From assembly GCA_021324535.1 (NCBI GenBank), contig JAJPIU010000220.1, positions 1 through 39,684 of the forward strand: a stretch of DNA of 39,684 nt. Reading direction: 5' to 3'. A model generated the notes under the pieces. The model ran no database searches. It was not told the origin of the DNA and saw only the letters and a program-made list of their open reading frames with translations. Position numbers and translations under genes: made by a program. Numbering within the stretch: position 1 is the first letter of the stretch; every line of letters starts with the position of its first letter. This document shows, one piece after another, positions 1 through 39,684 of this stretch. This DNA comes from Pseudomonadota bacterium. Its GTDB lineage: Bacteria > Chloroflexota > Ktedonobacteria > Ktedonobacterales > JADMIN01.

Positions 1-122
1 TCGGTACGCAAACCCATCTCGATGAGCTTCTTACCGACAGCGACGGCGCTCATGCCAAAATGACGGCCAAGCTCCGTCTGGTTTACCCATATGTCGCGAA
101 AGCGTTGCTGCTTCTTGCCCAT
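1..122 (-). CDS. HTH-like hypothetical protein, N-terminal part only
   Basis: The minus strand reads an ATG at 120-122 into 40 open codons that run off the left edge, so only the N-terminus is present. The start is supported by an AGGAGG Shine-Dalgarno about 9 nt upstream (near 131-137). The visible residues include WVNQTELGRHFGMSAVAVGKKLIEMGL split as two short helices (TELGRHF, then SAVAVGKKLIE), the layout of a helix-turn-helix that could bind DNA. I cannot assign a function. It is divergent from the next gene on the plus strand. The start is well supported; the function is not. Confidence 0.6.
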   Translation of the reverse strand, partial: MGKKQQRFRDIWVNQTELGRHFGMSAVAVGKKLIEMGLRT

Positions 123-251
123 CGGTGTACCCTCCTCATGCCTTCTGACGCTACACTCACCCTTGCGACACGTCGGCAAACGAGCTATACTTTCACCACT
201 GGATCACATATGGAAAAGTACACTTCCTATGCGGAAAAGAGGAAAGCCAGT

Positions 252-401
252 ATGGCGAAAGAGTATCCACTTCGCTTCTACGCCAATCCGTGGAAGCTGG
301 GGCTGTATATTCTCGGATCGGGTGTCTTTGTCGCCGCTGGGCTATTGATTATCCAGAGCGGCTCCCAGGAAGTTTGGGCGGGCGCGCATGGTGGATGCTG
401 A
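252..401 (+). CDS. Small single-pass membrane protein, possibly an STM3941-like fragment
   Basis: A 49-residue product starting at ATG 252, preceded by an AGAGGAAAG ribosome site at about 239-247. It begins MAKEYPLRFYANPWKL and continues with one hydrophobic helix (about residues 16-34). From memory this resembles the start of STM3941-type membrane proteins (short polar N-terminus, FYANPWK-like motif, first transmembrane helix). Those proteins continue for over 100 more residues, which are absent here. The ORF stays open upstream to 60, but the ribosome site favours 252. Its 3' end overlaps the next ORF by 14 nt in another frame, so it may be a truncated remnant rather than an intact gene. 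Confidence 0.45.
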   Translation: MAKEYPLRFYANPWKLGLYILGSGVFVAAGLLIIQSGSQEVWAGAHGGC

Positions 402-897
402 GGCGGAACAGACTGGCGCAGGCGTCTTAACGCGCGTCACCCTGGCCGACGCCAGAGACGCCATCAGTCTCGCCGTTCCCACTGGGCTGGGCATGGCGCT
501 GATCGCGGCGCTTGGCGCGAACCCAGCCACCATCGAAACCTTGCTCCGCGCGACCGACGCCATCTATCAGGGCGCCTCAGAATACCTCGTCGGCGCGTTG
601 ATCGAACATGATCGCACCGTTCTGCGCGGGCGCGCCGGGCTGGCTCCGCTGCCTATCCTCCGCCCAGAACGCGACGCCTGGACGATCTCTTCCCCCACGA
701 CCCATGGGCTGGCGCGCCGTCCCGCTCCTGGCGGACTCCTCTGGTTCGATCTCGTCAACCGCATCCTCAGCTATCGCGATCTGCCCTGGCCTATCGAGGC
801 GTTTGGAGAAATACCCATCTTCGATGGGCAAAACTACTTACTCCGCACGGTTACATACGATGTGCGTGGGCGTTGGAAGGTTCAGGCAGTCAAATAG
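388..897 (+). CDS. Hypothetical protein, 169 aa
   Basis: Open frame of 169 codons starting with ATG 388, overlapping the previous small ORF by 14 nt. The nearest ribosome-site-like sequence (AGGAAG, 367-372) is rather distant, so the start is uncertain. The protein is soluble and mildly hydrophobic, with no signal peptide or membrane helix. An alanine-rich helical N-terminal half is followed by a C-terminal part ending in a beta-rich stretch (GQNYLLRTVTYDVRGRWKV). I do not recognise the family. Codon use (GC-rich third positions) matches the neighbours, which supports a real gene. It lies 80 nt upstream of the glycosyltransferase on the same strand and may share its transcript. Confidence 0.55.
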   Translation: MVDAEAEQTGAGVLTRVTLADARDAISLAVPTGLGMALIAALGANPATIETLLRATDAIYQGASEYLVGALIEHDRTVLRGRAGLAPLPILRPERDAWTISSPTTHGLARRPAPGGLLWFDLVNRILSYRDLPWPIEAFGEIPIFDGQNYLLRTVTYDVRGRWKVQAVK

Positions 898-977
898 CTT
901 TATGCGCATCAAATGGCTTGCATGACGCGCCTCACTCTCACTAACAAGACTCCTCACTGGACTAAAGGGCGTATTGA

Positions 978-2930
978 ATGAATCATCTGCCTGAACTGAC
1001 GAATGCGCTCTTGCTGCATCTGGCCCTGACAGGCGTCTGGTGGGGCGCCGCGCTGATAGTAACACGCGCGCTCACTCTGGCGCTTGCCTGGCGAGGACGC
1101 AATGGCGAGTGGCTGAATGCCTGGGCGGCTCCACTGGTGATTCTGAATATCTGTCTACCCAGCGCCATTGTCTACTGGCTGGGCATGCCGCTTGCCCTCG
1201 CTGTGGCGCTGGCAGGTGGCGCGTTGCTTGTGGATGGCCTGGTCGCGGCGACGCATCGCGATTGGACCGCCATCGGCGCACAAGCGTATAGCGCCGTGCC
1301 GCTGGTGGCGCTGACCTTTTTTGTCTATGGAGTCATTCTTACCCTCGCCACGCCGATGAACTGGCTGGGCTACGCGCTCTCGGCGTTTCTGCTGGCGGGC
1401 GAGGTCGCCTCCGCCGTGATCGATCTGTATTACACGAGTGAGCTTCTTGAGGTGTTGTGTCGGCGTGTCTGGCGCAGACGACTTGGCCCATGGCTGGCGC
1501 CCGTCGCCGTCTGGCCACGGGTCTCGGTGCATGTGCCCACACACAACGAAGAGCCTGAGATGGTGATGGCGACCCTCGACGCGCTGGCCCAGCTCGATTA
1601 TCCCAATTACGAAGTGATCCTGATAGACGACAACTCCAACGACGCAGCGATCTGGCGGCCGGTGATGGACTTCTGCCGTCAGCATGGATTCAAGGTGTTT
1701 CATCTGATGCAATACCCCGGCTATAAAGCGGGCGCGCTCAACTTCGCACTACACCAGACCGATCCGGCGGCCGAATTGATCGCTGTGGTGGACGCCGATT
1801 ATGTCGTCAGGCCCAACTGGCTGCGCGAGACCGCTCCCTATTTTCTGATCGATCCTCAGCTTGCCTTTTTGCAGACACCCCAGGCGTTTAGCTATGCGCA
1901 TGATGACTGGTACCACCACGCCAATGCGCTTTCCGAAGCCTATTTTTTCTCGATAGGCATGCCCGCGCGGGCCGAACGCAACACGCTGATCTTCTGCGGC
2001 ACAATGGGGATGATCAGGCGGCGTGTGCTGGAGCGCGTGGGCGGCTGGGCCGAGTGGCTGATCACCGAGGACGCCGAGCTCAGCCTGCGGATGCTCGCAC
2101 GCGGCTACCACGGCGCATATGTCGAGAAGGTCTATGGCAGGGGAACGCTGCCCCCGACGCTGGCCGACCTCAAGCGACAGCACTACCGCTGGGCGTTTGG
2201 CAGCATCCAACTGACGCGCGCATATCTCGGTCGGCTGCTATTGGAAGTGGGCAGACACAACGGTGATCCCAGACAGCGGGCGACGCTTGGGCAGCGCGCA
2301 AAGCTCTCGCCCAGGCAGCGATATGACTATGTGATGCACGGCGCGCACTGGTATCATGCCTTCTTGCAAATCACGCTGGGGGTGTTACTCAACGTGATTG
2401 CCTTGCTGCGTGTCTTTGACATTCCTTTCACACTGCGCCCATTGGTGGCCTCAGCAATGTTGTTACCGGTGTTGGGAGTGGTGATCGGTGTGGCGCGAGT
2501 CTTGTGGTCGTCACGAGTCGTGTTGCGGTGTTCCTGGCGCGACGCCTGGGGTGTTTTGTTTGCCCTGTTGGCAGTACATTGGCCAGTGGCGCGGGCGTGC
2601 GTCGCGGGATTCTATCGCCGTCGGGCGCGCTTCTTGCGCACGCCCAAGAGCGGCTCCTACGTCACATTGGGCTATGCGTTCCGTTCCACGGTGGTCGAAA
2701 GCATACTGGTGGCGCTGGCGCTCGCCACGGTGGGCGCGCTGCTCTGGCGCGGGGTCTCGGCGGAGACGCTGGCGTTGTGTTTTCTGCTGCTCTGGCAGGC
2801 GTTTGTCATGGCGACAGCCCCGATTCTCGCGCTGATCCAGGCAGGGTACGACTTCAGGCGACGACGACGCGCCCAGCGCGCCATCGTCTCAGCCAATCAA
2901 TCGAACGCGGCGCTAGCGGGACGCCGATAG
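978..2930 (+). CDS. Membrane glycosyltransferase family 2 (cellulose-synthase-like)
   Basis: 650 residues. Four or so N-terminal transmembrane helices (residues 1-150) are followed by a cytosolic GT-A domain and several C-terminal membrane helices. The processive GT2 signature is complete: nucleotide-sugar Asp in IDDNSN (about 217), DAD (about 272), the catalytic-base TED (about 364) and QHYRW (about 400). Proteins with this architecture use a UDP-sugar to polymerise beta-linked glucans or related polysaccharides and extrude them across the membrane. The exact sugar cannot be read from sequence. There is no PilZ domain in the C-terminal part and no BcsB-like partner nearby. The kinase-like gene starts 9 nt downstream, so the two are probably cotranscribed and functionally linked. 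Confidence 0.85.
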   Translation: MNHLPELTNALLLHLALTGVWWGAALIVTRALTLALAWRGRNGEWLNAWAAPLVILNICLPSAIVYWLGMPLALAVALAGGALLVDGLVAATHRDWTAIGAQAYSAVPLVALTFFVYGVILTLATPMNWLGYALSAFLLAGEVASAVIDLYYTSELLEVLCRRVWRRRLGPWLAPVAVWPRVSVHVPTHNEEPEMVMATLDALAQLDYPNYEVILIDDNSNDAAIWRPVMDFCRQHGFKVFHLMQYPGYKAGALNFALHQTDPAAELIAVVDADYVVRPNWLRETAPYFLIDPQLAFLQTPQAFSYAHDDWYHHANALSEAYFFSIGMPARAERNTLIFCGTMGMIRRRVLERVGGWAEWLITEDAELSLRMLARGYHGAYVEKVYGRGTLPPTLADLKRQHYRWAFGSIQLTRAYLGRLLLEVGRHNGDPRQRATLGQRAKLSPRQRYDYVMHGAHWYHAFLQITLGVLLNVIALLRVFDIPFTLRPLVASAMLLPVLGVVIGVARVLWSSRVVLRCSWRDAWGVLFALLAVHWPVARACVAGFYRRRARFLRTPKSGSYVTLGYAFRSTVVESILVALALATVGALLWRGVSAETLALCFLLLWQAFVMATAPILALIQAGYDFRRRRRAQRAIVSANQSNAALAGRR

Positions 2931-2939
2931 ATCAGGTGA

Positions 2940-3971
2940 ATGGAGGCAGAGGTGGCGCTGAAAAAACGCCCGCGTACAGCAAAGCTGGCCGACGCCTGGC
3001 TGACGGAGCCGCTCGAAGGGCGTTATGCGCTGCGCCGTGTGGTAGCAGAGGGAACAACAACGCGCGTCTATTGTGGAGATGACCTCGCGCTGGGTGACGC
3101 TGTGGCCGTCAAACGTATCCTCGCGCCCGAACTTAACGCGCGCTTCCTCTGGCGGTTTCGCGCCGCCGCCTATGCCTTGGCTATCTATCCCCTGCCGCAT
3201 TGTATTCCCGTGCGCGATTATGCGCTGATTGGCTCTGATGCGATGGTGGTCATGTCATGGCAGCCAACACCCACACTGGGGACACATCTGCGCGCGCGGA
3301 GCCGGTTATCGGTGACGATCACCTCACAGTTGGCGCTCTGGCTGGCGGAGGCGCTTGCCGATCTGCACAGCCATGATCTGCTACATCTGGGGCTGACACC
3401 CAATAATATCTTTCTGGATCGGCAGGTGGGCGTGAAGGTGGCCGACGCAGGGCTGGCGCGGCTGCTCAGCGACACCGGCCTGACGATGACCGGCGGCAAC
3501 CTCACCACGACATTGCCTTACCTTGCGCCTGAGCAGATCGCCTATACGCCACTCTCGCCCGCGACGGATGTCTATGCCTTTGGCGTCATTCTCTACCAAA
3601 CATTGACCGGCGTAACGCCCTATCCACAGCGAACGCTGGCCGAGTATATGGCGGCCCTCGCCAGCCAGGAACACGGCGCCACTCCCCGCCCCAGCCAGCG
3701 CATCCAGGGGATTCCTCCCGCGCTCGACGACGTGATCGCGGCGTGCCTGAACCATGATCCACAGCGCCGCCCACGCGATGGCGCCGCATTGGTGGAGCGC
3801 CTGCGCGAGGCCAATGTGGCTGATGTTACCGATATGGCGACCGTGCAGATGTACGTCACGCATGCGACCACGCAACACCGCATCGCCTCCTTGAAGCTCT
3901 CACTGACGCGCCGTCGCCAACGGGCAACGGCCGGTGAGCAACGGCAGAAGCGTGGTCTTGCGCCTCGGTGA
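2940..3971 (+). CDS. Ser/Thr protein kinase-like protein lacking the catalytic Asp (predicted pseudokinase)
   Basis: 343 residues with a Hanks-type kinase fold over about 20-290 and a basic tail (RRRQRATAGEQRQKR). The ATP-binding Lys is kept (VAVK, K58), as are APEQ and the DVYAFGV helix. The catalytic loop normally reads HRDLKPxN but here is HLGLTPNN: the catalytic Asp is Gly151 and the Lys is Thr153. DFG is DAG (169-171), and the glycine loop keeps only its central Gly. It may bind nucleotide but should not phosphorylate efficiently. No transmembrane helix or PASTA domain is present. The start could also be GTG 2952, which has GGAGG at 2942-2946 with ideal spacing. Position right after the glycosyltransferase suggests an allosteric partner; this is inference. 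Confidence 0.85.
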   Translation: MEAEVALKKRPRTAKLADAWLTEPLEGRYALRRVVAEGTTTRVYCGDDLALGDAVAVKRILAPELNARFLWRFRAAAYALAIYPLPHCIPVRDYALIGSDAMVVMSWQPTPTLGTHLRARSRLSVTITSQLALWLAEALADLHSHDLLHLGLTPNNIFLDRQVGVKVADAGLARLLSDTGLTMTGGNLTTTLPYLAPEQIAYTPLSPATDVYAFGVILYQTLTGVTPYPQRTLAEYMAALASQEHGATPRPSQRIQGIPPALDDVIAACLNHDPQRRPRDGAALVERLREANVADVTDMATVQMYVTHATTQHRIASLKLSLTRRRQRATAGEQRQKRGLAPR

Positions 3972-3998
3972 CTAGGTGACCAGGTGACTAGGTGAAAA
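3967..3998 (+). repeat. 8-bp tandem repeat (GGTGACTA-type, 4 units) over the kinase-like stop codon
   Basis: Four head-to-tail octamers GGTGACTA, GGTGACCA, GGTGACTA, GGTGAAAA. The first contains the TGA stop of the kinase-like gene (3969-3971). Each unit carries a TGA, and because the unit is 8 bp the stops fall in successive frames. Confidence 0.9.
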
Positions 3999-4044
3999 GA
4001 GACGCATATCCTACCACGGCGCCCCCTGGACAAATGAGCCGCGA

Positions 4045-4064
4045 TTGTGTACCATTGTACACAA
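4045..4064. promoter_or_regulatory. Palindromic operator candidate upstream of the DUF3311-symporter operon
   Basis: Perfect inverted repeat with 8-bp arms and a 4-bp centre: TTGTGTAC-CATT-GTACACAA. It lies about 130 bp upstream of the DUF3311 start in the only long non-coding stretch before the operon (3999-4192). The size and symmetry fit a dimeric repressor such as GntR or LacI type. No regulator gene is adjacent. A possible -35-like CTGACA occurs at about 4143-4148 but no convincing -10 follows it. Confidence 0.55.
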
Positions 4065-4192
4065 GTTGTGTTGAGCGACAGCTACCGTTTCTTCTCCTTC
4101 TCATATGCTCATCGGCGTTGCTGTGTCTGCGGTCACAAACCGCCTGACATAGAGTTTTCGTTGTTGTGATACCAAGCGAAAGGAGAACCGTT

Positions 4193-4393
4193 ATGGCGAC
4201 ACGCCCGGCAAGAAAAGGCGCCCGATGGGCGCTGATCCTGCTGATCCTTCCCTTCATTGCGATGCTCTGGCCACCCTTCTACAACACCGTACAGCCGGAG
4301 TTCATCGGCATCCCCTTCTTTTACTGGTTCCAGCTCTCGTGGATCGTCATTACGGCGATCATCACGGCGGTGGTGTATTTCGTAGGCGCGTGA
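4193..4393 (+). CDS. DUF3311 small membrane protein (symporter partner)
   Basis: 66 residues from ATG 4193, preceded by AAAGGAG with good spacing. The longer frame from 4166 lacks a ribosome site. Two transmembrane helices (about residues 13-30 and 40-64) flank a short loop with WPPFYN and PFFYWFQ, the hallmark of DUF3311 proteins. These are typically encoded immediately upstream of a sodium:solute symporter and are thought to be an accessory subunit, comparable to the small subunit of other two-component symporters. The symporter gene follows 113 nt downstream, which fits. The biochemical role is not established in the family. Confidence 0.85.
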   Translation: MATRPARKGARWALILLILPFIAMLWPPFYNTVQPEFIGIPFFYWFQLSWIVITAIITAVVYFVGA

Positions 4394-4506
4394 GCTGGAG
4401 ATCCGGATACCCAACGGCTACAGCGAAACACCAGAGCCTTGCGCAACAGCGCGAACAAGAGGAAACGCCTCGTGCTCAGCCCTCCAAGGGCTAGAAAGGC
4501 ATGCTG

Positions 4507-6087
4507 ATGAAAGTTGACCTGGTTGCGCTTTCCGTTTTCATCTTCTTCTTTTTGTTGGTCACTGTGCTGGGGTTTGTCGCGGCGCGCTGGCGGCGTGGCG
4601 ACCTCAGCAAGCTCAACGAGTGGGGTCTGGCGGGCAGACGCTTCGGCACAGTCGTCACCTGGTTCTTGTTGGGTGGCGATCTCTACACCGCCTACACCTT
4701 TATCGCCGTCCCCGGCCTTGTTTTCGCCGTTGGCGCGCAGGGCTTCTACGCCGTCCCCTACACCATCCTGGTGTATCCGCTCATCTTCATCCTCATGCCG
4801 CTCTTCTGGTCGGTGTGTAAGAAGCATGGGTACGTCACCCCCGCCGATTTTGTTGAGGGGCGTTACGATAGCAAGACGTTGGCTTTCCTGGTGGCGCTCA
4901 CTGGCATTGTCGCGACTATGCCCTACATCGCCTTGCAAATGTTCGGCATCGCCGTCTCGGTGGCGCAGATGGGTATCAACCCAGAGATTGCGCTCGTGAT
5001 AGCGTTCATCATCCTGGCAGCGTATACCTACACCAGCGGCCTCCGCGCCCCCGCGATGATCGCGCTGGTGAAAGACACGATGATCTTCATTGTGCTGATC
5101 GCCGCGATCATCGTGATTCCAGCCTCGCTTGGTGGCTTCGGGCCGATCTTCCATGCGGCGGCTGCAAAGGCGGCGGCCTCGCATGCCACTGCGCTCAAGA
5201 CCGGCAAGCCGCAAACCTTCCACTTCACGCTTGCGCCCGCGCAGTTCCTGCCCTACACCACGCTGGCTATCGGGTCGGCGTTGGCGCTCTTCCTCTATCC
5301 CCACTCGCTGACCGGCACACTCAGCAGCAGCAGCCGCGACGTGGTGAAGCGCAATGCCGCACTCCTGCCGATCTACTCGCTGATGCTTGGATTGCTGGCG
5401 CTGCTGGGCTATATGGCGATTGCCGCGCATGTGGTACCGCTTAAAGCCTACGCCTCCAATGGCATCGTCCCCGCGCTGATCGCCAAAGAGTTCCCCTCGT
5501 GGTTCGCGGGCTTCGCCTTTGCGGCCATCTCGATTGGCGCGCTGGTGCCTGCCTCAATCATGTCCATCGCGGCAGCCAACCTCTTCACGCGCAACATCTA
5601 TCGCGCCTACATCCGACCCAACTATAGCGAACGCGAAGAGACAACCGTCGCGCGCATTACTTCATTGGTTGTGAAGCTGGGCGCGCTGCTGTTCATCATC
5701 TTCCTACCCGCAACCTACGTGATCAACTTCCAATTGCTCGGCGGCATCATCATCATCCAGACACTGCCCGCCGTGTTCCTGGGGCTGTTTACGCGCTGGT
5801 TCAACCGCTGGGCGCTTGTGCTTGGCTGGGTGGCAGGCATGGCAAGCGGCGTGTATATGTTCCTGGCGTCAAGTTACGTCTCTACCTATACGCTCACCAT
5901 TGGCGGTCAGAAGTACAGCATCTATTCGGCGGTGATCTCGGTCGTACTCAACCTCGTTGTCGCAACGATCCTGACACCCGTCTTCCAGCTCGTCGGGCTG
6001 CGCTCCGGGAAGGACGCCACGCAAGCGGCGGATTACACCGAAGCCATTCCCGAAGCGCAAGAAGTCGTGCCGGAAGCGCTGGGGTAG
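4507..6087 (+). CDS. Sodium:solute symporter (SSS family), MctP-like monocarboxylate permease
   Basis: About 526 residues and 13-14 hydrophobic helices across the whole length, as in the SSS family. Typical features are the N-terminal helix followed by LNEWGLAGRRFG, then WFLLGGDLYTAYTFIAVPG in helix 2 and the HSLTGTLSSSSRD loop (about residues 265-277). The last two resemble MctP-type permeases that import lactate, pyruvate or other short monocarboxylates with a cation. ATG 4507 is preferred to ATG 4501 because AAAGG (4495-4499) is 7 nt from it but only 1 nt from the other. It forms an operon with the DUF3311 gene and is closed by a strong terminator. The substrate is inferred from family resemblance only. 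Confidence 0.85.
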   Translation: MKVDLVALSVFIFFFLLVTVLGFVAARWRRGDLSKLNEWGLAGRRFGTVVTWFLLGGDLYTAYTFIAVPGLVFAVGAQGFYAVPYTILVYPLIFILMPLFWSVCKKHGYVTPADFVEGRYDSKTLAFLVALTGIVATMPYIALQMFGIAVSVAQMGINPEIALVIAFIILAAYTYTSGLRAPAMIALVKDTMIFIVLIAAIIVIPASLGGFGPIFHAAAAKAAASHATALKTGKPQTFHFTLAPAQFLPYTTLAIGSALALFLYPHSLTGTLSSSSRDVVKRNAALLPIYSLMLGLLALLGYMAIAAHVVPLKAYASNGIVPALIAKEFPSWFAGFAFAAISIGALVPASIMSIAAANLFTRNIYRAYIRPNYSEREETTVARITSLVVKLGALLFIIFLPATYVINFQLLGGIIIIQTLPAVFLGLFTRWFNRWALVLGWVAGMASGVYMFLASSYVSTYTLTIGGQKYSIYSAVISVVLNLVVATILTPVFQLVGLRSGKDATQAADYTEAIPEAQEVVPEALG

Positions 6088-6115
6088 CATGTAACGCCTT
6101 CGCCTACATTTTCCA

Positions 6116-6144
6116 CCCCTCTCCCAAGAGGAGAGGGGTTTTTT
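6116..6144 (+). terminator. Rho-independent terminator after the symporter
   Basis: A 9-bp perfect stem CCCCTCTCC (6116-6124) / GGAGAGGGG (6130-6138) with a 5-nt loop, followed directly by six T residues. Textbook intrinsic terminator, 28 nt after the symporter stop. Confidence 0.95.
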
Positions 6145-6148
6145 CGAC

Positions 6149-6178
6149 TTGACAACGGCGCCGACCAGCGGATATAAG
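6149..6178 (+). promoter_or_regulatory. Sigma-70-type promoter
   Basis: TTGACA at 6149-6154 (perfect -35) and TATAAG at 6173-6178 with an 18-nt spacer. It starts just 5 nt after the terminator T-run. The nearest well-supported gene starts at 6576, nearly 400 nt downstream. Confidence 0.6.
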
Positions 6179-6575
6179 TGTACTTGCGCTAACTGGCAAG
6201 GCGTACACAATGTATTTTGATTGCCAGAAGTTTGCTGAGGGCGAAGGGAGGCAGATAGATGCCAGTATCATCACTGCGCCACGCCTTCCCTTCGTCTGCG
6301 TTTTGCGAGCGTGGCGCTTCGGCTGCGCGCTCTTCCTCCTTCTGGCTGGCGCGTGCGCGCCAGATCACTATGCGCGACGGCAGCACTTCCCTCTACACCG
6401 GCCGGTATGGATTCCTTACGCCTGTATTTTCCTCTCCTGCCTGGGCATAGTGTGCCCTTTTTTAGGAAGCAACCTACATTAACTATCCTCATGTCGTGAT
6501 CTCGTTTCCGTGGCCTTTCCATGCCATTCACAGGAAACACAAGAGCACGCTGACCACAAGGAGTAACGCATCTCT
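6179..6575. other. Intergenic stretch with possible short transcript
   Basis: No convincing gene. A 90-codon frame (6210-6482) begins near the promoter, but its product (many Cys and Arg, no family resemblance) looks like chance. A weak terminator-like hairpin GGGCA-TAGTG-TGCCC followed by six T lies at 6443-6463. Promoter and hairpin together could define a transcript of about 280 nt, either a small RNA or the leader of the acetyltransferase gene. Confidence 0.35.
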
Positions 6576-7559
6576 ATGGCTACACATAGCCTGTATAGCA
6601 TACGCCCGGCGATCATCCAAGACGACGCTGATGGCATTGTCGCAGTGTATAACGCCTCCTGGCCAGAGTCGGCCTCCGCCGACCGCATGCGCGAAAGCGC
6701 CGCCCGCCGCCCGGTTGGCGATCTCTATCAATGTCTCGTCGCCTGCGACACAAAGGATACAACCGACGCGATCATCGCTTGCAGCGAGGCGCGGCACGCT
6801 CCATGGATGCGCGCGGGAACCTTTAGCGTTGATCTGGCGGTCGCGCCTGATTGGCAGCGCCAGGGCATCGGCGCGCGCCTGTACGACGAGCAATTGCGCT
6901 GGATGTGCGCACATGGCGCGACCCGTCTGGAGGCCGAGGCGCCCGATCATCTTCCAGCGGCGTTGCGCTTCGCCGAACGACGTGGCTTTGCCATCAATCG
7001 CCACATCTTCGACTCTGTGCTCGACCTGATGACCTTCGACGAGGCGCCTTTTGTTGGCGCCATCGCCCGCGCGGAGGCGGATGGCATACGTTTTGCCTCG
7101 CTGGCGGGCTTTGGCGACAGTGAAGACGCCCAGCGCAAACTCTACGCGATCAATCGCGCCTACTCACTCGATACTCCAGGGAGCGACAATGAAACCTTCG
7201 CGCCCTTCGAGGAGTGGCGGAAGTTCGTCTGCGGCGCGTCGTGGTACCGTGCGGACGGGCAGATCGTCGCGATAGACAGCGCGCAGAACAACGACTGGGT
7301 AGGCATGGCGGCAGTTGGGATATTCGCGGAGAAGGCGACGGCGCACCATATGATGACAGGCGTAGATCGGGCCTATCGCGGGCGCGGGCTGGCGCAGGCG
7401 CTCAAGCTGCTGGCATTGCGTTGCGCCCGCCGCTATGGCGCGATCCGCGTCACCACAAACAACGATTCGCTTAATGCGCCGATCCTGGCGATCAACCGCA
7501 AGCTAGGCTACCAGCCGCAGCCCGGCCACTATACACTGGTCACTGTGCTCAACAAGTGA
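6576..7559 (+). CDS. Tandem-GNAT acetyltransferase
   Basis: 327 residues carrying two GNAT folds in a row. The first (about 8-150) has the acetyl-CoA loop in DWQRQGIGARLY, matching Q/RxxGxG/A. The second (about 165-325) has the loop YRGRGLAQALKL and a typical NNDSLNAPILAINRKLGY ending. Such two-domain enzymes transfer acetyl groups from acetyl-CoA to small amines, amino acids or antibiotics; often only one half is catalytic. The ribosome site AAGGAG (about 6558-6563) is 12 nt from ATG 6576, slightly long. No neighbour hints at the substrate, and the gene appears monocistronic. Confidence 0.8.
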   Translation: MATHSLYSIRPAIIQDDADGIVAVYNASWPESASADRMRESAARRPVGDLYQCLVACDTKDTTDAIIACSEARHAPWMRAGTFSVDLAVAPDWQRQGIGARLYDEQLRWMCAHGATRLEAEAPDHLPAALRFAERRGFAINRHIFDSVLDLMTFDEAPFVGAIARAEADGIRFASLAGFGDSEDAQRKLYAINRAYSLDTPGSDNETFAPFEEWRKFVCGASWYRADGQIVAIDSAQNNDWVGMAAVGIFAEKATAHHMMTGVDRAYRGRGLAQALKLLALRCARRYGAIRVTTNNDSLNAPILAINRKLGYQPQPGHYTLVTVLNK

Positions 7560-7625
7560 TCCACCATCACAGCATAGCGGCATGATACCATAGAAAGGAG
7601 GGCAGAACGAGAAAGGGGCGCCGCC

Positions 7626-8720
7626 ATGACACTACCACAGACCGATCCGCAGGAGCGCCGGAATGAGCGGGTTGGGCAAGCGGCGCTCCCTTCGTCTGAA
7701 ACGGATGGGGTCGGTGCGATTACCCGGCCGCACCCAACGCCGCTGCAAAGACTAGGCGCCGCGCTGCTAGGGTTGATTGCGCCGTCGCCTGCGCCATTGC
7801 GTCTGCCGCGTCATGCTGCCCAGCGCACCGCCGCTGAACGCTTCGCCGCCGCTGTCTGGGGGCCAACGCTCAGCATGGGGGTCAACCTCGTGCTGGTGGT
7901 GGTGAAGGCGTTCGCGGGCGTTATCTCCGGTTCGGCGGCGTTGCTGGCCGACGCGGGCCATTCGGGGGCTGACCTCGCCAATAACGTCTTCGTGCTGGCC
8001 TCGCTGTTCTATGCGCGCCGCCCCGCCGACGAGACGCATCCTTACGGCCATGACCGCGCCGAGCCGCTTGCCGCCGGTGGTTCGGCGTTTCTGCTTGGGC
8101 TGGTCGGCCTGTACTTTGGTTGGGACTCTATCCAGAAGTTGATCATCGGCACACCCGTTCCCACGACGCTGGCGCTATGGGTGGCGATAGGCGCGCTGGT
8201 GGCCAAGTTGGTGATCTCGCGGGTGGAGTCAGCGATTGCGCGCGATGTCGCCTCGCAGGCGATCCAGGCGGATGCGCGCGATAACCTCGCCGATGTGCTG
8301 AGTTCGGGCGCGGTAGTCATCGGCGTGCTGGGCGCACGGCTGGGCTATCCCCGGCTGGATGGCGCGGCGGGCGTAGTCATCGCCCTGCTGATCCTGGTAA
8401 ACGCAGTGCAGATCGCTGCTACCTCTGCCCATGAACTGCTCGATCACAACCTCGATCCCGAATCGCTGGCGCGGGTACGGGCGGCGGCGGGCAGTGTGGG
8501 TGGCGTACGCACAGTACGCGCGGCGACCGGGCGCATCCATGGAAGCGATATACTGATCAACCTCAGCGTGGAGGTTGACCCGGCGATGCGTGTGGATGAG
8601 GCCGCGCAGGTGGCCGACAACGTGCGCCAAGCGGTTTATCAGGCCGCGCCGGAGGTAGGCGATGTGACCGTGGAACTCAACACCGATCATCTGGCGCGGC
8701 TGCGGCGTCAGTTGCGCTAG
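7626..8720 (+). CDS. Cation diffusion facilitator (CDF) metal exporter
   Basis: 364 residues. A proline-rich cytosolic extension of about 70 residues precedes the usual six-helix CDF membrane domain (about 75-280) and a cytosolic dimerisation domain (about 285-360). The transport-site residues are HxxxD in helix 2 (H112, D116) and DxxxD in helix 5 (D219, D223), plus HPYGHDRAE in the helix 2-3 loop. CDF proteins export Zn, Fe, Mn or Co in exchange for protons. Asp instead of His at the first helix-5 position argues against a strictly Zn-specific transporter, but metal choice cannot be settled here. Ribosome-site-like GGGG lies just upstream. It is convergent with the monooxygenase gene. Confidence 0.88.
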   Translation: MTLPQTDPQERRNERVGQAALPSSETDGVGAITRPHPTPLQRLGAALLGLIAPSPAPLRLPRHAAQRTAAERFAAAVWGPTLSMGVNLVLVVVKAFAGVISGSAALLADAGHSGADLANNVFVLASLFYARRPADETHPYGHDRAEPLAAGGSAFLLGLVGLYFGWDSIQKLIIGTPVPTTLALWVAIGALVAKLVISRVESAIARDVASQAIQADARDNLADVLSSGAVVIGVLGARLGYPRLDGAAGVVIALLILVNAVQIAATSAHELLDHNLDPESLARVRAAAGSVGGVRTVRAATGRIHGSDILINLSVEVDPAMRVDEAAQVADNVRQAVYQAAPEVGDVTVELNTDHLARLRRQLR

Positions 8721-8734
8721 GCAGGCGCAAGCAT

Positions 8735-8777
8735 GGCGTTAGACCTCCGTTTGGGAGGCCAGGAGACGGCCAACGCC
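8735..8777. terminator. Nested hairpin between convergent genes
   Basis: An outer stem GGCGTT (8735-8740) / AACGCC (8772-8777) encloses an inner stem CCTCC (8744-8748) / GGAGG (8754-8758). It fills the 91-bp gap between the CDF and monooxygenase 3' ends. No T-run, so a terminator role is only likely by position. Confidence 0.4.
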
Positions 8778-8811
8778 AACAACGCGGCGACCGTTCCCGG
8801 AACGATCCTCA

Positions 8812-10353
8812 TCAGCGCCCTCCCGCAGGTATCGCTTGTGGCTGTGACTGCGCGTGCGGCATTGGCGCCGCCACACCGCTGCACCGTGAGTAGCGCATAG
8901 CGCCGTCGTTCAGCCGCGAGTAACGGAAGTTCAGCAGGTCGCGCGCGTAGTTCTGGTAGTTGCGCCAGGGCTTGCGCGACCCCTGATGAGGGAAATAGCC
9001 AACGGCGCGCTGCACATAGCCCGACGTGAGGTTGATCGCGGGTTCCTCGTCCATAGAATCGGTCGGACGCTGTGGGCGAGCCTCGATATAGCCATGCCGA
9101 TCCATATACTTCAATAACCGGCATACGTATTGAGCAATCAGCTCGCATTTGAGCGTCCACGAGGCATTGGTATAGCCAAATGACGACGCGAGGTTGGGCA
9201 CGCCGCTATACATCATGCCCCGATAGCTGAGCGTCTCCGCCAGATCAACCCGCGCGCCGTCAACAGTTAGGCTCACGCCGCTCATCAGCCGCATATTGAG
9301 CCCCGTCGCGGTGATGATGATGTCGGCTGCCAGTTCCTTGCCAGAAGACGTACACACGCCCTGCTCTGTAAACGTCTCAATCTGATCGGTGACGATGGAG
9401 ACCTTGCCCTGCTTGATGGCGTTGAAGAAATCGGCGTCAGGCGCCAGGCACAACCGCTGATCCCATGGATTGTAGGATGGCGAGAAATCCTTCTCCACGT
9501 CATAATCCGGCCCAAGCATCTCGCGCGTCATCTTGAGAATCTCTTCTTTGACAAATGCTGGCTTGCGGCGGGCGAGGCTGTAGAAGTACATGCCAAACGC
9601 GATATTTTTGCCGCGCACGAGCTGGCGCGCGACCGGCGTGGGAAGCCGCTGATACAGCCAGTTCGCGATGGCGTCCTCTGATGGCCGCGCGACGATATAG
9701 GTGGGCGAACGTTGCAGCACAGTGACATGCGCAGCTTTCTCGGCCAGCGCCGGGGCAAGCGTCACGGATGTCGCGCCGCTGCCAATAATGAGCACGCGCT
9801 TATCGGCGTAGTCAAGGTTCTCCGGCCATGCCTGGGGATGCACAATGTGTCCAGCGAAGCGGTCAACCCCCGGCCAGCCGGGCGTGTAGCCACGCTCGTA
9901 ATCATAGTAGCCGGTGCACATAAAGAGAAAGTTGCAGGTCAGGGTGACGGCTTCGCCAGTTGCGCTGTTCTCCGCCTCGACCGTCCACAACCCCTGCTCG
10001 GATGACCACTCGGCGCGCCGCAGCCGATGATTATAGCGAATCTTGCGGTCAATGCCGTACTCTTCTGCGGTCTCGCGCACATACTTCAAGATGGCAGGCC
10101 CATCGGCGATGGCTTTGGCTTCGCGCCAGGGACGAAAGGAGTAGCCGAGCGTGTGCATATCCGAATCGGAGCGGACGCCCGGATAGCGGAACAAGTCCCA
10201 TGTGCCGCCTATCGCGTTGCGCCCTTCGAGCACGGCATAGCTTTTCTTGGGGCAGCGTGTCTGCACGTAATAGGCGGCGCAGACCCCCGACAGCCCTGCG
10301 CCAACGATCAGAACGTCCACATGCTCAGCACGCTCCGCATGTTCGACAGTCAT
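8812..10353 (-). CDS. Flavin-containing monooxygenase, Baeyer-Villiger type
   Basis: 513 residues from ATG 10351-10353, chosen because GGGAGG lies 6 nt upstream; an upstream in-frame ATG at 10392 lacks this. FAD-binding Rossmann motif IVGAGLSG is at the N-terminus, followed by the GGTWDLFRYPGVRSDSD region. The FxGxxxHxxxWP fingerprint is present (FAGHIVHPQAWP), then a second nucleotide motif IGSGATS for NADPH. This combination marks class B monooxygenases that insert one oxygen atom from O2 into ketones, or oxidise heteroatoms, using NADPH. The substrate is unknown. It is transcribed alone from the promoter at 10414-10442 and converges on the CDF gene. Confidence 0.88.
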   Translation of the reverse strand: MTVEHAERAEHVDVLIVGAGLSGVCAAYYVQTRCPKKSYAVLEGRNAIGGTWDLFRYPGVRSDSDMHTLGYSFRPWREAKAIADGPAILKYVRETAEEYGIDRKIRYNHRLRRAEWSSEQGLWTVEAENSATGEAVTLTCNFLFMCTGYYDYERGYTPGWPGVDRFAGHIVHPQAWPENLDYADKRVLIIGSGATSVTLAPALAEKAAHVTVLQRSPTYIVARPSEDAIANWLYQRLPTPVARQLVRGKNIAFGMYFYSLARRKPAFVKEEILKMTREMLGPDYDVEKDFSPSYNPWDQRLCLAPDADFFNAIKQGKVSIVTDQIETFTEQGVCTSSGKELAADIIITATGLNMRLMSGVSLTVDGARVDLAETLSYRGMMYSGVPNLASSFGYTNASWTLKCELIAQYVCRLLKYMDRHGYIEARPQRPTDSMDEEPAINLTSGYVQRAVGYFPHQGSRKPWRNYQNYARDLLNFRYSRLNDGAMRYSRCSGVAAPMPHAQSQPQAIPAGGR

Positions 10354-10413
10354 CCAGTTCCTCCCTCTCGTTCCTGGCGTGGTCAGGCGCACGATGCAGA
10401 TGAGATCGTGAAG

Positions 10414-10442
10414 AGTATCTGGTATAGATTGTAACTTGTCAA
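10414..10442 (-). promoter_or_regulatory. Sigma-70-type promoter of the monooxygenase
   Basis: On the minus strand: TTGACA (10437-10442), 17-nt spacer, GATACT (10414-10419). It lies 61 bp upstream of the chosen start. Confidence 0.65.
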
Positions 10443-10730
10443 GAGCACGAAGGATCGGCGAGCTGGCGACGTCAGTCGTTGGCGACAGGGCGGCGGGCGT
10501 GGCGACAGCAGGCGGGCGGGTGAAACCGCACCTAAGGGCTTCGCCACGAAGTCCGCCGACGCGGACTCTTCTGGGGCAAAAGAGATCGCATAGGGTAAGC
10601 GATGGAGTATGGCGAGCGCCCCCAAGTACCGCCGCGCTCCTGGGCGGCGAGTATGGAGCACCCAGGACGCGCTTGTCCTTGCGCGCATTTCTTACCCACT
10701 ATCTACGCGGTTCAACCATCACAGTGTGGG
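10443..10730. other. Intergenic stretch with one copy of a dispersed hairpin repeat
   Basis: No credible gene. Frames on both strands here are Arg/Pro/Ser-rich and lack ribosome sites. It contains the repeat copy at 10511-10567; the rest shows nothing I can name. Confidence 0.5.
10511..10567 (-). repeat. Dispersed hairpin repeat, copy A
   Basis: Read on the minus strand it begins AGTCCGCG, has GGCGGACTTCGTGGC in the middle and ends CCGCCCGCC. It aligns over its length with copies B (11761-11814) and C (38809-38869). Its distal stem is GGT-TTC-ACC where B and C have GGCT-TG-AGCC, so pairing is kept while bases differ. Confidence 0.8.
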
Positions 10731-11471
10731 CTAACGCGGCGGCAACTTGGGCGCCTGGGTGGGAACCGGCACAGGCGCATAGGGAGCGGCGGGCTGACCT
10801 ATTGCCTGTTGTGGCATCGCTCTCGGCCCCCAAAGGCTGAAAATGGTGGGAAAGATAAGTACAGGGATCAAGGTGATGGCTGCGAGAATAGACCATACCA
10901 CCCATCCCCAGCGACGAAGCTGGAAGGATTTGACGATGCAGTAGATGGAGCAACCAAAAAGTCCCCAATAGGCGAGACCGCCAACGAGTATGAGTACAGT
11001 CCACCCTGGCGAGCCTATGGCAAAAGTATCGCTATGGTAGGAAGCGATGACGACGTCATAAATAAAGAATAGCAGCAGCAGCGCACCGGATAGGCGACTA
11101 AGCCGTGGATAGTGCGCAATCACTCTGTATCGCGAGGTTTTACCCGCGCTTGCTGCAGGAGCCATTGACTGTTGCGCAGGCCATGCAGGCGCCACAGGTT
11201 GCAGCTGTGCGCCCAACGAACCGCTGGCGCTTGGTAGCATTGGGCTGGCCTGTTGCGCAGGAGCACTATTGCCAGACTGTGCTTGTTGGCCAGAGAAGGG
11301 AGATTGGTTGGCGGGATACGCCTGGTAGGGAGCGCCTGGTTGCGGCTGTTGCAGCGACATGCCCGCGTGTTGGCTGCGATGTGAAAGAACTGTAATGCCT
11401 TTGACGGCGTACGAGCCAATGGTGAAACATCCCGCGATGATACCGATGATGACGCCGAGGTTCTGTAGCAT
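10731..11471 (-). CDS. Membrane protein with Gln/Pro/Ala-rich linker, unknown function
   Basis: 246 residues from ATG 11469-11471, preceded by AGAAGGA. One hydrophobic N-terminal helix (about 5-28) is followed by a disordered Gln/Pro/Ala/Ser-rich segment (about 38-112), then four hydrophobic helices (about 125-220) and a Pro-rich tail ending KLPPR. The Pro/Gln stretches resemble extracytoplasmic or cytosolic low-complexity linkers of Chloroflexota membrane proteins. I do not recognise the family. It appears monocistronic, driven by the promoter at 11549-11577, with a five-unit 12-bp repeat between promoter and start. Confidence 0.7.
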   Translation of the reverse strand: MLQNLGVIIGIIAGCFTIGSYAVKGITVLSHRSQHAGMSLQQPQPGAPYQAYPANQSPFSGQQAQSGNSAPAQQASPMLPSASGSLGAQLQPVAPAWPAQQSMAPAASAGKTSRYRVIAHYPRLSRLSGALLLLFFIYDVVIASYHSDTFAIGSPGWTVLILVGGLAYWGLFGCSIYCIVKSFQLRRWGWVVWSILAAITLIPVLIFPTIFSLWGPRAMPQQAIGQPAAPYAPVPVPTQAPKLPPR

Positions 11472-11491
11472 GACACACCGTCCTTCTGGGG

Positions 11492-11551
11492 AGTATAGAT
11501 TTCAGTATAGATTTCAGTATAGATTTCAGTATAGATTTCAGTATAGATTTC
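11492..11551. repeat. 12-bp tandem repeat, five perfect units
   Basis: Five identical copies of AGTATAGATTTC on the plus strand. In the direction of the downstream (minus-strand) gene each unit reads GAAATCTATACT and so offers a TATACT hexamer close to a -10 element every 12 bp. The array ends 20 bp from the start codon at 11471. Confidence 0.97.
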
Positions 11552-11577
11552 ATATCACATGATGAGGTGTTTGTCAA
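11549..11577 (-). promoter_or_regulatory. Predicted promoter of the 246-aa membrane protein
   Basis: Minus strand TTGACA (11572-11577), 17-nt spacer, TATGAA (11549-11554). The -10 overlaps the outermost 12-bp repeat unit, so the remaining units would lie in the leader or act as additional -10 elements. Confidence 0.55.
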
Positions 11578-11849
11578 GGGGCTAGATGCCCTTTTGCCAG
11601 AGAGCAGCATGTCATTATTGGGTGCGCGTATGCGTGTTCGCCGGATGGCGTCTAGGCCAGCGGTACGGGGCCGCCCGGGACGGCGGCGCTACTCGATAGG
11701 GGCGCGGCGCGCGTCTTGCTATTTTGCTTATTGGATGGCGATCCTGTCGCTTCAGAGAGGCCGCGCAGGCGGCCTTGGTGGCGGAGCTTCTAGGCGCGGC
11801 TTGAGCCGCCCGCCACCTGCACACGCCCGTCAACCTCTCGCTCGCGCGT
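11578..11849. other. Intergenic stretch with repeat copy B
   Basis: No credible gene; frames here are Arg/Ala-rich and lack ribosome sites. Holds the repeat at 11761-11814 and otherwise nothing recognisable. Confidence 0.5.
11761..11814 (+). repeat. Dispersed hairpin repeat, copy B
   Basis: Shares AGGCGGCCTT.GTGGC, CTAGGC.CGGCTTGAGCCG and CCGCCCGCC with copy C, and the same block order with copy A. It lies just beyond the 3' end of the 353-aa membrane protein gene. Confidence 0.85.
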
Positions 11850-12911
11850 TCACACGCCCGCCGTGCGATACGCCGACTCGAAACAGGCCACACGCCGCGC
11901 CAGCACGATCAGCCCGCCCAGCGCCAGCAGATTCGCCAGAGCAAGCAGGATCATATTGAGATCGCGGATGAGCAGCGCGAGAACCGGCGAGAAGACGATG
12001 AAGACACCCAACACCCCTGATACCAACGCCAGCCGATGGCGCATGCCCCACCCAGGCCGCCGCGCCCACCACCGCACGAGATAGACGCCAAGAGCGTCAG
12101 TCGCCAGGATGAACGCGATGGGCAAGATATGGATGGGAAGCAGATTGCGCAAGACAAAGAGGGTGAATAGCACAACGAAGGCGCCCAGGAATCCCATCAG
12201 CCGGAGGAGCCACAAGCTAGGCGGCTCCTCGCTTCCCACTGGCTGCACAGGTGGAATGCGTATGAAGCTCCCCAGCAGCAAGCACGCGAGAAAAATAGCA
12301 GGCGCAATGGCAAACGTGACTGGCGGATGATCATAGCTCTTGCCGTAATAGTTGTGAAAGCCATAGGTAACGAACAGCACAAGCACAATCAGGCCAAGCC
12401 AGACGGTGAACGCGATCCTTCCCATGCGGCCTAGCCAGGAACGCGCCGCTATCGTCGGAAAAAGCGCCTCGGCCAGCACAATCGAGGTGAGGATGCTTAG
12501 CGTCACATGGATGCTGGTAAACGCCGTGACAAACGTCCAGTTGACAGCGAAGGCGCGTGCGGCGTCGGGCGGTGGCGTCCAGCGGGGATTGAACCAGCTT
12601 TGATAGGAGATTCCTTCTTCCAGCGCGCCATAGGCAATCCCCAGTATGGCAAGGTTGGCCCAACCGAGGCCGCGCGCCCGCACGATCTCACGCGCCAGCA
12701 GCGCGCCGGAGCCATACAAGCCGGCCGTCAGCATCACCCCACCGAGATTATTCCAGGCCAGCGGCGGGGTAGAGCCAGACAGGAACTCGGCGACCAGCGG
12801 AGCGATCAGATAGAGCGCGAAGATGGCTGGCCATGTGCGCTGTCGCTGAACACCTGTCGCCATAGGAGAACCAGGCGGGCGTTCCAGAAGCGGTGTGGCC
12901 TGCGCGTCCAT
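11850..12911 (-). CDS. Polytopic membrane protein of unknown function
   Basis: 353 residues from ATG 12909-12911, preceded by AGGGAG. About 9-10 hydrophobic helices. Distinctive motifs are AEFLSGSTPPLAWNN, YGSGALLAREIVRARGLGW and AYGALEEGISYQSWFNPRW (about residues 40-112). I recall these from uncharacterised membrane proteins of Actinobacteria and Chloroflexota. The EEG motif is reminiscent of CPBP-type intramembrane proteases, but the following Arg and the distal His motifs of that family are not evident, so I do not call it a protease. Its first 106 nt overlap the tail of the upstream 100-codon BRO-like ORF. Confidence 0.75.
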   Translation of the reverse strand: MDAQATPLLERPPGSPMATGVQRQRTWPAIFALYLIAPLVAEFLSGSTPPLAWNNLGGVMLTAGLYGSGALLAREIVRARGLGWANLAILGIAYGALEEGISYQSWFNPRWTPPPDAARAFAVNWTFVTAFTSIHVTLSILTSIVLAEALFPTIAARSWLGRMGRIAFTVWLGLIVLVLFVTYGFHNYYGKSYDHPPVTFAIAPAIFLACLLLGSFIRIPPVQPVGSEEPPSLWLLRLMGFLGAFVVLFTLFVLRNLLPIHILPIAFILATDALGVYLVRWWARRPGWGMRHRLALVSGVLGVFIVFSPVLALLIRDLNMILLALANLLALGGLIVLARRVACFESAYRTAGV

Positions 12912-13108
12912 AGACTTCTCCCTACTGCGACGACGCTAGTGTTTGGCGTCGTCGAGCCTGGCCTGACGCGCGCTTGCGTCGCGTCAATCGGGCGGGTCAC
13001 AGCATCGAGGCGTCGCGCGCCCTCCCGCGCCAGCCATTGCTTGATCGGCTCGGCTTTGGGCGAGGGGACGGACTGGATGATACGCAGCAGTATCTCGGCG
13101 TCAGTCAT
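12806..13108 (-). pseudogene. BRO-N domain C-terminal half, truncated ORF
   Basis: 100 codons from ATG 13106-13108, overlapping the upstream gene's stop by 4 nt (ATGA) with a GGAGGGAGAAGGAG ribosome site. Residues 1-45 (TDAEILLRIIQSVPSPK, then AEPIKQWLAREGARRLD) are the canonical second half of the BRO-N/DinD domain. The first half, which normally precedes DAExLLRIIQS, is missing from this ORF. After about residue 46 the sequence has no family resemblance and runs 106 nt into the next gene in another frame. Its role, if expressed, could be to complement or modulate the first protein. More simply it is the severed 3' piece of an antirepressor-like gene. Confidence 0.75.
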
Positions 13109-14046
13109 GCTCCTTCTCCCTCCTTGCTCTCCTGTCGAGTGCTGTGCAGAAAGACGCTCAAGTCTTCCCAGGTTGCAATCCCACTCGCTTCCGCCTGCGC
13201 GAAGATGGCAAAGCGCGGCCCGGGTTGGATGAGGCCACAGCCTATGGCCTCACGTAGGGAGCGAAATAAGGGTGTGCTGGTAGTGGCGCTATGCAGGTCG
13301 TACAAGGCAAGAATGACATGCTGGACTCGTTCCGCTGACACAGAGGAAAGAGCAAGTCTGTTCCTCGCTACCTCGGCGCTGTTATAGGTAGGTTGTTCTG
13401 TGTCGAGATAGTGTTGCTCACGCGATTCCAATAGTTCAGGATTGGTGACTTCTTCCACCACAGCGAACGCGAACACCTCCTCACCATAGGTGTTCCATGC
13501 CTCTTGTAATCGACAGGCATGATGTTTCCCTCGGCGCAACAATGTTTGGTGTTGAGCAAAGCGGGCGGAAATGTTCGTGCTGCTGCCGATATAGCGCTCG
13601 TGGGTGATGGTATTGACGATGGCATAGACGCCGCCTGCGCCCGAAGAGATATATTGATCTTGATCTTGGCTTTGTGTGATGCTGCCCACTCGGCGATGCT
13701 GAGCAGGTAGGGTATGAATCAAGGAGACGAGAGTAACAAAGTCGGCGCAATCGGTCTCGCGTTGTTTGCCATCGGGCGCCCGTAGTTTGAGAGGGTTACA
13801 TGCTGCCACCAAGTGGCGAAACTCTTCGTCAAAGATGCGGTTTTTCATCATCGCCCAATACACACGCGGCGTTGGGGAATCGGTCAATAGACCAATCACA
13901 TCGATCACGGAGAAGAACAAGCGTCCATCATGCCAGAGGCGGCGAATGGAGCGATCCGCTTGCTCTTCGATGATCGCCAGGGCGTTGTCGTCAGGGATGG
14001 TTTCGTTTGCGGGGTCTTGCTGGGGATGCTCGTCGTGTGTGGACAT
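13105..14046 (-). CDS. BRO-N domain fused to GIY-YIG nuclease
   Basis: 313 residues from ATG 14044-14046 with AAGGTGA upstream. Residues about 33-102 are a BRO-N module (IRRLWHDGRLFFSVIDVIGLL, then VYWAMMKNR, and KLRAPDGKQRETDCAD), a DNA-binding domain of phage and viral antirepressors. Residues 138-222 form a GIY-YIG nuclease: GVYAIVN and RYIGSS (the two strands), R162, the helix with LQEAWNTYGEE, metal-binding E207 or E210 in LESREQ, and a terminal Asn (Y221-N222). About 90 further residues have no assignment. After DCAD the BRO-N sequence diverges (FVTLVSLIHTLPAQ), while the canonical continuation appears in the overlapping downstream ORF. The protein is likely a site-specific endonuclease guided or regulated by BRO-N. 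Confidence 0.8.
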   Translation of the reverse strand: MSTHDEHPQQDPANETIPDDNALAIIEEQADRSIRRLWHDGRLFFSVIDVIGLLTDSPTPRVYWAMMKNRIFDEEFRHLVAACNPLKLRAPDGKQRETDCADFVTLVSLIHTLPAQHRRVGSITQSQDQDQYISSGAGGVYAIVNTITHERYIGSSTNISARFAQHQTLLRRGKHHACRLQEAWNTYGEEVFAFAVVEEVTNPELLESREQHYLDTEQPTYNSAEVARNRLALSSVSAERVQHVILALYDLHSATTSTPLFRSLREAIGCGLIQPGPRFAIFAQAEASGIATWEDLSVFLHSTRQESKEGEGA

Positions 14047-14319
14047 ACGATGTCACCTTTCTGTGGTGAAAGGCGCTGTCGAGGCAGGTGGTGGGGGAAT
14101 AATGGGGAACGATAGACGTACACACTGGCCAGAACGGCATTGCCTGTGCTATGTTCCCCTATAGCCCTCGCGCTGTAGTGGCAGCGCTGTGTGGTCAGGT
14201 GGGCGTATCTGTTGGAAGCGGGTACGCCCATCGAACATATTGACAAAGAGAGTATGGCAGACTCAGGCGGAAAAGGGAAGACACTCTGGCAGACGGCAAA
14301 ATGTCTATCGCGGATGCGG
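14047..14319. other. Intergenic stretch, nothing recognised
   Basis: Spacer between the 5' end of the BRO-N/GIY-YIG gene and the 3' end of the LURP-one-like gene. Plus-strand frames here continue antisense into the neighbour and look non-coding. A 6-bp stem CCTTTC/GAAAGG lies next to the ribosome site near 14056-14073. Confidence 0.4.
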
Positions 14320-14850
14320 CTACACAGTTGCGGCGGTCGTCGCGGCGCTTGCTGCGACTGCCTCATCGGCCATCTGGATCAGCAGATACCAGCCTACTCC
14401 CGCCAGGATAGGCAGTTCAGGAAGCGCCGCGCCAGTTGGCTCAACCACCACGCGCGCCCTGCGTGAGCCACCCCATCGCGGCTTGATGCGCAGCGCGGGC
14501 GTCTCCTGCGGCGTCAGCCAGAACCACTCACCGTTCCAGAAGCCCTGCCGTTTGATCGTATACGCTGCGCCATTGGCAAATGTCAACGTTCCACTCGACC
14601 ACCTGTGCGTGAGCCTTGCGATCACCATGCCAGCGTTATCGCTCACGATGATGCGAGGCCGCCAGAAGCCCTGGCGCTGAATCGTCCACTGCTGATAGGG
14701 CGTTTTTAGATCGGCCACGGAGCGCCAGCCGCGTTGCCAGGTGAGCGTAGCGAAAACCGTCTCACTCATCCTTAGCTCGTAGATGCGCTTGAAGAGGGCA
14801 GGCTGCTCCCAGGTCAGCTCTTGGCCAATCACATCTTGAAGTGTTGGCAT
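14320..14850 (-). CDS. LURP-one-related / tubby-like fold protein
   Basis: 176 residues from ATG 14848-14850, preceded by AAAGGGG at 8 nt; an in-frame ATG at 14904 has no ribosome site. The sequence is beta-rich with Trp/Arg repeats: WTIQRQGFWRPRIIVSD, ARLTHRWSSGTLTF, YTIKRQGFWNGEWFWLTP. The last 25 residues are hydrophobic and Ala-rich (LPILAGVGWYLLIQMADE). This pattern matches LURP-one/scramblase-like beta-barrel proteins whose biochemical role in bacteria is unclear. The C-terminal helix could anchor the protein in the membrane. It is 78 nt downstream of the HAD phosphatase gene on the same strand and likely cotranscribed. Confidence 0.6.
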   Translation of the reverse strand: MPTLQDVIGQELTWEQPALFKRIYELRMSETVFATLTWQRGWRSVADLKTPYQQWTIQRQGFWRPRIIVSDNAGMVIARLTHRWSSGTLTFANGAAYTIKRQGFWNGEWFWLTPQETPALRIKPRWGGSRRARVVVEPTGAALPELPILAGVGWYLLIQMADEAVAASAATTAATV

Positions 14851-14928
14851 CTCAATTGCCCCTTTCGTGCTTGTTGCTTTGCGCTTCTGAACGCTTATGA
14901 ACATTACGGACGATACGAGCTTGACGGA

Positions 14929-15762
14929 CTATATGGTGATCTGCGCAACAGACTCGACGACGGCAGTGGGACGATAGGGAAAACGGTTGACCTGCTCGCG
15001 CGAGGTCACACCTGTCAGCACGAGGATGGTCGCCATGCCTGCCTCCGTGCCGCCGACAATATCGGTATCCATGCGGTCGCCGATCATAATGGATGTTTCG
15101 GAGTGCGCTTTGAGCTGGCGCAGCGCGGCACGCATCATCAGCGGATTGGGTTTACCGACGAAATACGGCTTGACACCCGTTGCCTCAGCCACCAGCGCCG
15201 CCACCGCGCCCGTCGCAGGAGCCAGCCCACCCTCGCTTGGGCCGATCACATCGGGATTCGTGGCGATGAAACGGGCGCCCTCCAACACCAGCCGCACCGC
15301 CTGCGTCAGCCGCACGAAGCTATAGGAGAGTGTCTCACCCAGCACGACATAATCGGGACGGCTGTCGGTGAGGGTATAGCCGATATCGTGCAGCGCGGTG
15401 GTCAGCCCGGCCTCGCCGATCACATACGCCGAGCCGTTGGGCTGTTGTGTATGCAGGAATTGTGCGGTGGCCAGCGCCGAGGTGAAGAGTTCGCGTTCGC
15501 CGACGTGTAGCCCGATGCGCGCGAGCCGGGCCTGTAAGTCGCGCGGGGTGTAGAGCGAATTGTTGGTGAGGATCAGAAACGGCTTGCCCTGCGCCCGCAG
15601 CCGCGCAATGAATTCGTCGGCCCCTGGCACAAGCTGCGAGCCGCGCACCAGCACGCCATCCATATCCATCAGATACGTCGCCGCCTGCGGGAGCGCGCCG
15701 GGCACATTGGCGGTGGTTGTCACGTCGGTGGTTCCGTCATTGGTTGGCTCGGTTGGCTGCAT
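14929..15762 (-). CDS. HAD-superfamily (IIA) phosphatase, NagD-like
   Basis: 277 residues from ATG 15760-15762, with GGGG 6 nt upstream; this gives the usual family length, while the longer frame to 15948 does not. HAD motifs in order: [12 protein letters not shown] (nucleophile DxD), ILTNNS (motif II Thr/Ser region), GKPNP with Lys (motif III), and [13 protein letters not shown] (motif IV acidic pair). The IIA cap type and the [14 protein letters not shown] segment match NagD and p-nitrophenylphosphatase-like enzymes. These dephosphorylate nucleotide monophosphates, glycerol phosphate or sugar phosphates. The precise substrate cannot be inferred. Confidence 0.88.
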
Positions 15763-15832
15763 ATTTTCCCCTTTGGCTAGATCAGCCGGTGGTTGCAGTG
15801 GCGCTTCGCAGTTGCAAATGACGAGATATACT

Positions 15833-15841
15833 ACTATACCA
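15833..15841 (-). promoter_or_regulatory. Extended -10 promoter of the HAD phosphatase
   Basis: Minus strand TGGTATAGT, an extended -10 element (TGn then TATAGT), 71 bp upstream of the start. No good -35 is visible, as is common for this promoter class. Confidence 0.4.
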
Positions 15842-15867
15842 TTCACAACAATCTTTGGCATGTGCAA

Positions 15868-15898
15868 GAGCCGCATCTGTTGGCAGCAGATACGGCTC
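15868..15898. repeat. Imperfect 12-bp inverted repeat
   Basis: GAGCCGCATCTG (15868-15879) pairs with CAGATACGGCTC (15887-15898) with one mismatch and a 7-nt loop. There is no T-run. It lies between the HAD promoter and the antirepressor remnant and could be a boundary hairpin. Confidence 0.6.
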
Positions 15899-16061
15899 CC
15901 TAACCCTCGCGCTGACAGTACCGGCGCAATGGGGCTAAATGAAAGCATAGCATAGCGCTCACCTTTTGTACACCAGATTTTCCTATGGTGGGCGCTCTGA
16001 ATACCTTCATTTCCCCGATAACCTCCGTCTGTCAGCGCCTCACCCAGTCGTGAGGTGAAGC

Positions 16062-16900
16062 ATGATGTATCCTCAGCAGGCTTATGTAGTCTGGCGTATC
16101 CTCGTATTCACTCTGTGCGGCGCTAGGGTTGTCGCGCCAGCCACAATTGCGTCGGATAAGTGAAGATGAAGTGCTAGCGGATTGCCTGCTGCTGGCGCGT
16201 ATTACGACTACTGGTGGCCAGCAGGCAATGGATGTCTTGACTGCATGGGCTATCCCAGTGTGGCTACAAGGCATCAAGCTCACTCGCATCGCGCCAGAAA
16301 AGCGGGACGCGATCCTTGCCTTCAAGCGCGAGGCGGAGGACGTGCTGTATCGTCACTTTTCACAACAGCACTCACAGCCAGCCGCAACACCAGCGTTACA
16401 CACTGCGACGCTTGTCCCAGCCGAACCGATTGCGCAGCCGGAGAAGCCAGCCCCCGGCTCCAGTCGCTCCATCTGGATCGAGTATCATCATGCGATGGCC
16501 GAGTGGCTGCAATGGCAGGAAGACATCGAACGCTGGCGGCAGGAAAGCGACGCGCGGCAAGCCGAGTTGGCAGTGCGGCAAGAGGAATTGGCAGAACGGC
16601 AGGATGGGCTTGAAAGCGGCATGGTAAGGAGTGGAGGAGTTGTCGCGCTTGTTTGTCGAAGTCACCCAGCGATTGAGACCACAAACGCTCACGCCGGAAC
16701 ATCAGGCAGGCGTGAAGCGATTGGTTGCGCGGTTTCATGAGGAGACGGGCTACCCCTTTAACGCTATCTACGCCGACCTGAACGATCACTTCCATGCCGG
16801 CAAATACAGCGACATTCCCGATGACGCCTGGGAAGAGGTAAATCAGTGGTTCCAGCAGCGCCTCGAAATGATCCGCAAGCGCAAGATGCACGATAGGTGA
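16062..16900 (+). pseudogene. P22_AR-type phage antirepressor, frameshifted
   Basis: Remnant read in three frames. ATG 16062 with GAGGTGA upstream opens a short N-terminal stretch ([13 protein letters not shown]). The frame then shifts and continues SLCAALGLSRQPQLRRI, LADCLLLARITT, WAIPVWLQGIKLTRIAP and AFKREAEDVLYRHF up to a Gln/Glu-rich coil (about 16540-16620). This is the P22_AR_N antirepressor domain with its usual linker. A second shift near 16625-16640 moves into the frame that encodes the C-terminal domain (LSRLFVEVTQRL, TLTPEHQAGVKRLV, DIPDDAWEEVNQWFQ), ending at 16900. The C-terminal frame has its own GTG (16631) behind AAGGA and might still be translated. Antirepressors bind phage repressors or DNA; this copy looks decayed. 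Confidence 0.75.
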
Positions 16901-17084
16901 GGCGCCTGTTGGTTCATTGTGTGTTTCAACATTCGCAACATGGTTCGGCGGCATAAAGAATTGTTTACACGCGCTATAAGCGATTAGGGCTGGCGCGTCC
17001 TTGCTTGTCGGCCTATGATCCCTATGAGTCTATGGCGCTTGGGGGCTGTTTCCCCAGGGAGCGCACGGAAAATGAGGCGATCAC

Positions 17085-18476
17085 ATGAACCGGAACAGGC
17101 AGAGCGTTCAAAAAGTTCAGCGTCCGCGCGTCGTCATCATCGGGGCAGGCTTTGGCGGGCTGGCAGCGGCGCGCACGTTCGCTCATGTGGACGCACAGAT
17201 CACCGTGATTGACCGCAACAACTATCACCTCTTCCAGCCGTTGCTCTACCAGGTGGCCACCGCCGACCTCTCGCCCGCCGACATCAGCGCGCCCATCCGC
17301 GCCGTCTTGCGGCGTCAGCGCAATATCGAGACGCTACTGGCCGAGGTGACGGGTATAGATACCGCCCGCCGGGTCGTCTTCGCACGCGACCGCGCCGACG
17401 GCAGAGAGCAAGAGCTTCCCTTTGAGTATCTAATTGTGGCAACTGGCGCGGGGCAGAGCTACTTTGGCCATGACGAATGGGAACCCTACGCGCCTGGGCT
17501 GAAATCGCTGACCGACGCGACCGCCATCCGTCGCAAGATTCTGCTGTCGTTCGAGGCCGCCGAGATGGAACCTGACCCGGAGAAACAGCGCGCCTGGCTA
17601 ACGTTTGTCATCGTCGGCGGCGGGCCAACCGGCGTAGAGATGGCGGGCGCTATCGCCGATCTGGCGCACAAAGCCATCGTTGGCGACTTCCGCCACATCA
17701 ACTCAGCCTCCGCACGTATCGTGCTTGTCGAGGCAGCTCCACGCATCTTCGGCGCATTTCCCCCAAAGCTGGCGGCGAACGCGACGCGCGAACTGGAACG
17801 GCTGGGCGTGGAGGTACGCACAGGGAAAGACGTCGAAGCGGTGGACGCCGAGGGCGTGGTGGTCGGCGGCGAGCGGCTGGCGGCGCGCACAGTCATTTGG
17901 GCGGCTGGCGTGCAGGCCTCGCCTGCGGGGCGCTGGCTCGGCGCCCAGACAGATCGCGCCGGGCGAGTGATCGTCACGCCGACGCTGAGTCTGCCCGACC
18001 ACCTCAACATCTTCGTGATCGGCGATACAGCCAGCACACACGACCGGCGCGATCCCTCCGGCAAGCCGCTCCCAGGCGTGGCGCCCGTCGCCATGCAGCA
18101 GGGACGCTACGTCGCACGGCTGATTACCCGACGTCTCCGCGCACAACGGTCAGGCGAGGCGACAGATGAAGAGGCGCCGTTTGTCTACTATGACAAGGGC
18201 TATCTGGCCACGGTGGGGCGCGCTTTTGCCATCGGCTCGTTTGGCCGCTTCACGCTGAGTGGCCTGCCCGCGTGGATGATCTGGTCGGGCGTGCACATCC
18301 TCTACCTGGTCGGCTTCCGCAACCGTTTCCTGGTGATGGCGCAATGGGCCTGGGCCTATCTCACCTTCCAGCGCAGCGCACGGCTGATTACGATGGATGA
18401 TCACGCCGAAGCGCCACAGGTTGCGCAACCAGAGCGGCAGCAAGCGATTGAGCCGCCTACCCCTGCCAGGGTGTAG
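17085..18476 (+). CDS. ndh: Type II NADH:quinone oxidoreductase
   Basis: 463 residues from ATG 17085 with GAGG upstream. FAD motif VVIIGAGFGGLAAA at the N-terminus, the NYHLFQPLLYQVA segment typical of NDH-2, IVATGAG, the NADH motif IVGGGPTGVEMAG (about 180), and the second FAD contact IGDTAS with AMQQGRY. The C-terminus has a hydrophobic amphipathic region (AWMIWSGVHILYLVGF and FLVMAQWAWAYLTF) that attaches the enzyme to the inner face of the membrane. It transfers electrons from NADH to quinone without pumping protons, refilling the NAD pool. It appears monocistronic. The family assignment is clear, the quinone partner is not. Confidence 0.92.
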   Translation: MNRNRQSVQKVQRPRVVIIGAGFGGLAAARTFAHVDAQITVIDRNNYHLFQPLLYQVATADLSPADISAPIRAVLRRQRNIETLLAEVTGIDTARRVVFARDRADGREQELPFEYLIVATGAGQSYFGHDEWEPYAPGLKSLTDATAIRRKILLSFEAAEMEPDPEKQRAWLTFVIVGGGPTGVEMAGAIADLAHKAIVGDFRHINSASARIVLVEAAPRIFGAFPPKLAANATRELERLGVEVRTGKDVEAVDAEGVVVGGERLAARTVIWAAGVQASPAGRWLGAQTDRAGRVIVTPTLSLPDHLNIFVIGDTASTHDRRDPSGKPLPGVAPVAMQQGRYVARLITRRLRAQRSGEATDEEAPFVYYDKGYLATVGRAFAIGSFGRFTLSGLPAWMIWSGVHILYLVGFRNRFLVMAQWAWAYLTFQRSARLITMDDHAEAPQVAQPERQQAIEPPTPARV

Positions 18477-18500
18477 CGCACAGGGAGCAGTGAGCCTTTC

Positions 18501-19143
18501 ATGGATACACAGGCAGCCATCGCGTTTATTCGCTCCACTGGCGATCCGGTTGAGCAAGCGCATCTGCGCTATCTACTGGACAGAGAGCCTCCCACACCCG
18601 CGATCAAACGCGAGATGTTTGCAGCACAACGCGGGGATGGCGGCTGGAGTCCTTTTTGGGCCACGGAGTATAGCTTGCTGGACGCGACGTGTTTCCCGTC
18701 TGGCTCAGGCAGAGCAGCTTGGCCTCACTGCCAATTGTGGCTTTTGTCTTGCAGTGCTATCCGATCAATCCGAGCATGCGCGCCGAGCCGCCGACTACCT
18801 GGGCCGCTACCTGGATGAAGAAGGACAGTTGCCCAGCTTTGCCCATGCCCAATGGTTGGCGGGCGGCCTGTGGTATCGCTTGCGCTCTCCCGAAGCCCAG
18901 CGCGTCTTCAATGCGCTGGCGCAGCGACTCGACGATCTGCCCGCAAGCAATCTCGCCTGGCTGCTCTCGACATTATTGCTTGCCGGTGTACCAACGGATC
19001 ACCCCCTGATCGAGCGCGCGGCGTCACTCCTGGAGGAGCGACAAGAGCCGGATGGGCGCTGGCGTAGTGAAGATGGGCCGACAAGAGATGTGCATGCAAC
19101 GCTAGAGGCGTTACGTGTGTTAAGCCTCTGTCACCGTACCTGA
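18501..19143 (+). pseudogene. Prenyltransferase/squalene-oxidase-repeat-like protein, frameshifted
   Basis: The frame from ATG 18501 gives MDTQAAIAFIRSTGDPVEQ, LRYLLDREPP, RGDGGWSPFW and YSLLDATCF, then loses sense. Another frame picks up RLAQAEQLGL immediately after and continues to HARRAADYLGRYLDEEGQL, AHAQWLAGGLWYRL and EERQEPDGRW up to the stop at 19143. Removing one C from the TTTCCCG at about 18689-18695 would join DATCF to RLAQAEQLGL exactly. Around 18715-18765 a third frame (LPIVAFVLQ) fits better, so more indels are likely. Intact relatives have alpha-alpha repeats with GGW/DGxW motifs and unclear function. Either a decaying gene or a sequence error. Confidence 0.75.
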
Positions 19144-19164
19144 GATACATCCAGTGCCTTCGAT

Positions 19165-19184
19165 CTTTATCCGACTTTATCCGA
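19165..19184 (+). repeat. 10-bp tandem duplication
   Basis: CTTTATCCGA occurs twice head to tail and is followed by a degenerate third unit (TCTTATCGCC). It lies 22 nt after the stop of the frameshifted repeat-protein gene and upstream of the methyltransferase. Confidence 0.75.
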
Positions 19185-19298
19185 TCTTATCGCCTGGAAA
19201 AGATATTGTTCCCAGGAAGACCGTTGGCGTCGCACATTTGTTCGTCTGATAGAATAAAGATAAGCCGCTTGTTGTGTGATGAACTGTGAGGGCTAACG

Positions 19299-20210
19299 AT
19301 GCTGTTTCCAATTGATACGGCTACTATCTCTGATCATTTTGATGAGAACGCCGACGCTGTTCTCTATCATGGGGATCGCCTGGATTTCCTGCGAACGCTG
19401 CCCGCCAATAGCCAGAAGCTCATCGTTACCTCGCCACCCTATAACATCGGCAAGTCCTACGAGAAGCGCCGGAAGCTCACGCTCGACGACTACCTTGACG
19501 AACAGCGCGAAACGATCACGGCCTGTGTCGCCGCCCTTCACGATGAGGGAAGCATCTGCTGGGAGGTAGGCAACCATATCAACGGCGGGCAAGAGGTCTA
19601 TCCGCTCGATATTTTGCTCTATCCGATATTCAAGTCTTTGGGCTTGCAACTGCGCAACCGCATCGTCTGGCACTTCGAGCATGGGCTGCACTGCTCACGC
19701 CGGTTCAGCGGTCGCTATGAGACGATCCTCTGGTTCACGAAGAGCGACCGCTACACATTCAACCTCGATCCAGTGCGCGTGCCACAGAAGTATCCAGGCA
19801 AGAAGCATTATAAAGGGCCGAAGATCGGTCAGTATTCCTCCAACCCGTTGGGCAAAAACCCTGGTGATCTGTGGATCATCCCAAACGTGAAGCACAACCA
19901 CCCAGAGAAGACCATCCACCCCTGCCAGTTTCCCGTGGAGTTGGTTGAGCGATTGGTCTTGGCGCTGACAAACCCTGGCGATTGGGTGTGCGATCCCTAC
20001 ATGGGCGTTGGCACAACACCAGCGGCGGCAATCCGACATGGGCGCAAGGGCGCGGGAAGCGAGATCATGCCTGAATACGTGCAGATCGCGCGTGAAAGAG
20101 TGGAACAGGCGTCGCAAGGCTTGTTACGAACGCGCCCGATGGATCGCCCTGTCTATGAACCATCCGCTACTTCTAAACTCGCTCAACGCCCTACCCTGTG
20201 GACAGTATAG
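19299..20210 (+). CDS. Solitary DNA methyltransferase, beta-class (N6-A or N4-C)
   Basis: 303 residues. Motif IV TSPPYNIG is near residue 44 and motif I DPYMGVGTT near residue 235, so the order is catalytic motif, target-recognition region (about 90-190), AdoMet motif, as in beta-class amino-methyltransferases. SPPY is compatible with adenine-N6 or cytosine-N4 methylation. It lacks zinc fingers or extra domains. No restriction endonuclease frame lies next to it: upstream is a broken gene and downstream a small ORF and an efflux adaptor. It is therefore an orphan, as often carried by phages, islands or used for gene regulation. The start is uncertain because no strong ribosome site precedes ATG 19299. 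Confidence 0.88.
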   Translation: MLFPIDTATISDHFDENADAVLYHGDRLDFLRTLPANSQKLIVTSPPYNIGKSYEKRRKLTLDDYLDEQRETITACVAALHDEGSICWEVGNHINGGQEVYPLDILLYPIFKSLGLQLRNRIVWHFEHGLHCSRRFSGRYETILWFTKSDRYTFNLDPVRVPQKYPGKKHYKGPKIGQYSSNPLGKNPGDLWIIPNVKHNHPEKTIHPCQFPVELVERLVLALTNPGDWVCDPYMGVGTTPAAAIRHGRKGAGSEIMPEYVQIARERVEQASQGLLRTRPMDRPVYEPSATSKLAQRPTLWTV

Positions 20211-20274
20211 GACGATCTGGCGTCCACGTATCCCCTGCTATCAGCCAATCGCTTTCAGTGTAGATACTTCATGC

Positions 20275-20296
20275 TGCGCATATGCGCACATGTGCG
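20275..20296. promoter_or_regulatory. Two overlapping perfect palindromes, operator candidate
   Basis: TGCGCATATGCGCA (20275-20288) and CGCACATGTGCG (20285-20296) share four bases. They end 22 bp before the -35 of the promoter for the small ORF and adaptor genes. Confidence 0.5.
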
Positions 20297-20318
20297 TAGG
20301 CCGCCTGCTCCCACCCCC

Positions 20319-20347
20319 TGGACGGCGCCTTCCCGGTCTGCTATCAT
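20319..20347 (+). promoter_or_regulatory. Predicted promoter of the small ORF and HlyD-like adaptor
   Basis: TGGACG (20319-20324), 17-nt spacer, TATCAT (20342-20347). Four and five of six consensus bases respectively. Confidence 0.45.
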
Positions 20348-20477
20348 AGCTTCATTCTCAGCCTGCGCTAGTGGGCAGGCATACAGACTTTTAGACGCTC
20401 CCTGCGTCCGTGCGTCATAGGGGCGCCAGAGAAATACGCCAATCGCTGCTGTGGTTCGTTGAATAAGGCATGAAGGT

Positions 20478-20555
20478 ATGGGTCAACAAAGCAAACAGCA
20501 GTTAGGTAGTTTGCAATCATTCTTGGATCAGTCTGGACTCATTGGTAAAGCGTGA
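20478..20555 (+). CDS. Small ORF, 25 aa, upstream of the adaptor gene
   Basis: ATG 20478 is preceded closely by AAGG (20473-20476). The peptide reads MGQQSKQQLGSLQSFLDQ followed by SGLIGKA, and is polar and amphipathic with no membrane segment. The stop is 18 nt before the GTG start of the adaptor gene, inside the same predicted transcript. It could be a real small protein or a leader peptide that couples translation of the adaptor gene. I know no family for it. Confidence 0.4.
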   Translation: MGQQSKQQLGSLQSFLDQSGLIGKA

Positions 20556-20573
20556 AGATAGGAGAGGAGCCAG

Positions 20574-22055
20574 GTGGCGAACGACGATCAACCCACAGTG
20601 CCCGATTGGCTCATGGAACGGGGGCAAGGTTCGCTCGATCCTCAGGATAGTACCGACGACGATGACGAACGCACCCGCGAGCCGCTCAACGGTGGGCCAT
20701 CCGGCGCAGGCGGCTCATCCGGCGCGAGCCGAGGAGGCTTGGGCGCTTTTCTGAGCGGGCGGCAGCGCATCCTGCTGCTCGCTGTCCTCGTATTGCTCAT
20801 CCTGGCGCTCATCATTGGCGTCATCTCTACAGTGGCGCTCTCTCAACAGAAGCAGCCAATCACCCGAAAAGTGGGAACCGGCAGCATCATATTGAGCGTC
20901 AAGGCAAACGGCGTGTTGCAAAGCGCCGTCTATAACGTTGACTTTACCGGCCAGGGCATCATCTCGGAAATTGATGTCAAGATCGGCCAGCAGGTGCAGG
21001 CGGGCGACATCCTCGCCAAACTCGACCCGCAATCGCTGCAAGATGCGGTGAACCAGGCGCAGGCGCAGGTGGACGCCGCACAAACCAACCTGAACAACGC
21101 GCAAACCAATCTCAGCAACGTTCAGGCGCAGACCAGCGCGGCGCTCACCGCAGCCTACGATCAGGAGCAATCATCTATCGCAGCGTGCAAAGGTGACAGC
21201 AGTTGCATCCAACGGGCGAAAGATGTGTACGCGGCCGCGCAGGCAGCCGCCGCCACGCAGAACGCCAACGCGCAGTCAAACGTTGACTACTGGCAGGGCC
21301 AGCTCAATACTGCGCAAGCCAGTCTGCAAACCGCACAGAACAACCTGAACAACGCCGTCCTGTATGCGCCGCACGGTGGCATCGTCAGCGTCATCAATGG
21401 CAGCGTTGGCGGGCATCCGGGCGATGCGCCAGCCGGGCGCGCGGTGGGTGTCTTTATTCAGATCGTTGACCTCACCCAGTTACAGGTCTCAGCGTTCGTC
21501 AACGAGAAATACGTTGGAGCGATAGCCGCGCAGAATATTGTTACGTTTACGGTAGATACGTATGGATCGCGCGTTTTCAAGGGGACGGTGATCGGCGTCA
21601 ATCCGGTGGGTGTTGGCAGCGGCGGCGTGGTCAACTATCCCGTCTTGATTAGCGTAGACTCACAGGGCTTCGACGCCAATGGCATACACCTGTTGCCGGG
21701 AATGCAATGTAAAGTGACGATCATTACCCAGCAGCGTACTAATGTGCTCGTTGTGCCGGTCTCCGCCGTGCGTTTCGCGCAACAGGCTGCACCACAGAAC
21801 GGTCGTGGCTTGCTTTCACGCAAAGATATTCTGGCCGCACTCACCCAGGCGCAGCAGCTTGAATTGAACCTCATCGCATCGGGGGTTGACCTCTCGCAGG
21901 ATCACCCCACGCTGACCTACCTGGTTGGCTACCAGAAGGGTAAATATGTGGCGATACCGATCGTTCTGGGGCTGAGCGACGGCAAAAACTATGAAGTGTT
22001 GGCGGGCCTCTCGCTCGGCCAGACCTACGTCATTGGCCAGACCGGCGGCTTCTGA
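20574..22055 (+). CDS. HlyD/MacA-like efflux adaptor (membrane fusion protein)
   Basis: 493 residues from GTG 20574, preceded by AGGAGAGGAG. A cytosolic acidic N-terminus (about 60 residues) is followed by one membrane helix (ILLLAVLVLLILALIIGVI, about 63-84). Next are a lipoyl-like half (GQGIISEIDVKIGQQVQAGDILAKLD), a long coiled-coil hairpin rich in Ala/Gln/Asn repeats (about 155-265), the second lipoyl half (NAVLYAPHGGIVSVINGSVGG) and beta-barrel domains. These proteins link an inner-membrane pump to the envelope, usually MacB or an ABC transporter. No such partner is adjacent here, so it is an orphan or the partner is elsewhere. Its 3' end overlaps the convergent DMT gene by 26 bp. Confidence 0.85.
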   Translation: MANDDQPTVPDWLMERGQGSLDPQDSTDDDDERTREPLNGGPSGAGGSSGASRGGLGAFLSGRQRILLLAVLVLLILALIIGVISTVALSQQKQPITRKVGTGSIILSVKANGVLQSAVYNVDFTGQGIISEIDVKIGQQVQAGDILAKLDPQSLQDAVNQAQAQVDAAQTNLNNAQTNLSNVQAQTSAALTAAYDQEQSSIAACKGDSSCIQRAKDVYAAAQAAAATQNANAQSNVDYWQGQLNTAQASLQTAQNNLNNAVLYAPHGGIVSVINGSVGGHPGDAPAGRAVGVFIQIVDLTQLQVSAFVNEKYVGAIAAQNIVTFTVDTYGSRVFKGTVIGVNPVGVGSGGVVNYPVLISVDSQGFDANGIHLLPGMQCKVTIITQQRTNVLVVPVSAVRFAQQAAPQNGRGLLSRKDILAALTQAQQLELNLIASGVDLSQDHPTLTYLVGYQKGKYVAIPIVLGLSDGKNYEVLAGLSLGQTYVIGQTGGF

Positions 22056-23127
22056 GCCGACCTTTAATACCGCTTCTTGCCAGCAGCATCCCGCCGATCA
22101 CCAGAACACCGCCTGCCATCTGCGCCAGCGAGAGCGCCTCGCCAAGCGCCAGGAAGCCGATGATCGCGCTCATCACCGGCACGCCATAGTTGAAGAGCGT
22201 AACATAGCCCACGCCTCGTTTGCCAATCGCCCAGTTCCAGATCGAATAGGTCAGATAGATCGGAAAAACGACCGTGTAGGGGACGAGGAGCCATGAATGC
22301 CAGGTGACGCGCTCCCAGTGCTGACTGAGCAGCGCCGGAATGCCAACCGGAGCCAGCGCCAGCGTGCCCACCAGCAGCGTATAGCACATCAACTCAGGCG
22401 GTGAATAGCGTGGGGCGAGGCGCTTGTTGACGATGCCATAGATAGCGAACAACACAGCGGCCGCCAGCGAGAGTACGCCGCCCAACAGGAGCTGCCTGGG
22501 CGTCAACGCATGATCAAATCCCTCAGGGCTATGGCCCGACGACTCAAGCAAAAACCAGGCGACACCGACAAAACTGATGGCGATGCCAGCCCATTGCAAG
22601 CCTACCACTCGCTCGATGCGCAGCGCCGCCAGGATCAAGGCCGACCAGATGGGGATGGTAGCTGCCATCAGCGCCGCAGCAAACACCGTCGTATTGTTCA
22701 ACCCCTCGATATACAGCAATTGATAGATGCCATAGCCCGATAGGCCGGAGATCACCAGCCAGAGGATGTCGCGCCGCTCGATGCGCCAGGCGCGTCCCCC
22801 GCGTCGCCCGCGCACAAACAACACCGTCACCGACAAGCAACACAGTAGGATGAAGCGCACAAAGACAAACGTCAGTGGCTCCATCTCTTGCAGGATGATC
22901 TTGAAAACGGTAGGCGAGAAGCCCCACACCAGCACGACAAACAGCAGCCCCAGATCCACTCGGTCAAGCCGCTTCTTTGGGCGACTCGTTTCTTCAGCCT
23001 GATTCGCCCCGCTATTCACGCTTCCTGCGCTTTCTCCTACAGGAGCCGCCGATTCTTGTACTTGCGCTGGCGCGGCCGTGTTCCCTGTCGGATGGGACGT
23101 CTCTATCGGCTGTACGATCTGGCTCAC
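22030..23127 (-). CDS. EamA-family drug/metabolite exporter
   Basis: 365 residues starting at GTG 23125-23127. A disordered N-terminus of about 55 residues (Ala/Ser/Gln-rich) is followed by ten hydrophobic helices in two EamA halves. Typical motifs are LVWGFSPTVFKII in helix 1, MEPLTFVFVRF, NNTTVFAAALMAATIPIWSALI, and in the second half RYSPPELMCYTLLVG, RGVGYVTLFNYGVPVMSAIIGFLALGE. EamA proteins export amino acids, purines or other metabolites; substrate unknown. The predicted promoter at 23184-23214 overlaps a 20-bp palindrome, so the exporter is probably repressed. No regulator gene is next to it. Confidence 0.85.
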   Translation of the reverse strand: MSQIVQPIETSHPTGNTAAPAQVQESAAPVGESAGSVNSGANQAEETSRPKKRLDRVDLGLLFVVLVWGFSPTVFKIILQEMEPLTFVFVRFILLCCLSVTVLFVRGRRGGRAWRIERRDILWLVISGLSGYGIYQLLYIEGLNNTTVFAAALMAATIPIWSALILAALRIERVVGLQWAGIAISFVGVAWFLLESSGHSPEGFDHALTPRQLLLGGVLSLAAAVLFAIYGIVNKRLAPRYSPPELMCYTLLVGTLALAPVGIPALLSQHWERVTWHSWLLVPYTVVFPIYLTYSIWNWAIGKRGVGYVTLFNYGVPVMSAIIGFLALGEALSLAQMAGGVLVIGGMLLARSGIKGRLRSRRSGQ

Positions 23128-23183
23128 TTGGGCCGCCTGCTTTCTCCGCTATTATGGTTTGCCCTGCTTTCCACGCTATCCAA

Positions 23184-23214
23184 ACTATAGCATGTCTGTT
23201 AGATATCCGTCTAA
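23184..23214 (-). promoter_or_regulatory. Promoter of the EamA exporter
   Basis: Minus strand: TTAGAC (23209-23214), 19-nt spacer, TATAGT (23184-23189) with the upstream TG of an extended -10 (TGCTATAGT). About 57 bp from the GTG start. Confidence 0.55.
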
Positions 23215-23216
23215 CA
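23197..23216. promoter_or_regulatory. 20-bp palindromic operator, TetR-type
   Basis: Perfect 7-bp arms TGTTAGA and TCTAACA around a 6-bp centre TATCCG. It overlaps the -35 and spacer of the EamA promoter, an ideal position for repression. Arms and size are typical of TetR-family sites; no tetR gene is in the window. Confidence 0.6.
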
Positions 23217-23326
23217 CTCGCCAGTCAGGCCATGTGTCGGCGCACTCAGACCCATTCAGGCGCGCTCAACCCATCCATTCTGCTTTCGCTTGCCACGCCG
23301 TTCGGCGAGGGGTTACAATAGGCAGC

Positions 23327-24163
23327 ATGAGCATTGCAACCACCATCTTTCACGCAAAAACACACTCTATCGAGGCGGTCGAGCGCGCCTTGGAAACCGT
23401 TTTCAAGGCGCAAAACCGTCCGGCAGTCATGCGGCTCGAGGGAACATTTTCCGCCGTGCTGGCGCGCGCGCTTGACCCAAACCTCGCCGCGAACTATCGC
23501 TATCTGATCTGTCGTCCGCATCCCCAGAGCGCATGGATTCCCATCATCGAGCTTGGTGTGCGGACGGTTGGCCTCGAGGAGCGCCTCTCTCGAGCGTTGG
23601 GCGGGGCGGCGGTTTTCACCATCTTTGTCTATGGCGATGGGCTATCGGGCTATCGTTTAGCGCGTAACGGCGTCGAGGTGGATCGCTACACCAGCGATCC
23701 GACGTATCTCCTCGATAGCGCAGACATCCCTGCCGAGCGCGAGGGCGAAGTGCGCCTGGAGCATCCCGACCAAGAGCGTGAGCGTGGGCGTCCCGAACGC
23801 TTCGCCGACCTGCTGCCCGAAGGCACGGCGCCGGAAGACGTCTGGCGGGTGGTGCTGGCGCCGGGCTGGTGGGAACAGCACGACGCGGAAGTGGCTGCGC
23901 AAGCCGCAGAGGGGGGAAGCGCGCCAGAAGACAACGGAAATAGCGGTCAGGTGGCACAGAGTAGCGTGAATGTTCAGGACGATCAAAACGATCAAGAGGG
24001 CGATCAGGACGACGAAGAAGAAGAGGTAGACGAGGTGGATCGCCTGCGCTGCATTGCGCTGGCGCTGGAACTGTGGGGCCCAGACGACTATCCCTTCGCG
24101 CAGGAGTTGGAAGACATCCCCAACAAATTGGTTGGCCCTGCCCTCTTCGTCGGATTCGCATAG
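23327..24163 (+). CDS. Hypothetical protein with acidic C-terminus
   Basis: 278 residues from ATG 23327, chosen over upstream in-frame starts because the extra N-terminal sequence would overlap the exporter gene and looks non-coding. A folded N-terminal part (about 1-190; motifs RYLICRPHPQSAWIPIIELGVRTVG, split, and FTIFVYGDGLSGYRLAR) is followed by a very acidic low-complexity stretch (about 215-245: DDQNDQEGDQDDEEEEVDEVD). It ends with a short C-terminal segment (LALELWGPDDYPFAQELEDIP). I do not recognise the family. Charge suggests a cytosolic protein that may interact with basic partners. It is divergent from the exporter and monocistronic. Confidence 0.65.
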   Translation: MSIATTIFHAKTHSIEAVERALETVFKAQNRPAVMRLEGTFSAVLARALDPNLAANYRYLICRPHPQSAWIPIIELGVRTVGLEERLSRALGGAAVFTIFVYGDGLSGYRLARNGVEVDRYTSDPTYLLDSADIPAEREGEVRLEHPDQERERGRPERFADLLPEGTAPEDVWRVVLAPGWWEQHDAEVAAQAAEGGSAPEDNGNSGQVAQSSVNVQDDQNDQEGDQDDEEEEVDEVDRLRCIALALELWGPDDYPFAQELEDIPNKLVGPALFVGFA

Positions 24164-24337
24164 CGTTCGCTGAGAAACGCCTTGTCGGTAGCATTATTGG
24201 CTTGCCGTTCGTTACACTTTTTATGGTGAAGCGTACAACGAATAGCGTAGGTTCTTACGCTGCTTGACGTATCATGACTGCGCATGGCGCATGAAGCCTG
24301 TTCCGTGCGGAGTATCTGACGAGGGCGGTTGTAGGGT

Positions 24338-25252
24338 ATGGTGAACCGGTTCACTGGCGAGGGTAATGATCCTGGCGGAACAGACTACTCTGGCGGCTAT
24401 ACAGGGCGCCAAGCGCCTCTTGCGCCACGTTTTGCCCAACCCACCCATGCGCCTGAGCGTATGACAGACACGACGGGATCGGCAGGCACGGCAAACGGGT
24501 ATGCAGGGAGCGCGACGGAGTCCGATGTGAGGTATCCTAACCCAATTTACACGCGCCCACCTTATAGCAGATCCGTTCCCGTCTCGCGCCGTCGCACGGC
24601 GCGCCCGGAAGCGCATGGCGCGCATAGTCCGTTGCGCGCGACGATGAACACCAGGGATGACATAGCGATGCTCGAAACGCAGAAATATGTGATACCCGGC
24701 AAAAGACATGAGGATGACATAACAATGCTTGAAACGCAGAAATATGTGACGCCAACCAACCGCCAAATAAGCTATCAGCCCACTCCCTGGTCGCTGGTAA
24801 ACAGCCTGCTCGGCTGGGTAGATGAACTCACCGGCGGCAAGGCCGGTGTGTTGCAACGGCTGTTTACCTACCTGTTGATCGGCGGCACGGCGGCGCTGGT
24901 CAATCTTGGCGTTCTGGCGACCTTCTTCCACTTTGGCTCGGCGAAAAACCTGCCATATAACTTGTTGGCCAACGCGGTCGCCTACGAGGTCTCGATCATG
25001 GCCAACTTTATTCCCAACGACTACATCACCTTCCGTCATCTGGAGGGACACAGCCGTTCTTGGGCGGCGCGCTGCCTGCGTTTCCACATCACCAGCATCG
25101 GCGGCATCATCGTCACCTTTACCATCTACTCCATACTGTTTGGGCTGGTAGGACTGCCCGCACTGATCGCCCAGGCCATCGCGCTGATCATCGCGGTGTT
25201 CTTCAACTTCACCTTCCACCATGTGTTCACCTATCGCGGCAGAAACCATTAA
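24338..25252 (+). CDS. GtrA-family membrane protein with disordered N-terminus
   Basis: 304 residues. The first about 150 residues are polar and disordered (TTD/GYTGRQAPL, SRRRTARPEAHGAH). They contain an in-frame 57-bp duplication giving two copies of DDIxMLETQKYVxP. The C-terminal 130 residues form four transmembrane helices of the GtrA type (LLIGGTAALVNLGVLATFFHF, NLLANAVAYEVSIMANFIPNDYITFR, split, and FFNFTFHHVFTYRG at the end). GtrA proteins are thought to move lipid-linked sugars or help glycosyltransferases in cell-envelope glycan synthesis. The start ATG 24338 has AGGG directly upstream; another start inside the disordered part cannot be excluded. Followed by a strong terminator. Confidence 0.82.
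   Translation: MVNRFTGEGNDPGGTDYSGGYTGRQAPLAPRFAQPTHAPERMTDTTGSAGTANGYAGSATESDVRYPNPIYTRPPYSRSVPVSRRRTARPEAHGAHSPLRATMNTRDDIAMLETQKYVIPGKRHEDDITMLETQKYVTPTNRQISYQPTPWSLVNSLLGWVDELTGGKAGVLQRLFTYLLIGGTAALVNLGVLATFFHFGSAKNLPYNLLANAVAYEVSIMANFIPNDYITFRHLEGHSRSWAARCLRFHITSIGGIIVTFTIYSILFGLVGLPALIAQAIALIIAVFFNFTFHHVFTYRGRNH
24656..24754 (+). repeat. 57-bp in-frame duplication inside the GtrA gene
   Basis: The segment starting GATGACAT at 24656 recurs at 24713 with about 90% identity over some 40 bp, giving two DDIxMLETQKYV peptides. The period is 19 codons. Confidence 0.85.
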
Positions 25253-25268
25253 CCCGCGCTGATCGCCT

Positions 25269-25310
25269 CCTCCTCCCTTCTTTGGAAAGGGAGGAGGCTT
25301 TGTCTTTGTA
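25269..25310 (+). terminator. Rho-independent terminator after the GtrA gene
   Basis: 11-bp perfect stem CCTCCTCCCTT (25269-25279) / AAGGGAGGAGG (25287-25297), 7-nt loop, followed by the T-rich tail CTTTGTCTTTG. Confidence 0.85.
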
Positions 25311-25466
25311 GCGGCGATGACCAGACGGGCAGGCAACACAGGATGCGAATCATACCGGCTCGCGGCAGATCGTGACGCAGGTCACAGACCAGCCCACTCG
25401 AAGCTAGCCAGGGATGGCTACCCAACGCTACAATATGTAGAGGTATCACGCAGAGGGGGCCAACAT

Positions 25467-25967
25467 ATGACAATGGATCGCCAAGAAGCTATTGAGTTTT
25501 TGGTAGATCATTACCAGCATCCGCACAATAAAGGGCCGCTCCCTGACGCCGACATTCATCTGACGGGCGGCAATCCGGGATGTAGCGACCGTGTGGAGAT
25601 GTATGCTAAAGTAGGGGATGACGGGCGTGTGGAGGCCGTGACCTTCGAGGGCGAGGGATGCACTATCAGCATGGCCGCCGCGTCGTATGTCACCGAGCTG
25701 ACCCAGGGGATGACACTCGATGAGATCGAGGCGCTGAGCTTCGAGACATTAATTGATGATCTTGGGCGTGAGGTGGTGATGACACGTCCCACCTGTGCGA
25801 CTGTGGCGCTAGGAACGCTGAAAAAGGGCGCGCATGAACTGAATATGCGCCGCAAAGCTGAGAGCAATGCCACAGGCACAGACACAGACACAGGCACAGG
25901 CACAGACACAGCAGAGAGCAAAGTGGCAGGCAAAGACGCCAACGCCGCAGAAGAACCAGTAGGCTAA
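25467..25967 (+). CDS. IscU/SufU-like Fe-S cluster scaffold protein
   Basis: 166 residues from ATG 25467, with AGAGGGGG upstream. The three cluster-ligand cysteines are present: C39 in NPGCSD, C65 in GEGCTIS, C110 in RPTCA, plus D41. The usual Gly after the first Cys is Ser40. Only 44 residues separate C65 and C110, so the extra segment typical of SufU is missing and the core is closer to IscU. A tail of about 35 residues rich in Thr/Asp/Gly (GTDTDTGTGTDT) follows, which normal family members lack. It would accept sulfur from a SufS-type desulfurase, or build clusters for the SufBD proteins encoded 11 kb away. Confidence 0.85.
   Translation: MTMDRQEAIEFLVDHYQHPHNKGPLPDADIHLTGGNPGCSDRVEMYAKVGDDGRVEAVTFEGEGCTISMAAASYVTELTQGMTLDEIEALSFETLIDDLGREVVMTRPTCATVALGTLKKGAHELNMRRKAESNATGTDTDTGTGTDTAESKVAGKDANAAEEPVG
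25874..25911 (+). repeat. ACAGGCACAGAC-type microsatellite in the scaffold gene
   Basis: Alternating ACAGGC and ACAGAC hexamers encode the GTDTDTGTGTDT tail. All units keep the reading frame, so copy number can change without breaking the gene. Confidence 0.85.
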
Positions 25968-26359
25968 GGCGAGCAGGCTAGCCAGTGAGCGCAGCCATGT
26001 GAGGTTCCTGCTCCGGCTACAGATCGCATGCTGTAGTGGTGGAGAGTTGTGGGGATGTGGGGAGACAAAAAGACATGAGAAGAAGAGCAGATCTGTCGGG
26101 TCAACACGTTACGTCAGATTGTGCAAAAACATCACACGAATGATACCAAACTCATACCCGGTTCTCTATTTTCCCTCTTGTGGGGGATGACAAGTGTGAT
26201 ACAATAGGCGCATATACCTGCTTGCGCCAGACCCTCATCGGCGTCTTATGTGTCTCTTGCGTCTCTCGTCCGTCTGGGGCGTTTCAATCGAACCGCTCGC
26301 AGCCATGCGTGGCGTAGCGGCCAGGTTACAGTGGAGTAGGGTCTTTTGGGGAGCAAACA
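25968..26359. other. Leader region of the chemosensory operon
   Basis: 392 bp without a gene. It contains the predicted promoter at 26178-26205 and a leader of about 150 nt before the first start codon. The rest shows nothing I can name; a short frame at 25999-26190 looks like chance. Confidence 0.5.
26178..26205 (+). promoter_or_regulatory. Promoter of the chemosensory operon
   Basis: TTGTGG (26178-26183), 16-nt spacer, TACAAT (26200-26205) with an upstream TG giving the extended -10 TGATACAAT. About 155 bp before the DUF4388 start. Confidence 0.6.
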
Positions 26360-27649
26360 ATGGAGCAAACAGTTCAAGGGCGCATCCTTGATGGCGATCT
26401 TGAAACGCTAGGCTTACAGGCGACGTTGAAAATGCTCGCGCTCGGCGGCAAAACCGGCGCGCTCAACGTTGTCTCCGGGCAGGAGCGTTTGCGTGTCATC
26501 CTGGAAAACGGTCATATTGTCGCGCTTGAAGAACCACAGTTGCCTGTTCCCGATCTGCTCGAAATCTTCCGGCTGTTGGGGCGTTTTCGGGGCGCCCCAC
26601 CGGCTGATCTGCGCCAGATCGTTTCCCAGAATCCCGCGTTTCAGTTGGAGATTCTCCAGCAGCGGCGCGTGATCTCCGCAGAAGAAGCGCAACGCTATTA
26701 TGAGTTCGGTGTGACCCTGGCTATCAGCCGGGCGGTGCGCTGGGAACACGGACGCTTCGACTTCAACCGGGACATCGCTCCCAGCCAGGGACGCGCACGG
26801 CAGAGGAGGCCACTGAACGTTGACCATATTCTGCTCGATGCGCTACGCCTCGCCGACGAGCGCGATTATTCCGGCGCGCCTGCGTTCTCTCGCCTGGCTG
26901 TGGCGCGTTGGGCGCCACAGTTTCGTGGCGATCCCCAGCAGTTGAGCCTCACTCCCGATGAAGTCAACGTCCTCTCCCTCTCCAATGGCCGACTTCCCCT
27001 CTACGCTGTCTCGTATGGCTTGCTCCTGCCGGAGGCCCGTGTCTTCCAGGCGTTGCAGCGCTTGCTGGAAAAAGGGCTGGTGGAGCTTGTTGACGCGCGT
27101 ATGGAGGCGGAACTGGAACATAGCTTGATCAATTTGATCACCAAATACCAGAGCCAGTTGGCGCAGAGTGGGCGAGTCGCGCCGGAGCAACACATGCTTG
27201 AGCTAGCGTTGACTATGGGGGAATGCGTCAACGATCTTCTGCGCCATCATCGCCAATATGCGCGGATGCTGCGCGGGCGTGGCGACATTACCCCCGCAGA
27301 AGCCAACCGTTTTATCGAGAGCCGTTTTCGCTCACTGCTGGATCACGTTGTGCGGGAATACCCACGCATGGACGAGATCATCAGGTTCAACGGCGGCCTG
27401 ATCGATCTGACGGACGTGCGTCAGCTCGACCGCGTGGTGCGCGGACGTGAGTTGATCGAATGCTATTGGGATGCTACCCAACTGTTTCATCACCTGATGC
27501 AGTTGGTGTTTGACCAAACGGTGAGCGATGAAGTGGGGCAACCCCATTCGGGGCGGCACTTCGAAGATTTGTGGGCGGTGTTCCTCCGCGAGATTGACGA
27601 CGAGATGCAGCGGCTGGCAAGTCGCTATAATGCGGCGTCGGGCTGGTAG
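26360..27649 (+). CDS. DUF4388 (PATAN-like) protein, first gene of the chemosensory operon
   Basis: 429 residues. The N-terminal domain (about 8-130: LETLGLQATLKMLALGGKTGAL, VILENGHIVALEEP) is the DUF4388/PATAN module, also found at the front of cyanobacterial PatA/PixG regulators. A middle part (about 150-260; LSLTPDEVNVLSLSNGRLPLYAVSYGLLLPE, split, then VFQALQRLLEKGLVELVD) looks like a winged helix. The C-terminal part is helical. No receiver domain is attached; instead a separate receiver gene follows about 140 nt downstream. The protein probably binds partner proteins to pass the CheA signal to motility or second-messenger enzymes. Start ATG 26360 has a weak GGGGAG upstream. Confidence 0.8.
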   Translation: MEQTVQGRILDGDLETLGLQATLKMLALGGKTGALNVVSGQERLRVILENGHIVALEEPQLPVPDLLEIFRLLGRFRGAPPADLRQIVSQNPAFQLEILQQRRVISAEEAQRYYEFGVTLAISRAVRWEHGRFDFNRDIAPSQGRARQRRPLNVDHILLDALRLADERDYSGAPAFSRLAVARWAPQFRGDPQQLSLTPDEVNVLSLSNGRLPLYAVSYGLLLPEARVFQALQRLLEKGLVELVDARMEAELEHSLINLITKYQSQLAQSGRVAPEQHMLELALTMGECVNDLLRHHRQYARMLRGRGDITPAEANRFIESRFRSLLDHVVREYPRMDEIIRFNGGLIDLTDVRQLDRVVRGRELIECYWDATQLFHHLMQLVFDQTVSDEVGQPHSGRHFEDLWAVFLREIDDEMQRLASRYNAASGW

Positions 27650-27740
27650 GCGGAGCATGCGCTGTCGTGCGGAGTTGTACAGTGTTGTCGTGAACGCAAA
27701 TGTTTGCCAGCAAGCCTGCCATCTGGCAAGCGCATACGTA

Positions 27741-27764
27741 TACGGGTAACAGTACGGGTAACAG
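27741..27764 (+). repeat. 12-bp tandem duplication upstream of the first receiver gene
   Basis: TACGGGTAACAG twice head to tail, ending 25 nt before the GTG start at 27790. Confidence 0.85.
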
Positions 27765-27789
27765 ATGTTGTGAGGAAGTGAGGGAGACA

Positions 27790-28224
27790 GTGAGTCCAGT
27801 GGTGTTGGTGGTAGACGATAGTCCCACCGTACGCAAGATCGTCCAGTTGACGCTGCAACGCGAGCGCATCGAAGTGGTGACAGCCAGCGACGGGTTGAGC
27901 GCGCTGGCGGCGGTGGCTGACGCGCAACCTGATCTCATCCTCCTCGATATCATGTTGCCGCGCATGGATGGCTATAATATCTGCCATGTCGTGCGCAGGA
28001 GCATGGCCTATCATGATCTTCCAATTATCATGCTGAGTGGTAAAGATGGGCTATTCGATAAGATGCGTGGCAAACTCGCTGGTTCTACTGAATATATCAC
28101 CAAGCCCTTTGATTCGTCTGAATTAGTGCAGACGGTGAAACGTTACCTGGATACGCCAGAGGCGCATGAGCGCGCCGCGCGGCGGCAGAAGAATCGCATG
28201 AGCCGCCTTCGCCGGCGTGTCTAG
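27790..28224 (+). CDS. Single-domain response regulator (PilG/CheY-like)
   Basis: 144 residues from GTG 27790, preceded by GAGGGAG at close spacing; the longer frame from 27700 would add a non-homologous N-terminus. Receiver motifs: VVDDS (acidic pair), phosphoacceptor in LILLDIMLPRMDGY, Ser/Thr in IIMLSGKD, Lys in YITKPFD. A basic tail of about 15 residues (RRQKNRMSRLRRRV) follows. It should be phosphorylated by the CheA encoded downstream. Order in the operon corresponds to PilG. The basic tail might bind nucleic acid or a membrane. Confidence 0.9.
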   Translation: MSPVVLVVDDSPTVRKIVQLTLQRERIEVVTASDGLSALAAVADAQPDLILLDIMLPRMDGYNICHVVRRSMAYHDLPIIMLSGKDGLFDKMRGKLAGSTEYITKPFDSSELVQTVKRYLDTPEAHERAARRQKNRMSRLRRRV

Positions 28225-28312
28225 CGCGTCTGATTGATCTCACCCGCCAGGGGCCGCCGTAGTTCTGATTCGTAGTTTGCTGTATTCATCACTGGTTTGA
28301 GGAAGGCAAGAA

Positions 28313-28693
28313 ATGATGCCGACGCCGAAAGTGCTGGTCGTAGACGATAGCTGGACCGACCTGACGCTGATTGCAACTCCCCTGCGCGAAGGGGGCTTTG
28401 ATGTCATCACTGCGGTTGATGGCGACGAGGCGCTTGAGAAAGTGATTCGTGAGCGCCCGCAGTGTGTGCTGCTCGATATTGTGCTCCCCAAGCAAAACGG
28501 CTTCCAGGTCTGTCGGCGGCTCAAGCAAATGGAGCAGAGCCGCCACATCCCCGTCATCCTGATCAGCGGAAAGAGCACCCCGCTCGATAAACGCTGGGGG
28601 TTGCAGCAGGGCGCCGACCTCTACATCACCAAGCCCTTCGATAAAGAAGAACTGGTGAATAGTGTGCGCAGCCTGACCGGCTTCGGCGTCTGA
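28313..28693 (+). CDS. Single-domain response regulator (PilH/CheY-like)
   Basis: 126 residues from ATG 28313 (or the next ATG, 28316), with AGGAAGG upstream. Receiver motifs: VVDDSW, phosphoacceptor in VLLDIVLPKQNGF, Ser in VILISGKS, Lys in YITKPFD. Nothing beyond the receiver fold. It has a hydrophobic Trp after the acidic pair where most receivers have a smaller residue. In Pil-Chp systems the second receiver often acts as a phosphate sink or antagonist of the first; that role here is inference from order. Confidence 0.9.
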   Translation: MMPTPKVLVVDDSWTDLTLIATPLREGGFDVITAVDGDEALEKVIRERPQCVLLDIVLPKQNGFQVCRRLKQMEQSRHIPVILISGKSTPLDKRWGLQQGADLYITKPFDKEELVNSVRSLTGFGV

Positions 28694-28707
28694 TCGGCGG
28701 CTCATCA

Positions 28708-28738
28708 CGCCCCCTTCCTCGATGTCGAGGAGGGGGCG
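28708..28738 (+). repeat. Strong intercistronic hairpin without T-run
   Basis: Stem CGCCCCCTTCCTCGA (28708-28722) / TCGAGGAGGGGGCG (28725-28738) with one bulged T. It lies 14 nt after the receiver stop and 67 nt before the CheW start. It lacks a T-run, so it is more likely an mRNA processing or stability element than a full terminator. Confidence 0.7.
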
Positions 28739-28804
28739 CATTGTGTCTACTGAGAGGAAACAAGCCAACGACACGCCAACGGCAAGCCAACGAAAGGAGA
28801 AGTA

Positions 28805-29626
28805 ATGAGCGATTCGAGTAATCCAGGGAATCCGCGCGATCCGCGTAACCCACACGGTGGGCAAGAGCGGCAGAGCGGCGCCGCAAGCCAACCGGACTTC
28901 GCAAGTTCATTGGGAGGACAGGCTGGCGGGCGCGGCGCGGCACAGCGCGCTCAGATGGCTGAGATGTTGCGCCAGGCATTGAGCACAATGGGATCGGGCG
29001 GGGCCAACAATAGCGCGCTCACCCCAGAGGCGCTGATGGAGCTTGCGCGGCGCGCGGGCATCAGCAATCCGGCGCAGATACCCGGCTTGCAGCGCATGGT
29101 GGGTGAGAACGCAAGCGCGCTGACCCAGGTTCCCCAACATATCATTTTTCAGCTTGGCGGCGTCGCCGATGACGACTTCGCGCCCATTATCTGCGCATTG
29201 CCTTCTGAGGCGACCCAGGGCTTGGAGCGCATCACAGAGATCACCCCAGTACCCAATACGGTAGATTGGGTGCTTGGCATTATGCAGGCGCTAGGGGTTA
29301 TCGTTTCAGTAGTTGACCTGCGCCGCTTCCTGGGGCAGCCCTCGTATGGCGTCACACCGTTCAGCCGCCTGGTGATCGTCGCGCGCAATGATATGGCGAT
29401 TGGCTTCCTGGTGGATACTGTGATCGTGATGCGTCCGCTCGATCCGCCGCTCGATCAGGCGCAGGCATCCGCATTGATGGCGCAAGCGGTTCCGGCGTGG
29501 CTTCAGCCGTATGTCGCGGGGATGACGCGGGTGGATGGGCGCGCGGTTGCCTTGCTCGATCCCGATCAACTGCTCTTCAATGATCGCATTCATCGCTATC
29601 GTGTCAAAGAGCGTGTCAGCGCCTGA
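28805..29626 (+). CDS. CheW-like coupling protein
   Basis: 273 residues from ATG 28805, preceded by AAAGGAG. The N-terminal 110 residues are disordered and rich in Gly/Asn/Ala (NPGNPRDPRNPHGGQ). The CheW domain covers about 115-270, with VDWVLGIMQALGVIVSVVDLRRFLG (split) and FSRLVIVARNDMAIGFLVDTV. CheW proteins dock CheA onto methyl-accepting proteins at the membrane. It corresponds to PilI in Pil-Chp systems. The long flexible N-terminus is unusual and may tether the array or bind other partners. It sits 167-207 nt upstream of the receptor gene in the same operon. Confidence 0.9.
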   Translation: MSDSSNPGNPRDPRNPHGGQERQSGAASQPDFASSLGGQAGGRGAAQRAQMAEMLRQALSTMGSGGANNSALTPEALMELARRAGISNPAQIPGLQRMVGENASALTQVPQHIIFQLGGVADDDFAPIICALPSEATQGLERITEITPVPNTVDWVLGIMQALGVIVSVVDLRRFLGQPSYGVTPFSRLVIVARNDMAIGFLVDTVIVMRPLDPPLDQAQASALMAQAVPAWLQPYVAGMTRVDGRAVALLDPDQLLFNDRIHRYRVKERVSA

Positions 29627-29636
29627 GCCGTTGCGC

Positions 29637-29666
29637 TGGGGCAGAGTGGGGCAGAGTGGGGCAGAG
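29637..29666 (+). repeat. 10-bp tandem repeat, three units, after the CheW stop
   Basis: TGGGGCAGAG three times head to tail, starting 10 nt after the TGA stop (29624-29626). Confidence 0.95.
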
Positions 29667-29833
29667 CGCCATTCCTGATGGACGAGAGATAGGCGCAAGC
29701 TAAATGGCCTATTGTGTAGGCAAACACATGACAGAACACGCCGCATGGTATAGACTACAGAATAGTTCTTCGGGCGTTTTCATGGTGTTCATGTGTGGTG
29801 TTGTGGATGTTGGAAAGAGAAGGCTGGTCACTG

Positions 29834-31816
29834 ATGAGTACATCCCGACCAGGATGGGCGCTCGGCGCTCAACTGAATCTCTATATGGTGATTGCCATTG
29901 TCACGCCAGCAGTGGCGGTTCTTGCGTTGGGCGCTTTTCTCATCAGTAATCAAGGGGGATCGCTCACCCAGACGGTGCTCTGGGCCATTACGCTCATTGT
30001 GACGGCGGTGGCGCTGCTGATTATCTCAGGCGTGTTGTTGCGCATGCGCATCGTCACGCGTACCCGCCTGTTGGAGCTTGCCGAGGTCTGCCGCCAAGTG
30101 AGCAGCGGCGCACGCTCGATGCGCGCGCAGGTGGTGGGTGACGACGAACTGGCTACCCTCGCATCGGGCATCAATGCGCTGCTCGATGGGCTGCCCGTCT
30201 CACCGACGGCAACACGCGCCAACGCCGCAGATTCACCCGACGCCGCGCTGTTGCAGGCGCAGATCGAGCGGTTACTGCAAGAGGTGAGCGCCGTCGGCGA
30301 TGGCGACCTGCGGGTGCAGGCGGAGGTCACACCGGACACGCTTGGCGTCTTGGCGGACTCGTTCAACTATATGATCGAGGAATTGGCGAAGGTCGTCGGG
30401 CGTGTGCAGGCGACCACCTTCCAGGTGACGAACGCGACGCGCCGCCTGCTCGACCGTTCGGCTGAGATCGCCTCAGCCTCCGAGACACAGGCCGTGCAGA
30501 TCTCGCAAACGTCGCAGGCGGTGGGCCAGCTTGCCGACTTCGTGCAGCTTTCCGCGCAAAACGCGGTGGCCGCCGCCGAGGTGGCCCGCGACGCCATTCG
30601 TAGCGCGCAGATGGGCGCTGAGTCTGTCACGCAGACCATCAATGGTATGGTGCATATCCGCGACAACGTACAGGATACCGCGAAGAAGATCAAGCGCCTG
30701 GGTGAACGCTCCAAGGAAGTGGGCGAGATCACCAGCCTGATCGAAGACATCGCCGAGCAAACCAACTTGCTGGCCCTCAACGCGGCGATTCAGTCGGCGA
30801 TGGCGGGCGAGCATGGCAGGGGCTTCGCGGTAGTGGCCGACGAGATTCGCGTGCTGGCCGAGCGTGTGGCGAAAGCCACGCAAGAGGTGACGACGCTGGT
30901 GCAGGGCATCCAGGGCGACACCTACGAGGCAGTGGTCGCGATGGAAGAAAGCACGACCGAGGTAGTCAACGGCTCACGCCTGGCCGACGCCGCAGGACAA
31001 GCACTGAAGAGCATCAACGAGGCGGTCGAGCAACAGGCGAAGATCATTGACGACATCGCGCGGGTGGCGGGCGAACGCGAACAAGTGGCCGAGGCGGTCG
31101 CCCAGGCTATGGTTCAGATCGCAGAGGTCACGCGGCAGACAAACAGCGCCACGCAAGACACCACCCGCAGCGTCAGTTACCTTGCCGAACTGGCCGAACA
31201 ACTTCGCGCATCGGTCGCCACCTTCCGGCTGCCCGATCAGATCGCCGAGCAGGCTGGCCTGAACCAACTGGCCCAGATGGAAGAAGAATACCGCGCGGGG
31301 ATGAACATGCCTGCCATTGGCAACTGGGGAGACGGCATGGGGCAGTTGCCCGCGCTCCCGGCGGCCTCGGCGCAGGCCATGAACCAGAGCATGGGGATGG
31401 GGGCCGCTGGCCCCTACCACGGCTATGAAGGTGGATTCGAGAGCGGCTACGCCGAAGGGTTCAATGGCGGCTACGACACAGGTGGCTATGCTGATCCTAG
31501 AAGCGCCTCCGTCGGCGCAGGCGGCTACGCTTCGGGCTACCCGATGGATGGCGCTGGCGTCGGAGCGTTCGACCCGCTGGCTCCGCTGAACAACAATGGC
31601 GCACAGCCGGATGCCGCTTTTGACTTTGGTGGGTATAATAGTCCTTGGGTCAATCCATCGCTGAACCCACAGAACATACCGAATCAGCCGGGGCAGATTC
31701 CTGGATACCCTGAGCAGTCACTCTATGGCTCTGATCAGGCGAATACCGGGAGCAACGGAAACAACGGGAATCTGATGAATCCCAATGGAACGCCGTTCTC
31801 GCCCGACCACTATTAG
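29834..31816 (+). CDS. Methyl-accepting chemotaxis protein, PilJ-like, no extracytoplasmic sensor
   Basis: 660 residues from ATG 29834 (AGAAGG upstream); the frame is open to 29795 without a better site. Two membrane helices (about 12-35 and 45-68) are joined by a loop of only about 10 residues. A HAMP-like segment and coil follow, then the signalling domain (about 200-470). The hairpin tip reads [26 protein letters not shown] (split), closer to PilJ than to classical Tsr-type (IEAARAGE). The last 165 residues are Gly/Tyr/Asn/Pro-rich ([18 protein letters not shown]). No CheR-binding pentapeptide is visible. The receptor must sense membrane, cytosolic or partner-borne cues. It corresponds to PilJ. 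Confidence 0.9.
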
Positions 31817-31838
31817 CCAGATTAGCCAGATTAGCCAG
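31812..31838 (+). repeat. 9-bp tandem repeat, three units, over the receptor stop codon
   Basis: ATTAGCCAG three times. The TAG in the first unit is the receptor stop (31814-31816); because the period is 9 bp, two more TAG codons follow in the same frame (31823, 31832). Confidence 0.95.
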
Positions 31839-31892
31839 CGGTACGAGCCACCACGATGAGTCACAGAGAGTAGCCAAAGATAGGCGCGATGT

Positions 31893-34800
31893 ATGGGTGA
31901 AAATTTCGATAAGACCGCCATCATGGAGAGCTTTCTCGACGAGGTCAACGCCTACCTCCCAGAGATAGAAGCCAACCTTGATCGCCTCCAGCAGACTCCT
32001 GACGACCTTCGTGCGCTACAGGAAACCTATCGGCGCACCCATACGATAAGTGGCTCGGCCTCGATGATGGAGTTCCAGGCGCTGGCGCATGTCGCCCAGG
32101 GGATGGAAGAAATCCTTGATGAGGCGCTCGAACGCCAGGAAGCCCTGAGCGCGCCGACCATCGCGCTGCTCCGCCGCTCATGCGGGCGGCTGAGACGCAT
32201 CGTTGAAAACATCCGCGAGGAGCAAGACGACAGCGCGATCATCGCTGAAGACGATCAGGATCGCGCCGCCTGGCGTGGGTCTGGCGCGACCAGCAGCGGC
32301 TCAGGCGGGCTAGCCGCGCCTGGAGCAGACGCCTCATCTGCGGCTGGCCCCGAACCGCCGGATTGGCTTGCAGCCTTCGCCGGGCCAGCCAGCGCCAATG
32401 GTTCGTCGCCCGCCAACGCCGCCCCCGCAAGCGCAGACGCTGCACACACAGCGTCTAGCCCAGGAGCCGAGGCGACATCACCTTCGGCGCAACGCACTGA
32501 TCCCTGGGGAGTCTCTGTCTCGAATCTGCCGACGGGCGCTGCTCCGGCAATCAGCCCCCCTGGCGCACAGACCTCACAGCCGCCAGCGGCGCCGCATACG
32601 CCACAGGCAGGCGCGGCGGTTCCCTCTACTCCTGGCGCTGAACCCTATCCCGATCCCTGGGGGCGTTCGCAGGCAAGCGCCTTTGATCCGTTTGCGCCAC
32701 CATCCGCCGGGCAGCCAGCAGAAACGCCTACCACGCCGCATCTACGGGCAGACATCAGCGAGGTACGCACATCGCCCTCCCTGGGAGGGCCTTCTTCTAG
32801 CCCCAGCGCGGCGCTTCCTCCGCCTCCTGCTGCTCCACAGGCTGGCATGCTTGTCAGCGTTGACGCAGCGGGCGCACTGGCGACCTTCGATGAGTTGCGC
32901 GCCGACGAAGAGGCCGTGCGTCGTCAGGCGGCGACGCTGCGCACCATCGTGGCGATGATGCGCGAGGCTGCGCAGGCGATGGAAGACGAACGCGCCGAGC
33001 TTGGCTCGTTTCTCGATGGCTCCAGCGATGCGCTCGACCGACTCGAGGATTGGGTGGGGCAGCAGATGGGGCTTGACCTGCGCCGCAGTCCCGAAGGCGT
33101 GCGGAATTACCTACCCCTCTCGGTCATCTGGGTGACAACCACCCGCCTGAAGAAGCTGATCGCGCTGCTAAACTCGTCGAGCCGCAACCTGACCGTCACG
33201 CAGGAGCAGATTGACGAGGCGCTGAGCGAGTTCCATGCGGCGCTTGACAGTTTTGGCTCCCTGTATAGCGCGCTGGCAAGTGTTGGCCCTGCGCCCGATG
33301 GCGGCTTCAGCGCCACCGTCGCGCAGATCACCTGGGCGCCTGGGCAGACAGGGCAGGCTCGTAGCCCCCAACCAACACAGCCTACCTTACCTGTGCCAGC
33401 GCCTCAGCCATCCGGCGAAGGCGCCGAGCAGACGCTTTCCGTCGGCGCGCGCGCCGACCTCGAACGCGCAGTACGCGAGGAGTTGCGCCGTTCGCTCGAA
33501 GATGAAGTGCGTGAGGAACTGAGCACCGAGCTACGCCGTGAAGAAGAACAACGGCTGCGCGGTGAGCTTGAAATTCAAGTGCGGCGCCAGATGTTGGCCG
33601 AGCTTGCCCCCGGCCTTGGCGAAAGCTCGGTCACGGTGCGCGATGGCTCGGTGCATGTGCAAACCTCCGGCCCGTTCATTGCTGTGCGGCCGCCCAAACA
33701 GGTGCAGGTGACTGACGAACAATCGCCCGAAGCGTTGGAGGTCTTCCGCGACGAGGCGCAGGAACATCTGCAAACCATCACCGACGGCATCAAACAGCTT
33801 GAGCAATATCCTGGCGATATGAGCGCCGTGCAGGCGATTCGCCGGGCAATGCACACGCTGAAGGGCGCAGCGGGCATGATGGGCTTTACGCTGATTCAGC
33901 GATTGGCGCATACCTCGGAAGACCTGCTCGATCAACTGACGGACGGCGCATTCGCCATCACCCCAGCGATGGTTGGCCTGACGCTCGATACCGCCGAGGC
34001 GCTTGATCAACTGGTGTCGGGCGCCATCCCCGATCCGGCGGATCAGCAGCGGCTTGTGCAGGCGCTGATCGTGCGCTATGCGGCGATCACCGGCGCGACG
34101 GATGTGCCCGATCTTACGGCGGATGAGCCAGGGAATGAGGCCATCGCCATTGCGCTTGGTGAGGAAGAAGAAGCCTCGGCGGCCCCAGCCGCAAGCGATG
34201 GCTCGGACTTGAGCGTGCGGCTGCAACTGAGCAAGCTCGATGAATTGGTGAGCATCTTCAGCGAACTTGTGCAGCGGCGCACCATCGCCGAAGAACGTAT
34301 CACACGCCTGGCGCAGAAAATCACCGAGGCAATGGGGATCAGCGCGCGCGTGCGCGATCTTGGCGTGCAGATCGAGGAACGCTTCGAGACGGTGATGTTG
34401 CCAAGCCGCGCCTCGGCAGGGATGATCACTGGCCCTAATGCGAATGCGGTCAATGCGCCGCGTGGCGCGCCTGGCGCGCGGAACGCCAACGGCGCGAATG
34501 TCGGGTTCGATAACATCGAGCTTGATCGCTACGACGAGTTCCACTACCTCTCGCGTGGCCTCACCGAGGGGGTAGGAGATCTTATCTCGCTGAGCCGCGA
34601 GATGGAACGGCTCGTCGGCGAACTTCAGTTCTCCTCGACCGTTGAGAACCGCCTGAGTTCCGACTTCCAGGATCGCCTGTTGCGTGCGCGGCTGGTGCCG
34701 GTGCGTTCGCTGGCCCCCCGGCTCTATCGTGCGGCGCGTACCTCGGCGCAAAAAGAGGGCAAAGAGATCGAGTTCTTCATCGAGGGCGGCGATACCGAGG

Positions 34801-36566
34801 TAGACCGCAAGGTCGTCGAGGCAATGGAAGGGCCGCTGCTACACCTTGTGCGCAACGCTGTCAACCATGGCATCGAGCGCCCGGCGGATCGCCAGGCTGT
34901 GGGCAAGCCACGCGCCGGGAAGATCGTCGTCTCTGCTGCGTATGAGGGCAACCAGGTGGTCATCTCCGTGAGTGACGACGGCGCAGGGATTGACCCCGAA
35001 CGCATCCGCACAACGGCTGCCGCCCGTGGGCAAATCGATCCAGAGGCGCGGATCACCGAGCGTGAGGCGGTCAATTTGATCTTCCAGCCAGGTGTTTCGA
35101 CGGCGGCGACCATCACCGAGGAAAGCGGACGCGGCGTCGGGCTGGACGTGGTGCGCGACGCAGTAGCGCGCCTGCGTGGCACGGTAGAGGTTGACCCTAC
35201 CATCGGACATGGCGCCACCTTCACCATGAAGTTCCCCATCAGCTTGCAGATCGCTCGTGCGGTGTTGGTGCGCGTTGGCTCGCAGACGCTGGCGATTCCA
35301 ATGGCGGTGGTAGAACACATTGGCCGTCTGGACTACTATCAGCGGGTGAATGGGCCAGCCCCGGCGGTTGAGGTGCGCGGGGAGCGGTATCCGCTGGCGC
35401 GCCTGAGCGACTATCTTCAGCTTCCGCCAACGCCGGTGGAAGAACGCTCACCAGTGCTATTGATCAACGTCGGGCGGCATCGTCTGGCAATGCTGGTTGA
35501 CGCGATTGTGAACCAGCAGGAGGTCGTCTCGAAGCCATTGGGCGCGCATCTGCGCGATGTGCCAGGGGTGGCGGGTGCGACAGTGCTTGGCAACGGCCAG
35601 GTGGTGTTGATCCTCGAGATGCTCGATCTGCTGGCGCAACAGCCCTTCAAGCCGGTTGCCCTGCCAGCCCCAGGCGCGCGCGCGCAGCCGACCTCGGCGA
35701 CACAGCCTGTTTCACCCAACCAGTGGGCGGCGGCTTTCGGTGGGCAGCCTTCAGCGGGATCAACGCCACGCCAACAACTGCCGCAGCCTCCCATCCCACC
35801 GGGTATGCCAGCGCCCAACACACGGCCTGCGCAGCCACAGTCCTATGCACCGGCTGCACCAGGCGGCCAGATGGGGCAGATCAGGCCCGCCAGCCGCCCG
35901 AATATGTCAAATCAGCGACCGGCCGCCCAACCAATCTCACCGTGGCAAGGGCAGCGCATCCCAGAGCAGACGCCATTTGAGCGTCCGCAGGTCCCCTCTA
36001 CGCCCATCGGGAGTATGCCAGGAGGGTCGCTGGGTCAAATGCCAATGGCAAACCTGCCGCCATTCATGCAACGTCCTCCACAGCGCCCACAGGGTGTGTC
36101 TCCTATGGGACAATCGCCAACAAGCGGCGGGCAGGGTGGTCAGATGAACCAACAGGCGCGGCAGCGGCTGGGGCCACCCCCAGGCGCGCGCAACGCCTAT
36201 GTGTTGGTGGTGGACGACAGCCCAAGCGTGCGGCGTGTGGTCAGCAATATGCTGAAGTCGTATGGCTGGGAGGTGCAGACGGCGCGCGACGGCATCGAGG
36301 CGCTGGAGGTGATGTCGCGCCAACAGCCTGCGGCAGTCCTGCTGGACATCGAGATGCCGCGCATGGATGGCTATGAACTGATCGCCACGGTGCGCAGCCA
36401 GGAGCATGATCGCCATCTCCCGCTGATCGTGCTGACCTCGCGCGCGGCGGCCAAACACCGCCAGCGCGCCGATCAGCTTGGCGCCAGCGCCTACCTCGTC
36501 AAGCCGTATCAAGATGAGGAGTTGCTCAAGCTCCTTAATGATCTGATTTCGGCGAATATGGGCTAA
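31893..36566 (+). CDS. CheA hybrid kinase with two Hpt domains and a C-terminal receiver (ChpA/PilL-like)
   Basis: 1557 residues. Order: Hpt1 (about 1-110, THTISGSASMM, His50); Ala/Pro/Ser-rich linker (about 110-330); helical region (340-480); Arg/Glu coiled coil (515-575); Hpt2 (610-740, MHTLKGAAGMMGF, His654); dimerisation and ATPase region (about 770-1110; LVRNAVNHGIERP near 985, DDGAGIDPERIR, GRGVGLDVV); CheW-like domain (about 1115-1250); Pro/Gln-rich linker (about 1255-1430); receiver (about 1433-1555, phosphoacceptor in LLDIEMPRMDGY near 1487). It autophosphorylates an Hpt His and passes phosphate to the two receivers encoded upstream. His50 sits in THTISGSA instead of HTLKGSA, so Hpt1 may be atypical. 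Start ATG 31893 has only a weak ribosome site. Confidence 0.93.
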   Translation: MGENFDKTAIMESFLDEVNAYLPEIEANLDRLQQTPDDLRALQETYRRTHTISGSASMMEFQALAHVAQGMEEILDEALERQEALSAPTIALLRRSCGRLRRIVENIREEQDDSAIIAEDDQDRAAWRGSGATSSGSGGLAAPGADASSAAGPEPPDWLAAFAGPASANGSSPANAAPASADAAHTASSPGAEATSPSAQRTDPWGVSVSNLPTGAAPAISPPGAQTSQPPAAPHTPQAGAAVPSTPGAEPYPDPWGRSQASAFDPFAPPSAGQPAETPTTPHLRADISEVRTSPSLGGPSSSPSAALPPPPAAPQAGMLVSVDAAGALATFDELRADEEAVRRQAATLRTIVAMMREAAQAMEDERAELGSFLDGSSDALDRLEDWVGQQMGLDLRRSPEGVRNYLPLSVIWVTTTRLKKLIALLNSSSRNLTVTQEQIDEALSEFHAALDSFGSLYSALASVGPAPDGGFSATVAQITWAPGQTGQARSPQPTQPTLPVPAPQPSGEGAEQTLSVGARADLERAVREELRRSLEDEVREELSTELRREEEQRLRGELEIQVRRQMLAELAPGLGESSVTVRDGSVHVQTSGPFIAVRPPKQVQVTDEQSPEALEVFRDEAQEHLQTITDGIKQLEQYPGDMSAVQAIRRAMHTLKGAAGMMGFTLIQRLAHTSEDLLDQLTDGAFAITPAMVGLTLDTAEALDQLVSGAIPDPADQQRLVQALIVRYAAITGATDVPDLTADEPGNEAIAIALGEEEEASAAPAASDGSDLSVRLQLSKLDELVSIFSELVQRRTIAEERITRLAQKITEAMGISARVRDLGVQIEERFETVMLPSRASAGMITGPNANAVNAPRGAPGARNANGANVGFDNIELDRYDEFHYLSRGLTEGVGDLISLSREMERLVGELQFSSTVENRLSSDFQDRLLRARLVPVRSLAPRLYRAARTSAQKEGKEIEFFIEGGDTEVDRKVVEAMEGPLLHLVRNAVNHGIERPADRQAVGKPRAGKIVVSAAYEGNQVVISVSDDGAGIDPERIRTTAAARGQIDPEARITEREAVNLIFQPGVSTAATITEESGRGVGLDVVRDAVARLRGTVEVDPTIGHGATFTMKFPISLQIARAVLVRVGSQTLAIPMAVVEHIGRLDYYQRVNGPAPAVEVRGERYPLARLSDYLQLPPTPVEERSPVLLINVGRHRLAMLVDAIVNQQEVVSKPLGAHLRDVPGVAGATVLGNGQVVLILEMLDLLAQQPFKPVALPAPGARAQPTSATQPVSPNQWAAAFGGQPSAGSTPRQQLPQPPIPPGMPAPNTRPAQPQSYAPAAPGGQMGQIRPASRPNMSNQRPAAQPISPWQGQRIPEQTPFERPQVPSTPIGSMPGGSLGQMPMANLPPFMQRPPQRPQGVSPMGQSPTSGGQGGQMNQQARQRLGPPPGARNAYVLVVDDSPSVRRVVSNMLKSYGWEVQTARDGIEALEVMSRQQPAAVLLDIEMPRMDGYELIATVRSQEHDRHLPLIVLTSRAAAKHRQRADQLGASAYLVKPYQDEELLKLLNDLISANMG

Positions 36567-36579
36567 TACGGGCTAATAC
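36560..36579 (+). repeat. 10-bp tandem repeat over the CheA stop codon
   Basis: GGGCTAATAC twice, then a partial unit (GGCT). The TAA in the first unit is the CheA stop (36564-36566) and recurs 10 bp later in another frame. Confidence 0.9.
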
Positions 36580-36613
36580 GGCTGATCGCCGGAAAGCGAG
36601 CGGCAAGTTACAT

Positions 36614-36892
36614 ATGCGATATGGGCGTGAGCGGGGCGTCATCCGCTGGGACGCGCATGCGTGGATGCTGAGTGAGCGGCTTGAACAGGTGGAGGCAGAG
36701 ATCGCCACGCTGGAGACTCTGCCTACGCAGGGGGAGCCTCATGCAGCCAGTGGGCGGGTCACGCAGCAGACATCACGTCCGCGCGAGCGGCAGGTTATGG
36801 CCGAAACGCTGGCGCAGCTCAACGCCGAACGCGACGAGTTGCTGCGTCAGTTGCAGGCGCTTGGGCCATCGCCACGCGCGAAGATGGGGTGA
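36614..36892 (+). CDS. Small coiled-coil protein, unknown
   Basis: 92 residues from ATG 36614, or 75 from ATG 36665 (MLSERLEQVEAEIATLE). Two short heptad-like helices (about 19-36 and 62-83) are separated by a polar linker. Codon use matches the neighbours and the frame starts 47 nt after the CheA stop on the same strand, so it is probably the last gene of the chemosensory operon. No family recognised. A scaffold or small partner role would fit but is a guess. Confidence 0.5.
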   Translation: MRYGRERGVIRWDAHAWMLSERLEQVEAEIATLETLPTQGEPHAASGRVTQQTSRPRERQVMAETLAQLNAERDELLRQLQALGPSPRAKMG

Positions 36893-36904
36893 CCTAACCT
36901 TCCC

Positions 36905-36935
36905 CACCCTCCTTCCCGTGAGGGGAAGGAGGGTG
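36905..36935. terminator. 13-bp perfect hairpin between convergent operons
   Basis: CACCCTCCTTCCC (36905-36917) / GGGAAGGAGGGTG (36923-36935), 5-nt loop, between the chemosensory operon and the Rieske gene. No T-run on either side, so its terminator role rests on position. Confidence 0.55.
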
Positions 36936-37022
36936 CCTGGTGGGTGATAGGGCTGGCGCGAGTGGCGAGGAGAAAGCGCCAAGCAACTCCCCTCCCCGTT
37001 TATGAGGAGGGATAGGGAGAGG

Positions 37023-37337
37023 TCAAGGAAGCTCCACATTGAGCGTGTCATCGGCAATCCAGACGCGATAGGTCTCCACAGGCTCGGTCGCGGGGAGCGA
37101 CAGCACCTCACCGGTGCGCAGGTCAAAGCGCGCGCCATGTAGCGCACACTCAACACAATGATCGTCTATATCGCCCTCGGAGAGCGGATACTCTTCGTGG
37201 GTGCAGATGTCGTTGATGGCGTAGAGTTCGCCGTCTACATTAAAGATGGCGACGGGCGTATCGTTAGCCATCACGCTGATCGCCTCGCCGGGCTTGGGCG
37301 CATCATCAGCGCGCCCAACCTCCACTACAGTTCCCAT
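37023..37337 (-). CDS. Rieske [2Fe-2S] ferredoxin
   Basis: 104 residues. The cluster ligands are in CTHEEYPLSEGD and CALHG (CxH...CxxH), 18 residues apart. Short single-domain Rieske proteins of this kind act as electron carriers for dioxygenases or nitrite-reductase-like enzymes. In several bacteria one is encoded inside the suf operon next to sufD, as here (38 nt downstream of sufD). It may supply electrons for cluster assembly; that is inference. Start is ATG 37335-37337. Confidence 0.92.
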   Translation of the reverse strand: MGTVVEVGRADDAPKPGEAISVMANDTPVAIFNVDGELYAINDICTHEEYPLSEGDIDDHCVECALHGARFDLRTGEVLSLPATEPVETYRVWIADDTLNVELP

Positions 37338-37375
37338 AGCGATTGTCTGCTCCTCACTCCGCTGCGTCAGCCTCG

Positions 37376-38722
37376 TCAGTCTTCCGCCTGAACGGTGTTG
37401 ACGCGCTCTTGAATCTCCTGGCGAAGTGAGTCGCGCAACGAGGCAATCGGCGTGACCTCAACGATGGGGTCTACGAAGCCCTCGACGATCAGGTGGGTAG
37501 CTTCCAGGCGGGTTAGCCCACGGCACATGAGGTAAAAGAGTTGCTCTTCGTCCACCTTGCCAACGGTGGCGCCATGGCTACAGCCGATGATGTCGTTCTC
37601 GGCGATCTCCAGGTTGGGGATGGAGTCAGCCCGCGCGTGATGGCTCAGCAGCAGGTTGCGGTTCTGCTGATAGGCGCCCGTGCCCTTGGCCTTGGGATGC
37701 ACACGAATCAGCCCGGAGTAGACGGAGCGCGCCTTGCCCGCCAGCACGCCCTTGAAGAGCAGATCGCTGACGCCATGCGCGCCGATATGATCTTGCAAGG
37801 TATAGCGGTCAAGATGCTGGTCGCCGTCTTCGATATAGAGGCCAAGCAACTTCGCGTTGGCGCCGTCACCTTCGAGCCGCGCCTCCACTCGCCCTTTGGA
37901 GAGCGCGCTGCCAAGCTCAACGCTTTGCAGGACAACATTGGTGTCACGTTCGAGGACGGCGCGCTCGGTATGGAAGTCGTACACGGCGCGGCCCCAACGC
38001 TGGATGCCAATATAGTGCAGCTTGGCTCCCGGCTTGAGGATGATCTCCAGAACGCGGCTGCTGAAGCCCTGGCGCTCACCCTCGGAAGAGATGAAGTCTT
38101 CGCCAAAGGTGGCCTGGCTATCAGATTCCAGGACAATCAGAGTGTGCGCCAGACTGGATCGCCCTTGCAGGTTGGCCTGGGTGACGGCGCGCAACGGCTC
38201 TTCCACAGCGACGCCACGCGGCACGTACAGGAAGACGCCGTTATCCCAGAAGGCGCCATGCAGCGCGGCGAACTTGCTATCGCTGGCGGGCACGCAACAT
38301 GTCATGAAATACTTTTCCACCAAGTCGCTATGTTCGCGCACCGCCGTCTGGAGGTCGGTGAAGATGACGCCCTTGGCCCGCAGGTCGTCGCTCAGGCGAT
38401 ATTCCACCCGTGCGGCGTCGCGCAGGCCAATGAAGCCGCCAAACACTTCGTCTCGCTCGGCGGGCGGCACAAGCGTTTTGCCCGCGTGGCCTGTATGACT
38501 TGCGTAGCTGCCCTCACTGTATGGCTCAACGTCGTCGAGCTTGAGACGCCGCAGGCTGGTACGCCGCCACTCTTCATCCTGCTGGGTGGGCATAGGGATG
38601 TCTTGATAGGTTTGCCAGGCGGCGCGCCTGCGTTCCCGCATCCATTCGGGTTCGTCGCGCCGCTCGATCAATTCGCCAAGCGACTCCGCAGAGAAGCCGC
38701 GCCGCGCAACCGGTGCTGTCAT
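37376..38722 (-). CDS. sufD: SufD, Fe-S cluster assembly protein
   Basis: 448 residues, normal for SufD. Core motifs: the N-terminal EPEWMRERRRAAWQ segment, FLYVPRGVAVEEPL, VLESDSQATFGEDF, the beta-helix repeats with VLQSVELGSALSKGR, and the C-terminal [21 protein letters not shown] with LIVEGFVDPIVEV. SufD pairs with SufB, and with the SufC ATPase, to build [4Fe-4S] clusters under iron limitation or oxidative stress. Start ATG 38720-38722 is preceded by AAAGAG. sufB ends 150 bp upstream, with the repeat copy C in between, and the Rieske gene follows. sufC and sufS are not in the window. Confidence 0.95.
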   Translation of the reverse strand: MTAPVARRGFSAESLGELIERRDEPEWMRERRRAAWQTYQDIPMPTQQDEEWRRTSLRRLKLDDVEPYSEGSYASHTGHAGKTLVPPAERDEVFGGFIGLRDAARVEYRLSDDLRAKGVIFTDLQTAVREHSDLVEKYFMTCCVPASDSKFAALHGAFWDNGVFLYVPRGVAVEEPLRAVTQANLQGRSSLAHTLIVLESDSQATFGEDFISSEGERQGFSSRVLEIILKPGAKLHYIGIQRWGRAVYDFHTERAVLERDTNVVLQSVELGSALSKGRVEARLEGDGANAKLLGLYIEDGDQHLDRYTLQDHIGAHGVSDLLFKGVLAGKARSVYSGLIRVHPKAKGTGAYQQNRNLLLSHHARADSIPNLEIAENDIIGCSHGATVGKVDEEQLFYLMCRGLTRLEATHLIVEGFVDPIVEVTPIASLRDSLRQEIQERVNTVQAED

Positions 38723-38808
38723 ATCTCTTTACAACCTTTATTCTGAACATGAAAAAGCGAAGGTACTAAGGACGTTGGCGTCTGGCAATCAAGCCGCACC
38801 AAGAGGAT

Positions 38809-38869
38809 AAGTCCGCGAAGGCGGCCTTTGTGGCCGTGAGACCCCTAGGCACGGCTTGAGCCGCCCGCC
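38809..38869 (+). repeat. Dispersed hairpin repeat, copy C
   Basis: Begins AAGTCCGCGAAGGCGGCC, contains CCTAGGCACGG and CTTGAGCCGCCC, ends CCGCCC. It fills much of the 150-bp gap between the sufB 3' end and the sufD start, so it would be transcribed (as the complement) within the suf operon. Confidence 0.85.
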
Positions 38870-38872
38870 CGA

Positions 38873-39684
<812 letters not shown>

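Follow-up and report, generated by a model that had tools for sequence, protein, structure and literature searches.

Gene Content of the Locus

The window (the whole stretch of 39,684 nucleotides that we analysed) belongs to a 4.65-Mb genome (G000) that is about 91% complete and assembled in 279 contigs. Close to its start, three consecutive genes code for a protein of about 170 residues (ORF169), a cellulose-synthase-like glycosyltransferase of family 2 (GT2), and a kinase-like protein (Table 1). The GT2 reading frame ends with TAG at 2928–2930. An initial annotation placed the start of the kinase-like gene 9 nt downstream, which holds for the ATG at 2940. A GTG at 2952 is preceded by GGAGG (2942–2946) and is the likelier start, since it is better placed and more ordinary; the gap between the two genes would then be 21 nt. 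Scans for promoters and terminators as signals of an operon gave nothing decisive.

Table 1. Features of the ORF169–GT2–Pseudokinase Locus (Window Coordinates)a
Feature	Position	Strand	Basis or remark
ORF169, first gene of the conserved unit	388..897	+	homologues 5' of GT2 in G012 and G021; no Pfam family
GT2 synthase, cellulose-synthase-like, 650 aa, about 10 hydrophobic stretches, without PilZ	978..2930	+	Pfam/NCBIfam; 54–55% identity to the G012 and G021 orthologues
DDN, first Asp pair of GT2	1626..1634	+	sequence motif
DAD (DxD) of GT2	1791..1799	+	sequence motif
TED, catalytic base of GT2	2064..2072	+	sequence motif
QHYRW (QxxRW of processive enzymes)	2178..2192	+	sequence motif
FLRTPK, corresponding to FxVTxK in the gating loop of BcsA	2631..2648	+	motif meaning from the available part of PMC10237404
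Pseudokinase, 343 aa from ATG 2940 or 339 aa from GTG 2952	2940..3971	+	
Lys58, retained ATP-site (beta-3) lysine, VAVK	3111..3113	+	alignment
HLGLTPNN, degenerate catalytic loop (HRDLKPxN), Gly151 for Asp, Asn156 retained	3384..3407	+	residues 149–156
DAG, metal-binding Asp169 retained	3444..3452	+	residues 169–171
Basic C-terminal tail past the kinase fold, in which one Thr (T-[VI]-x-[MIL]) aligns across the three members of the family	3807..3968	+	alignment; meaning inferred
a G012 and G021 are related genomes of the same class.

The Glycosyltransferase

The second gene product matches the Pfam family Glyco_tranf_2_3 (3.4e-28). All of its catalytic motifs are intact, as originally described, and a gating-loop-like motif is present in addition. 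With D, DxD, (T)ED, QxxRW, and flanking transmembrane (TM) helices, the protein has the features by which processive GT2 synthases are recognized. Its two nearest relatives come from Chloroflexi MAGs, and on this basis we assign G000 to Chloroflexota. Among solved structures, the protein is closest to those of BcsA (PDB 7lby and 4hg6). The likeness to the cellulose synthase BcsA extends to sequence kinship, the GT2 core, the D,D,TED,QxxRW signature, and the gating-loop motif. Unlike BcsA, however, the window protein carries no C-terminal PilZ domain, and its score with CelA (TIGR03030), the model for cellulose synthase, is 135.3 bits, far below the equivalog cutoff of 699.1.

Two groups of PilZ-less synthases resemble this enzyme in other ways. 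The GH17-GT2 "Orphan"/NdvB synthases share the gating motif (FFRTPK/FLRTPK) according to the available part of PMC10237404, but they contain a GH17 domain, and Pfam finds none at the N-terminus of the window protein. Among the GT2 loci that we found, relatives with a GH17 match are 33–38% identical to it. BgsA, the mixed-linkage beta-glucan synthase of Sinorhizobium, is a BcsA-like GT2 enzyme with a conserved gating loop. Despite the lack of PilZ, BgsA binds c-di-GMP through a different, 139-residue C-terminal tail, as the accessible text of PMC5567048 describes. Because only about 25 residues follow the last hydrophobic stretch of the window protein, there is no room for either a PilZ domain or a BgsA-like regulatory tail.

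The absence of PilZ from the GT2 protein had been noted before, and a search of the whole of G000 found no PilZ match either. The earlier proposal that the synthase is controlled by protein binding instead of by c-di-GMP through PilZ does not fare as well, since no PilZ was found in the genome and the commoner GT paralogues of the class (about 800 aa) show none either. These paralogues also have no kinase gene immediately adjacent, so that the absence of PilZ by itself does not point to the kinase. G000 contains three GGDEF matches, of which two score above the cutoff.

The Kinase-like Protein

The assignment of the third gene product to the kinase fold is secure by Pfam (Pkinase, 9.3e-29) and by curated cutoffs (PF00069, 101.1 bits vs 31.7; PF07714, 103.4 bits vs 23.1). 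No hydrophobic TM stretch was found in this protein. AlphaFold models were too poor for use, both for the pseudokinase (two sequences, mean pLDDT 43) and for ORF169 (three sequences, mean pLDDT 35).

The initial annotation described a pseudokinase with Gly151 in place of the catalytic Asp and an intact ATP-site Lys, and both residues read as claimed. Two further elements of this description hold in part. DAG does replace DFG, but only the Phe has changed and the metal-binding Asp remains. In the allegedly degraded glycine loop the first Gly is indeed Ala, but the middle one (Gly38) is kept; the third position is non-Gly in many ordinary kinases of G000 too. Three losses had escaped notice: the helix-C Glu is Ala76, the HRD Arg is Leu, and the Lys of HRDLKP is Thr.

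Two related proteins from G012 (see below) display a similar pattern. All three members of this family lack the helix-C Glu (Ala, Ala, and Val), the Lys of HRDLKP, and the HRD Asp, which is Gly in the window protein and Asn in both G012 members. In contrast, Lys58, Asn156, and Asp169 are kept throughout. Hence, neither the HRD Asp nor the beta-3 Lys/helix-C Glu pair that mark active Ser/Thr kinases is in place. Bacterial Ser/Thr pseudokinases are defined by the loss of at least one of the beta-3 Lys, the HRD Asp, and the DFG Asp (PMC12599244, in its available part), and in this protein the HRD Asp is lost. The sequence thus supports the designation as a pseudokinase that is probably catalytically dead or nearly so. 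Since three catalytic-loop codons differ from the canonical motif and the loss recurs in the orthologue, we can rule out chance or a sequencing error as the origin of HLGLTPNN.

For comparison, we collected 31 other kinase loci from G000, of which 28 could be aligned and 3 were not recovered. The catalytic Asp is present in 26 of the 28 aligned kinases, and its loss is therefore uncommon in this genome. L112 (HRN) and L120 (HDN) are the exceptions, and both branch apart from the pseudokinase in the tree. A plasmid search gave 122 records, and the eight matches listed include kinases of 29–34% identity.

Conservation in Related Genomes

Orthologues of the GT2 protein (about 55% identical) occur in only 3 of 47 genomes of the class (G000, G012, and G021), and they form one clade with support of 100/100. 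The next matches in the class are 34–43% identical (one fragment 52%) and longer where complete (about 800 aa). The pseudokinase is present in two of the 47 genomes. In G012 (JAJYBV010000006.1), a member of a different family within the same order, a gap of 184 nt separates the GT2 gene from a downstream gene for a 319-aa kinase-like protein with the motif HLNLNPDN and 32–35% identity to the window pseudokinase. The G021 contig shows the order ORF169–GT2 and ends inside the GT2 gene; no member of the pseudokinase family was found elsewhere in this 79%-complete assembly. The third member (328 aa, HLNLNPRN) is encoded on contig 14 of G012 and adjoins an HD-domain protein instead of a GT, which indicates that members of the family need not accompany a synthase.

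The pair singled out by the initial annotation therefore recurs in G012, the only other genome with sequence available for both genes. Its degenerate catalytic loop is conserved with respect to the loss of Asp, with HLN occurring twice in G012. We also looked for a homologue with a normal HRD motif beside the same GT and found none. What the two-gene description overlooked is a conserved third gene. ORF169 has homologues of similar length (about 170 aa) directly upstream of the GT2 gene in G012 and G021, and the alignment of the window and G012 proteins scores 127, as compared to 28 ± 4 for 300 shuffled sequences. A Pfam search with ORF169 returned no family at E ≤ 1. Since ORF169 is conserved upstream of the GT2 gene, the conserved unit comprises all three genes, in the order ORF169–GT2–pseudokinase. 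The genes that flank this unit differ between G000 and G012. Weak homologues of ORF169 (E-values of 7e-9 to 3e-7) are also encoded in four genomes of the family of the window, with no function suggested by them; three of the four adjoin a plsX-like gene, which we named by reading its translation.

To survey a broader range of genomes, we used a profile built from the three pseudokinases, by which their own scores are necessarily inflated. Among the 47 class genomes only these three proteins stood out, with the next best match at 4.6e-57. Of 400 genomes drawn across the phylum, G000 and G012 alone matched the profile at 1e-58. A relative of the GT2 protein, on the other hand, was detected at 1e-100 in 34 of the 400 genomes of a similar sample. 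A kinase neighbor was found only in G012, both among 29 GT loci from the phylum search (L162–L190, flanks of about 1.5 kb) and among 28 GT loci from GTDB contigs, in which the G012 record was the only one with a kinase within the flanks. At 26 GT loci from other phyla (L085–L110; flanks of up to 7 kb, shorter at contig ends) a tblastn search with the pseudokinase detected no kinase. Because most of the relatives at these loci are without a kinase neighbor, we reject the pairing as a general trait of this GT family. Judged by gene order and sequence, the ORF169–GT2–pseudokinase unit is real, conserved, and unusual, but rare.

One other locus of the class, in G003, has an ordinary kinase (IFRDLKPAN) about 2.9 kb from an 800-aa GT paralogue. 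We take this proximity as incidental, given that the catalytic Asp is kept, that the two genes lie on opposite strands, and that miaA-like and protease-like genes (again named from their translations) lie between them.

The three pseudokinases form one clade with support of 100/99 on a long stem; kinases of the L002 type are their neighbors in the tree, a placement that is modestly supported (86/81). Within the clade, the G012 proteins are sisters (99/92). Assuming vertical descent, the copy away from the GT consequently looks like a later duplicate, and the pairing of GT2 and pseudokinase looks ancestral. Between G000 and G012, the pseudokinase domains are 35% identical, as compared to 55% for the GT2 proteins and 54, 56, and 73% for three pairs of ordinary kinases. 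Such a low value would be expected once catalysis stops constraining the fold.

Relation to Known Pseudokinases

The function of most bacterial Ser/Thr pseudokinases is unknown, but MviN and EssB provide precedents for a role as scaffolds, as described in the available part of PMC12599244. The initial annotation invoked MviN as a parallel. The kinase-like domain of mycobacterial MviN (ActPs3) is indeed a noncatalytic Ser/Thr kinase fold connected to envelope polysaccharide synthesis. However, this domain resides in a membrane protein and lacks both the ATP-site Lys and DFG (PMC12599244, same part), whereas the window protein is separate and keeps the Lys and the metal-binding Asp. The parallel is one of analogy, not kinship. 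In ActPs3 all three motifs are degraded, and the presence of Lys58 and Asp169 sets the window protein apart from this class. ActPs2 proteins have Asn for the HRD Asp, as do both G012 members, but their beta-3 Lys is replaced by Arg, and most of them carry a deletion within DFG (PMC12599244, where available); VAVK and DAG/DLG are both present in our family. Members of the GLW family contain GLW for HRD, Leu or Trp for Lys, and a C-terminal TM helix; those described here have HLG or HLN, keep the Lys, and are TM-less. This comparison covered ActPs2, ActPs3, and GLW, and going by its motifs, the pseudokinase fits none of these three. The available text of PMC12599244 makes no mention of Chloroflexi or cellulose, and "glycosyl" occurs in it twice, both times in the reference list.

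Our literature search, whose coverage mostly excluded subscription journals, did not turn up any description of a pseudokinase gene adjacent to one for a GT2 synthase. The dead tyrosine kinase EcpK from Myxococcus is reportedly needed for exopolysaccharide production (PMC12004946). This protein differs in that it is of the bacterial tyrosine kinase type and serves a Wzx/Wzy pathway instead of a synthase (PMC12802240, available part). The same part of that source describes EpsW–EpsZ, a precedent in which a sugar transferase is controlled through the binding of a protein.

Possible Function of the Unit

We consider it an even call that the products of the three genes make an exported polysaccharide and regulate its synthesis, with the pseudokinase as a trans-acting regulator or scaffold of the synthase. 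The GT2 protein would sit in the membrane and synthesize a glycan processively; its active site is intact and a gating-loop motif is present, but there is no regulatory domain in cis. The soluble kinase-fold protein, dead or nearly so, would bind the synthase from the cytosolic side or bring a partner to it. Since ligands for nucleotide and metal (Lys, Asn, and Asp) are kept in all three members, this action may depend on a nucleotide. ORF169 would be the third component of this putative unit. The word "coupled" in the initial annotation is accurate for gene order in G000 and G012; contact between the two proteins is what we infer, together with regulation, nucleotide binding, processivity, and the identity of the polymer.

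What counts against a regulator is that the pair is known from two genomes only, and that the gap of 184 nt in G012 contrasts with the tight spacing in the window. These observations would suit a kinase-like protein with a function of its own, merely cotranscribed with the synthase, as would the second G012 copy beside an HD-domain protein and the many GT relatives that have no kinase next to them. On the other hand, the gene order of the unit persists between two families with different outer flanking genes, and with about 30 kinase loci in G000, a relative of this particular one is unlikely to lie beside an orthologous GT by accident. We regard the unrelated neighbor as the most serious alternative, albeit with a probability well below that of a regulator or scaffold.

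Somewhat less probable is that the protein is still an enzyme, either a weak kinase or a transferase that uses the kinase fold for other chemistry (AMPylation or glutamylation, like SelO and SidJ), that acts on the synthase or on ORF169. Conservation of Lys58, Asn156, and Asp169 is consistent with this idea, as is SidJ, in which VAVK and DLG, the same pair, are retained and HRD is lost (PMC12599244, available part). The loss of the helix-C Glu, the HRD Asp, and the catalytic-loop Lys from every member argues against it.

A more specific version of trans regulation is that the pseudokinase took over the role of PilZ: it would sense ATP or another nucleotide through its retained Lys/Asn/Asp pocket and gate the FLRTPK loop in trans, so that polymer export would follow the cellular energy state. 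We consider this version unlikely. If true, control by a nucleotide-sensing pseudokinase would be a second mode of gating for a cellulose-synthase-like enzyme, one that is independent of c-di-GMP.

An MviN-like relay appears still more doubtful. In such a relay, an active PknB-type kinase would phosphorylate a Thr in the tail of the pseudokinase, which would then recruit an FHA protein that restrains the synthase. G000 contains 17 FHA matches in addition to its roughly 30 kinase loci. FHA domains have a preference for the residue at +3 of a phospho-Thr site, and the one tail Thr that aligns in all three members has a hydrophobic residue at this position. MviN itself is a precedent (PMC12599244, available part). 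However, the alignment comprises just three tails, which are short and divergent, so the aligned Thr can be a matter of chance, and the ORF169–GT2–pseudokinase unit contains no FHA gene.

Finally, although fast divergence and the loss of catalytic residues might suggest a decaying kinase gene, we dismiss a pseudogene as highly improbable, because reading frames are intact and full-length in three copies despite third-position GC contents of 0.71 and 0.41 in the G000 and G012 copies, codon-position composition is coding-like in these two very different genomes, and Lys, Asn, and Asp are retained.

For the reading that we prefer, the pseudokinase as a regulator or scaffold of the synthase, the locus offers a concrete partner for testing: a TM-less pseudokinase that lies beside a polysaccharide synthase across two families. 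If it is a regulator, it would add protein-based control to a class of synthases best known for control by cyclic-di-GMP.

Genes around the synthase and its relatives

The upstream position of ORF169 relative to the glycosyltransferase (GT) gene is kept in three genomes. Weaker ORF169 relatives occur in four genomes from the window's family (E values 7e-9 to 3e-7), and in three of these four the relative adjoins a plsX-like gene, as read from its translation.

The GT paralogues that are commoner in the class (L039, L042, L043, L044 and L045; L-numbers denote fetched loci) have a C-terminal low-complexity tail rich in Thr, Pro and Ser. A small hydrophobic protein is encoded upstream of the paralogue in at least L039, L042, L043/L165 and L045/L172, making this another conserved gene pair. 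Separately, the C-terminal part of the GT2 synthase in L048 matches a phosphopantetheine attachment site (PP-binding, 8.4e-7), and this polysaccharide synthase bears an acyl-carrier-like domain.

Features in the window and in related loci
Feature	Position	Strand	Remarks
ORF169, small protein	388-897	+	no Pfam match
ORF matching group I intron endonuclease subfamily TIGR01453	13105-14046	minus	71 bits vs cutoff 56
Chemosensory cluster	26360-36566		DUF4388 protein, MCP with HAMP, CheA-like hybrid (1557 aa; Hpt, CheW, receiver domains)
GT paralogue	L039:2478-4889		~800 aa; also L042, L043, L044, L045
Related GT2 synthases	L048:7574-10000; L049:7455-9938		~810-830 aa
Second member of window pseudokinase family	L077:288-1274 (G012 contig 14)		HLNLNPRN
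Degenerate kinase L112	G000:C39:18648-19307		HRNLSAA with AEFG
Degenerate kinase L120	G000:C60:16382-17164		HDNLKPSN

Pseudokinase relatives

Both degenerate kinases encoded elsewhere in the window's genome (G000) carry Asn in place of the catalytic Asp and fall outside the window pseudokinase clade. The second family member in G012, a genome from another family of the same order, lies 61 bases downstream of a gene for an HD-domain protein, which is possibly a second type of partner for this pseudokinase family.
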